Positions 1 to 64,000 of a DNA stretch of 64,000 bases are shown here, in pieces; the first letter of the stretch is position 1; every line of letters begins with the position of its first letter. The notes beneath the pieces were generated by a model. That model did no database searches, was not told the origin of the DNA, and was given only the letters and a program-made list of their open reading frames with translations. This DNA comes from Darksidea phi (Eukaryota > Ascomycota > Dothideomycetes > Pleosporales > Lentitheciaceae). Position numbers and translations under genes: made by a program. Location of the stretch: contig JASJFT010000006.1 in assembly GCA_030770425.1 (NCBI GenBank), positions 248,001 through 312,000 of the forward strand. Direction: 5' to 3'.

Positions 1-581
1 GCGCTCTTGTACCATATGGCTTTGGCTTTGTTCTCGAGGCGGCTTCTCCCATCGATTACATACCCCGTTCCCGAGTCGATTCTTTTTTGAAATGGGTGTA
101 TCGGCATGGCGTTGGAAACACTGGTGCGATACCCGTTGCAGCGGTATTTATGGCATGTTTTCTTCATTGGGTTGCATATTTTCTTGAAGTGGTATGATAG
201 ATATCATTGGCGGACATGGCTCGGAGTCTGGGTTCTTTCTTGCATGGAACAGGTGCAGTTGGTCGATTCAAAAGCAACGATGTATAACACTAAGTCTGGA
301 CGTGAAGTGATGTAGGAGTACTGGGCATATCTTTACCTTTGAAACTGTGCACTCTATTCTCGGTGACTGTACGTGTGGTCCATTTCGTGAAATGCATGCG
401 TGGTGAGCGCTTGAGTCAACGCCAAAGAGCATTCCTAGTTAGGCTAGTACAGCACAGTAAGCGAGGCACAGTCCACCCACATAAGATTCCGCAGGCGCCG
501 CCCATTTGTCCTTCCTCAACCACCACCGCCGCAGAGCTACCAAAAGACCCTTACAAGAATCTTCTGGGAGACACATTCAGC
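1..581. other. Region upstream of the uL1 gene, no gene recognised
   Basis: I see no recognisable protein family here. The last 100 bases are C-rich and pyrimidine-rich, as expected for the 5' leader of a highly expressed ribosomal protein gene. Any gene to the left must lie mostly outside the window. Confidence 0.5.
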
Positions 582-1441
582 ATGTCGAAAATCTCTGTCG
601 CAGGCGTTCGTTCAAACGTCAAGGGTGAGTCCTTCTTGCCCTTCCCGCTTTTGCACACTTGAACGGGTTGCGATATTAGTGGCGAGGGTTGTCCGCAGTT
701 TTGCGGTCCAGAATCTCTCGCCTTTGCGTTGCAATACTGCAATGAAAGTATTGACGATGACGACTGACGCTGGGTAGAACTTCTGGAATACAGCAATGAG
801 ACCAAGAAACGCAACTTCTTGGAGACGGTCGAGCTCCAGATCGGTCTCAAGAACTACGACCCCCAGCGCGACAAGCGTTTTTCTGGTAAGATCCACTGTT
901 AAATTCAATGTCCTCGGATGGTGCTTATACATTTACAGGAACCGTCAAGCTCCCCACCGTTCCACGTCCTCGCATGGCCATCTGCGTTCTTGGTGACCAG
1001 CACGATATCGATCGTGCCAAGCACCACGGTGTCGATGCCATGTCCGCCGACGACTTGAAGAAGCTCAATAAGAACAAGAAGCTCATCAAGAAGCTTGCAC
1101 GCAAGTACGACGCCTTCATCGCCTCCGACGCTCTCATCAAGCAGATCCCGCGTCTCCTCGGGCCCGGTCTCTCCAAGGCCGGCAAGTTCCCCACGCCCGT
1201 TTCCCACAACGAGGACCTGAACAACAAAATCACCGAAGTCAAGTCTACCATCAAGTTTCAGCTCAAGAAGGTGCTCTGCATGGGTGTCGCTGTGGGCAAC
1301 GTCGGTATGACTGAGGATGAGTTGATCTCCAACATCATGCTGTCAATCAACTACCTGGTCTCGCTGTTGAAGAAGGGCTGGCAGAACGTTGGTAGCTTGA
1401 CTATCAAGGCTACCATGAGCCCGCCCAAGCGCCTCTACTAG
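582..1441 (+). CDS. RPL10A: 60S ribosomal protein L10a / uL1
   Basis: This is the L1-stalk protein of the large cytosolic ribosomal subunit (RPL1 in yeast). Three exons, 582-624, 778-885 and 939-1441, join in frame to 217 codons, exactly the usual family length. Exon 1 encodes [14 protein letters not shown]. Exon 2 carries the conserved block [17 protein letters not shown] and [12 protein letters not shown]. Exon 3 has [13 protein letters not shown] and ends in the family-typical SPPKRLY. Introns have GTGAGT and GTAAGA donors and TAG/CAG acceptors. The start is the only ATG giving the conserved N-terminus. I see nothing odd. Confidence 0.97.
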
Positions 1442-2562
1442 GTGCTATTACCAGTTTACTAAAGTGGACTGAGCGAGACATTGACTATGTCTTGTTTGGT
1501 TGTGGATATCACAGTATATTTGCACTAGACTCTTAAAACATGGGCTATTATGTAGCATGTTAATGAAACATGGCACCCAACACTGAATCTCAAAGGTGAT
1601 TGCATTGTGATATTCATGCCGGCATGCCATCTGTAGTCCTGCCCAAATGCTTTCAATGAGACCTTCCCCATCAAATCAAAAACGGTGCACATCCAAACCC
1701 AATACGGCCATGTTAGACCCACTTCCTTGAAAGGTGCACCAGAAACGTTCTGTCGCACCTCGTTCTCTTTTTCAAATCCTAGGTATCGTTCAATGGTTTG
1801 CGCCGATATGGTAGGCTTAGCTAATTCTCCGCCAAGGCCGCACGGCCCCCGCACCCGCGACATAAAAACTTCTCGCGCCCGCGTCCCTCTTCTGCTCCCC
1901 ATCATCAGTCAGGATGTAATCTACATACCTAATTATCGTGGCTCCGCTTAGGCGGCTTGCTGAGGGTTATTCCATGCGATGAATAGTCTTCCGTTCCCGG
2001 CCCCGTAGAGTGACACCAACCGTTCTTCCTTACCAACTGCGTTTTCCGTGAAAAGATGGATCGGAGTTGTGGGATGGGTGGGACATATTGTTTTGTGAAC
2101 CGAGGGCTTTGCGCTGTTTGCGAAGAGACTTTGCGCGAGCTTGCAGCAATGGTATTTGTAAGACTGCCTTAGCTGAGAGAAGTTCATGCAGCATGATATG
2201 CGGCCTTCTAAGATATTTCGCTTGCGTGCACATGTCCACAGCTTGTGACTTTGCAAGGTACGATATCTATGCTGGACGTTTGCTTCATTGTTTACTGGGT
2301 AAAGCCTTGAAGCATTGAGATGTAGAGTGGTCAGAGCTGATTTGATTCAAACATTAGTCTACATATGGTACAATGCAATGCCCAAGATATGCGCGGCCGC
2401 TAAAGGTACTTCTGTCATGCGTGTATCCGAATTTGTTCGCGATCATGACGACTGGAAGAGTGGAATGTCCATCCTATACTCTCCTAATCCTTTTTTCTGA
2501 CAACCGCGTCAAACACAGGTCCGGAGCCAGCGTGGTGCTCCTAGACATCCAGGATGTTACTC
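1442..2562. other. Intergenic region, no gene recognised
   Basis: This 1.1-kb stretch lies between the convergent ends of the uL1 and MIX23 genes. It holds only short open frames without family resemblance, so it is probably the 3' UTRs of both genes plus spacer. Confidence 0.5.
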
Positions 2563-3207
2563 TCATGGCCTGTTCCCCCCAGCCCGCCACTTATCGAAAG
2601 CTTGTTCCGCCGTCTCGCTGCTGGGACCACACCGTTCTTCAACAACATCCCACGTCCTCATTCGAATGATCTTCTCCACCGCCCTTTCATTCCGCATCAA
2701 CATGGCCAGACTCTCCGTCCTCGCCTCCCTTGGGAAGTATCGGCCACTGTATGGATCAAGCCGCTCATCCACGACCGCTTCCCTCGCTTTATCATCCTCC
2801 ACCTGCCGTAATATGCTATCTGGGTCATCCGGATCAGGTGAGGTGGCTACTGCCGCACAGTAATCCAGCACATCTGATCGGACCTTCCATGATGGGAAAA
2901 GTATTTGAGCTTTGAATTCGTCGCATTGTGGAGGTGGTATTGCACGTGAGGAGCCGGGCGCGGAGAGCTGGCGGGCTGAAGTAGATGAGGGGTCGAAGCC
3001 GCGCCGACTAGGGGCGAGGAGCGCGTTGAGGTTCTGCACTATAGAGTCGTCTATTGTGCCACGGGATATGCGGAGAAAGTCTGTCATGGAGAGTCTGATT
3101 AGTTAGTGGAGGGGAGAATGGTGGGACTGGAGTGGAGGACCTCGAAGAGCAGTTTGGCTGAAGCAGAACTGCGGTGCCAAGCGCGGGTGTTCGGATGGTT
3201 GTGACAT
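2563..3207 (-). CDS. MIX23: MIX23 / caffeine-induced death protein 2 family protein
   Basis: A 194-residue protein of the Cid2/CCDC58/MIX23 family, which are small cysteine-containing proteins tied to the mitochondrial intermembrane space and protein import. Two exons, 3207-3141 and 3080-2563, join in phase (CGA G|AC TTT). Exon 1 gives MSQPSEHPRLAPQFCFSQT and exon 2 gives DFLRISRGTIDDSIVQNLNA. The family signatures TIDDxIVxxLN, a central cysteine pair (residues QCDEF and DYCAA) and the late block RTWDVVEERC are visible. A downstream ATG at 3087 would remove the conserved N-terminal segment, so the spliced start is preferred. It diverges from the DNA ligase gene. Assignment rests on motif memory. 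Confidence 0.82.
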
Positions 3208-3689
3208 TGTGGGTGGAGGAAGTTTGGTGGGCGGCGAGGGTGCCCGTTGCCAGAAGAGATGCGCCAGGCTGCAGGTGTTCGGATAGAGAGACAACCGCGG
3301 CTCTGAAAGGCCGGTTGCTGTCTCACGCAAATAGTAGCAAATTCGGCAAGCCTCCGGACTTGACCTGTAGCTTGGTTGATATGTTCACGAGTGATGATGT
3401 ATGTAGGCGAGAGTAGTGCAGGCTGATGCTTGCGCGGTGATGTCAGCCGCATATCACGTGCGCACCGCGACGCGAAGGCGCGCCCCAGACGCGTGCCTGC
3501 TTTGCAACGCCCTTGGCGAACGGAACACCGGAGCAGAGGATGCCCTTGCCTTTGAATGCTTTTGCCTATTCCACCATCACAGTACGGGCTCTTCGACACC
3601 TTTCTGCGTTCTCTGTACTTCGCTGCGCTGCATTGCCCGTGCAAGTTCGCGTCCACGTCCAGCGGCACCCCTTTCATCGTTTTGGAGTC
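3208..3689. promoter_or_regulatory. Divergent promoter of MIX23 and DNA ligase I
   Basis: This is the spacer between two divergently transcribed genes. Its right part contains an upstream ATG at 3540 in frame with the ligase start at 3690. The 50 codons between them have no acidic residue and several arginines and histidines, so this part may be a translated mitochondrial leader rather than plain 5' UTR. Confidence 0.5.
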
Positions 3690-6548
3690 ATGCCACCCAA
3701 GCAGGCCACTCTCGGGTACGTCAGATCTCCTCAGACGATGTTGACGTGCGAGCCTTCAACCCAAGGGTCAATGGAACTCATAGCTAACCCCTTCCTTTCC
3801 AGAAAGTTCTTTGGGAAGGCGAACGGCACGGTAGCATCGAAACCGCAGCAGTCCAAACTCTCGTTTACGGCCAAGTCCAAGACTGAAAAGAAAGATGACG
3901 AGCCGACAGAAGAGCCGAAGTCGTCGCTAGAGGAACTAGAGAAGGAGAGAAATGGAGATACCGCGGCTGGTGCTGACGTCAAGGAAGAAGTGAACGGCGA
4001 TGCTATGGAAGTTGAGAGCAGCCCGGCCTCCGAAGCTGGCAAGAAGAGACAGGCTCAGGAAGAAGAAGACTCAGATGATGCGCCACCAACTAAAAGGCAG
4101 CGCAGGAAGCCAGCGAAGGCTCAAGCGGCAAGCGCAAAGAAATCAAAGGCCACGCCGGAGACGTCTGAGACACCTGTAACCAAGTCAAAGAAGTCTTCTG
4201 TCAAGCCCTCTACAGGCACTAAAGCCGAAAACCCGAGTGACGAAGATGAAGAGGTCCCGGCGCCGGCAATGGTGACCAGCGGGAAGGAGAAGGAAATTGA
4301 AAAGTCTCCTGCCGCAGAAGAGGACGCCGCATCAAGTGCCAAAGAAGACGAAGAGGTGCTAAGCTCCGACGAAGAGCCGCCAGAAGTAAAGGTCAAGGCA
4401 CGAAAAAAGGTTCAGTCGGCACTCTCGAGCACGACGAAGGATCCGTATCCGGATTGGAAGCCTGGCGAGCCGGTGCCATATGCCGCGCTTTGCACTACGT
4501 TCTCAAAAATTGAAATGACCACGAAGCGTCTCGAAATCTCAGCACACTGCTCGCTCTTCCTTCGCCAGGTCCTTCGCCTGACTCCACACGATCTGTTACC
4601 GGTGATCTTGCTTATGACCAACAAGCTCGCTGCTGACTACGCCGGTATTGAACTTGGCATTGGTGAATCTCTGATTATGAAAGCCATCTCTGAAAGCACG
4701 GGTCGAACCCTACAACACATCAAGAGTGATCAAAACGACATCGGTGATCTCGGACTAGTGGCAGCACAAAGCCGATCAAAACAACCGACCATGTTCAAGC
4801 CTAAGGCTCTCACAGTCCAGGGCGTTCGTAAGGGCTTAATGGCGATTGCTACTACTGAAGGCCAAGGCGCTCAAGGTAGGAAAGTTGACGGGATCAAGAA
4901 GCTTCTCTCCGCCGCGGATGCCCATACTGCTGGAAAGGCCGTCGATATCACAAAAGAAAAAGGTGGAGCTAGCGAGGCTAAATATATTGTCCGGACATTG
5001 GAAGGTAAACTACGTCTTGGGCTTGCGGAGAAGACTGTGCTCGTTGCTTTGGCTCATGCCATGATTTACCACGAGATGTCACAGAATGGGAACAAGGTCC
5101 CCTCAACCGCCGACCTAGCCAAGGCGGAGTCGACCTTGAAGTCGGTATACAGGTATGTGGAGGATTGTAAATCATCGATGCCTCCAGTTATTGACAATTT
5201 ACAGTGAATTGCCGAGCTACGAAGTCATCATTCCAGCAATGCTTGCGCATGGAATCTACAACCTGCCTGAGAACTGCCGGTTGCAGCCCGGAGTGCCTCT
5301 CAAGCCTATGCTTGCCAAGCCGACAAAGTCCATCACGGAAGTTCTCGACCGTTTCGAAGGCAAGGACTTCACGTGCGAATACAAGTACGACGGCGAACGA
5401 GCTCAGATCCACTTCGTTGCACACGATGCTGCGCAGGAATTGGCCACAACGGCGCCATTGGCAGGAAAGAGTGACAAGGGCGTCTCCAACATCTTTTCGC
5501 GAAACTCCGAGGATCTCTCAAAGAAGTATCCGGATATCCTAGCTAAGCTGCCTACATGGGTCAAGGAGGGCACCAAGAGCTTCGTCTTGGACTGCGAAAC
5601 GGTGGCATGGGATATGGAAGAGAAAAAGGTGCTGCCTTTCCAGCAGCTTATGACACGAAAGCGGAAAGATGTCAAGGTTGAGGATGTGAAGATCAAGGTT
5701 TGCGTCTTCGCATTCGACATCCTCTATCTCAACGGCGAGGTATGCATCTAACTATATTATGCTACATCCAACACTCACAATCTTAGGCCCTCGTCAACAA
5801 ACCCTTTCGCGAGCGCCGCGAGCACCTCCTTAGTGCGTTCGACCCCGTAGAAGGCGAGTTCGCTTTTGCTAAATACGGCAACACCAACGAGCTAGAAGAG
5901 ATCCAGACTCTGCTCGAAGACTCTGTAAAAGCGTCCTGCGAAGGCCTCATGGTAAAGATGCTCGACGGTCCTGAGTCATCATATGAGCCTAGCAAGCGCT
6001 CGCAAAACTGGCTTAAAGTAAAGAAAGATTACCTCGCAGGTGTTGGCGACTCTCTCGACCTTGTCGTTCTGGGCGCCTACTACGGCAAGGGTAAACGCAC
6101 CAGCTGGTATGGCGCTTTCCTCCTCGCCTGCTATAACCCTAGCACACAGAACTATGAGACAGTTTGCAACATTGGTACTGGCTTCTCCGAAGCCATATTA
6201 GAGACCCTCCACAAACAACTCTCCGAGATTGTGATCGACCGTCCTAAGCCCTTCTACACCCACTCTTCCGGAAATAAGGATCAGCCTGATGTTTGGTTCG
6301 AACCACGCTATGTATGGGAAGTCAAGACGGCGGATTTGACGCTGTCTCCAAGGTACAAAGCCGCAGCTGATGAGATTGGAGGTGGTGGGAAGGGCATCAG
6401 TCTAAGATTTCCGCGGTTCATCAAAGAGAGGGACGATAAGAAAGTGGAGCAGGCTAGTACTAGTCGAATGATTGCGGAGATGTATCAGAGGCAGGAGAGC
6501 GTGGGCAAGAATAAGGGTCCCAGTGCAGATGATGACTTTGAGTATTGA
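3690..6548 (+). CDS. LIG1: ATP-dependent DNA ligase I
   Basis: Replicative DNA ligase (Cdc9/LIG1) that seals Okazaki fragments. Four exons, 3690-3715, 3803-5152, 5205-5739 and 5787-6548, join to 890 codons. The first splice creates MPPKQATLGKFFGK, containing a PIP box (QxxLxxFF) for PCNA binding that exists only in the spliced message. Residues about 20-250 are a lysine- and acid-rich disordered region. The N-terminal DNA-binding domain follows, then the adenylation domain with the active-site motif EYKYDGERAQIH, and the OB-fold domain with DYLAGVGDSLDLVVLGAYYGKGKR-like sequence (shown in part: LVVLGAYYGKGKR). The C-terminus ends near the motif for SLRFPRFI. An in-frame ATG at 3540 could give a mitochondrial form. 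Confidence 0.97.
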
Positions 6549-7889
6549 TGTAAAATAAGGTTAGTTGTGAGGAATTACGAGACTATGGAAGAGTGGGGAG
6601 GCCACTGGGAATGAGTGCATATGGTTTCATAGCATGTTGCAGGATGAACAGGCGGTAAGCTGCATATGGATGTGAGATATACGGCTTGTATATTCAAACT
6701 TCGGATTTCCATATAGGAACAGGTCGCTCAAATCGCCAGGCCATCGTTCATCCTCACCAGCCACCTTTTTATCTATCTAGTCCCTCTCTTGGTTCTTGAA
6801 GTCTCCAACCCACTAATTGCAGCTGGCATAGCTGCATATCATCTCTTCACATTTTCCCATTTCCTCCTTTCGCAGCTTCCACTCCTCGTCCATCTTTCCA
6901 ATCGTTTCCCTCGTCAACTACATCTGCTTTCCTTTTCTCAATACCTTGGCCGGGTGAAGAGTTGTAGGTGTAGAAACCGCTCAGTATGCTAGTGCAAGCG
7001 AAGATTGCGATGCTGACTTCGTTGTGCCGTTGCTAAGATTGATCTTGTATTTGGGCTTGTGGTAATAGATGTGTTGGGTGGGGACGGTGATTTTGGGCGA
7101 GTGCGGAGGAGGGCGAGTGCGGCGGCGGAGCTGGTGGGATGAGGAGAGAGGGCAAAGCACAGGTCGGAGTAGAGGAAAGGTCACAGAGGCCCGGGCTGGT
7201 GGAATCGTTATCCCAGTCAGTTAGACATGCTTCGATACAAATGGTTGAGATGTGAGACACTGACGCTGCCGAAAGGCCGCACCGACTATGCCGAACATGA
7301 TAGCGCGTTTTGAGACATAGGAAAACCAAGCACAGATGATGACCCTCGTGTTTGCGGTACGCTAATCACATACCCACATATGCCTTGGCTAAATGAGCTC
7401 AAGCGGGACTCCATCACTGATAACAAGACCTTTGGAACTGTTGCTGGCTGTGATGAAGTGACATATGCCCCACTCAAAAGATTGTGTATGCAGTCCCAAA
7501 CTTGGCAAATACGAAGCTCCACAGTCGCAAATGTGAGAAGGCCTACAAATGGATCAATTCTTTGATGCTCCAGTTCTGCTCAAGAGCATTGTCTCGTGGG
7601 GATGCACTCGTATGATTACCATCGAGATAATATAATTTTACATTAGAAATATGCAAACTCGAGTTGATAGAAGCCCAGTAGATCATAGTGGCACAACCCC
7701 GGGCGATGCTGAGGCCCAATAAAAGATATATCCTGTATTTCATCACATAATTCAGTCCATCCTGAGGCGAGGACTAAAGGCAAGAGCGATCAGATGCCCA
7801 TAATGCTTCTCCTGGTCCAACGTTGAGAGTCCGTACTCGCCGTTGTCCTCGACTAGGCCTACGTCCTCTCTAGCGTCTGAGATGGAATT
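6549..7889. other. Intergenic region between convergent ligase and LEO1 genes
   Basis: This 1.3-kb spacer lies between two gene 3' ends. A minus-strand open frame at 6981-7184 encodes an arginine- and proline-rich start and a KYKINLSNGTT-like end, but I recognise no family and no splice partners. A pyrimidine-rich tract lies near 6740-6950. Nothing else is supported. Confidence 0.4.
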
Positions 7890-9367
7890 CTACTCCTCTT
7901 CATCGCTCTCATCCCGGACAACTCTCCTCTTCTTCGCTCTTACCACCACCTCCGCATCATCGTCCTCATCGTCATCTTCATGCCTATTCCTCTTTGGACT
8001 CTCTCTGTCCTTACCCCTCCTCGGCTCCTCTATGATACCATCGTCGTCGTCATCGTCGTCTTCCACAATCTCCGGCTCTTCGTCACTGGCGACGATAAAG
8101 CCATCGTCCTCGTCGTAGTCCTCTTCCTTCGAAGCGCGGGCGCGGAAACCTTCGTCCTCATCGCTCCAGTCTTGGTGGCGGGAAGACTTAGCGCGCGGTT
8201 TCTTAGGCCCGATTCTTCTACCACTACCCTCGCCTTCGAGCATGTCGACGTCGAGACCACCGCCATAGCCCGACCTATGTCCGCCTCTGTTCATCACCCT
8301 GCTGCTCTTCTCCTGTTCGCGCTGGGCGTGCTTTTCTCTCGCCCGCTGTTGCTTCAGCTTTTCCTTGTACTGCTGCTCTTCCCTCTGGCGGCGGAGTTCT
8401 GGGTCCTCGTTCACATCGATGAAAGAAATTGCCTGGTCGGCGCTGTCACGGCCACGAGCTGCAGCCATTGCGAGATCATTCTGCAGCTTCTCTAGAGCTG
8501 CGTCTTTTGTGCTTGTGGTCGGTACGATGGAAAGGCCGGCGGTGAACTTGTTCGTTACGCGCATGACGTTCGCCTCTTCGTATGGCGCGACGAGATATGT
8601 ATAGCTCTCTTTGCTAGCTTGATTCTTCTGTTTGCGCATTTCCATAGTCGGAGTGGGGACTTTGGGGTTGATCTGCGGGGGTGCAAGCAAGTTCGCATTG
8701 ATTTCATACTGGTTGAGCGGATCGTTCGCGTGTTGGAGCGTGAGCGACCCGTCGGACCAGCGCAGTATGCGGGCGTTGCTTTGGAGCTTTGTATGATCTG
8801 TGGGCGATCGGCGCCATCGAATCGTCGTCACGGCGGTATTGAAGGCAGAGAAGTGGCCTGACGGGGGTGCTTTCGAGTGGTGGTCGGTCACAGGCGGTTG
8901 GAATGTTTTGTGGTGGAAGGCGGTCGGTTCGATGGCGAGGAATTGCGGCATCTTGAGCAAGTAGAGCTCGCCGTCGCTGGGCTCTGGCACTGCATGGCGA
9001 GCAATGTCGGCGTCCATGAAGTTGTATGTCTGGTCTTCCACCATCATTTCCGGGGCAGCCCCAGCACGATCTGCCCGGCCCTCATCGTCGCCCGAGTCGA
9101 GGTCCTCGTCGTCCAGCTTTCGCTGCCTGCGAAACTAAGTCAGCGCCGCACATTTCTATATGGGCCGCGAGCAACCCACTCTGGTTCGTCCTGCTCGTCG
9201 CCGTCGCCGTCGCCGTCGCTATCACCGTCGCCAAAGAGGTCGTCTGGATCCGCCAGGTCGCCGTCCTCCTCCCCATGGCCGGGCGTGCCTGCCTCTCCAT
9301 TCTCTGCGGCATCGACGGTGCCGGTGAAATCTTCGTCGTCGGACAGGGTCGCGGTATCGGAGGCCAT
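7890..9367 (-). CDS. LEO1: RNA polymerase II-associated protein LEO1 (Paf1 complex)
   Basis: LEO1 subunit of the nuclear Paf1 complex, which couples Pol II elongation to histone modification. Two exons, 9367-9180 and 9126-7890, join as CCA GA|G CAG CGA. This restores the family block QRKLDDEDLDSGDDEGR. The acidic N-terminus includes alternating D/G residues encoded by a GAC/GGC repeat. The central domain has the conserved run LLKMPQFLAIEP near the start of exon 2 and SYTYLVAPYEEANVMRVTNK. The C-terminus is highly charged (RREEQ-type coiled region, then E/D and R/K tracts), as in other LEO1 proteins. An in-frame ATG at 9424 would add 19 residues; I chose 9367 because MASDTATLSDDED resembles the acidic family start. 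Confidence 0.92.
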
Positions 9368-9610
9368 TGTTGCGTCGAGCTCAGGCGCGAGTGAGACGGG
9401 GTACATTTGACGACGCGAATTCATAACGAAGATGCGCTAGTTCCGGATTGAGCCTAGGGGACGGCTCGCTGGAGAAGGGGGCGGCGTTTGGGTCCACAAC
9501 CCACATCAACGGGAGTCTTCGAGACGTAGCTCCCACATCGCCCTCTCCACGCTCCCTTTCACTGGCCTCTTCCGCAGGTACCGAATCGCTACATATCGAG
9601 ACAGTATCGA
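9368..9610. promoter_or_regulatory. Compact divergent promoter of LEO1 and MOB2-type gene
   Basis: About 240 bases separate the two opposite start codons (about 190 if LEO1 starts at 9424), so both genes must share control DNA here. It includes C/T-rich runs near 9535-9560. No specific factor site is claimed. Confidence 0.6.
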
Positions 9611-10903
9611 ATGGCGTCATTTTTCAGCAGCGTGCAAGTACTTCCCCATATATGCCCCTCAGCACTGTCGCTGCACATGTTTCACCTTCTGTGTCTCCTC
9701 TCTGCATCATCCATTCGTCACCTCTCTCAGCGACTTTGCTTCTCATGCCCGCCTTGCTTTTCTAACTCTTCCTTCTCAGACGCCAGGGTTTGGCCGGCCG
9801 CTCGAATAAGGGAACCCAGCCAGGCAAAGGCAACGGCACGCCCTCACCAACAGGCAGCTCACCTTATTTCCCCTCTGCCGTTTCTGGCCAGCCTCCGAGC
9901 GTTCCACCCATGCCACATTCTCCAGCGTTGTCTTCCGCAATGTCTTTCGAAGCTCCCTCTGAAGGCTCTGCGCCTAGCTCGCGCAGACCGCCTTTCTTCT
10001 TCCGCGAGGAGTACTCTGGCCTCATCGTCAAGGGTAACTTCATGACGCTAGCTGCAAAGCCGAAGCTCGTCGAAGAGGGCGAATGGCTCGCGCACCAAGG
10101 TACGTTGACCATCGAGCTCAAATGTGTCTTTACTAATCATGTAACTAGTCGTTGAGCAGTATCGCTTGCTAGAGCAAATGATCAACATCATCAAGACCTG
10201 CGACGACAATAACAAACCATGTTGCAACCCGGAAACATGCCCAACCATGTCAGCGAGCGGGTATGCTTCCACTAGTGCCCTTTCCAGCCATTGCTAAACT
10301 CCTATTAGCCACACCTATACCTGGCTCGATAACAACAAAAAGCCAATCAAGATTCCTGCTATCCAATACATCAACCTGGTCCAAAAATGGATAGTTGGGA
10401 AGATCAACGACCCTTCCATCTTCCCTACAGACACCACCTCAGCCCCCTTCAGCAACTCCGCCTCAAGCTACGCCTCAGGCTCCCTCACCCCGTCAACACA
10501 ACAGCCCCAACCCCTGGGCCCCACCTCCCTCAACTCTCCGCTCTCCCAGCTCTCCGGCCGCGACTGGCTTGGTAAGACCTCGGGCTTCCCCGATTCCTTT
10601 GAAGGTGATATCAAGAGCATCTACCGCCAGATGATGCGCTGTTATGCCCACATCTACCATGGTCACTGGCTGGATCCCTTCTGGCACGCAAGTGCTTACA
10701 AGGAACTGAATACGTGCTTCATTCACTTCATCAATGTGGGTAAGCTCTTCAATCTCATCACCGACAAAGAGGTCGAGCCTATGCAGCCGCTTGTCGACAT
10801 ATGGGGTGCGAAGGGCTTGATTCCTCCACCGCCCCAAGGCCAAGCTCCGGCTCAGCAGAAAGAGAACGTGCAGATGGGCGGTGCACCGCAGGCTGCTGCG
10901 TAG
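9611..10903 (+). CDS. MOB kinase activator, MOB2 type
   Basis: MOB family coactivator of NDR/LATS-type kinases (Cbk1 partner in yeast), acting in cell polarity and morphogenesis. Four exons, 9611-9633, 9780-10099, 10149-10260 and 10309-10903, give 349 residues. The first intron uses a GC donor (GCAAGT) and CAG acceptor; this is the only choice I found that gives a start codon in phase: MASFFSSVRQGLAGRSNKG. After a Ser/Pro-rich stretch comes the Mob/phocein domain: EEGEWLAHQVVEQYRLL, the zinc site CCNPETCPTMSA, the motif HTYTWLDNN and the second zinc half HIYHGHW. A Ser/Thr-rich insert sits inside the domain. The WLD and PAIQYINL forms favour the MOB2 class over MOB1. Confidence 0.88.
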
Positions 10904-11707
10904 TCTTTTATCGGAACGAGGACTACGTGTTTCAAACTCGGGAGCGGTACCGGAGACAAGATCCAACCACATGCTCTTATGGAGCCACGGGTTTGAGTGT
11001 TACAAGGAAGGGGTACGGTATTGTACCTGAAATAGGTGAAAGCATGGATGGTGTGGATGGCGTTCGGGTTATTTTTTGGACGAATTTGCATGGGCATGAC
11101 ATGAGAATCATTAGATCTTCAGCTTCGAGCACTTGTCTGTGCCATCTGTCGTTATGTTCAACCTAAGATTGTTTTATTTGAATCGTTGTATTCAAGTCGT
11201 AGAAGGTAGATGAAGAAATTTACCTCAACGAGAAATGACGTGATCGCGACACGACAGTCGATGCCTAAACCAACTACATAAAGGGACTCCAAGGGGATAG
11301 TGTTTTTCATTGCCAGTTGCCCTCTTGCATGACACGAACGACACGATATAACACACAGGTTTTCGAGACCGCCAGCGTCTATTAAAAGAGATTCAAATTG
11401 GATGATAGTAGCACTGTAAAAGTAACCAGAGACATTGTTTCCATTGAGCCACCAAAACAATCCGTGACATTTGATGATGCAGCGATCATAGCCGTTCACA
11501 AACTCCAGTGGTGAAAAAGGGAAATTGTCCGTTCCACCATGCCATCCGATCTGAAAGACACACGTACGCAAGCACACATATTCGTAGACGGTTTCCAGAT
11601 CATGAGAGAGGGATATTTTCGGCGAGTGAGAGATGGGGTGTCTGGGCTATCGGGCTGGTGTAGCAGACCTGGGCGAGCCGCTGCATAGTGGCGGTTTCGA
11701 CGTCCTC
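10904..11707. other. Intergenic region between convergent MOB2 and ARF1 genes
   Basis: An 800-base spacer of two 3' ends. A minus-strand open frame of 139 codons at 11158-11577 has no family resemblance and probably reflects chance in the ARF1 3' region. Confidence 0.45.
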
Positions 11708-13531
<1,824 letters not shown>

Positions 13532-15005
13532 CTACGTAGAGTGAGAAACCTGTGCCTTGTCTTCAGACACACTATCCTTGACAGCTGCGACACGGTCCTC
13601 GGTCATGTTGGGAGTAGGCCTCCGGAAGTGCGGCTTCAGAGGCTCCCAGCTCTCGGCATTGTAATTTTCCTGTACCTTCTTGCACTTCTTCAGCCCCCAC
13701 TCTGTCACACCGACCATGAGGGAGCTCTCAAACATAAATGCCATGCTGCCCTCGCCAACTTTATGTGGCTGCAAGTCTGCTTTCGATGCCTTTTCGTGGG
13801 TGTTAGCGTCTGGGCCATGGCCGGCCATGACGTTATGGAGGGAGGCGCCCGCGGGTTGGAAACCGCCACCGGTTTTGGCATCGTATTGGCCTTGAATCAA
13901 GCCCATGAACTCAGACATGGTGTTGCGATGGTACCACGGTGGGCGGAAAGTGTTCTCGGCGACAAGCCACCTGGGTGGAAATATTACAAAATCCGCGATA
14001 GCGATCCCCGGGCTATCCGACTGCGCTGTCAAGACGGTGTAGATGGAGGGATCAGGGTGATCGTATGAGACACTGCCCATGGTGTTGAAGCGCCCGAGAT
14101 CGTACTTGTATGGATAGTAAAGACCATGCCATGCAACGACATCAAAAGGAGTGTGCGTCTGCTTAGCCTGAAAGAGGTGGCCTGCAAACTTGCACAAGAC
14201 GTGCCATTCCGAGTCTGTATCCTCATCGAAGTCGGCAACGGGGGCCTGGAAGTCGCGTGCATTTGCAAGACAATTTGAGCCGATAGGACCCAGCTCTGGG
14301 AGTTCGAAGTGGCCTTGGTAGAGCTCGAGGATGTAGCCGCGTACCGGCCCCTGGGGAAGAGTGACACGGTATTTGATGCCACGGGGAATGACGCAAATCT
14401 CATTTGGCCGCACGAAAATGCGACCCATCTCTGTTCGAATGTCGAGGACGCCATGCTGGGGCACAATCAGGAAGTCACCGTCAGAGGAATAGAAGACGTC
14501 GTGCACATCCATGTCCTTTCCTGCTGCATATATGTACATGCCCAGGCCGCTCTTCATGGTGGGATCGCCAGCACCAGCCACAAGATGTAGCGAGTGCACC
14601 CAATCGACTGTCTCATCGAGATCGAACGGGTCCCATCGCAGCTGGTTGGGGATGTGGTGGATCTTCTCGTATGGCTTGTTCTCGGGGTTGGTGTTATATG
14701 TAGAGGATTCGCGGGGCTCGAAGTTGCTGTGGCCGCAAGAAGGGAGGATGCGGTACAGCCAGGTCTGCTGGTTCTTGTGTCGGGGCGCTGTGAAGGCGGT
14801 TCCGGAGAGCTTCTCGGCGTAGAGACCGTACGGAGGCTTCTGTGGGGAGTTCTCGCCGATAGGGAGAGCGCCCTCGACGGCTTCTGACCTGGTGTGCTGT
14901 TAGTGGGAGCGAGCAGAATAAGAACGGGGCCGCGCACTCATGGTAGGAGTTGAAGCCAGTCATGTACCGATACTTTTCGGCATGGGCGAACGATGAGGAA
15001 GGCAT
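13532..15005 (-). CDS. hmgA: Homogentisate 1,2-dioxygenase
   Basis: Fe(II) ring-cleavage enzyme that opens homogentisate to maleylacetoacetate in phenylalanine/tyrosine breakdown. Two exons, 15005-14938 and 14888-13532, join (CAT GA|G TCA) to 474 residues, slightly longer than the usual ~445. The N-terminus has [19 protein letters not shown] and the conserved [20 protein letters not shown]. The cupin region holds the metal ligands: the glutamate in the SEFMGLIQG block and two histidines in [10 protein letters not shown], after [12 protein letters not shown]. It diverges from fumarylacetoacetase, the last enzyme of the same pathway. An 81-codon open frame overlaps its start in another frame (separate entry). 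The C-terminal tail beyond HFRRPTPNM looks extended. Confidence 0.97.
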
Positions 15006-15183
15006 CGTGCGTGTCCGTGTAGTCGGGGTTGTGGAATTCCTCCAGGTTGCGCTTGGTCAGGGGAATATGGCTCTTCGGAGCCTTCTTCTCGCGCTCGACG
15101 AGCTTCTTTAATGCAGACTGCAGCGGCTTCTTGGGATGCAGGGGTGTATGGGGGTCGTCATAGGCCGACTGCTGGTCGGCCAT
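14938..15183 (-). other. Overlapping upstream ORF on the hmgA transcript side
   Basis: An 81-codon open frame starting MADQQSAYDDPHT runs into the first hmgA exon in a different frame and stops exactly at the exon's last bases. Its third codon positions are strongly G/C over more than 50 codons (GCC GAC CAG CAG TCG and similar), as in real coding DNA here. I find no plausible intron joining it to the hmgA frame. It may be a regulatory uORF, a lost N-terminal extension separated by a frameshift, or chance. Confidence 0.4.
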
Positions 15184-15426
15184 GGTGTGCGCGGTAAGAA
15201 GCGGCTTGCGGTCCGCTCAGGTGCTGGCACAAAGCGGAGAGGTCGAGGTGCATGTCGTGTCGGCTTTGCTGCACACGTGATGGCGGAACGGTTCCGCGCA
15301 TAGTCCCCGCGTCCATCCCGATGCCGCCACCAACCGCAGTCCGACGCGTTGTTGACGGCGTGTGATAGTCATCCTCCTTAAACAGCCAACGCCGCCAGCT
15401 TGGATATCCGTCAATCTTTAATCGGC

Positions 15427-16779
15427 ATGGCTCCCCTCCGCTCCTGGTTCAGCATTCCCCGCGGGTCGCACTTCTCGCTCGCCAACATCCCGTTCGGAAT
15501 CATCTCAACCGCCTCGTGCGAGAGGCCACGAGTCGCAGTTGCAGTTGGAGAGCATGCCCTGGATCTGGAGGCCTTTGCTGCAAACAACGGCTTCTCCGCC
15601 CTCTCCATCATCCAGCCCCATCAAGCCGTCTTCTCCCAGCCGTCGTTGAACGCGTTCGCCGCCCTCGGTCAGCCTCTCCACTCTGTTGTCCGAAAGTACA
15701 TTCAGAGCGTCTTTGCCGTAGACACGCCCTACCCCGACCAGTTACAGACGAACTCGGCTCTCCAGAAGCAAGCTTTATTACCTCTCAAAGAAGTCCAGTG
15801 CCACTTGCCTTTCAAGATTGGCGACTACACCGACTTCTTCGTAGGCCTTCACCATGCGCACAGTTGCGGTGTGATGTTCCGAGGGGAAGAAAACGCTTTG
15901 CATCCGAACTACAAGCATCTCCCCGTGGGTTACCACGGGCGCGCTTCATCGATAGTCGTCTCCGGAACCCCAATCCGCCGTCCCAACGGCCAATTCCTCG
16001 ACAATCCTACCGCTGAGAAGAAAGTGCCCATTTTCTCGCCGATTAGGAAACTGGACTATGAACTAGAATTGGCAGCCTTTGTGTGCAAAGCGAACAAGCA
16101 AGGAGAGCCCGTACCTGTCCGTGAGGCAGAGCAGAGTTTGTTTGGTCTCGTTCTGATGAATGATTGGTCAGCAAGAGATGTGCAGACCTGGGAATATGTC
16201 CCTCTAGGGCCTTTCAACTCGAAGAACTTTGGGACAAGTATTAGTCCTTGGGTCGTGCTGATGGAGGCCCTTGAGCCGTTCAAAGTGACGGGAATTGAGA
16301 ACGATCAGGTTGTGCTCCCGTATCTCAAGCAAGAAGCCGAGAAGACTGTCTACGACATTGACTTACGGGTAGACTTGAAAAGTATGTCCTCTACAGCGTC
16401 TAGCGATGCCTACAACTGATCAATATCAGCAAAATCGGGAAACGCGTCCACCGTCGCAACCTCAAACGGTCGACACCTGCTCTGGTCGTTTCCACAGATG
16501 GTGGCACACCATACCTCAACAGGCTGCAATCTACAGCCCGGTGACTTGCTTGGCTCGGGGACAATAAGTGGGACGGGGTCATCGGAGCGCGGATGTCTGC
16601 TGGAGCAAACTGAGAACGGCAAGAATGCTGTGAAGATTGCGGGTGGTGAAGAGAGAACGTTCCTTCAAGATGGGGACGAGGTTACATTTATAGGTGTTTG
16701 TGGGACCAACGATGAGGCACTCGTTGGTTTTGGTCAATGTACTGGGAGAATTGAGCCAGCGCTCAGATTAAGCTTCTAG
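15427..16779 (+). CDS. fahA: Fumarylacetoacetase
   Basis: Hydrolyses fumarylacetoacetate to fumarate and acetoacetate, the last step of tyrosine/homogentisate degradation. Two exons, 15427-16381 and 16430-16779, join (AAA A|CA AAA) to 434 residues, near the family length. Metal and catalytic residues are visible: DYTDFF (Asp), HHAHSCGVMFRG (the catalytic His), YELELA (two Glu ligands) and MNDWSARDVQ (Asp). The conserved PVGYHGRASS and GTISGTG also match. An in-frame ATG at 15400 would add nine residues; 15427 gives the family-like start MAPLRSWFSIP. It shares a 420-base promoter with hmgA, implying co-induction. The third enzyme, maleylacetoacetate isomerase, is not in the window. Confidence 0.97.
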
Positions 16780-17261
16780 ATGTACTTAGTGCAGCTCCAA
16801 CTGTATCTAGATAGACAAACGATTTGTATTTTAAGCTCTGAAAGCATTTTGTGTACCATTAGTGAGGAAGTCCTAAAGCTCGAGATCCAGAGGCCTGGGT
16901 ATATAGGGTTTTAAAGAGAAGTTCATGGCATACTCGTACCAGAACCATCCCGCGAGTTTTTTGCTAGCAGTAGCGTTGGCGAGAAACACCGCGGGACAAA
17001 TTCCGTTTCTTCACGCACGACTACTCCTCCACAGCGGAATATTTGACCCCGCCCGTTAAACCTAAAGGAAGACGTCAGCATACGCTCGATAAGCGCTGAT
17101 CAGATGGACAAACATGATGTGTTGGAGCTAATTAGTGTGTCCAGTGTAGTGTGGGGCGATCCTGCCGCTCTTCTAAGCAGATATACGGTATCTAGCTCCC
17201 CTTTGCCTGCCTCACGACTCCCCTAGCTTCTAGAGTCCTGTATACATTTTTTCTTTTAGTC
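16780..17261. promoter_or_regulatory. fahA 3' flank and promoter of the CYP504 gene
   Basis: A 480-base spacer between two genes on the same strand. The last 60 bases before the P450 start are a C/T-rich leader. No specific site is claimed. Confidence 0.4.
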
Positions 17262-18937
17262 ATGACTTTTACTATCTTCGTGGCCGCTGCTGCGGTCATC
17301 TGTTTCTTCGCCTACCGCTTTCTTTACGGCACTGATACTCCGCACATCAAAGGACTTCCAGAGGTCCCTGGTTTACCGCTGTTCGGAAGTTTGTTCGAGC
17401 TCGGTACCAACCATGCGGCAGTAGCGCAGCGTTGGGCTAAGAAGTATGGGCCAGTCTTCCAAGTGCGAATGGGGAACAAGGTAAGCACCCCGAGATCGCC
17501 TCATGCGATGAGAGGTAGTAATTGAAAAGCATCACTGATCTTCGAGCTAGAGAATTGTCTGGGCCAACAGCTTCGACTCGGTTCGACATCTGTGGATCAC
17601 GAATCAATCCGCTCTCATCTCCCGACCCACGTTCTGGACTTTCCATAATGTCGTTTCCACCTCTCAAGGGTTCACAATCGGCACTTCACCATGGGATGAG
17701 TCCTGCAAGAACCGTCGTAAAGCCGCTGCTACAGCCCTCAACCGACCCGCTGTCCAGTCTTACATGCCCCTCATTGATCTCGAGTCCATGGTCAGCATTA
17801 AAGAGCTTCTCCATGATTCAAAGGGCGGAGAAATCGATCTCGATCCTCGCGCATATTGGCAGCGTTACGCACTGAACACGAGCTTGACACTCAACTACGG
17901 TTACCGGATTGATGGTGACAAGGACGATGAGCTCTTGAGGGAGATCACGGACGTTGAGAGGGGCGTTTCGAATTTTCGAAGCACGAGCAACAACTGGCAG
18001 GATTATGTGCCCCTGCTTAGGCTGTGGTCACCTCAAAATAAGGATGCAATAAGCTTCAGAGAAAGGAGGGATGTGTACCTCAACCACCTACTGCAGATTC
18101 TGAAAGAGAAGATCAGCAATGGGACGGACAAGCCATGCATTACGGGCAACATCCTCAAAGATCCCGAGGCTAAATTGAATGAAGGTATGCAGTACTCCCA
18201 TTCATCTACGCGTTGATGTATGCTAATAGCGTCCAGCCGAAATCAAGTCTATCTGCCTCACCATGGTCTCTGCAGGTCTCGACACCGTTCCCGGCAATCT
18301 TATCATGGGCATTGCCTACCTTTCTTCACCAGACGGGCAAAGAATTCAAAAGAAGGCCTACGATGAGATCTTGAAGGTGTATCCTCACAACGACGCCTGG
18401 GAGCGCTGTCTCCACGAAGAAAAGCTTCCCTACATCACAGCCCTCTACAAAGAAATCCTCCGTTTCTGGACAGTCATTCCGGTGTGTCTACCCCGGGTCA
18501 GCATCAAGCCTATCGAGTGGCAGGGCGCTATCATCCCCGCAGGAACAACCTTTTATATGAATGCCTACGCCGCCGACTACGATGCAAATCATTTCGATGA
18601 GCCTTACAAGTTTTTGCCCGAACGATACCTTGACGTTCCAGATGGTGCAGGCACGCCGCACTACGGGTACGGTGCTGGTAGTCGCATGTGCGTGGGGAGC
18701 CATCTCGCAAACAGAGAACTGTTCACTGCTTTTGTGCGCCTCATCATCGCTTTTGAATTTACGCCACCCAAGGACCCGAGGGACGAGCCTATTCTGAATT
18801 GCTTAGAGTCGAACGCAATTCCGACGAGTCTGACGTTAGAACCGAAGTACTTCAAGGTCGGGTTCAAGCCAAGAAATAGGCCGCAGCTTGAGAAGTGGAT
18901 TAAGGAGAGTGAGCAGAGGACGCGCGATTTGCGGTAG
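17262..18937 (+). CDS. Cytochrome P450, CYP504 type (phenylacetate hydroxylase)
   Basis: Probable microsomal P450 of the phacA/phacB kind, which hydroxylates phenylacetate or 3-hydroxyphenylacetate on the way to homogentisate. Three exons, 17262-17480, 17551-18184 and 18237-18937, give 517 residues. A hydrophobic N-terminal anchor (FVAAAAVICFFAYRFLY) precedes the hinge LPEVPGLPLFGSLFELGTNH. The I-helix has MVSAGLDTVPG, the K-helix KEILRFW (ExxR), and the heme loop YGYGAGSRMCVGSHLANREL with its cysteine. That heme loop is characteristic of CYP504 in my memory. Its position right after fahA and hmgA supports a role feeding homogentisate. Whether it is the 2- or the 6-hydroxylase cannot be decided here. 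Confidence 0.88.
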
Positions 18938-20665
18938 AGTAAGGTCGTACGATCTGAGTTCCTCGGAGGTGCTGTTTGCATGTTTTAGCTAGCATTCGCT
19001 TCCCGGGCGAAAGTGCAAAGTGAATTTAGCGTTTCAAGAAAGCCAGTTGAAGTATGTGCAGAACTTCAAACATGATCTATCGTTACTCGAATACGGTATA
19101 TATTGTAGTGATGCCTTCAAGTGCGACTGCACACTACAAGCGCATCTACAACGACGTTCCATACCTTGTGTGTCAGGTAGAAGGATCTGGTCCATGAGGA
19201 GGCACCCGAGGCGTACAAGGACGTCCACGCGGTTGCGGAAGATCTAATAAGGGAAGACGTGGTTGACGTCGGCTGGCGTAGAGCGAGGGTGACAAATAAG
19301 GTTAGAGACGAGGGTCATCGAGTTTTTCCGCCCACATGTCACATCACATACCAGAAGCGCAATTGTCCGCATAGCGAGTAACCTATCACGGGTTCTCGTC
19401 ACACAGCGTGCATAGACGGGGACATTGTGCGCCTTGCGACATTCATCTCCACCCTCAACCATGGCATGTTAATATCCATAGCTCCCAAACGAGACAAGTT
19501 CGGTGGTATTTTCCCGGAATTATCACCACGGTCGAGCACCGACGGGCGTAGATTGCGATCCGATATTGCTTGCGTCACTGTGATGCGAGATGCCGCCTCC
19601 TTAATACCTCCTCATCTTGCATTCTTGCGCAACAAGCAAATGGGGAGTCTTACTCTCAGGAATGATGACCGAAGTAGCTGTAGGGCGTAGGGCATCCGTC
19701 ATGTAATAGCTATTTGTGTCGTGGTTTATGAAACGAAACGATGGATCGATGACTGAGCCGGGGGGCACAGTGTTCAATGTTTTTAGCACGCGGCTGGGGT
19801 AAATATGGAGCCTCGCTTGCTGAAAACGGACGCCCACGCCGCCATCATCACTCATCACTGCGCCGCTTGGGCACTGCGCCGTTTGCGGACGGCGTCCTTG
19901 GACAAAGAAATTGGTGTGTTTGGTGCGGCGCAGTGCTCGTCGCCGCCTTCTCAGCCTCCTGCACGGCCAGCGTCAACGATCACGACCCAACCGATGCTTG
20001 TCCTGTTCCTGGTGCAGCCCGTTTCAAAACATCTGCACGGCCCCTGCGCTAGGCTGGGACTGCGTGAATTCACGCTTCATTTGAGAGAAAGTGTTTGTGC
20101 TGGCCAATTGTAGGGCCGCCAGGAAAAGCGCACGTGCGAACGGGTATAGCTACGGGGATCTGGATGCCGCTGGCGAATTGATTGCTTTGGCTGTGCGACC
20201 GTCCCCAACCTCCGCATGCGCCCCCGTTTAAATATCTCTTGACCCGCCATTTCCTCCCACGAATATCCCCATCCTACAATTCCAATCTTGATCTCTGAAG
20301 GAACCTCTGAAGTCTATCACTAACTTCTACCCTTGCGAGTTTCGAAACAAGGGTTGCTTTTCTCGACCCCATTGTTGGACCCGGTCGTTTGTGAGGTTGG
20401 GACGCTTGCTCGTTTGCACGGCCACCACAGAGGTAAGAACCATCCCCTGGGCCTCCACACATATTTAACCTTTGTCGCGCTCCTTTTTGTTTGTTCTCCT
20501 ACCCACTTCAATCGATTGCGTCCATCACATTCGTTCTGCTCATTGCAAACAAACATCCCTCGCTCGACTATCTAAACCGCTCACTAAGACAACTCCCAAT
20601 AAACAGACATCCCTTTTTCAATACCTTACCCCTAATAACCAACGCCAAACCTACAACCTTTCAAA
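18938..20665. other. Gene-free 1.7-kb region and promoter of the SOD gene
   Basis: No gene is recognised between 18938 and about 20100. From about 20200 onward the sequence becomes strongly C/T- and A/C-rich, ending in a long CAAC-rich leader just before ATG 20666. A GAG|GTAAGA element at 20429 could be the donor of a 5' UTR intron. This pattern suggests a well-expressed downstream gene. Confidence 0.5.
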
Positions 20666-21610
20666 ATGCGACCTCAATCCATCTTCTCCGTCCTGGCTGT
20701 GGCCACCGCTGCCACCGCACAGACTCAGCCCGCGCCCGTCATTGTGAACAACCCTGTCGGCGCCCAGTACCTTGCTGAATTGCCGGATAAGGCGTCTACT
20801 ACCCTTCGCGGCTCGGTTCAGATCCAGTCCTCGGCTGATGGAAAGGGTGTGGATGTTTCGGTAGCTGTAAGCGCGTTGCCCGCTGAAGGTGGCCCGTTCA
20901 GTAAGTATAGTTCTCGTTCAAGCGAGCTGGATGTGTATGCCCGTGTACATCCTGTCTCAAGGCGTGCTAAGTAAGTCGAAATAGCATGCTAACAAGACTC
21001 TAGTGTACCACATCCACGAAAAGCCTGTCCCAGCTGATGGCAACTGCACGGGAACTGGTGCTCATCTTGACCCTTATAAGCGCGGCGAAGTCCCTCTTTG
21101 CGACGCTTCTAAGCCCGAGACCTGCCAGACCGGTGACCTGAGCGGCAAACACGGCAACATCACTAGCCGCGACTTCAGCGCCAAGTACGTTACAACACTC
21201 CCCTCAATCTTCGAGCAGTCATTGACATGACCAACAGGTATACCGATCTCTACCTCGCCACTCTTACCTCGGACCCCTCTTACTTCGGCCACCTCTCCGT
21301 GGTTTTCCATCTCTCTAACAAAACACGCATCTCGTGTGCCAACTTCACTCTGAAGTCTCCCGGTGCGGGCGTGACCAACACTGCCTCGTCCGGATATGCC
21401 CTTCCAACAGGCACCGGCACCGGTTCTCACAACCAGACCTCGATCGTGAGCTCCACCGCCACGGCGGACGGAACTGGCAGCGCAACGGGTACCGTCATTG
21501 CTCCAACTGCGGCAGCAACGCAGCCTCCTTCTGAGTCCCCCAACGCGGCACATAAACTGGCAGCCGGCGCAGGTGCGTTGGTTATCGCCGCCGCTGCTCT
21601 GGTGCTCTAA
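20666..21610 (+). CDS. GPI-anchored cell-surface Cu superoxide dismutase
   Basis: Extracellular superoxide dismutase of the fungal Cu-only (SOD5-like) class, attached to the cell wall or membrane. Three exons, 20666-20900, 21004-21184 and 21238-21610, join to 262 residues. A signal peptide ends near ATAQTQPAP. Copper ligands are visible as the pair in YHIHEKPV, the histidine in GTGAHLDPYKRGE and the late one in VFHLSNKTRISCANF. CQTGDLSGKHGN is also conserved. The tail from about residue 185 is Ser/Thr/Gly-rich with N-glycosylation sequons, then SPNAAHKLAAGAGALVIAAA, a typical GPI signal. Zinc-site residues of cytosolic enzymes are not evident. It probably removes host- or self-made superoxide at the surface. 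Confidence 0.9.
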
Positions 21611-22232
21611 ACGGCTGTGTTAATGTATGAGGCGGTGTTATTGTTTAATGAACATGGATGCATGATGGCGTTTATCTTGTAATGGCGCGATATATCCTTA
21701 CGTAGCTACAGCGGCTACGCTTTGTTTCTTCGGTGGGTGGCTTCTCGGTGCATATGGAATATTGTCTATTTTCTAATACTGGATTGCCTAATGTGTGAAG
21801 GATGCGATTAATAATGGCCATGCGTGGTATAAAATACTACCAATGCAACTATATTTGCATTGTCATGGGATAGCCTTTTACGACTTGGTGACAAGTCTAA
21901 TTTGAGAGAAGATGCACAATATGGAGGGCTTCGTTTGAGCTTGGGGGACTATATTTTGGTCCGTCCGTAAAGATCCGCTTTTACGATTCTAACATTGCCA
22001 AAAGCTTGACAAGAAAGTGAAGGAATCCTGCACTCGATAATGATCAGCATCTACACCAAAGATGCTTTAACGCAAGAAGTAGGGAAGCGAGGTCCTAAAG
22101 GTTGAGCCTATGCGAATACATAGCCCAAGTCCAGCGTGACACGACGAGACATTGCAAAACTGAAATGTTCACTCCTTGTACCTTAATTCCATCACAACCT
22201 TTCCGTTCCCCCCTTCTTTACTCTGCGCAGCC
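21611..22232. other. Intergenic region, no gene recognised
   Basis: A 620-base, comparatively A/T-rich 3' flank of the SOD gene. No feature is supported. Confidence 0.5.
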
Positions 22233-22790
22233 CTAAACTCCCATCTCTCGTACCGCTCTACCACGTTCGTGTTTCTTGCTGTCGCTTGAGCCCCCATTAA
22301 CAGCTTCATGACTCCTATGCTTATGTGCTGCTACAGAAACTGCGTGCTCTATAGCAGGCTGAATCAGACTGGTGCCAACTCCATGACAGCGCGCAGAGGG
22401 GACCACGAAGAGGGCGGGGGTTTCGAGGGCGGGTGTCTTGTTGCCGTCTGCAGTGTTGTTTATATTGAGCACGGGTCCGAATAGTACTGCGCTGCTTTTC
22501 CATTCGCCCTCGATCAGGTTCCGCACATGACCAGTGCTCTTCTTCGAATTTTGGACCTGCCGCTGCCGGTTCCTTCAAAGCAGTAAGAGTAAGAGCGAGT
22601 GGTTCTGCAACTGAGCCTCCCACTCACCGCCAGTAAAAGTCGCTTCTCGAGCGTATGTTGACGAAAATGACTCTGGACTTGCTTGGAGGGCGTCCAAACG
22701 GAAGTTTGTTTGCGCGGCTATGAGATGCGCCCCAGCTTGAGGATCAGGGTGCGATTTAAGGAGTAGATGAAACGTGTGGGTACGCGTCAT
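22233..22790 (-). pseudogene. GNAT-family acetyltransferase relic
   Basis: One reading frame from ATG 22790 to a stop at 22233 encodes pieces of a fungal GCN5-related N-acetyltransferase. These are FRLDALQASPESFSSTYARE with FTGGEWEAQLQN, then GEWKSSAVLFGPV, then FVVPSARCHGVGTSLIQ (acetyl-CoA-binding motif with a degraded Q/RxxGxG/A). A single TGA in the frame (at about 22575) separates the first piece from the rest. I found no intron with matching phase that removes it, and the spacer around it has poor family similarity. It may be a decaying gene, or a gene with splice sites I could not resolve. Confidence 0.45.
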
Positions 22791-25419
22791 TGTAGATGTC
22801 GACGAGCTCTACTATTACGAGGAATGTTGTTGTCGAGAGGGCTGTAGAGGATTTGTAGATAGCTGAATATTGCGATCGAGGAATTGGTGGTGAGTATCGC
22901 GAAGCATACGATTTGGTTTGAAGATACGACCGCTGTCTCATTTCTGCCGCTCCAGGATGTAGACCTTCAGGTTATATACAAGATAACCGTTAGCAGTAGC
23001 ATCAATTCTTCAAGTAGAGGGTACTTATAGAAAAAATTGGGCCGCCCAAAAAGGGCGGCAGTTGACCCACCAACAACAGTTCCTCACCCCAGACCCCCTC
23101 TTCGACATCAACGACAATGCAATAACCTCAGCCTAGACAGCAACGGTTGCACACCCCCAGGTCCAGCTGAGGGCAGGTCGCAAGGAAGACGGAAAACGAT
23201 CAGCAAACAATCTCGGCCAACAAGCGTCGCAGAATAATCCAAGCGGCTACGCACTATTGCAGGCGATATTGACGGATAGGTCGAAGCCTTGATCCTCACT
23301 CTAGAGAGGTCCCGTCGCTAAAGCCCTTGACGTGCGTAATACGCCTCTCTTCATAGATCTACTAGCCTACGCCGTGACCATTGTGTTTGATCAACCGCAC
23401 CCTGCCCGCAACCGTACCCTTAACAATGCAGCTCTTCCCAGAAACATGGTCGCCGAAGCTCGGATGCAGGAACCGTAAAGCCGTGGCACATCAGAACAGG
23501 TCGCTCACCACATCCCCGTCGCATTGCCTTGCTCTTCACCACACGTGAGACCTTCGCTTCCATAGACCATGACGCGACATTCGACAACATCCTAGCCAGA
23601 ACAACACAACAATCGCGCAACTCTCTTTCTAGGGCACAATCGACTGAGGTGAAACACCGCAGAAGCTTCTCTCTGTTGGTAGTAGCATGACTCTCTGAGA
23701 CTAGTCTTTGTTTCCTCTCCAGTCCCTAGTGAGGTGTTGGAGGGTGAGTGATGCGGACAAAGTACATCCTCAAAAGCCGCATGGTTACATTCGTGATGGC
23801 GAGAGAGCCATTCGAATGAAGAGGTAAACGCTCATCAATACAATTGTACGCTGAACGTACAAGTTGATGATTGACGCGACTGGCCGGATATTACCTTAGG
23901 TAAAAAGTGTCAGAGACATCGTCAAGACACAGGCTTCGCGACGTTGTGAATGGCGCATGAGGTTAGAGATCTGGTCAGAACTTGCGTTCTTGTTGGGGCT
24001 ATCAGAGGGAATATCAATCCACCTCGTGATTAGACGCACGGAATTCTTCTTCGTCGCCACAGCAAATCGGCTCGGAGTTTTCCACCGCACAGTGCAAGCG
24101 CTGCGTACTAAGTCCAACACACGTGTAGCCTCCAGACATTCAGTAGTGAGCCTTTAAGGTTTCAGATCCAGAGCGTGACGGGCTGTCAAAAGTCATGCTA
24201 AAAGCATCGCGACAATACCAATCTGTGACGCTTTGAGACCTCGCTGGGTGTACACGACACCTTTCTGACGAGTGGATCTCTGCGACAGCTGAAGCCAAAC
24301 AGATTGATATGCCTGTGTGTAAGACTAGGCCGAAGGCCAAGACCGTGCTCATCATCCACCTATCCAGCTCATCCAAGGCGTCGCAGAAGAGCGTGTTAAC
24401 GTTGGCACCTTGTATTGCGACTCCTGTCCTGCTTCCAAAACAGAGCGACAAGCGTATTGACGGTATGCAAGATCCCAAAGACAATCCTCGACCGAGGTGC
24501 CCGGCATCTCCCTCCAGATCTCTCCTCACGTTACCGACCAAATGTCGACTGAAGCTATCCATATTGGCCAGAGTCTGTTGCACGGATGAGGAGTCGACGT
24601 GGCTCTCTTCTGAGAACTTTAACGCCCCGACGGGCACATGAAACCTCAATTTGAAGCTCGCAGCTTCCCGTACCTCGAGTCTCCCTTTTGAGCACTTTCT
24701 TGCGTGGCGTCGCACTCGAAGGTACGTCCGCAGCTGTCCAGCGTCTAGTCGGAAGGTCGGCGACATGACCGCGATGCTATTCGCGCACGTACGAGACGCG
24801 ACGAGTACCAAAAGATGATTAGGGTTAAGATCCGAGCCTGCCCTCCTCACGCACTACCCCGGTGTCGCCACCAGAGCGCAAAGACGAGCATGCAAACAAC
24901 CCATTGAGACCATACTAAGAGGCTCGGGTGTGTGCCAACCAGTGCACGTACGAGAGGCGCTGTGAAGCATTCCAGATGGAAGACAGACATCGGTAGCTGT
25001 GGGGAGAGTGACATGCGTGGCAGCTTGCGGAGCAAACGAGAGAAGCATTGGTGACTAGAGAGAGCGTCGCGCGAGCGTCGCGCCGTTGTTGGCATGGTCA
25101 GAAATTGGCGACACGTTGTCGAGACCCAGAATCCAGTCTCAGTACGATTGAAGAAGCGGCGGCAACGTAACTTAGAGATGGACGCTATGTGGTGCGGAGT
25201 TGTCGGCGTGGGTGTCGAGAACAAACGAAGCGCGCGCTTGGAGCTGCAGAGGTTGGCAAGTCGCGTCCCAAAGCGCTAGCCTTATTCGGAACTAGCGCCT
25301 CGCGTCATCACGCTTTTCCACATGTCGTTCTCAAAGAATGTGATCGCGATCCAACTCATCAGTTACTGCGCCCTTTTCCGCGTGTGCTCTCGAACCCACA
25401 CTCAACCGACACCGATGGT
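22791..25419. other. 2.6-kb stretch without a recognisable gene
   Basis: Only unplaced open frames are seen. At 23030-23237 an AG is followed by codons for KKLGRPKRAAVDPP, resembling the basic tail after a Zn2Cys6 DNA-binding cluster, but no cysteine cluster or continuation is found. At 24140-24850 (minus) a 236-codon frame contains one hydrophobic stretch (MMSTVLAFGLVLHTG) and no family match. It may be gene debris. The right end is the RTP1 promoter and leader. Confidence 0.45.
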
Positions 25420-28400
25420 ATGGGTGCCGTCGAAGATACTGTCGATGCTGCTGCCTATTTCATCCGCCCGTTCCTGGGAAAGGGTTCAAGACCTCAGGAA
25501 GGCGAAGGAGATGATGTCGCTCTGCTCGTGAAAGAGGCTCTGGCTCATCTACAGGCAATAAACACTGCCGAGAAGCTTGCTGACCCCGAGGCTCCCTACG
25601 ATGGATCCCTTGTTGGCGTCGTCTACGGCCTGCTCGATCTGACTACCTCGCTCGGCATCTTGCCCTACCTTTCTGTCGGAGCTACCTTCAACCAGCGCCC
25701 ACAATCTGTACTGGTAACAACGTTAACAGCACCTCCCGTCCATGATCAAAACATGTTAGCCAACGTCATTGGAGCTCTGAGACCTATTCTCGAGCAGGAA
25801 GGCACCGGTGTTCAACCGCTCATCAGCCAACGAACGCTACCAGATATAATATCTGCGCTTGCGGAACTCTCGTTCTCGCCAAGGACGAGTGACGAAGCAC
25901 ATGCGATGTACACGCCTTTATATGAGAGCATAATCTCTACCACTCCCACATCGAGGCTGCTACCCGTCCTAACATCGTTTCTGCAGCAAGATGTACCTCC
26001 CTGGTGGAAACCGCGACTATCTAAGGAGCTTTCATTGGTTCCTCTTCGTCCTCATGGGGTTCGACATGTCATTGAATTTCTCTCCCTGTCATACCTGTCA
26101 AAGAATTCCCAGGTACCTCAAGACGCATCTGGGTCACAGACACAGATACCTCTACCGCTTGAAGCTATTACTCAAGCGTCGCGTTTGATCGTTGCTGCCC
26201 CAAGCGGAATGTCCCAGGAAGAATGGTTGACACGGCTCGCTCCACAGCTTCTGACTTTGCTGGATGGAAATGAGGGGAAAGAGCTCAGCCGCGCAGCCGG
26301 CCAGATCATAGCAGGCGGAATTCTAAGCAAGAAAAGTACAGGGGCACCCAAAACCATCGGGTGGGAGTTGTTCGCTAGGCCTCTGCAAGAGGCGGTGTTT
26401 CCCAAGACTACCAGCGTAGTCAGCGGTGGACAAAGTATGTCAGACCAGGTACTGGTGAACGAACAACACCTGCGGCTCTCACTGAGGCGGCTCGCCTCGA
26501 TCGCTTCTTCATATTCGCATGCCGGGCTTTTGAAGCGTCTGTTAGGCCCGGTACTGATTTCCCTATGGGGTTTGCTAAACTTCACCTCGTCCCGGCCTTT
26601 ATTGGAAAAGGAGTGGGCAGAACTTGCACATGCTCTCTTACTGCGATACTTGACCATCTCATGCGAGCCGCAACGGATCGACACCATATCGAGCAATCTC
26701 TTCTGGGACGGGGATGGGTCGTGGACCTTTGCTCCTGGTTCTGAAGGCGGTGTAGAGCTCCGGCGAAAAGTACATGATGCCAATGACACCACGGACATGG
26801 AAGGTATTCTCTCACGGATTGAGTTTTTAGATCAACGCATCGACCTACTTATATCGCTCCTCGTGGAGGCTAAGCTTAAAGACGACATCGCTAGTGTCAT
26901 CTTCCTGCAGACCATTAAGAAGTGGCTAGCCCCGAGACAAAGTGCCCATCCATCTTTGACGCATGAGCCCGACACGGATCCGCTACTTGCGCTCTCTAAT
27001 GCTAAACTCGGTCAGGCATTGGGGAACAAGTTTGAGGAGAAGCTGGCACGTAGTCCACGTCATATCATCGAGCTCGTGAGTCAATTGCTGCGGGGCTACG
27101 TCGACGAACATCAGACCAAGTCCAAGAAGCTTACGAGTGCGGACAAACCCAGTCGAGCTGGCTTGAGCAGCCTCATACAGCCCTTACCAAGCACAGGTCG
27201 GCCTGGGGGTGAAAATGAGAACGATGACATGGCTTCCTTTGCACTCAGTATTCTCAACACTCTCATTGCTTCACCGGATTTCGAGCGCTCGCCTGAAACA
27301 ATGAGACTGTTCAACTCAGTGTACCCATCGCTCCAATACCTTATTCGAACCCAGGACTCGACCTCGAACCCACTCCCACCTCTCATTGTCAATGCCGCAA
27401 CGAATGTTATACAAGCCATCCAACCTGTATCTGCTCTAACATCCACCATAGACCCACAGGCAGAGCACCGCGCAACTCTAAAGACCGCCCTCACAGATCT
27501 GACATCGCCTGAACCCCCCAACCGTGGCTGGGCACTCTCAACTCTCCGCAAGCTCATCCAAACCCCCATATCTTTCCCAGTCATCGATGTGCCCTCACTC
27601 ACCCAGTCCGTCCTCTCAGCCTCAGTAGCCGACCCGGACTCGTATGTATACACAGCCGCTATCTCCGTCCTTGTCGATCTTGCAGTCCGTGCTCCGAACC
27701 CAACAATCAGGATCATCGTGAACGCCTTTACCGACGTCGACGAACGTTCACTTCATCCGAAGAAAGAGAAAGAGATTGAAGCAGCGCTAGACTTCCGCCT
27801 ACGCGTTGGCGAAATCATCAACAATATTGTCCTCGACACCCAATTCTGGAATTTGTCCACAAGCTCAGCGAAATTCTCGAGCCTAAAGCTGATGACAGAA
27901 GCAACACTATCCCTCGCCTCACGCCGAGGACAACGTAAGAAGACGCTTGCCAAGCGCAACCAACTCCTGGATTTAGAGACCAAGCAGCAAGAAGAAGCCG
28001 AAGCAGCATGGGGCGGTCCTATCCCCAACCTCCTCGACCCCGATGCAGACAATCCAGCCGAGCAAGCAGAGCGGAATGCTCTTTTCAAGATATTGCAAGG
28101 TTGGGAAGATACTGGAATAGAGGAGGATGTGCGTATCCGTGCCTCAGCGCTCAGCATCTTGAGCATTGTCATGGAGAAGCGGCTAGAGCTCTTGAACCAG
28201 ACTACTGTGGATGCAGCGCTGCAAATGGTTCTTCTGGTCCTTACCATGGAGAATGGCGAGGCAAAGGGGATTTTGCGGAGGGCAGCTGTACTCGTTGTTA
28301 TGGGTTTGTTGAGGGGTATGGATGATCTACTTGAAGATGGTAAGGAGAGCGTTGCGGGGCTGGGCATGAGACAGATGGAAGAGGTAGAGAGAGTACTTAG

Positions 28401-28629
28401 GTGGGTGGAGACCGAGGATGGAGATGGCTTGGTCAGGGACCATGCAGCGAGTGTGCTTGAAGGGCTCGAAGCGTGGAGAATAAAGAAGTTATACAAGGTC
28501 AAAGACGAGGCGCTGAGGCTTGGACGTCATCTGGGCTTGGAGGGCAATTTGAGAGGGTTGAACGTTAGGCCGCTACAAGACGCGGAAGTCAAAGAAAAGG
28601 GAGAGCGAGTTGTGGAGGAAATTGAATAG
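25420..28629 (+). CDS. RTP1: RNA polymerase II assembly factor RTP1 / TANGO6-like
   Basis: A 1069-residue, apparently intronless alpha-helical (HEAT/ARM-like) protein of the Rtp1/TANGO6 family, which in yeast helps assemble and import RNA polymerase II. The C-terminal third carries the family regions: SDPDSYVYTAAISVLVDLA-like repeats (here ADPDSYVYTAAISVLVDL, about residues 735-755) and the last domain with GILRRAAVLVVMGLLRGMDD. The long frame is open upstream to 25189, but the upstream part has poor composition; ATG 25420 (MGAVEDTVDAAAYFIRPFL) is the likeliest start. A downstream convergent SmF gene ends 257 bases away. The family assignment is from C-terminal pattern recognition, so moderate certainty. 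Confidence 0.75.
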   Translation: MGAVEDTVDAAAYFIRPFLGKGSRPQEGEGDDVALLVKEALAHLQAINTAEKLADPEAPYDGSLVGVVYGLLDLTTSLGILPYLSVGATFNQRPQSVLVTTLTAPPVHDQNMLANVIGALRPILEQEGTGVQPLISQRTLPDIISALAELSFSPRTSDEAHAMYTPLYESIISTTPTSRLLPVLTSFLQQDVPPWWKPRLSKELSLVPLRPHGVRHVIEFLSLSYLSKNSQVPQDASGSQTQIPLPLEAITQASRLIVAAPSGMSQEEWLTRLAPQLLTLLDGNEGKELSRAAGQIIAGGILSKKSTGAPKTIGWELFARPLQEAVFPKTTSVVSGGQSMSDQVLVNEQHLRLSLRRLASIASSYSHAGLLKRLLGPVLISLWGLLNFTSSRPLLEKEWAELAHALLLRYLTISCEPQRIDTISSNLFWDGDGSWTFAPGSEGGVELRRKVHDANDTTDMEGILSRIEFLDQRIDLLISLLVEAKLKDDIASVIFLQTIKKWLAPRQSAHPSLTHEPDTDPLLALSNAKLGQALGNKFEEKLARSPRHIIELVSQLLRGYVDEHQTKSKKLTSADKPSRAGLSSLIQPLPSTGRPGGENENDDMASFALSILNTLIASPDFERSPETMRLFNSVYPSLQYLIRTQDSTSNPLPPLIVNAATNVIQAIQPVSALTSTIDPQAEHRATLKTALTDLTSPEPPNRGWALSTLRKLIQTPISFPVIDVPSLTQSVLSASVADPDSYVYTAAISVLVDLAVRAPNPTIRIIVNAFTDVDERSLHPKKEKEIEAALDFRLRVGEIINNIVLDTQFWNLSTSSAKFSSLKLMTEATLSLASRRGQRKKTLAKRNQLLDLETKQQEEAEAAWGGPIPNLLDPDADNPAEQAERNALFKILQGWEDTGIEEDVRIRASALSILSIVMEKRLELLNQTTVDAALQMVLLVLTMENGEAKGILRRAAVLVVMGLLRGMDDLLEDGKESVAGLGMRQMEEVERVLRWVETEDGDGLVRDHAASVLEGLEAWRIKKLYKVKDEALRLGRHLGLEGNLRGLNVRPLQDAEVKEKGERVVEEIE

Positions 28630-28885
28630 ATCTATTTTTCCCTCACGCCGTAGAAAATGGTGTTCAGTGTTGCCTCGGCTTGTCCGCCATTGGTGCGGCA
28701 TATGTTCTGGTGGCATTTATTTAAGCACATTTTGCTGGGCATGCCGACCTTTAGTCCTCCCGATCCGCACAATATGAGCTCCTATCGTTTAGCACCATTC
28801 ATCAATGTAGCCGTCTTGCGCACAATCCATACCCTCTATCCACGATCTGCTCATTGTAGGCTCGATTCCACAGCGTTCCTCTTCG

Positions 28886-29370
28886 TCAACCCGACATACT
28901 CGTATCCTTTGCCGTTTTAGGTTCTACCTGGTCTGCCGCGCCGATCCAAAGGACGTTATTACATCTGAGACTGTCAGCCATTGCCTTTGAACCCCACTCT
29001 GTTATCCTTTCCCCTCTCATTAGTTTCCTTATAACGGGGCCCAAAATACCTTATTAGCACTTGTCCCAGCTGTCCTGAGCTCGTCCCATTGATAAACTCC
29101 TCCGTGTTGTTGAGCTGGATGTTCATGTAGAGGTCCACGGACACGAGTCGGCCCTTGTATTCGGTCTCGCCCCACTTTAGGCGCACGACGATGTCTTTGT
29201 CTACCCTACATCTGGGTTAGATATAATCCGGTTGCGTGCGCTGCGCAGCAGGAAGGTAGCACGGACAAGCTCTGCAGCAGAGGCCGGGGATTGAAGGGTG
29301 CGACGGGAGCCTGTAATGCGAGTTAGCTTTGCGCGCAAATGGCTGAGGGCGCGGAATGACTCACGGCCAT
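28886..29370 (-). CDS. SMX3: Small nuclear ribonucleoprotein SmF
   Basis: Core Sm-ring protein F of the spliceosomal snRNPs. Four exons, 29370-29365, 29310-29267, 29205-29050 and 28964-28886, join to 94 residues. The first coding exon is only ATGGCC. Exon 2 encodes [15 protein letters not shown], exon 3 the Sm1 motif [18 protein letters not shown] with [12 protein letters not shown], and exon 4 the Sm2 motif completed across the splice as [12 protein letters not shown]. The intron after exon 2 has a weak GTCCGT donor, chosen because it is the only one restoring [11 protein letters not shown] in frame. It diverges from the CZIB gene 240 bases away. Confidence 0.93.
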
Positions 29371-29613
29371 GTGTACAGGCTGTGGGAAGACTGCACACGC
29401 TGTGCACTTTTGTATACGGGTGCTGCGGGTGATGTGTGCCTGAGCGTCGTACGGTTGGTCGTTGTTCGACTATCGAGTTCACGAAGCAGAAAGTTGTCGG
29501 TAAAAGGTTTTTCCGACGAGCCAGTCACGTGCCAACATCACCACCCCCGCTCTGGCCAACATTGAGCTCGAAGACTCCACATCAGCAAGCCCAAATCGTC
29601 CTCGACTGTCACC

Positions 29614-30308
29614 ATGGTGCTTGCACTAGCTCTCACCGCCGAACTCATTGGGTATATACCCACCTTACAAGAGGTTGAGGATCGGAGCTTACAGCTCTAG
29701 GGTCACCGATCTTCGTCCGCTCGACACCGAAGACTCGCCCTTCCATTATACCTTCAAAGTACAGTGTACATCATGTCGCGAGACACACCCCAACTGGGTT
29801 ACTATGAACCGATTCGTATGCGCCTATCCTCCACCGTGCACATCATCCGATACATCTCTGATACCGAGTAGGAAATGAACGATGTAAGCGGTAGCAGAGG
29901 CGAAGCCAACTTTGTCTGGAAGTGCAAGAATTGTAAGGTCTTTCCGCCCTACCCCGTATTCTGCAACCACTTCCGTACTCACAACACCAGAGAGAACACT
30001 CGGCGAACATCAGAGCGGCCCCAGCGAGCTACGAACAGACCGACCCCCCCAAAACCGTCAACATCCTCGAATTCGATTGTAGGGGGCTTGAATTTGTCGA
30101 GTTTAGGGCCGATGTGAGTGGCTAGGGTATTGGTGGTCGAGAAAGGTTCTAATGATTGGCGCAGGGCGAATTCCTGGCCACAGGTGCCGAGTCCGGGACG
30201 AAGTTTACCGGGGTGGATCTGTCGGAAGGAGAGTGGTTTGATTATGATGAAAAGGCCGGTGAAGAGGTTAGTATCACGGGTATAAAGTGGGAGATTCGGA
30301 GGGCATAG
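29614..30308 (+). CDS. CXXC zinc-binding protein, CZIB / DUF866 (UPF0587) family
   Basis: A 161-residue homologue of human C1orf123/CZIB, a conserved small zinc protein of poorly known role. Five exons, 29614-29651, 29701-29815, 29872-29937, 29991-30113 and 30165-30308, all agree in phase. The two zinc pairs are VQCTSCRETHPNW and FVWKCKNCKREHSA, each CxxC. The family block ILEFDCRGLEFVEF follows, and the C-terminus ends SITGIKWEIRRA. The protein opens MVLALALTAELIGVTDLRP. Introns are 42-56 nt, so the gene is dense in introns for its size. It ends convergent with the CorA-like gene. Confidence 0.92.
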
Positions 30309-30536
30309 TGGATACAAGGATCCGATGGAAACCGATGTCTGGTGCGACACGATGAATCTACATTAGGATCATAGTACAGGAGCAATCAAATGCACAACTC
30401 CTATTGAATGCTTCAATACACTAAGGGACTATTAGATTAGCTATACTCATGCTCACAATGTCGGTTGAAGAGCTTATGATCCCGACCTCATCCCTCATCC
30501 CAGGATGCCGTCGTTCATGCCCCACTCTAGCTTCTT

Positions 30537-32543
30537 TCAGAATGACTTATTCTTCCTCCGCCGATGTGTCAACCATCTCTTCGAGGAATCGTACATCATC
30601 CGGCTCCAGGGCCTTGTAACAATCTTTCCCTCAAACGTCCCAGTGAAGAAGCTGAATAGGAAGAGCAGGACGAAGCTGATAACAAGAACGACAGCAAATG
30701 CCCACCAATAGCTCTTTAGGGTGAACTCCACATTCTGAAATTGAATGCTAAAATAGCCCGTCAACAGCGTGACAGGCATGAATACGATGGTGATTTTGCC
30801 AAGTAAAAGGGTGATGCGCGTGAGACGTTCTACGCTAAAGGATTCTTTGATTGCGATGAGGTTGAAGTTCATCATAACAAGTGATTCTTTTTGATCAATG
30901 CCTAAAGGTGGGGTCAGCAGAGCTCCTCCAGAAAGACGCCAGTACCTGTTTTCTTAGACTAGGGGCCGCCTTGTTTGAGGAAGCACGGCACGTCCTAGTT
31001 TGTACCCCGAGATTACGTACATTCTTGAATTTCGCTGAGCGCGTAGAGCATGATGCGATCTTTCAGCCTCTCGAATCGTGCTCGGGCAGCTGAGCTGAGC
31101 GAGACGCCTAAAAGGCTATCGGCTTCCGGAATCTGCGGGCCGTGCGACGTAGAATTGACAATCGGCATGGACGATGCAAGCGAGTCGACACCGGAGACTA
31201 TGTGTGAGTTCTTAAGAGAAGCGAGAGTTGCTTCTTGTTTTTTTAGGACGCGCTCGATGATTAATTCGTAGGCTTGGTAGACGCGTTTGAGGACGGCTAG
31301 TTGGCAACCTATGTGATGGAGTTGATCGACGTGGGAGAGGTTGGCGCGGATGAGCATTTCTCGCCTCTGAAGGGGTATTAACGAGAAGCTGACCCTCACC
31401 GATCGATTTACTTACTATATGGTCCAATTCAGCAGCATATCCGTGTTCGCGGCGGGTTACTAGGCTGTATGTGGTGAACCAGTCTTCGAAGAGGTAGTAG
31501 AATAGCAGTCCTGGGGCATCAGTTGGTCTATGGGCGGTCTCCTCGTCGCTGTTTCCGATCCGATGCCGGATAGGCAGCATAATGAGGGAGTTCTCCCGTA
31601 GTGGTGTCGGCGCCTTTGTAAGTTGGCGGAAGACGCTAACCAAGTTCCTCCGTATTGTATATAGCGTCTTCAGCTCGTGTGCACGCAAATTACCGTCGCT
31701 GGAGGGAAAAGGGTCCTCAGAGATGGAAATGACGGTCTTGTCTTCTGTGAGGACAAGCCAGTTCCAGACTCGTTTGGCATGAGGGGTATCCCGACTCTTG
31801 TCCACGTCATCTTCGTGGTCAGTAGACTTGTTGGTACGAACATCGTGCAGAGAGTTGTAACCCAAGCAAACGACTAAAGGCGTGTCAGCTAGATAGAGAA
31901 TAGTGGTTGATTGAGAGAACCTACAACGTCTGCCCCAGTCTACGGTTGACCAGTGCCAGACTTCGTCGACAATATTGTAGTGACTGAGGTCCCTTATCAT
32001 CTCGAGCTGTGTTGAATGCATCATCTCAGTCATGCCAATGCTCTCCTCAAAATCCAGCGACTCTTGTTTTGATTTCTGAGAGTTTCTTGACCGATGTGAC
32101 TTGTGCGACTTCCTTGACGCCAGAGTAGCCGAGCTTTTCTTCCCCTGCAGAGCGTCATGCTTCGGGGGTAACGGGTCGGAGCACATCAGCCCGAGCAGTC
32201 GTGGAGAGAAGTCGTAGTGCTTTGCTAGGGCATGAAGCGTATCCTTTTGGCTATATGGCAACCACAAACTGATCCACCTCGTATGCAGATTTGGTGGCCT
32301 TGGTGTCGAAAGCAACCGTGAGAAGGAAGCCGATGCCAGGTCGAAAGCACAGAAAGCGTCGTCATCGCCAAAGTCGACGCAAAAGTTGTTGCATCGTGGA
32401 TTCCGCGTCTGCCCATCAAACAGGTCAAAGTTCCTTTCATTATCAAAGTCCCGGAACGATTCCAGTATCTCGTCATCTCCAAGGTCTTGATAGTATGCTG
32501 GGAGCTCTTCCGCAGGCGATGCGGGCCGGAAAGGTCCTTCCAT
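30537..32543 (-). CDS. CorA-like membrane protein (putative Mg2+ transporter)
   Basis: A 612-residue CorA-superfamily protein. Three exons, 32543-31416, 31366-31021 and 30901-30537, join as CAT ATA|AGG and GAA T|GC. The long N-terminus is soluble, with a Ser/Arg/Lys-rich insert (SHKSHRSRNSQKSK). The middle is helical with LSHVDQLHHIGCQLAVLKRV. The end has two membrane helices, about residues 520-545 (LLLGKITIVFMPVTLLTGYFS) and 555-580 (WWAFAVVLVISFVLLFLF). The canonical GMN signature that follows the first helix in CorA is replaced by TGYFSIQFQN, so ion selectivity or transport itself is uncertain. Such variants are common in fungi. Confidence 0.82.
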
Positions 32544-33434
32544 TATGAATTTGAAGTAGTGACATCTGTGGAGAGGACAAAGAAGACGGCGTCGAAAGGC
32601 ATACTGTGCAGCGCTACGGTCTAGTCATCAGTCCCGGTGACGCGAGCTCGTGCTCTACTCGGACACTTCAAATCTTGGATGGAGACTGAAGCCTCAGGTG
32701 GCTGGTCACGCGAGGCTTTGCCGTAGGCAGAAGCGTTTCAGTTTCGGGGAAACTTTGATTTCTGCACGCGGGTAATAAGGCGACATGATGACTCCCTCCG
32801 GATGCAGCTGGACCTGGGGTCTACAGAGAACGTCTACACGATGACTTGTGCGGTAGAGAGTCCGGCTTCGCGGCTCGCTTACCGCTTCGGTCATGAACAC
32901 CACGTACAGCTGACACTCCTCCGACATTCAGAAACGCATCCATCTTACCATCCTATAAGCTGCGCGATCTCCTGCCGAGCGGACGATCGCTGTCCGCGGC
33001 TTGATCCGAAGGCTCGCATCTGATTCAGAAGCAAACCATGACATCGCCATGTTGCACTCGCCTTGCCTTACCATTCCATCGCTCTTATCTAACTGTGGAA
33101 GACGTGCCTAGGCCTCCCTCCCCTAGAAAGGGTGTGAAGAGGTTGGGAACATGCCGGACGTCAAAGGATGCAGTCGGTGTCGTTAGAAGAGGCTCAACTC
33201 TGCCCGTCTAGATTCGGCTGGGGGACATATCCGAACGGGCTAGCGCGGGACCAGGATCCCGGAACGGACAGGCATGACGTATGTGTTTGCTCAGAACTGC
33301 AGCTGCGACAGCCAGGAACGCACAGCTCCTCCCCAGCTCTCCACGCTTAAAAACCCCAGGTGCCTCCGCCCCTCCTTGTGATTAACCTCAACTCCTACCC
33401 AGCTCAATACATCGAAACGTCGCTTCAATCAATC
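32544..33434. promoter_or_regulatory. Divergent promoter region of the CorA-like and four-helix membrane protein genes
   Basis: A 0.9-kb spacer between two opposite starts. The final 100 bases before 33435 include a C-rich leader (TCCGCCCCTCC and CTCAACTCCTACC). No gene or specific site is recognised. Confidence 0.4.
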
Positions 33435-34194
33435 ATGGATGTATGGCGCTCCCCCGAGAAGGCAAGCCTCGTGGCGGTCAGACATTGACAGTTCGCGTGC
33501 AGGTCTACTACTTCTACAGCTACGGCACCGCGGCATGGCTGGGCAAGTTCAATGCCTGTTCCAACCCTCTTCAAATGCTGACGAAGCTTGTAGCACTGCA
33601 AGCCGCACCTCTGATTGCCTCGCCGACCATGATCGTGGCGCTTCTATCGCCTGAGGTGCGCGAAGCATCCAGTACGTCTTAGCAGCGAGAAGCAAAGTAG
33701 GGGGGGAAGCTAATACGCACGTAGCCTTGGAGGTCTACTTCTCCCGCTCCCTCGGCTTCTCTCTCCTGGCAATAGGCGCCCTAAACATTCTCCTGACGGG
33801 CTCGGTGCCCCTCTCTAGTAGCCTTGCAGAAGGTAGTTCTCTTCCCACACTCACCAAATCTCAATCACCCTTCCACCGCCCTCTAACAACCGCCATAGGA
33901 GCAACAACATCTGCCACGGATCCCAAGGCCCCCTATGCCCTCCCCACGCTCACCATAACCGCCTTCTTCCACGCTGCTAGCGCCTTCTACGGCTACGCTC
34001 TCTGGACCGAAGCCGGTGTCTCTAGCTTTGCGCTCGGCACCCTTGGCAGCGGCTTCTTCTGTGCCGTCGCCCTGTGGTGTATTTTATTCGCTAGCTCTGA
34101 CGGACGCATCAGCCGGAAGACGGGCGCGGACAAGAGGACGAGTGGGTTCCCGTTTAAGAATAAGGAGGCGGATAAGCGGAAGAAGGGTACCTGA
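33435..34194 (+). CDS. Uncharacterised four-helix membrane protein
   Basis: A 197-residue protein matching, from memory, an unnamed fungal family. Four exons, 33435-33440, 33503-33542, 33594-33671 and 33725-34194. Exon 1 is just ATGGAT. Intron 2 (33543-33593, 51 nt) has a GC donor (GCAAGT), a TGCTGAC branch site and a TAG acceptor; removing it restores GTAAWLALQAAPLIASP, the family sequence. Hydrophobic segments lie near residues 5-35, 45-65 (SLGFSLLAIGALNILLTG), 100-125 (TITAFFHAASAFYGYAL) and 130-155 (LGTLGSGFFCAVALWCILF). The C-terminus is lysine-rich (KNKEADKRKKGT). Conserved block LEVYFSRSLG follows the third splice. Function unknown. Confidence 0.78.
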
Positions 34195-34532
34195 GGTATT
34201 GGCCAAAGAAACATGTATCGCCAGGGAATCGTCGATGGGCTTGGATCATAGGGTCTGACGGAGGATATGGCATTGTGAAGCAAACCTCGAACCGAGCCGA
34301 CCCTAGCGGACGAGGGTGCAAGGGCATGGCAAGATGATTGGCGAAGCATGGAAGTAGGGATGGGTGCTTTTTATATTATCGGCCCAGAAATGCAATGGGA
34401 TTGTGACTTGAACGGGGGCAATCTATATGATCGCGATTATTAGCTAGACCTGCCAACGACCCCTTCAACGGTGAAGCAAGAGTCTGGCTGACGAAACGGA
34501 CAAACACAAGGCTAATCAACGTGTGATGTATA
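34195..34532. other. Spacer between convergent genes
   Basis: About 340 bases of two facing 3' ends. Nothing else is seen. Confidence 0.5.
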
Positions 34533-35884
34533 TCATGTCGCCCCAGCAGTTGCAGAGACGTCCATTCTATCATCTTGCCTCGGTTCTTCGGGTGGTATCT
34601 CTCTCGTTTCCCTCACACCTTCCTGACGCCTGAGCCACGACTCGTCTCTCCACCAAGGCAACTCCCCAGCTCTAGATACGATATACAGTTTCTTGGAAGG
34701 GTCAATATCCGTATCCAGTGGAGCCATATATCCGGGTTCGTCGGGCTCTCCAGCATCTAAACGTTTCCGCCGGTTTGTCGCCATCTCGGCTTCCATGACG
34801 TTCTCGATGAGCAGCTCTTTTGCGGCCCACTCATTCCTGCGCTTCTTCTCGAGCGTTTCGGCTTCTGCGCGGAGTTGGTCACCTTCCTGTGTCGCCCATA
34901 GTAGCTGCCGGCGTAGCAAGCGGAATAGGTCGGGCGCGGGAAGCGACAATTCGTGCGGTGTGAACGTTACATCGGACGGGAATTGAACCATTGTTGGCGC
35001 CGTTGGCGTGGCGAGGTCTTGCATGTATACGACATTGTTGTGTGCATATTCGGCATCGCCGCTAAGGGGAGGTACGGTCGCGCTGTTGGGAGGATGCGAG
35101 GACGGGGAGGCAGGTGTTGAACCTTTCTCTGCGCGTTTCGACTCGCTGAGGACGAGCTTGATGCGCTGGAATTTGTTGGAGGGGTTTGAGGAGTGGTGTT
35201 TCGGGACGGGGTCCGAGGGGCGGAGGGCCTCGGTTTCGTGTACGGTGCGCATGTGTTTTGCGAGGGCGTCGGAGCGCGTGAAGGAGCGGTCGCATTCTGC
35301 GTCGCTCAGTACCCATTCCCATCGCTTGACTTTTGAAAGACAGATGCGGTTAGGCATGGCTTACCTGGCAGCGTGCAGTAGAAGGGCTTCTCCCTTGTAT
35401 GGCTCCGCATGTGGGCCCTCAAGGCATAGCCACTCGCGTGAGGGATGCCCTTTCTATTGCAATCACTCCACTCGCAGCTGTACTTCTTCTGCCTCGTTCC
35501 AATGTGGTCCTCATGCAGATGCTCGACCAGATTGTCCATATTCTCCAGATCGCCCGCCTCGCAGCCATCCCACTTGCACACGGTGACTTGGTCCTGGCCG
35601 AAGTCGTCCTCGGCAGACATGCCAGGGTGGTGGGGCGAGGCAGGGACGGAACCGTCGGTGTCTTCGGAGAGCTCGCCGAGGTCGTCTTGCGGAGGCATGT
35701 TGGTATTGATAGGCTCGGGAGTGTGGGTGCGCGGGTGCAGGCGGAGACGTTTGCTGGGGCGCGCTGTGGGTTCGTGGTCGGGCGTGTGATCGGGGTCGAG
35801 ATCGAGACTGAGACGACGGCCTTTGACGTCGTCGGGGAAGTCGTCGCTGGCGTAGTCGGAGAGGTCCGAGTTTGGGGAGTCCAT
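34533..35884 (-). CDS. Three-finger C2H2 protein, INO80-complex Iec1-like
   Basis: A 427-residue nuclear zinc-finger protein. Two exons, 35884-35365 and 35296-34533, join inside the third finger (CTG CCA G|AA TGC). An acidic N-terminus with a basic patch (RPSKRLRLHPRTH) precedes three C2H2 fingers at about residues 103-200: CKWDGCEAGDLENMDNLVEH, CEWSDCNRKGIPHASGYALR and CTLPECDRSFTRSDALAKHM. The rest is a coiled-coil region with RRQLLWATQEGDQLRAEAE and a conserved WWRDESWLRRQEG. The finger arrangement with GTRQKKYSCEW between fingers resembles S. pombe Iec1, a subunit of the INO80 chromatin remodeller; other YY1-type factors remain possible. Confidence 0.72.
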
Positions 35885-36250
35885 TGCGGCGGCGGCGGTG
35901 GGTGGTAGTGGTCAGGCCGTGTTGCGTTGGGAAGCGGCGGCCGACGAAGTGAATGAGCAGGCGCACGGCCTACCCTTGGCCTGTGCTAACTTCAATTGAT
36001 GAATCTTCGACCACAGCACACCTCGCCCCTTACACCTCACCCCACATCCAATGCACACTGGTAAGTACGCAATGCACCTTTTCATTGGTCTCCTGATGAA
36101 GCCTCGAGTTCTGCAATTCCAACGCCGCTGCACAGCAGTGCCGAATGCGGAGCAACTCGTACACTACACTTTGATCTGACACTCCTGCTCGAAACCCCCG
36201 CTTCATCCTTCCATCGCCATACATACGGCTGATCGCGGGAACTACAGACA
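35885..36250. promoter_or_regulatory. Upstream region of the zinc-finger gene
   Basis: A 366-base spacer: the promoter of the zinc-finger gene on the right side of its start, and the 3' flank of the aldo/keto reductase gene. A short GGC/GCC-rich leader lies at 35885-35945. No further feature is supported. Confidence 0.4.
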
Positions 36251-37351
36251 CTATGCCTCCACATGTTTCATATGCTCCGCGGCATATCGCTCGCCCTGCA
36301 CCGGGAACTTCTTCAGAATGTCGGCCAGCGCCGCCATATCCTCTTCGCTGAGCTGCGCGGGCTTCATGTTCTCCGCAATGCGCTCTACCGTAGTAGCGCC
36401 TGGGATGGGCACCATCTGCGGAAAGCCTTTCTTCCCACTGTGAGCGACGACCCAGCCCAGCGCGATCTGTCCCGGCGTGCTGCCCTTCTTAACTGCGATA
36501 TCCTCCACTTGCTTCACAAGCTTCAGGTTCTCATCAAAGACATCTGGCTGGAAGCGCGGCATGGATTTGATGAAGGAGTCTGGGGGTATATCGTCGGGGG
36601 TCTTGTACAGTCCAGTCTGGTAGCTTGTTAGCCATGGTTCGGTCCATCTTCGCAGTCACTTACTAAGAAGCCTCGTCCGAGCGGCGAGTATGCCACGATG
36701 GGGATTCCCAGCTCCGCGCAGGCATCCGCAACACCATTCGTCAGGATATCCGTTGACCACAGCGAAAATTCAACCTCAACCGCTGAGATAGGATGTATCG
36801 TATGCGCCTTGCGAATCGTCTGCGCACTGACTTCAGACAGACCGATTCCCCCCACCTTGCCATCCTTCACGTACTCCGCAATCGCACCAATCGTCTCCTC
36901 GAGCGGCGTGTTTCCATCCAGTCGCGCGCATTCGAACAGATCGAGGGACTTTTTGCCGTCCAACACCTTAAGGCACTCCTCGATACTGCGTGCTACGTTG
37001 GCCTTACTGCTGTCTGGCCGAAGTTCCCCCGGCGCACAACCACCTTTGATGGAAAGCACAACTTTGTTGGCATCACCTGGATACTTGGTGAAATACTCGT
37101 TGAGAAGGTGCAGCGAGTTGCGCTCCGGCGTGCCGTAGAGCTCGCCGCCGTTCCAGGCGTTTGCGCCGAGGGAGAGGGCGGTGCGCATTGCTTCAAACGC
37201 TTGCTCTTGGGAGGGGGGTTCAGCGCGCCATGTTAGACCTGCCTCGGTAAGCTTTTGCTCTCGATCGCGATATCTGGGGGAGAGGAAGCAAACACGCACC
37301 CATGAGGCCGTAACCCACCTTTCCAACTTCTTTGCCAACGAGCTTTACCAT
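36251..37351 (-). CDS. Aldo/keto reductase, pyridoxal reductase type
   Basis: NADPH-dependent reductase of the AKR8/Plr1 group, which converts pyridoxal to pyridoxine in yeast. Three exons, 37351-37300, 37238-36664 and 36616-36251, join to 330 residues. The start MVKLVGKEVGKVGYGLMGL joins across the first intron to TWRAEPPSQEQAFEAMRTAL. Family motifs are NAWNGGELYGTP, LSIKGG, GKVGGIGLSEV and VAYSPLGRGFL. The C-terminal NADPH-site region has PIPGATTVERIAEN. The catalytic tyrosine is in GELYGTP. Some Plr1-like fungal enzymes act on other carbonyls, so the substrate is inferred. Confidence 0.87.
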
Positions 37352-38067
37352 TATGTTGTTTGGGGTGATTGGAGCTGGGAGCTGGAGGAGGGGCTAGAAG
37401 CGAAATATAGAAGCAGCAGTTATGACGCAAGTTTATGAACGCTTTCGTAGCTACTGCAATGGACAATCAACTTCAACGCCTTCTCCGTCTTCTTATATAC
37501 TTCAATTTTCTCTATCACTTCGGCTAGGGTTAGTACTCGGACCTATAATATCTTCATCAATTGGGCTACTTCCTTGTGTTCATGTCTAGGTCGAAGCCTA
37601 CAAGATGGGTTGGCTCCGTCGGCCAGTCATGTCGCCGATGGAATTTCTGGACTTTAGCGGCGTTAAGATCGGAGCGGGGATGGATTAGGTTAGTAGCGGA
37701 TGGGAGACGTCTGATTACCACCACTTCTCCGGACAGTGAACGAGAATGCGTAACGGGGCCGGAGCTATGACGGTACGAAAGGCGCGGGCGGACATCGACG
37801 GAGGGATGCTTGATATATGTAAACGTGTCGGACACTTTTCTCGTAGCGTGTGCTGTAAATCGCACAACCCATTTGCCTTTGGCATATACAGCGCAACTAG
37901 CCTGTTCTATTAAATGTGAAAGCCTCTAGGTGTGCCATCTGTAGATGTTCATGTGCGAAATAAAATCTCTTCTAAAGATAGGCTTCTATTCATAGAAGAC
38001 CCTCTACATCGAGCCTCAGAATCACTAGAGATCCTACCTATAGCCTGTTCGTTCACATCCCTTCAAT
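37352..38067. other. Intergenic region, no gene recognised
   Basis: A 0.7-kb spacer made of the aldo/keto reductase promoter and the ceramidase 3' flank. It holds short open frames on both strands with no family resemblance. Confidence 0.45.
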
Positions 38068-39442
38068 CTACCTTGCCTTTCCCCTTTTTTCTTCCCTTTC
38101 CGCGCCCTCCAGGTCCCTCAGGACGGCTCTAACGGGCCACACGAACCCTTCCTCGATGCGATCCGTCTTTCCGTCTTCTACGGTGACAAGATATTCGACA
38201 AGCGCCATACCGATGTACGCGCCGATACCAGTAAAGATGTGCCACCAGCCATGTAGCTCGAATAAGAAGCCCCAGGGCAAGCCAACGGCGTACTTAAACT
38301 GTGTTACGTAGGAGCAGAGGTGATAATCGATGTTCCACAGAAAGTAGCCGAAGATGCCGGACGCTATATCCTCCATTAGCAACTTATTAACTGCGTCCTC
38401 AAATTCCAAAATGATGACTGAGGTAAGGTAAGATGGGCTTACCAGATCCCAAGGTAGCCATCTGACCGAGCCGCTTCTTCGACTCCTCTTTCCGGATCTT
38501 TTCTTTGATAAGCCAGCGTATCTTGCGCCCGCACAGGATTACCATCGCGCCAAACAATATCTCGTGCACAATGATCTCGTTGGTCCAGCAGTGGTAAATG
38601 GATACGGGGATGATGGTGGCGAGGATGAGGGTGGTGATGAGTTTCCGGCGCGAGGGGGAGGCGTCGAAAGTAAAGAGTTGATGGAGAAGGGTTCCTACGG
38701 CTAGGAACATTGAGAGATCATCGCCTGTGGTAGTGGCTTAGTTGGTGTTGGGGAGAGAATTAGGATGACAAGCGCCCTTGCGTCCGGCCTATGAACCGGC
38801 AGATACGGAAGAAACTACCTTACCCATCTGACTATGGTAATGCAGTGTGGCGTGAAACCAGCCCGAAAGCAATCCCACGCATATCAATCCCCAATAAGGC
38901 AGCGCCAGCGTTGAAAGCAAACCGCCATCTTTGCGGGGCTGGACTCTGCGGAGGCCATGTGCGCCGTAGATTACTAAAGAAGAAATCAGTCATAGTACTT
39001 GTTTATCCCATTCGGACCCCTGGCGGCGGCAGAATAAAGTAGCTAAAGCCCACTTAGAGAGGAGTTGGAACCGGTTGTTGCAGACCAGAAGCCGTGCTAC
39101 GTCTGATCTACGAAGCGAAGCATTTGTTCTGAGGTCAAAGTTGCGTCGAGAATTAGAAGGAGAGGTGTACCATATGTCAAGTTAGTGAGCGTGTTTACGA
39201 ACTCGGCGACGTAGGTTGTAATGTTATAATCCTTAGATGGAGTGAGCGTCCGACTCGACCAATCACAAGTTCATAACAGTGTGCATGCTGTACCTCTTCA
39301 CAAAAGCTTAAAATTTTCAAAAGTCAGCATCGGTATCGACGCGTTTTACACATGCCGGACAAACTTACTTCGCGTTCGAACTAGGTACACCCCAAAAGCC
39401 GGTGCCGGGGCTTTCCGCGTACGGCCAGGACAGAGTTATCAT
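38068..39442 (-). CDS. Alkaline ceramidase (YPC1/YDC1 type)
   Basis: ER membrane hydrolase that cleaves ceramide to sphingoid base and fatty acid. Six exons, 39442-39369, 39306-39294, 39231-39171, 38973-38824, 38724-38443 and 38390-38068, join to 300 residues. The start MITLSWPYAESPGTGFWG parallels yeast Ypc1. Exon 2 is only 13 nt and supplies the FCEE part of NFCEEDYNITTYVAEFVN, the Ca2+-site region. Zinc ligands are the histidine in GWFHATLHY and the pair in LHGWWHIFTG. Membrane helices include LPYWGLICVGLLSG and TLILATIIPVSIYH. An apparent 25-nt intron at 38442-38418 was rejected in favour of a 52-nt one ending at 38391. Intron 3 is long (197 nt). Confidence 0.93.
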
Positions 39443-39689
39443 GGCTCAAGTTAAGGAAATAACTGACAGCGATTTTTAGAGTTTGAATAAGTATGTGTTT
39501 TATGCTGTTGTACCTCGGAGGCCGCGGCTTGCCATGGAAAGAGCACATGCACGGCGGCCCATGCATTATGCGCTACTCCTAATATGGTAAATCAGGTCGC
39601 CTCGAGGCAGAGAATTTATAAGAACCCAAATAATAGACAAAAATATATACCCCATGCATGGAATTATCTAAGGTAGCAAAAATAGTGAC

Positions 39690-39694
39690 AAAAA
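39690..39694 (-). terminator. Pol III-type T-run after the tRNA gene
   Basis: Five consecutive T residues on the minus strand begin 10 bases after the last tRNA base, as expected for an RNA polymerase III terminator. A second T-run lies slightly further on. Confidence 0.55.
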
Positions 39695-39704
39695 TATAAT
39701 CGTT

Positions 39705-39888
39705 GGGTCTTGCCGGGATTCAAACTGAGCTAATTGGTATCTGATGTCTGACTGGCTGGATGTGTAGCTTACCCCGGGGCCACCTGCATTGTAGATACAA
39801 ACTCCCTAAGCAGGTATCATTCCACTAGACTAGGATTGTCAGTCTAGCAAAGAAGAAGAGTGTTGGAGAGCTACTAACCCGCAAGACC
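39705..39888 (-). tRNA. tRNA-Pro(AGG) interrupted by three intervening sequences
   Basis: Reading the minus strand, four segments, 39888-39879, 39829-39804, 39788-39773 and 39724-39705, join to a 72-nt tRNA. The acceptor stem GGTCTTG/CAAGACC is perfect, with C73 as in proline tRNAs. The D-arm has A14, G18G19 and A21; the anticodon stem is CCTGC/GCAGG with loop TTAGGG and anticodon AGG; the T-stem CCGGG/CCCGG is perfect. The 15-nt piece 39803-39789 sits at position 37/38, the usual tRNA intron site. The other two are not usual: 49 nt between positions 10 and 11 (GTTAGT...CTGAC...TAG), and 48 nt between 53 and 54 (GTAAGC...CAG). The T-loop has T at position 56 instead of the invariant C. Could be a pseudogene, but all four stems are intact. 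Confidence 0.72.
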
Positions 39889-41061
39889 GCTGATTGGCTG
39901 AATTATAACGATTTTGACGTATTCAGATACTTATAATAGTTCCACAATTCGAAGAAAGAACGGAAGAGGCACAAACTGTTGGCTAGCTGTAGGAGCCGCC
40001 ATGAGTGGGGTTTGCGGGGAAGATTGAGCGAGTGGGTCATAGGACGGCGGTGAAGAAATTACTCGAATTCTGCTAGGTGAAGACGTCCGTCCAAAGCAAA
40101 AGAAATAGCACGTGACCAAACCCGCAATCCGGGCTACGCATACTTCTACAGGGCCACATTGCACAACATAAATTAACTGCAACAAGATCGAGCAACGTTT
40201 ACCGGCAATCTGGACAAGTCCGGTATCCCGGGATATGGGATGGTCAGGATCAGAGTAGGAACATGTTGCACGTCGAGTCGCTAGCTAACCCGCAGTTTGA
40301 GACTTTAGTTATCCCAAGCATGAATGCTAGTCCGGTAGTTGGCACAGCAACAACTCATCAATGCTACCGAAGCATCTAGAAGTAAAGCTTCCAGGAGATG
40401 GAATAACACACATATTAGCACTCACAATATGGGGTATGTGCGTCTCGGCAACGTCGAACAGCCAAGCGCGGTGCTGGCTCGCTCGGAATGTCGCAAACTG
40501 TCAGCCCTTACCGATTCGGAGGGAAACAGTAATGGTATGGACGGCTGCTCGCACAATGCTGATGGACTCACGGGAAAGACAGCCCAAGCTTGGGTGTGGT
40601 GTTGCACACAAGGATCTGCAGTCGGCGCACAAGCTTGGGGGACGGCTCCAGGACTTGACCGCCATCGATCATCGCGAGCTGTTGAAACAAGCCGCTTAAA
40701 CTCCGGACCCCATCGCCATCCCCTCGATCGAGCAAGAAAAATCCACCAATGAAAGCGAGCGCTTCGCATCTCGCTCCCCTGTACCAAGGCTCCAACGGTT
40801 ATTATCTCACTAGCACGCGAAAACAGCTTGCTCCAAGCTTGCCCCCAAGCCTGCCCAAGCCTGCGATTTAGTTGGCCAATTTATCCCGCCCCGGAGTATT
40901 TGCAGCTTGGGAATAGCTCCGACGCGTCGCTCTAGCGGGTGTAACGTTCGCGATGCCCTCCGCAGCATATATATGGCCTGTCGCTGCGACCCATGGGGAC
41001 CAGTCGTTGCAGCTCCTCCCCCCGACATCATTGAAGGCGACGAGCACCACGAACCGGCACC
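39889..41061. promoter_or_regulatory. Upstream region of the sugar transporter with repeated CCAAGC motifs
   Basis: No gene is recognised over 1.2 kb. From 40583 to 40915 the hexamer CCAAGC or its complement GCTTGG recurs: the palindrome CCCAAGCTTGGG at 40583-40594, CAAGCTTGGGG at 40630-40640, CCAAGCTTG at 40833-40841, CCCCCAAGC at 40842-40850, GCCCAAGC at 40853-40860, and GCTTGGG at 40908-40914. Paired inverted half-sites suggest a dimeric transcription factor, perhaps carbon-source control of the transporter. Confidence 0.45.
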
Positions 41062-42933
41062 ATGGGGCTCCCCACGCTCCCCAAGATCTGTACGTACGCT
41101 CGCGAGTTTGTTCGCTCCTAGAAATAGTCCATCTACTAACGTACAAGCTTTGCCATACAGACAATGTGTACTTCCTCGCGTGTATTGCGACCATGGGAGG
41201 CATGTTGTTTGGTTTCGACATCTCCTCTATGAGTGCTATCATCGGAACTGCTCAGTACCGGTGAGTGTCTGAACGTCTCTGCGCTAGTGCACCGAATCTG
41301 ACGTCATGTACAGTGATTACTTCAACAATCCATCTGGCGTTGCTCAGGGTGCCATTGGCTCTGCGCTTGCTGCTGGTTCCGTCGTTGGTTCTGTCATTGC
41401 TGGCCCCATCTCCGACAAGATTGGCCGTCGCGACTCTCTAATGTTCGCTTGCTTCTGGTGGCTTCTTGGCACAGCTATTCAGGTTGCCTGCAATGGCCGC
41501 GGTATGCTCATCGCCGGCCGCGTACTCAATGGCGTCACCGTCGGCATCACATCGTCCCAAGTGCCCGTCTATCTCGCCGAGATCTCAAAGCACTCGCAAC
41601 GTGGAGCCATCATTATCATCCAACAGTTAGCTATTGAATGGGGCATCCTCATCATGTACGCTAGCCAATAACAAAGTATTTCACTAGTCGCTGACACTGA
41701 TAGGTACTTCGCCGGTTACGGTTGCTCCTTCATTCCAGGGGAGTCAGCATCCTTCAGAACAGCTTGGGGCATTCAATTTATTCCCTGCGTCTTCTTCATG
41801 CTTGGTCTCCCATTCTTGCCTAGATCTCCGCGTTGGTTGGCCAAAGTCGATCGAGCGGACGAAGCCATCCATGTGCTTGCCAACATTCAAGCCGACGGGA
41901 ACCTGGAGGACCCGTATGTTGTCGCTGAGTACGAGGAGATCATCACGGTTCTTACCGCAGAAAGATTGGCACCACATAGTTGGAGGAAGTTTGTCCACAA
42001 TGGCATGTGGAAGAGAACGCTCGCCGGTTTCTCGGTCCAGGCATGGCAGCAGCTATCTGGCGCAAACGTCATGACGTACTACGTCGTTTACATCTTCTAC
42101 ATGGCCAATCTCGAGGGAAATGTCAACCTACTCTCGTCAGGTGTGCAGTACGCCCTCTTCATCATCTTCTCCTCGATCATGTTCTTCTTCGTCGACAAGA
42201 TCGGTCGCAGAACACTGCTTGTTTACGGCGCTATTGCTATGGCCTTCTGCCATTTCGTCGTTGGCGGCACCCTAGGCGCCCATTACGAGTATGTACCAGA
42301 AGGTGTTAACGGCGATGCAAATGTTGTGATGAGGGTCAAAGGTGCTCCCGCACACACGGTCATCGCATTCTCTTACCTGCTCATCATCATCTATGCGCTC
42401 ACACTCGCGCCCATTTGCTGGGTCTATGCCGCTGAAGTTTGGTCTTTGGAGACGCGTGCTGTCGGAATGGGTATTGCCGCCACTGGAAACTGGCTTTTTA
42501 ACTTTGGTAAGTCTTGCAAATTCCAAATGTGTGCTGACCCACTAAAACGACATAGCCATTGCAATGTTCATCCCTCCAGCGCTCTTGAATATCCGATGGA
42601 AACTCTTTATCGTATTCGGAGCTCTCTGCTTAGGAGGTGCTATTCAGTTTTATTTCACCTACCCTGAGGTATGTCGTTCGTTCCACCATCCGGAAATCTT
42701 TCACTAACATCGCTCAGACATGTGGAAAGACCATTGAAGAGATTGAGGTGCTCTTCAGCAAAGATGGTCCAGCCCCGTGGAAGACCAAAAAGGGGCACTC
42801 GCGTCTCGACCACGAGATCCAGGCGGTTGTCGATGCACAGGCTAAGGGTGAGGCAAGAGCTAGTATTAGCGAAGTTATCGAGAAGGAGAAGCGCGGGTTG
42901 AGTGGTACCCAGAACCAAACTGAGACCGTTTAG
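41062..42933 (+). CDS. MFS sugar transporter (hexose transporter family)
   Basis: Plasma-membrane sugar/H+ symporter of the major facilitator superfamily, 12 helices. Six exons, 41062-41089, 41161-41260, 41314-41655, 41704-42506, 42556-42668 and 42718-42933, join to 533 residues. It starts MGLPTLPKIYNVYFLACIA. Signatures are GMLFGFDISSMSAIIG, the loop GPISDKIGRR, the helix-4 motif GRVLNGVTVGITSSQVPVYL, RSPRWLAKVDR, QAWQQLSGANVMTYYVVYIF, DKIGRRTLL and YAAEVWSLETRAVGMGIAA. The cytosolic tail follows TYPETCGKTIEEIEVLF. The QQLSGANVMTYY form is typical of glucose and monosaccharide carriers; the exact substrate is not decided. Confidence 0.94.
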
Positions 42934-43562
42934 ACCACATCATGTTAAGCGTTTACGCAGAGGGTGGTTATGACCGATAGTTCGTGCTTGTAGGATACTT
43001 CGTATCGTGGTTGCCTAGTAAGGTTAGGTAGGATTAGGTAGCAGTATGTAGTAAACCTTTTCGAAGGTAATTGAAGATCAACCATATCCATGCCGTTAAA
43101 GAACACATTTTCGGCAAGTAGAGCGTAGATATGCATTCTGGTATCCGGAGACTGGTAGACACGCGTTTTTCCACGTTTGATAGAACAGCCAGAATTCTTC
43201 GTGTCTGGTGGATCATTTATCCTAGTGAGTCTCGAGAGGTGTGCTCCGATGAAGCTGTTTCGTAGTCATCGAATGTAGGTGCACATATATGGTTACTGTG
43301 GCCTCTCGCGTAAAGGCTCAGCCACAACATTCTAATTAAGCGCAGCACAAGACTACCACACGTATTGTCGTCTCTCTAACCTTCTACAAATACTAATACA
43401 GAGCTCCAGTTAATCAAGGTAGATGTATAGTATTATTATTGTGTTGTTGCGCGATTCGTTGCTTCCAGAGTTCTTAGCATAGCCGACGCCAATATTCGGG
43501 TGACGTAACGTGGAAATACATTAACATTTTCCGTCCTCTAAAGGAACACCATACTGCAGCAA
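42934..43562. other. Spacer between sugar transporter and histidine kinase
   Basis: A 630-base, fairly A/T-rich stretch: the transporter 3' flank, and a leader for the kinase. No gene or site is supported. Confidence 0.45.
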
Positions 43563-46500
43563 ATGTCGAGTCCGGCGTCACACCAGAAACTACCGCTGGC
43601 CGCTCTTACTAGGGGCTCCAAGGACGACCTCGAGCAGGAAGCCCTGGACGATTTGGACGGCGTTGGTTTTTGCGAAATCCTTGACCAGGATTCGCGCCCG
43701 ACTTTGGTGTTGGACCTCGATTCCGACTGTTTGGACCATGGGGACACTGATAATGAAATTCGGCCCCTGTTTTGCAATGCCGCACTCCGACTACATGACC
43801 GTCTGCTTGACAGTGTCGTGAGTGGCGATGGGGACGCCGTCGCCCAAACACCAGACAACGCGACATACCGCGCATTCAGATCCTGGGCCACCAGTGTGAG
43901 CGAATTCGACGATTCAAGAGATGTATTTCCTCTTACTCTCCTTTACTGCGACATTTTATGGACGGGTTCCACCATCCGGAAACGATGGAGGGTCATTAGC
44001 GGTAACCAGTGCTACGCCGTCTCGCATCTGCCCAAAGGAGATCTCCATGAGGGCTCTCCTCTTGCTGCTGTGACAAGCATACACAAGCCTCCCCCCGGAC
44101 CTAGCCTGATGGCATCAACCCAGACTACGGTCGTCCGCCCTGGAGGCACCGCAACGCCCAGCGTTGCGGCCACAGTCCATGGTGGCACTTTGGTGTCATC
44201 TACGCCACATAAACTCTCCAAGAAGAGCCTTTCCAGTAACACCAACACAATATCGAGAGGCACATCCAGCACCACAACGAACAGTGGAGCCTCCATCACA
44301 CTGTCCTACTCACCTGAACATGGCGTACCTGATTGGACGGTTGCCAAACCACGTGGAACCTTGACTGAGCACATGGAATTCGCCCGGAACGTTGAATGGG
44401 CTGCAACCCCTTTAGGTCCAATGGCAACTTGGTCTGTTCAGTTCCGCGAAGTTGCCAACTTGGTCATGCGAAATCCGCATCCTTGTTCTCTTTTCTGGGG
44501 CGAAGAACTTACTATGATGTACAACGAAGCCTACAGGAACGAAGTCGCGGGTAACAAACATCCCGAATTGATGGGAACAGGCTTTTCGGGCCCCTTCAGT
44601 GAGCTCTGGGATGGCGTGGGCCCCATATTCCGAGAGTGCGCTCGGACAGGCGAGAGCGTCAGAAAAGAGAACGATAGATTGCTTATTGAAAGGTACGTAA
44701 TGCGCCATGTGCATCCACATACCATGTTTTGAAATCGACAAAACTCTTCTAGAACATCTTGCAAACTACGGTGTGGTTTGTACTGGCGCGGAAGCGCCTT
44801 TGTTCCCGTTTCGGCAGCATCCGGATGCCTCTTCACGAAGCAGCCGGCGAAAATACCCGCTAACAAAGTTCTAGATATGGATATTTAGAAGAGACGTTTT
44901 TCTCCTGGTCTTTCATACCGGTATACGGGGGCACAGATCGGATACTTGGATTCTATAACGCTCCTTTTGAGACCACGTACCAAACCATCAGTAGTCGAAG
45001 ACTCCAGACGCTTCGCCAGCTAGGTGAGAATGTCGCTGAAGCCAGGTCCGTTAAACACTTTTGGAGGTGTGTTCTCGATGGACTTGAAGACAATCATTAC
45101 GATGTACCGTTCGCAATACTATACTCGATCGCTGACACCGATGATACCGATACGGCTTCGCAATCATCAGACAGTACCATTTCAATGAAGACCTGTATAC
45201 TAGAGGGAGCGATAGGAATTCCAGATGGGCATCCAGCAACACCACTGAAGCTCGATCTCAAACGGGGCAAGGAAGGCTTTGTTCCCGCGTTCCGGGAGGC
45301 CATGCGCACGAGAGAGCCTACTAGGCTGCATACACGCAACGGAACCCTTTCCGAGGAGCTACTTGAAGGCATCAAATGGCGAGGATCTGGTGATCCGTGT
45401 AAAGAAGCCATCATCGTCCCGGTTAGGCCGACTAATGGCGAGAATATCTTCGCATTCCTGTTGATTGGTGTTAACCCTCGAAGGGCGTATGACCACGAAT
45501 ATAGAGACTTTCTGCACATGCTCAATCGGCAATTGGCTACATCATTGGCTTCCTTCCTGCTCTTTGAGGAAGAGGTCAGACGGAATAGGTATGCAGCAGA
45601 AACTGCTACGCTACAGCGAGAGCAGCTTTCCAAGCAACTAGAACTTCAGGCCAGCCGCATGCGGCGAATGACGGAACTGTCGCCTCTAGGCATGTACCTA
45701 TTCAGTCCGGATGGCGCACTGTTGGAAGCGAACGGTACGTAATTCTACGTTTGCGCTAAGTGCTTAATCATGTCGTTTTTCGTATCCATTTTATCGGGGG
45801 AAATAGATATCCACACCCCTCTAGAGGAGCATTACTAACTTTACACCCTCGAATGTAGAGCGCTATTACGAGATGACCGGACACGTCAGGGACGACGATA
45901 GCCCGTTTGCGTTTTTAGACTCTATTGCCGATGGAAGTCGGCACAAGGCGGCGGCGATGTGGGACAATTTGCTTACTGATACCAGGCCACGACAAGAAGA
46001 ATTGCAACTTAGGAATCCGAAAGTGGTCCCGGTTGATTTAGAGGGTCAACCGATCGAATACTGGGTTCTTGCGTCCTCTCAACCCGAAGTCGGTACGGAC
46101 GGCAAAGTCCGAAGTGTCATGGGTTCGATAGCAGACATATCCCATATGAAGTGGGCCCAAGGCCTGCAAGATCGTCGGCTGCGCGAAGCAGAGGAGACGA
46201 AGAGACAGCAAAATGAGTTCATCGACATCACTAGCCATGAGATGCGGGGTAAGCCTTGAGTGATTCAACAAATAATAACCTGTGTTAACTTCCACACAGT
46301 AAGCCACCTCTTTATACTTCTAGCCTCACTCAGTTATTACAAATGTCGGGCTGCTCAATTAATGTGCAACATATCTCATTCCTTACGACTTTGAACCCAC
46401 CTGCTGATTGTACCGTCAACTTGAAAGAACCCTTTAAGCGCCATATTGATATGCGCTGACGACATTCGGGACTCACTGGCGCAACATTCTTTTGCGGAAG

Positions 46501-47795
46501 CAGATGCGAAGGTGATCGGAGACTGCATTGAAGCCGCAAATAACATTGCGCTCTGTGCCCAGCACCAGAAGTCGATCGTTGATGACATCCTTACCGTCTC
46601 CAAGCTAGACTCAAATCTGCTGCACATCACCCCGGTACCAGTCCAGCCAGTGGCCGTCATGAACAGAGCCATGAGCATGTTTAAGCCCGAAGTTCAAGCC
46701 AAAGACATCGAGTTCAATTTCTGCCCGCATCGCTCACTCCAAGAACTCAACATTGAATGGGTAAACCTCGATCCTAGCCGACTCCTCCAAATTACGGTAA
46801 ACCTTATCACCAACGCGATAAAATTCACACAAGCCTCGTCCAAGCGAGTGGTATCTGTGCATCTTGGTGTGTCCGCGGACCAGCCTGAGCTCCATGCTGG
46901 TGGGTTCGAGTACGTACCAATACGCGGCTCACTCGTCGATGTAACTGCGGGCCCGGATTGGGGTGAAGATCAGTTACTATACATTCGTGTCAAAGTAGAA
47001 GACACTGGTTGCGGCCTTACTGCGGAGGAAAAGCGGGTCCTCTTCGAGCGATTTGCTCAGGCTTCGCCGCGTACACATGCTCACTACGGTGGCAGCGGCC
47101 TGGGACTCTTCATCTCTAGGCAGCTAGCTGAGCTTCACGGTGGCCAGATCGGTGTCTCATCGGAGGCTGGCGTTGGGAGTACTTTTGGTTTCTTCATCCA
47201 GGCAAGAAGAGCAAGCGCAGCGAAGCCCCCCGCTATCTTAGGACCAGCGTTACAAAGACTGAACAGGCCTATTGAGACCAGGAATGACCAAGACTCAACG
47301 CGAGCATTGGCCACGGCAAACCGTACTCCTGCCACCACCGCGCCCAGCGCCACGGCAAGCCAGTATTCTACCGACTCCTCTGATCTGCACATTTTGATAG
47401 TAGAGGACAATCTGGTGAATCAGCGAGTCCTCTCCAGACAACTCCAGAAAGCGGGCTGTATCGTCTACACAGCTGATAACGGTCTTCTTGCTCTGGACCA
47501 TCTCGCCACCACCTCTTTCCAAACTCCAACAGGGACAAAACTCTCGATCATTCTTATGGATCTCGAAATGCCAGAGATGGATGGTCTAACGTGTGTTGGT
47601 CGGATACGCGAGATGGAGAGGGCGGGATCATTAACGGGCCACGTGCCTGTTATTGCCGTTACGGCCAATGTGAGGGATGAGCAGATTACTACCGCGATCC
47701 AGAGTGGGATGGATGATGTCCTCAAAAAGCCCTTTCAGATTGCAGAATTGCTTGGGAAAATTGGCACCGTTTTGGAGAGGCTAGGGGGTCGGTAG
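43563..47795 (+). CDS. Hybrid histidine kinase with frame conflict at the H-box
   Basis: A phosphorelay sensor of about 1248 residues. Exons 43563-44692, 44875-45734 and 45859-46247 (or 46248) lead to 46428-47795. The N-terminal half contains PAS/GAF-like sequence (LFWGEELTMMYNEAYRNEV, FFSWSFIPVYGG) and a PAS (MYLFSPDGALLEAN). Then come HisKA with FIDITSHEMR|NPLSAI, ATPase motifs VNLITNAIKFT, VEDTGCGL and GGSGLGLFIS, and a receiver domain with LIVEDNLVNQRVL, phospho-acceptor MDLEMPEMDG and KKPF. The splice joining SHEMR to NPLSA is off by one: the GTAAGC donor leaves CGG plus an extra G from a GGGG run, while the acceptor at 46427 needs phase 0. This could be a one-base insertion or an unusual splice. 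Confidence 0.88.
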
Positions 47796-48368
47796 CTTGG
47801 TGTGAATAACATTGCTTTGCCTATTCCAGTCACGTGAGATTCTAGGTCCATAGTGTGTAAGCAAAACTTTTTATGGCGACATTACTCGTTACATCCTTCT
47901 ATCGGACGATGTATCTCCTCTTCGATTACTAATTGACACCCATCGACTACCAGCCTGAATCCAGTAAAGGAACTTAGAGGTAACTTTCGTACATGGTGGT
48001 GTTGGTACGTTTGCCAAAGCTGCATTCGTAGATGTTTCTCTGTACGAGAGGCACGGCAGCTTTCGTCAGACTCAAATTCACAACGAAAACATGTCCCTAG
48101 GATTACTCGTCCTCAGCAACAACACTGAACACTTGGGTCGTCACCAAGTTGTTTGAGACTAGCAGAGGCTGGCTATTCCGAACAGGGAAGAATTTTAGCC
48201 TCTTATGTCGCTAAGATATAAAGAAACTAATGTACACCAAACGCACCGAGAACCCAACGCTCGTCACAACATTATGATGGCCTTTACGCACAATCACGCA
48301 TTCACAATAACACAGTGCATATTTCCACTCAATCTTTCTGCCATTCCCCAAACCCAACTTATCCACGT
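47796..48368. other. Spacer between convergent genes
   Basis: A 570-base region of two facing 3' ends. Nothing recognised. Confidence 0.5.
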
Positions 48369-52707
<4,339 letters not shown>

Positions 52708-53993
52708 ATGGCAACCGCACTCTATAATTACCTTGGCTTCGGCCGTTCCTCCTCGCCTACCAACGATGGCCCTGAACCTGTGCGCGCCCTGCCCGCGAAC
52801 TGGTACACCTCACAGGAGATGTACGAGCTCGAGAGGCGTGCAATCTTCTCACGCAAGTGGCTCATCCTTACTCATGAAGTTCGTCTTAAAGAGGCGGGCG
52901 ACTTTCTCCGCTACCAGGTCGCTGGCTTCGATTTCGTCGTTTCCCGTGACCGATCCGGCAAGCTCAACGCATTCCACAATGTCTGCAGGCACCGCGCCTA
53001 CCCGGTGGTCGAGCAGGAGAAAGGCACAGCAAAGATCTTCTCTTGCAGATATCACGGCTGGTCCTACGGCCTGAACGGAAAGCTAGCGAAGGCGCCTGGA
53101 TATCAGGATCTTGACGGCTTCGATAAGTCTCAGAACAGTCTTTTCCCCATCCATGTTCGGGTCGACGTCAACGGTTTCGTCTGGGTGAACCTCGATGCGA
53201 AGAAGACGCCAGAGATTTCATGGGAAGCAGACTTTGATGGCGTCGACCAGCAGGACAGGTTCAAAGCCTTCGACTTTGGCAACTACGAGTACGACCATAT
53301 GTGGTCAATCGAGGCCGATTATAACTGGAAGATCGCCGCCGATAACTACAACGAGTGCTATCACTGTAAGACGACTCATCCGGACGTACCCGCGCTAGCA
53401 GACCTGGAGTCTTACGATGTTACTCCCAAGGCTGCGCAGATTTTGCATGATGCCGCGACCACCGAGGAGCAGAAAAAGGCTGGTCTGCAAATCGCCAGCA
53501 CATACTACTGGCCTTATGCCTCGATGACTGTCACGTCAGTATACCCAACTTCATCGCGCTGAGCCTATACTAATTTATCGATAGTCCTCACTTCTTTTTC
53601 ATGCAAAAGTTCATGCCCAACAGTGCCACCCAGACAACGATATATTACGAAGTCTATCGCAACAAGCATTCGTCAGAAGAAGACTTCCAAAAAATCAATC
53701 AAATGTACAAGCGCATCATGACTGAAGATAAGCAACTCTGCAACCTCGCGCAAAAGAACCTCAACGCCGGTGTCTTCGTCAACGGCGAGCTTCACCCACA
53801 CATGGAAAAGGGCCCGCTCTACTTCCAAAAGATGTGTCGCGATATCGTCACTGACTGGCACAAGCGCGAGAAGCTTGCGAAGCAGGAACTTTGGCCCGCA
53901 CGCCAGGAGCCAAATGCGGGGGTGAGCCAGGACGATGTGGACTTCTGCAATGGACTTTCGTGTTCATCTTCTAATGAGGCCTTGGTGTGGTAG
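52708..53993 (+). CDS. Rieske non-heme iron monooxygenase, choline/glycine-betaine type
   Basis: Two exons, 52708-53534 and 53585-53993, give 411 residues. The Rieske [2Fe-2S] motif is at about residues 90-117, with CRHRAYPVV and CRYHGWSYG (CxH...CxxH). The mononuclear iron site has NYNECYHCKTTHP (about residues 212-224). The order and spacing match the choline monooxygenase, glycine-betaine monooxygenase (GbcA) and carnitine/stachydrine oxygenase group, which act on quaternary amines with a separate reductase. The divergent neighbour is a dimethylglycine-dehydrogenase-like enzyme, so glycine betaine to dimethylglycine is the favoured reaction. No dedicated GbcB/CntB-like reductase gene is seen in the window. 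Confidence 0.88.
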
Positions 53994-54963
53994 ACTAAAA
54001 GCTTGTATATGAGGATGTTTTGTTGCATTATTACAAGTCATGATGAAATTGACTATAGCGTGGCGTTGGGAGAGACTTTGGGTGTGGCGTTTTCGGTTTA
54101 TCTACCATTTGATTTGATCATAGATCGTCTTTAGATGCATAACACGTGTCGAGATGTTTTCTGCTCTCCCAAGTCTTCAAGCATCGCTTCTATCCGTGGA
54201 CTGGCGTGCGTATCCACAGTGCAATTATCACCAAGCGCGTGATATTCTACAGAGCTGATATTTGAGAGTCATGCGTATTTTCTTATCGCGATGGTATACC
54301 CTCACGCTGATGGTGGAATGCGGCGCTTCTACCGAACGCATCTTTCGACCTAATTGGGGAAACGTTCCCATGACTATTTAGCCAACCAATCACAGCTTTC
54401 TGAATCGCGCAACAACAAGCGCTCCTTGTCTTTCGCGGACCGTTTCATGTGGCTATCTTCCTGCGGCGTGTCCTCGTGCACATAAAGGATGGAACATCGG
54501 GTGGCAGTGGCGGTGCCTCGTCGCATGGATCCTTGTGAGTTTCCACGGCATGATGTGGACTGTGGCGGTTTGGAAGGGCTCGTTTTGCTGTACGAAGGCC
54601 TACACTCAAACCTCGTTAGAAGCATAACGTTCAGTCGGGATGACGGCAGACGTCACTATTGGATTTATTGAGGTTTGCGCTTCCACTGATACCATGGAAC
54701 CCTGCCGCGTGGATCATAACGATTGACCAAGATTATCAGCGTCTAGAATGAGTGCACAACTGCGAAAACTCTAACACCTTTGGGCCGTAGATTGGAAACT
54801 TGGTCATCACTTCCTACATTCACCATTGCGTACATATATATTCATCACGGTTCTTTCTGGAAGTGTGGGCGTCCTGGGACTTGTGTGTCGTTGGCTTCCT
54901 ATGGTAAATAATCTTGTGCGGCTCTTGTCGTCTTGCTCAACCCTTCACCGTACACACGAACCC
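53994..54963. other. Intergenic region, no gene recognised
   Basis: A 970-base spacer between convergent genes. Short open frames at 54374-54671 on both strands show no family resemblance. Confidence 0.45.
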
Positions 54964-55732
54964 TTAGTTTCCATCCCACACTTTTGGTCCGGGAACAACG
55001 TAAGACCTAGGGTTGTTCCACTTGTTAAACGCAATTCCGGGGTCATTCGCCTTGTAGATGCCCGGAATCTTGTTCAACGGACCAGGCTTTCCGGTACCCG
55101 AGCTCTCAATCTTCAGTTGGAAGCACCTGGATGTGAAGGCATGCTTAGTAGACGTCTCAACGATGGTATCTGTACTCTGGAGTTACTCACTCGATATAAA
55201 ACTGTGCTTTTCCAACGTGGGCTTCATGCAAACCGATGTGCTCGACACGAACGAGGTATTCGCCAGCAGGAATGTTTTTCTGGATCGTCCACTCAAGCCT
55301 ATCTTTCTGCCAGCTGCACCAGTTGTTGTCCGTCCCCGGGTTGTTGCCGCACAAGGCCGTCTCGTAAACTTTGACCCAATCACCACTTCCATCATAGTCC
55401 TTCACGGCACCGGGCGCCTTTGAGATGTAAACAAAGCCGGGGCCGGGGTGTTCAATGAACTCATTGTTGAAGAGCTTAAAGCCAATCTTATCACCAGCCT
55501 TGACAGTGTAGGTAGCGGTGGAGCCGGCTGTGGCGCCCTTGTTGCAGCGCAGGTCGTTGGAGTTCATGAGCTCGCTAGTGAAGGCTGGGTTGTACGAGTT
55601 GGAGTTCTTGCGTGTGTAGGCATATTCGCCGCCGATGGAGGCACCGTTTACGATGAGCCGGTTGAAGATGTAGTGGGCCTGGGTGAGAGGAGTAAGCGCC
55701 GCGAGAGTAGCAGCCAGGACGGAGGTCTTCAT
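54964..55732 (-). CDS. AA9 lytic polysaccharide monooxygenase
   Basis: Secreted copper enzyme that oxidatively cleaves cellulose or related glucans. Two exons, 55732-55191 and 55126-54964, join (ATC GA|G TGC) to 234 residues. The signal peptide ends in LTPLTQA, leaving His1 of HYIFNRLIVNG as the N-terminal copper-brace ligand. The second histidine is in EHPGPGFVYISKAPG, and the axial tyrosine lies in AQFYIECFQLKIE at the splice junction. Cysteines in LRCNK, ALCGNN, NNWCSW and IECFQ can form disulfides. No carbohydrate-binding module or linker follows; the protein ends in a single domain. Confidence 0.93.
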
Positions 55733-56627
55733 ATTGACCGAGTAATGAGGGATTGAATGCTAGAGTCCAGAGTGAGGCGATGACCTGGAGGTAACTGCCG
55801 CCTTGGTGAGGAGTCTTTATATACGCGTATCTTGCTCCGTCCCAGTCTCCCTCAAAAATCTTGCAACCTCTTGTCCATTGGAGGAACAACCATTTCGTTG
55901 CGCCATCTTGGCCTATTTGCCTCTCATATACAACCCAATTGCCATGTTGGCGTGTTTCAATCATGCGCCAGACCTTTAATCTGCCAAAGCAGGGAAGTGC
56001 CAGCCTAGCGAATCCCACAGCATCGGGTGGCACCAGTGCGACTAGGTGCAGCCAAACATTTCGTGGTGCCAAGATCTGGGGTAGTATGCGTTTTTCGGTG
56101 TGCTAATATCGGAAGCTGGGCGTTGCGGTGCTATAGTCTGGCGTAAATGAATCGACTATGCGGGTTATTCTTTCGGATGTTTTGTGCAGCCCGGCTAACG
56201 AAATGGAACAAACGCCCCAGTAGAATCCTTGAGCATCGGAAATTATGATTTCCGTTATTGATACAAAATGCGCATGATTGGGTGACTTCTCTTAAAAATG
56301 TAGATTGCCGGCACTTTCTCTTGGAGATAGTTCCGGTAGATGTGAGTGCCTTGCCTATTTCAGATCGGATTGGCTCCGCGGACTGGCATGAACGCAGGTG
56401 CGCACACCATCGATCGCCAAGTACCACTCAATTTAATATTTCCTTGCTTCTCCCTCTCACAGGCCGGAACCCTTCGCACCGCCACACATTTCACCCAAAG
56501 AGACAGGCCATTTAGATCCAGACACCAACTGGATGCTCATTCTTGGTGAACTTGCATTCGTCTTCAGTGGTCTTCAAAGTTGAACATGCATCACCCCGAA
56601 GACGATGTGGCTCAGAACGCTGTCTTT
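55733..56627. promoter_or_regulatory. AA9 promoter and CYP505 3' flank
   Basis: An 895-base region containing the upstream DNA of the AA9 gene on its left part and the 3' end of the P450 fusion on its right. No gene is supported and no specific regulator site is claimed. Confidence 0.4.
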
Positions 56628-59600
56628 CTAGGCGAATACATCGGTAGCAAATCTCTCGTTCCTCAGCCCTTCGAACCACTCCCTCGTCCGATCCTCATCA
56701 GCCTTAGCCCCACTAACTCTTTCGTGATCCTCTTTCGCAATTTTCAAACAAACAGCCTCGACACCATTCCCAACCTCTCTGCTCCCGCAAACAAAGACCT
56801 TAGCTCCCTTGTTCCACAACTCAACGATGTCTTTACTATCGTGGTACATCCGATCTTGCACATACTTGCAGTTCTGCGACTGCTCGGGCGACCGCGAGAA
56901 CGCGTAGCGGATAGACACGGCACCAAGCTTCTCCCAACGGGAGAGTAGCTCGGGGTAGAGGAGGTCGATATCCGGGGAATGGCAGCCGTAAAAGAGGAGG
57001 GCTGGCGCGAGTGTGCGGCCCGCGGCTATCTGGGCGGCGCGTTCTTGTATGAAGCCGCGGAACGGAGCGAGTCCTGATCCCGCGGCGATCATAATGAGGG
57101 GCACGTTCTTCGCGTCTTTCGGAACATGGAACGCTTGATGTGAGCTCCGTACAGCCACGTGGAGTTTGTCTCCTGGAGCCAAACCGGATAGATAATTAGT
57201 TGCTACACCGACAAAGCGGCCATGGCCACTGAAGGCAGGCCGATCGACGACGGCGTAGGTGAGCGTGACGTTGTTGGGGTTCCATAACGGTGAAGATGAG
57301 ATGGAGTATTGGCGCACTCGCATGGGCGGATTCATCTTGAGAAAAAGTGAGAGTGGCAGCTGCACAGAAGGGAACCGCTCAAGGAGATCGAGGATAGATA
57401 CGCGTTTTTCAGTGATTTCCGCGGCGAAGACATCGTTGAGTAAACGTTCCAGTTCCTGTTTCGCTGCCGTATCTGAGGTTGCTTCGATGAGTGCGGACAC
57501 ATCTCGTTTGGTGGCTGGCTGAGCAAGCTCTATATATGCTCCAAAGACATCGACCGCAGGGATAGGAGCGCCAGTTGGCAGAGTCGTAGGTTCTGAGGAG
57601 GCGATGGTCAACATGCTGTCCCACGCTAACCCAAAGTATCTCATTGCTCTGGCCACATTTTCTTTAGGATTCATAGGCAAGACGGCAAGGTAGTCTCCGG
57701 CAGAATACGTCATATCTGACGGCAGACTGATTTCGAGGTGTCGCTTCTCCGGGGTTCCTGGTGCGGATAGTACCTCGACTGCCTCGACACGCGCCTCTCG
57801 TACATCTTGTCGCAGCACAGAAGATCGTGGAGTTGACACATCAACATCTAAACTTGCTTCAAGGGACGCTTTGCCCGCAATTTCCGAGGCGCCATAGAGT
57901 GCCTTCATCGCTGGCCAGAAAACCTTGTCCTCCCAAGCCTCAAACTCAGTGAAGATGTCACCGTGCGAGGCATCGGCAGCGCCCAGTTCCGCAATCTTTG
58001 TTCCGCCCCTTTCCTCTATCAGACCATCGATGAGCTTGGGAATCTTTTGAAAGGTCTTGGCCCAGTCGCGGTGTCCGCAGCCAAAGACTGCATATGATAC
58101 GTTGTTCAGCTCAGACCCTCTCAAGTTACTGAGCCAGGTGACGAAGTGTGCAGCATTGTCGGCAGGCTGACCCTCATATGAGGCTGTGATGATAGCGACA
58201 GGCTTGTCTGTCGGTAGGTTCCCTTTGACGGAATCTAAAATGTCGACTACGTCGACGCGGAAACCTTGGTTTCTTGCATCGCTAGCTAGCCTGTTCGCAA
58301 GAGCTTCGCATGTCCCACTATTCGAACCGTAGTAGATAACCATGGGCTTACCTTGCGCCCGTTTTTGGGGACTCGTTTGAGGCTGATTATTCTTCGCCGG
58401 CTCGCTTATCGTTGTTGACGCAAGAGCTCGTTCAAGCGTCGTTGCAGACATGTGGTTCCTGAGGTGCGCGCGCATGTAGAATTCCTTCGGCTTGATGGTG
58501 AGGGTCTGTTTGACCTGGAGCTGATAGGAGGGATCATCCATGGTGAAGTTGAAGTTCTGAAGCAAAATAACCGTAACCAGCAGTGCCTCTTGCCAAGCAA
58601 AAGGCCGTCCGATACACGCTCTCATGCCTAAAGGTTGGGGGAAAGGTCAGCAGAGCTTGAATTAAGGGGTATCGGGACAGATTGGCTTTGACTAGAGGGT
58701 TCGCTTTCTTGCGATTGTGACGCAGCTCATACCGTCGTGTTACGTACCAATGCCGAATGGCTTCCAGCAGTTCGGAAACTCCTTGTTCCGACGCTCGAAC
58801 TCTTCGTCCAACATACGCTCCGGGCGGAACTCCTCGCTGTCCTCGCCCCATACAGCTGGGTCTCGGTGGAGCTTGGTTAGTACGGCAACAAGAGGCACCC
58901 CTTTCTTGACCTCGTACTTGCCACCAAGAACGGTATCCTCCTTCGCCTGTAGACCAATTGAAGGGGCGGTGGGCGAAAGACGGATCGATTCTCGCAATAC
59001 AGCATTAACGAAAGGCAGCTTTGTCAAGTGGTCGACGGTGACCGGATTCGTCCCAACAACTTCGTCGACTTCGTGCTGTGCTCTCTCGTACGCAGCTGGG
59101 TTCTTCAACAAATAGTAAAATGTGAATGAGAGCAGTCCAGATGTGGTTTCGTGACCCGCAATCAGGAAGGTGATCATGTTGTCGATGATGCTCTCATCCG
59201 TCATCTTTTCGCCAGTTTTGGGATCCACACCATTAATCATGGCGTCCAGCAGATCCTTCTTCTTCGACGGGCTCTGCTTTCTCTTCTGGATGACTTCCGA
59301 GCTGGTTTTTCGAAGCAGTTCGACATTCTCCCAGTATTGAGCGGACTCGGTGCGGTAGAAAAGTTGGGTAATTGGGTCCCGTCGCGCACGAACACCGCTG
59401 ACTTTTAAGAAATCTGCCATGGCCTGAATGAATGGATGCAACTTCTCCGAATAATACGAGTTGAACCGATAGTCCATAGCGCACAAGGCGATGGTGTCCA
59501 GGGTCAATCTTGTGAAGTCGTCTGTGACATGAATTGACTTCTCTGGTCCTTGTCGTGCCCACTTCATGACTAGCTGCGAAGCAATGTCATGCATTTCGTC

Positions 59601-59997
59601 AAACATGTTCCTGATAGCTAACGGTCCCAGCGCAGGCAGGAGGACGCGATGAGCGATGCCCCAATTTTTTTCCTCCGCATGTGCGGTGAACAAACCGTCG
59701 TGAGTGCCGTTTCGTACTTGCCCTAGGGTGGCTGCTACAATCTTTGAGAATCGTTCTTCATCGCATAGCTCGTCCATCAAAGCTTGGGACGCCACGACAA
59801 TCCGGTCACCTGCGAGGTAGAACTTCCAGATGGGGCCTGCATGTCATTAGCAATGGAGCATTTTCAACAATCGATCCGGGCTGACCATATATATCTGTGA
59901 GACGCTCAAACGACTGAAGCGGGGTCTCAGCATCGATGTCTGCTAGGTTGCCGACAATGGGTAGCCCCGGAGGACCAGGAATGGGTTCCGTGTCCAT
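56628..59997 (-). CDS. Self-sufficient P450-reductase fusion, CYP505 (P450foxy type)
   Basis: Fatty-acid hydroxylase in which a P450 domain is fused to a cytochrome P450 reductase, as in bacterial P450BM3. Three exons, 59997-59886, 59836-58748 and 58627-56628, give 1066 residues, the usual CYP505 size. There is no membrane anchor; it begins MDTEPIPGPPGLPIVGN. The P450 part has the I-helix FLIAGHETTSGLL, ExxR in LRESIRLSP and the heme loop FGIGMRACIGRPFAWQEA, completed by the second splice. The FMN domain has VIYYGSNSGTCEALANRLA, followed by FAD motif MRVRQYSISSSP and NADPH motifs IAAGSGLAPFRGF and FYGCHSPDIDLLY. It acts on medium- and long-chain fatty acids at subterminal positions by family knowledge. 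Confidence 0.94.
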
Positions 59998-60539
59998 GAT
60001 GACTCTTCGTAAAACTCAGTCTATGCAGTGAGGTGGACGTATATCGACTATATATCATTGAGCTCGTGCGAGGCTAGTTGCTGCTATCGTCTGATGTTTA
60101 ATGCATGGAATGCTCCTAGCGTTTCGCACATGTTACGTAAGGAACGCACGGCTGCAACCGCATCGCCGACCCCGAAGATATGTTCCTAGACAGGGACGTG
60201 CGGCGATGAAATGCCTCGTTGAGCGAGGATCAGAATACGCACACTGAATATGATTTGCTAATAAGAAATTTGCAAAGCAGGATATTCGCGCCTCGGCTTG
60301 TACCAGTCTCAGGACCAGAACGCAAATCTGTGTGGGAGCCTCGGCCTGAAGTAGAGGCTTCGGCGAAAAAAGGTGCCACCGTCGGCGCAGACACTCGCCC
60401 GCGTTCCAACCGAACAGAGATCCACTTTTGCATGCAATTACTAGACATGAATGGCCAGATTTGACGTTGCCCAGCCGTGGTATTGTCCCTTACTCCATTG
60501 ATGTGCATATCATACAAATGTGCATGGGTAGCCCTAGGC
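59998..60539. promoter_or_regulatory. Promoter of the CYP505 gene and 3' flank of the CFEM gene
   Basis: A 540-base spacer. The minus-strand upstream part near 60000-60080 is A/T-rich, as expected for a promoter. Nothing else is recognised. Confidence 0.4.
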
Positions 60540-61380
60540 CTACAATATCATGAATACCCCCGCAAGCAGGCTTAGGCCGATGGCAGCTCCCAAAATGCCA
60601 AGGTGTGCAGCACCGGCCTGCATGTTCTCAAAAGGACTCCCATTGCCACTGGCAGGACCCGCTTGTGTCGCCTGTGCCGTTGGGGCAGATGATGAAACAC
60701 CTTGGGCTTGCGTTGTGTCGGCAGAGGCAGACTCGGAAGGCTCGGAAGGCTGTGCGGTGGAGGGGGGCGAAGAAGTCACAGTCGTCATGGGGTTGTTTTC
60801 CAACGTGCTGGTTACAGTCTTGCCCGTGAACATGGTGTCGGGTCCCATGATGATCGGGACAACAAGCTCTACTGTGTGGCCCTCGCCGTCCGTCGTCGTT
60901 TGTGTGAAGATGCTTCTGGTGGTCCCCTTCAGCTCGCCGTCACCTCCTTGCGTGGCCGTCGAGTGCTCGATTTTGCGCCTCGTCGTCGGCGGGGCGACGG
61001 TCGTCGCTGTCGCACACGCATAGGCGCCGTCGATTATGCGCTCGGGAATCGCATTTCCAACGGCGGCACAATACAGCTGGAGCGGAGCTAGGAAACCTAG
61101 CTCAAGGGCCCAACCCTCGGCGGTGCACTCGGACTTGGCGCACTCGAGGGCGCTCTGGAGGTATAAGTCGTTGGAGCTGGCGTCGCATATGCCTGTGGGA
61201 GTCAGCATGCGTTGACTGTCGCCAGACCGGAGGGCGGCACTCACACTTCTGCGATTCGCACCCGTTGTTGTCGAGACAGTCTTGCCAGCAGTCGTCCAGC
61301 CTGTCCAGCCAGTCAAACCGCGTAGCCGCAACGCCCAGCGCAAGCATCTGCGCAGCCAGGGACACGGCGATTGAGCGCAT
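60540..61380 (-). CDS. CFEM-like GPI-anchored cell-surface protein
   Basis: A 262-residue secreted protein. Two exons, 61380-61245 and 61192-60540, join (AAG T|GC ATA). A signal peptide (MRSIAVSLAAQMLALGVAA) leads to a domain with eight cysteines between residues 31 and about 90: DDCWQDCLDNNGCESQKC, ICDASS, LECAKSEC and LYCAAVG. This fits the CFEM spacing loosely, although the usual Asp before the fourth Cys is missing. A long Ser/Thr/Pro/Gln-rich stalk follows, then GILGAAIGLSLLAGVFMIL as a GPI signal. CFEM proteins bind heme or act in wall or surface adhesion; the role here is not decided. Confidence 0.78.
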
Positions 61381-61948
61381 CGCGTCTTGGTTGCGGATTC
61401 GAGGCAAAGAGAAGAAGGGTGGAGGCCGCCATTGGTCGCGGGAGGCGTCGCCCTGTATACGCAGGAGCGGGCGGCGCTGAGCCCTCGAGATGTCAGGCCG
61501 GGCCAACCATATGCGCAAGCAGGAAAGACGTAGCTTAGGGTGGTCCTGACGCCATCTTCGCGCTGCGCCTCTGTTTCGGGTTTAGTTGGGCGGCCCGAGC
61601 GATCATGTCCCTCTTGCAGATGGGAGGATTTGGTAATTAGGGGCCTGAAGGATGTGGCATGCATCTCATCAATGCACGTGATCTCGCGTCGACCCCACGT
61701 GGAAGTTGACCCTCGACACCAACGCTCGTCAGCAGCTAGAAGGTATGCGTCTGCAGAAGATGTGATGCGGTGCAGACATGACTGCGGAATGCCCGAACAA
61801 TAAGGGCCAGATATAGGGTCTCACTTGCTGTTGGTTGAGTGAGGTCTATCAACCTGTGCATTCCCGGCTTACGTAACAGCGGTCCTTCGTTCTCCCGGCA
61901 GTCATGTAAACTTTGTCGCTACCTTCACGGCTCCCGCCAACTCTCGCA
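61381..61948. promoter_or_regulatory. Divergent promoter of the CFEM-like and stomatin-like genes
   Basis: A 570-base region between two opposite start codons. Short GC-rich open frames overlap the CFEM 5' side; none is recognised as a gene. Confidence 0.45.
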
Positions 61949-63295
61949 ATGGCGTCGCGCAACTGCTCGGCAGCCTTGACGGCCTCCACCCTGGTTCGAG
62001 CCTCCAGACGCCAACCCCAGGTCTGGCTCACGGCCAAAGCATCTCCGCTCGCTGCCGCCTGGAGCTCCCCCTCCGGCCGCGCCTTCAGCCAGTTCAGTTC
62101 GCATGGCGCCGTCTCGTCACAGAACACGCCCAACATCTTCTCCTCGATCGGCCAGCTGGGCTCCTCGTCTGGTCCGCCCACATACTTCCAGTCCTCCAAG
62201 CGCACCCCGACCAATACCATCGTCCGCTTCGTGCCGCAGCAAACAGCATGGATTGTGGAACGCATGGGCAAGTTCCACCGCATCCTGGAGCCCGGTCTTG
62301 CCATCCTGATGCCTGTCATCGACAGGATCGCATACGTCAGAAGCTTGAAGGAGAACGCGCTTGAGATCCCCAGCCAAAGCGCCATCACGGCCGACAACGT
62401 GACGCTGGAGCTGGATGGCGTGTTGTACACACGCGTGTTTGACGCATATAAGGCGAGGTAAACGTCCGCCCGTCCAGCGTATGTGATGAATGCTCACCAG
62501 CACAGCTATGGCGTGGAAGACGCCGAGTACGCCATCTCGCAGCTCGCGCAAACCACGATGCGATCCGAAATCGGCCAACTCTCACTCGACCACGTCCTCA
62601 AAGAGCGCGCCAATCTCAACGCGAACATCACCGCCGCCATCAATGAGGCAGCCCAGGACTGGGGCGTCACCTGTCTGCGCTACGAGATCCGCGACATCCA
62701 CGCCCCTGAGCCCGTCGTCGAAGCCATGCACCGCCAGGTCACGGCTGAGCGCTCGAAGCGCGCTGAGATTTTAGAGTCGGAGGGTCAGCGACAGTCGGCA
62801 ATCAACATCGCCGAGGGGAAAAAGCAGTCGGTCATTCTAGCCTCCGAGGCGTTGAGGGCCGAACAGATCAACCTGGCGAGCGGAGAGGCTGAGGCCATCA
62901 TCCTCAAGGCACAAGCTACAGCGAACGGCATCGACGCTGTTGCACGCTCCATCGCCCAAGGCAAGGACGCAGCGCAGGGTGCCGTCTCGCTCTCTGTGGC
63001 TGAGAAGTACGTTGATGCGTTTGCGAACCTGGCAAAGGAAGGCACAAGCGTCATCGTACCTGGCAATGTCGGCGACATCGGCGGCATGATCGCCAGCGCA
63101 ATGGCTGTCTATGGCAAAGTGAACAGTGCACAGGCAAAGGGTGCTGCGGCGACCATGGAACAACGCGGCCAAGACACGCCTGCAGGCAAGAAAATTGAAG
63201 AGCTTGAGGCCGAGTTGGCGGCAGTTGAGAACGAGGCGGGCGGTGTGCAGAATGCGATCAACAAGGCGATGGACCAGAGGCTAAACAAGAAGTAG
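61949..63295 (+). CDS. Mitochondrial stomatin-like protein 2 (SPFH family)
   Basis: Inner-membrane SPFH/prohibitin-type scaffold that organises cardiolipin-rich domains and respiratory complexes. Two exons, 61949-62457 and 62506-63295, join (GCG AG|C TAT) to 432 residues. The first 60 residues are a basic, acid-poor mitochondrial presequence (LVRASRRQPQVWLTAKAS). The SPFH domain begins at TIVRFVPQQTAWIVERMGKF and has RILEPGLAILMPVID, ITADNVTLELDGVLY and YGVEDAEYAISQLAQTTMRS, then IGQLSLDHVLKERANLN. A coiled-coil tail includes KRAEILESEGQRQSAINIA and EELEAELAAVENEAGG. The acceptor at 62505 was chosen over a nearer CAG because it keeps YGVED in frame. Confidence 0.93.
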
Positions 63296-63518
63296 CTGGC
63301 GCACCAAAAAAACGCGGAACGAAGAATAGAGCATGGCATAACTGTACATTACAGCGCTGTATGATAGCTTAGCCAGCGAGCGAGCATAGTTGCATTGGAC
63401 ATGGGATTTCTGCAAAGCAGGCATCTTTGTTACGCAGGGTCTTCTCTCCGCTGGAAGAGCACTCGACCTTTCTTATGACGATAGGCAGCATCAACACTAT
63501 GGTGACATGCGAGCCTTC

Positions 63519-64000
63519 TTACCAGTTGCGTAGAACATGCACAACTTCACTTATCAACTCAGCAACCTGCGAGCCATTTTCCCAAATCTCATCATGCGCT
63601 CCCTTCAGGTCCCTGACCGCTGCAACCCTCTTCACCTCACCTTTGCACCTCTCTGTCCAGCCCTCGTCTTTCAGTCGCTTCAACATGGCATACCTCTGCT
63701 CTGCCTCAACAAGCTCATCTTCCACACTGTGCCCCAGCACCAACAGTTTCGCGTCGGGCCAGACAGCCTCTGAGTACACACCTGAGACCGGGGACACTTC
63801 CTCGTAGGTTGATGGTTCGCCAAAAGCCCCTTGAATGAAGTCGTGGTAGATGGACGATATTTCCTCGGAATATGATGGCGGTCGGTGATTTTGCAGGAGA
63901 AGGGGGATAGAGTAGATGCCTTCTAGCACAATTAGGGCTTCTGGTCGCGTGGTAGGGGGTTGGCTCAAGCCGATGCCGGAGACGTATTGCAGGAGGAGTG
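63519..64000 (-). CDS. Kynurenine formamidase (BNA7-like), 5' end outside window
   Basis: The C-terminal part (160 codons) of an alpha/beta hydrolase, with the gene's beginning beyond 64000. The frame is open to the window end (LLLQYVSGIGLSQPP). It has IVLEGIYSIPLLLQNH, the block WPDAKLLVLGHSVEDELVEA and the C-terminal GAHDEIWENGSQVAELI. The VLGHSxEDELV and G(T/A)HDE(V/I)WE patterns match fungal N-formylkynurenine formamidase of the tryptophan-to-kynurenine pathway. The histidine of GAHDE is the expected catalytic residue; the nucleophile serine would lie upstream, outside the window. It ends convergent with the stomatin-like gene. Confidence 0.82.
   Translation of the reverse strand, partial: LLLQYVSGIGLSQPPTTRPEALIVLEGIYSIPLLLQNHRPPSYSEEISSIYHDFIQGAFGEPSTYEEVSPVSGVYSEAVWPDAKLLVLGHSVEDELVEAEQRYAMLKRLKDEGWTERCKGEVKRVAAVRDLKGAHDEIWENGSQVAELISEVVHVLRNW

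Follow-up and report, generated by a model that had tools for sequence, protein, structure and literature searches.

The window, a stretch of 64,000 nucleotides at C434:248001-312000 of the genome of Darksidea phi, carries a tRNA-Pro(AGG) gene that is split by a short insert in the anticodon loop and by two longer ones in the D and T arms (Table 1). The boundaries and lengths of exons and inserts had been given in an original prediction made from the letters of the window and were borne out on rereading them. The 72 nt that result from joining the four exons are called as tRNA-Pro(AGG) by ARAGORN with all stem pairs standard, so that the cloverleaf of the original prediction holds as well. Neither the unspliced locus nor a version relieved of both ectopic inserts but keeping the 15-nt intron is called as a tRNA by ARAGORN. 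Likewise, the unspliced locus gives no tRNA match against the Rfam tRNA model at an E-value of 10, the sole match being SNORD29 at 13 bits. When the joined 72 nt served as query for a DNA search, zero matches came back and even its own locus was missed; hence, this search is uninformative. Among the proteins encoded in the window, the best named matches are to Pleosporales, namely to Lentithecium fluviatile for a dimethylglycine oxidase (86%) and a P450/reductase (82%), and to Bimuria for a fumarylacetoacetase (77%).

Table 1. Features of the split tRNA-Pro(AGG) gene in the window, listed in the direction of transcription
Feature	Positions in window	Strand	Remarks
Candidate TATAA upstream box	39931..39935	-	47 nt before tRNA start
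tRNA-Pro(AGG) gene, whole	39888-39705	minus	4 exons, 3 inserts
Exon 1, tRNA positions 1-10	39879..39888	-	
Putative ectopic spliceosomal-type intron at 10/11 (D arm), 49 nt	39830..39878	-	GTTAGT...CTGAC...TAG
Exon 2: remaining D arm, 5′ half of anticodon arm, AGG anticodon	39804..39829	-	
Canonical 37/38 anticodon-loop intron, 15 nt	39789..39803	-	Assigned by position, as in 22 other genes (ARAGORN)
Exon 3: 3′ strand of anticodon stem, variable loop, 5′ strand of T stem	39773..39788	-	
Putative ectopic spliceosomal-type intron at 53/54 (T arm), 48 nt	39725..39772	-	GTAAGC...CCAAT...CAG; branch motif imperfect
Exon 4: T loop, 3′ strand of T stem, acceptor, C73	39705..39724	-	
T5 run, candidate Pol III terminator	39690..39694	-	T4 or longer within 40 nt downstream

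Both ectopic inserts of the window gene have GT and AG ends, as had been seen from the letters and as is true for all 14 such inserts found genome-wide (see below). The branch signal of the original prediction stands for the D-arm insert, in which CTGAC begins 13 nt from the 3′ end, but not in full for the T-arm insert: the latter is devoid of a YTRAY motif and features CCAAT at the expected place, starting at -13. The insert lengths had been likened to those of ordinary introns in this genome, which agrees with the three protein-gene introns of 48, 49, and 120 nt that were placed by aligning the window with homologous sequences—a small sample, and one informative on length in the range of 42-130 nt only, as the placement allowed solely GT..AG introns of that size with YTRAY.

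The 51.4-Mb genome, which consists of 477 contigs, was surveyed with a tool that scores part of its candidates and with dedicated patterns for some isoacceptors, and both the insert-bearing and the insert-free gene counts are hence lower bounds. A covariance search yielded 50 matches, namely 17 on two mitochondrial-type contigs and 33 nuclear loci, 31 of which are also called by ARAGORN. After removal of the degenerate-looking loci L021 and L041 and the organelle-like L024, 30 nuclear insert-free genes remain from this search. Pattern searches brought six more genes without ectopic inserts (L051, L097, L101, L109, L115, and L124), which were identified by eye and, for L124, also via ARAGORN. 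At least 13 nuclear tRNA genes with 14 ectopic inserts thus stand against at least 36 without (13 of 49, based on the patterns and nine weaker covariance matches). The insert-bearing genes occur on 13 different contigs. The window Pro(AGG) gene carries two inserts; one insert each is carried by Pro(CGG) (L049), Pro(TGG) (L050 and L054), Ala(AGC) (L066 and L071), Gln(TTG) (L080), Gln(CTG) (L112), initiator Met (L082), Lys(TTT) (L083), Ile(AAT) (L114), Trp(CCA) (L116), and Leu(TAG) (L127). A look for similar inserts in other tRNAs, which had been proposed as a check, has therefore turned up 12 more nuclear tRNA genes with the same signals. Two contigs of 24.8 and 10.5 kb (C304 and C417) carry 27 mitochondrial-type tRNA genes, all of them whole and intronless as judged by ARAGORN.

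The inserts are located, as placed by eye, at sites 9/10, 10/11, 25/26, 28/29, 45/46, and between 52 and 59; the T-arm share of 9 out of 14 supports no conclusion, since the searches used mainly 5′ halves and thereby favoured T-arm inserts. The site 53/54 of the window T-arm insert is also used by the inserts of L054 and L080. A gapped pattern for this site, the only pattern to require splice ends, gave 10 matches versus 16 in the control; two of the 10 are tRNA genes, both already known, and none was added. The Pro pattern reaching from the D arm to the anticodon gave 50 matches (45 in the control), and its results refer to the 13 that were examined or known; each of the remaining 37 has 3 mismatches. 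Every match was examined or known for four further patterns, and 4 out of 6 were examined for another one. Insert-free paralogs, and hence empty sites, are present for Pro(AGG), initiator Met, Ile(AAT), and Ala(AGC)—the last one, L031, being assigned by eye and named Val by ARAGORN. The inserts of the two Pro(TGG) genes sit at different sites, 58/59 and 53/54, and the two Ala(AGC) genes likewise differ in site, which suggests several independent gains. Nuclear genes for Tyr, Glu, elongator Met, Gly(GCC), Arg(ACG), Val(AAC), and others were not seen by the searches used, which were dedicated to a minority of them. Glu and Val(AAC), going by the sequences that we assume for them, should match one of the patterns used, and their nuclear genes may hold D-arm inserts.

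Mutual similarity among the 14 inserts is nowhere significant by BLASTN, the best match having an E-value of 0.12 over 9 nt (matches of 8-13 nt). The window T-arm intron and the L054 intron, which share their site, align with P 0.014, but 3 of the 12 other introns compared equal or surpass this (P 0.008, 0.010, and 0.012), so that the alignment does not decide on homology of the two. Copies of introners resemble each other; an introner-like origin was rejected because near-identical copies are absent among the 14 inserts, the set to which this comparison was confined and which excludes protein-gene introns.

The 14 inserts have lengths of 47-57 nt, begin with GTNNG—that is, GT and a G at +5—and end with AG throughout; 9 of the 14 have 2-5 equivalent placements, from which the GT..AG one was chosen, and the five with unambiguous junctions are GT..AG without exception. 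A pyrimidine occupies position -3 in 12 of them. Thirteen of the 14 inserts have a YTRAY motif that begins 12-17 nt before their 3′ end, where 0.875 would be expected with shuffled interiors (P 1.4e-15), and the lone insert without it at this distance is the window T-arm insert. The features of U2-type introns—a 5′ GT with G at +5, a 3′ AG, YTRAY at its distance, and a length like that of protein-gene introns—are hence all found in the insert set. The anticodon-loop introns of 22 genes, placed by ARAGORN and some of them imprecisely, are 10-35 nt long, permit GT..AG ends in 1 of 22 cases, and contain YTRAY within the last 20 nt in 5 of 22. The canonical tRNA-intron position 37/38 is taken by the 15-nt insert of the window gene but by none of the ectopic inserts.

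Removal of the ectopic insert in silico leads to an ARAGORN tRNA call in all 13 genes—for the window gene with the 15-nt intron taken out as well. Nine of the 12 other genes are then named with the expected anticodon. For the remaining three, ARAGORN gives Ser in the case of Pro(CGG) and Pro(TGG) b and Arg in that of Ala(AGC) b, a discrepancy attributed to misplacement of the canonical intron. Single unpaired positions remain in the D stem of the rejoined Lys(TTT) and in the T stem of the rejoined Ile(AAT). For some of these tRNAs, the insert-bearing gene is the only one found. With up to 3 mismatches allowed, the T-arm half of Trp has a single match in the genome, and the one Trp gene among the 14 matches to the Trp D-arm pattern is the insert-bearing L116. 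Five Pro genes lie within 0-1 mismatch of the D-to-anticodon pattern, with inserts in 2 of 2 TGG genes, in the single CGG gene, and in 1 of 2 AGG genes. Dedicated genome patterns found no insert-free copy of Trp, Pro(CGG), or Pro(TGG). In searches not dedicated to them, every gene seen for Gln(TTG), Gln(CTG), Lys(TTT), and Leu(TAG) likewise has an insert. Since the only Trp and Pro(CGG) genes found are insert-bearing, as are the two Pro(TGG) genes, the inserts are probably removed. As read from the genome, an essential tRNA whose sole copy bears an insert must be spliced, barring a copy that is absent from the assembly or split in the matched part.

Candidate signals for transcription flank these genes. 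A TATAW motif is located at -62 to -28 in all 11 insert-bearing genes for which upstream sequence is available versus 18 of 30 insert-free genes, and in all of these 11 it falls at -54 to -41; the control stretch at -185 to -151 of the insert-free genes has it in 2 of 30. A run of T4 or longer follows within 40 nt downstream in 13 of 13 insert-bearing genes. Read against box consensus sequences that we take to be the usual ones, the A box of the window gene is TAGTCTAGTGG in the DNA, being regained via the terminal TAG of the D-arm intron, and the B box is AGTTTGAATCC. The TATA boxes and T runs fit Pol III, and a TATA box could relieve the dependence on the split internal boxes.

Taken with these signals, the two inserts of approximately 50 nt in the window are very probably U2-type spliceosomal introns in a nuclear tRNA-Pro gene and part of a genome-wide condition. 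From this one gene, the original prediction had inferred that a nuclear tRNA of a fungus bears spliceosomal-like introns, and this reading is supported by 14 inserts in 13 genes with shared signals. Transcription by Pol III, positioned by the A and B boxes together with a TATA box upstream, would yield the pre-tRNA; the spliceosome would excise the GT-AG introns in the nucleus, as suggested by their length, by the splice sites at both ends, and by the branch site, and the ordinary tRNA endonuclease and ligase would excise the 37/38 intron, to which its position points. It is likely that spliceosomal introns have spread through the nuclear tRNA genes of this lineage, that translation here depends on the spliceosome via the sole-copy Trp and Pro(CGG) and both Pro(TGG) tRNAs, that one pre-tRNA is served by two unrelated splicing machines, and that the split internal promoter is tolerated thanks to the upstream TATA box.

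The ectopic inserts could instead be tRNA-endonuclease introns at noncanonical sites, handled by a relaxed enzyme as in Cyanidioschyzon merolae or archaea. Their positions in the D, anticodon, and T arms are similar to those in C. merolae tRNA-Ile(UAU), going by the accessible text of PMC9602550, and the window D-arm insert is able to pair around its 3′ junction. The hairpin that had been proposed at this junction does occur in the predicted fold of the precursor, which is otherwise unremarkable (z -1.0 versus shuffles), with the 3′ splice site of the D-arm intron inside it—an arrangement that would be unhelpful for splicing. It is not a common feature, however: the junctions of 1 of the 14 inserts form a bulge-helix-bulge with its complete central helix of 4 bp, where 0.45 are expected, in a simple test that leaves relaxed motifs outside. 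The yeast enzyme, moreover, is said to be strict for 37/38 (PMC4033280, accessible text), and cleavage by an endonuclease leaves the GTNNG start, the AG end, the branch motif at a fixed distance, and the length of 47-57 nt without reason, which makes this explanation highly unlikely. The same splice signals, together with the exact rejoining of the exons and with dedicated patterns having found Trp, Pro(CGG), and Pro(TGG) with inserts only, speak against the insert-bearing genes all being insertion-disrupted pseudogenes whose function is supplied by intact copies. Intact copies do exist in the form of the insert-free Pro(AGG), initiator Met, Ile(AAT), and Ala(AGC) genes. An intact Pro(AGG) copy had been named in the original prediction as one sign of a pseudogene and is present as L051, but 12 further genes have the same kind of insert, and the only tRNA-Trp found being among them renders a disrupted pseudogene very unlikely for the whole set. 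An artefact of assembly or contamination in a draft genome of 477 contigs is scarcely credible, given 13 genes on 13 contigs, inserts without significant similarity, and paralogs that lack the insert within this very assembly.

The window gene, taken by itself, may be a disrupted pseudogene. That this gene is itself decaying and no longer makes a working tRNA, its introns still being genuine, is a tentative but serious alternative; it is the weakest member of the insert-bearing set. The spliced product has C8 and U56, the latter encoded by the T56 that had been flagged as a warning sign, in contrast to T8 and C56 in each of the four other Pro genes; the branch site of the T-arm intron is imperfect; the predicted fold encloses the 3′ splice site of the D-arm intron in a hairpin; and L051 is an intact Pro(AGG) gene without ectopic insert in the same genome. 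Decay is at odds, however, with the presence of both TATA box and T run and with the pattern of differences from L051: 13 of 72 positions differ, 8 of these forming four double changes that preserve stem pairs and 5 lying outside the stems, with every stem pair kept and none broken. A cloverleaf formed by chance at the window locus is ruled out by these compensatory changes and by the further insert-bearing genes.

We know of no spliceosomal intron in any tRNA gene. The accessible text of PMC11782384, PMC4494063, and PMC4035089 describes no tRNA introns of the spliceosomal type, and among the papers listed by a search of openly accessible journal articles, no title or opening of an abstract reports them in tRNA genes; tRNA splicing relies on protein enzymes rather than the spliceosome according to PMC13149111, as far as its accessible text goes. 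Related cases are on record in other RNAs. The U6 snRNA gene of fission yeast has an mRNA-type intron (Tani and Ohshima, cited in PMC10484740) and thus resembles the D. phi genes in placing a spliceosomal intron within a short fungal Pol III non-coding RNA. It differs in being a single gene for a spliceosome component, with an origin by reverse splicing thought likely in the accessible part of the same source, whereas many tRNA genes are concerned here, at several sites and beside tRNA-endonuclease introns. In lichen-forming ascomycetes, spliceosomal introns occur in nuclear rDNA (Bhattacharya et al. 2000, cited in PMC8527467), and the accessible text of PMC8527467 has yeast removing such introns from Pol I transcripts. 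These likewise sit in a structural RNA that does not come from Pol II; however, it is a Pol I rRNA there and a Pol III tRNA in a Pleosporalean host here. Insertions in the D or T arm of eukaryotic tRNAs are rare and mostly deemed pseudogenes, except in a red alga and nucleomorphs, in the account of PMC4090602. Its accessible text holds bulge-helix-bulge motifs critical in C. merolae and gives Guillardia nucleomorph inserts a size of 3-24 nt, with their splicing unknown. The inserts of D. phi, in contrast, are about 50 nt long, have GT-AG ends together with a branch site, and are not clearly enriched in the bulge-helix-bulge helix. Introner-like elements of Dothideomycetes, the class to which D. 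phi belongs, reflect spliceosomal introns that were gained recently and repeatedly (PMC4457414, accessible text), from which the 14 tRNA introns differ in their lack of significant mutual similarity.

If true, the condition described here would be a genome-scale exception to the splicing of eukaryotic pre-tRNAs by endonuclease and ligase only, and Pol III transcripts would be proper spliceosome substrates. The insert-free paralogs would provide a natural system for studying spliceosomal intron gain and the splicing of structured RNA, and the split A and B boxes one for how TFIIIC and TFIIIB handle them. Essential tRNAs can, in such genomes, escape tRNA finders.

Several loci stand out in other respects. 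The Ala(AGC) and Ala(CGC) genes L031, L066, L071, and L038, which were identified by eye, combine a D arm resembling that of Pro (TTTAGTGGTATAAT or similar) with the G3-U70 pair of alanine tRNAs and are strongly unlike the Ala(TGC) gene L013. Imperfect tRNA-like loci, as judged by eye, are L021 (Thr-like), L041 (Cys-like), and L084 (Gly-like), with L021 and L041 rejected by ARAGORN. L079, L081, and L085 (on contigs C187, C425, and C158) share a tRNA-Ser-like head, GGAGGGATGGTCGAGTGGTGT... or near, and L079 and L081 are also similar downstream of it, resembling a tRNA-derived SINE.
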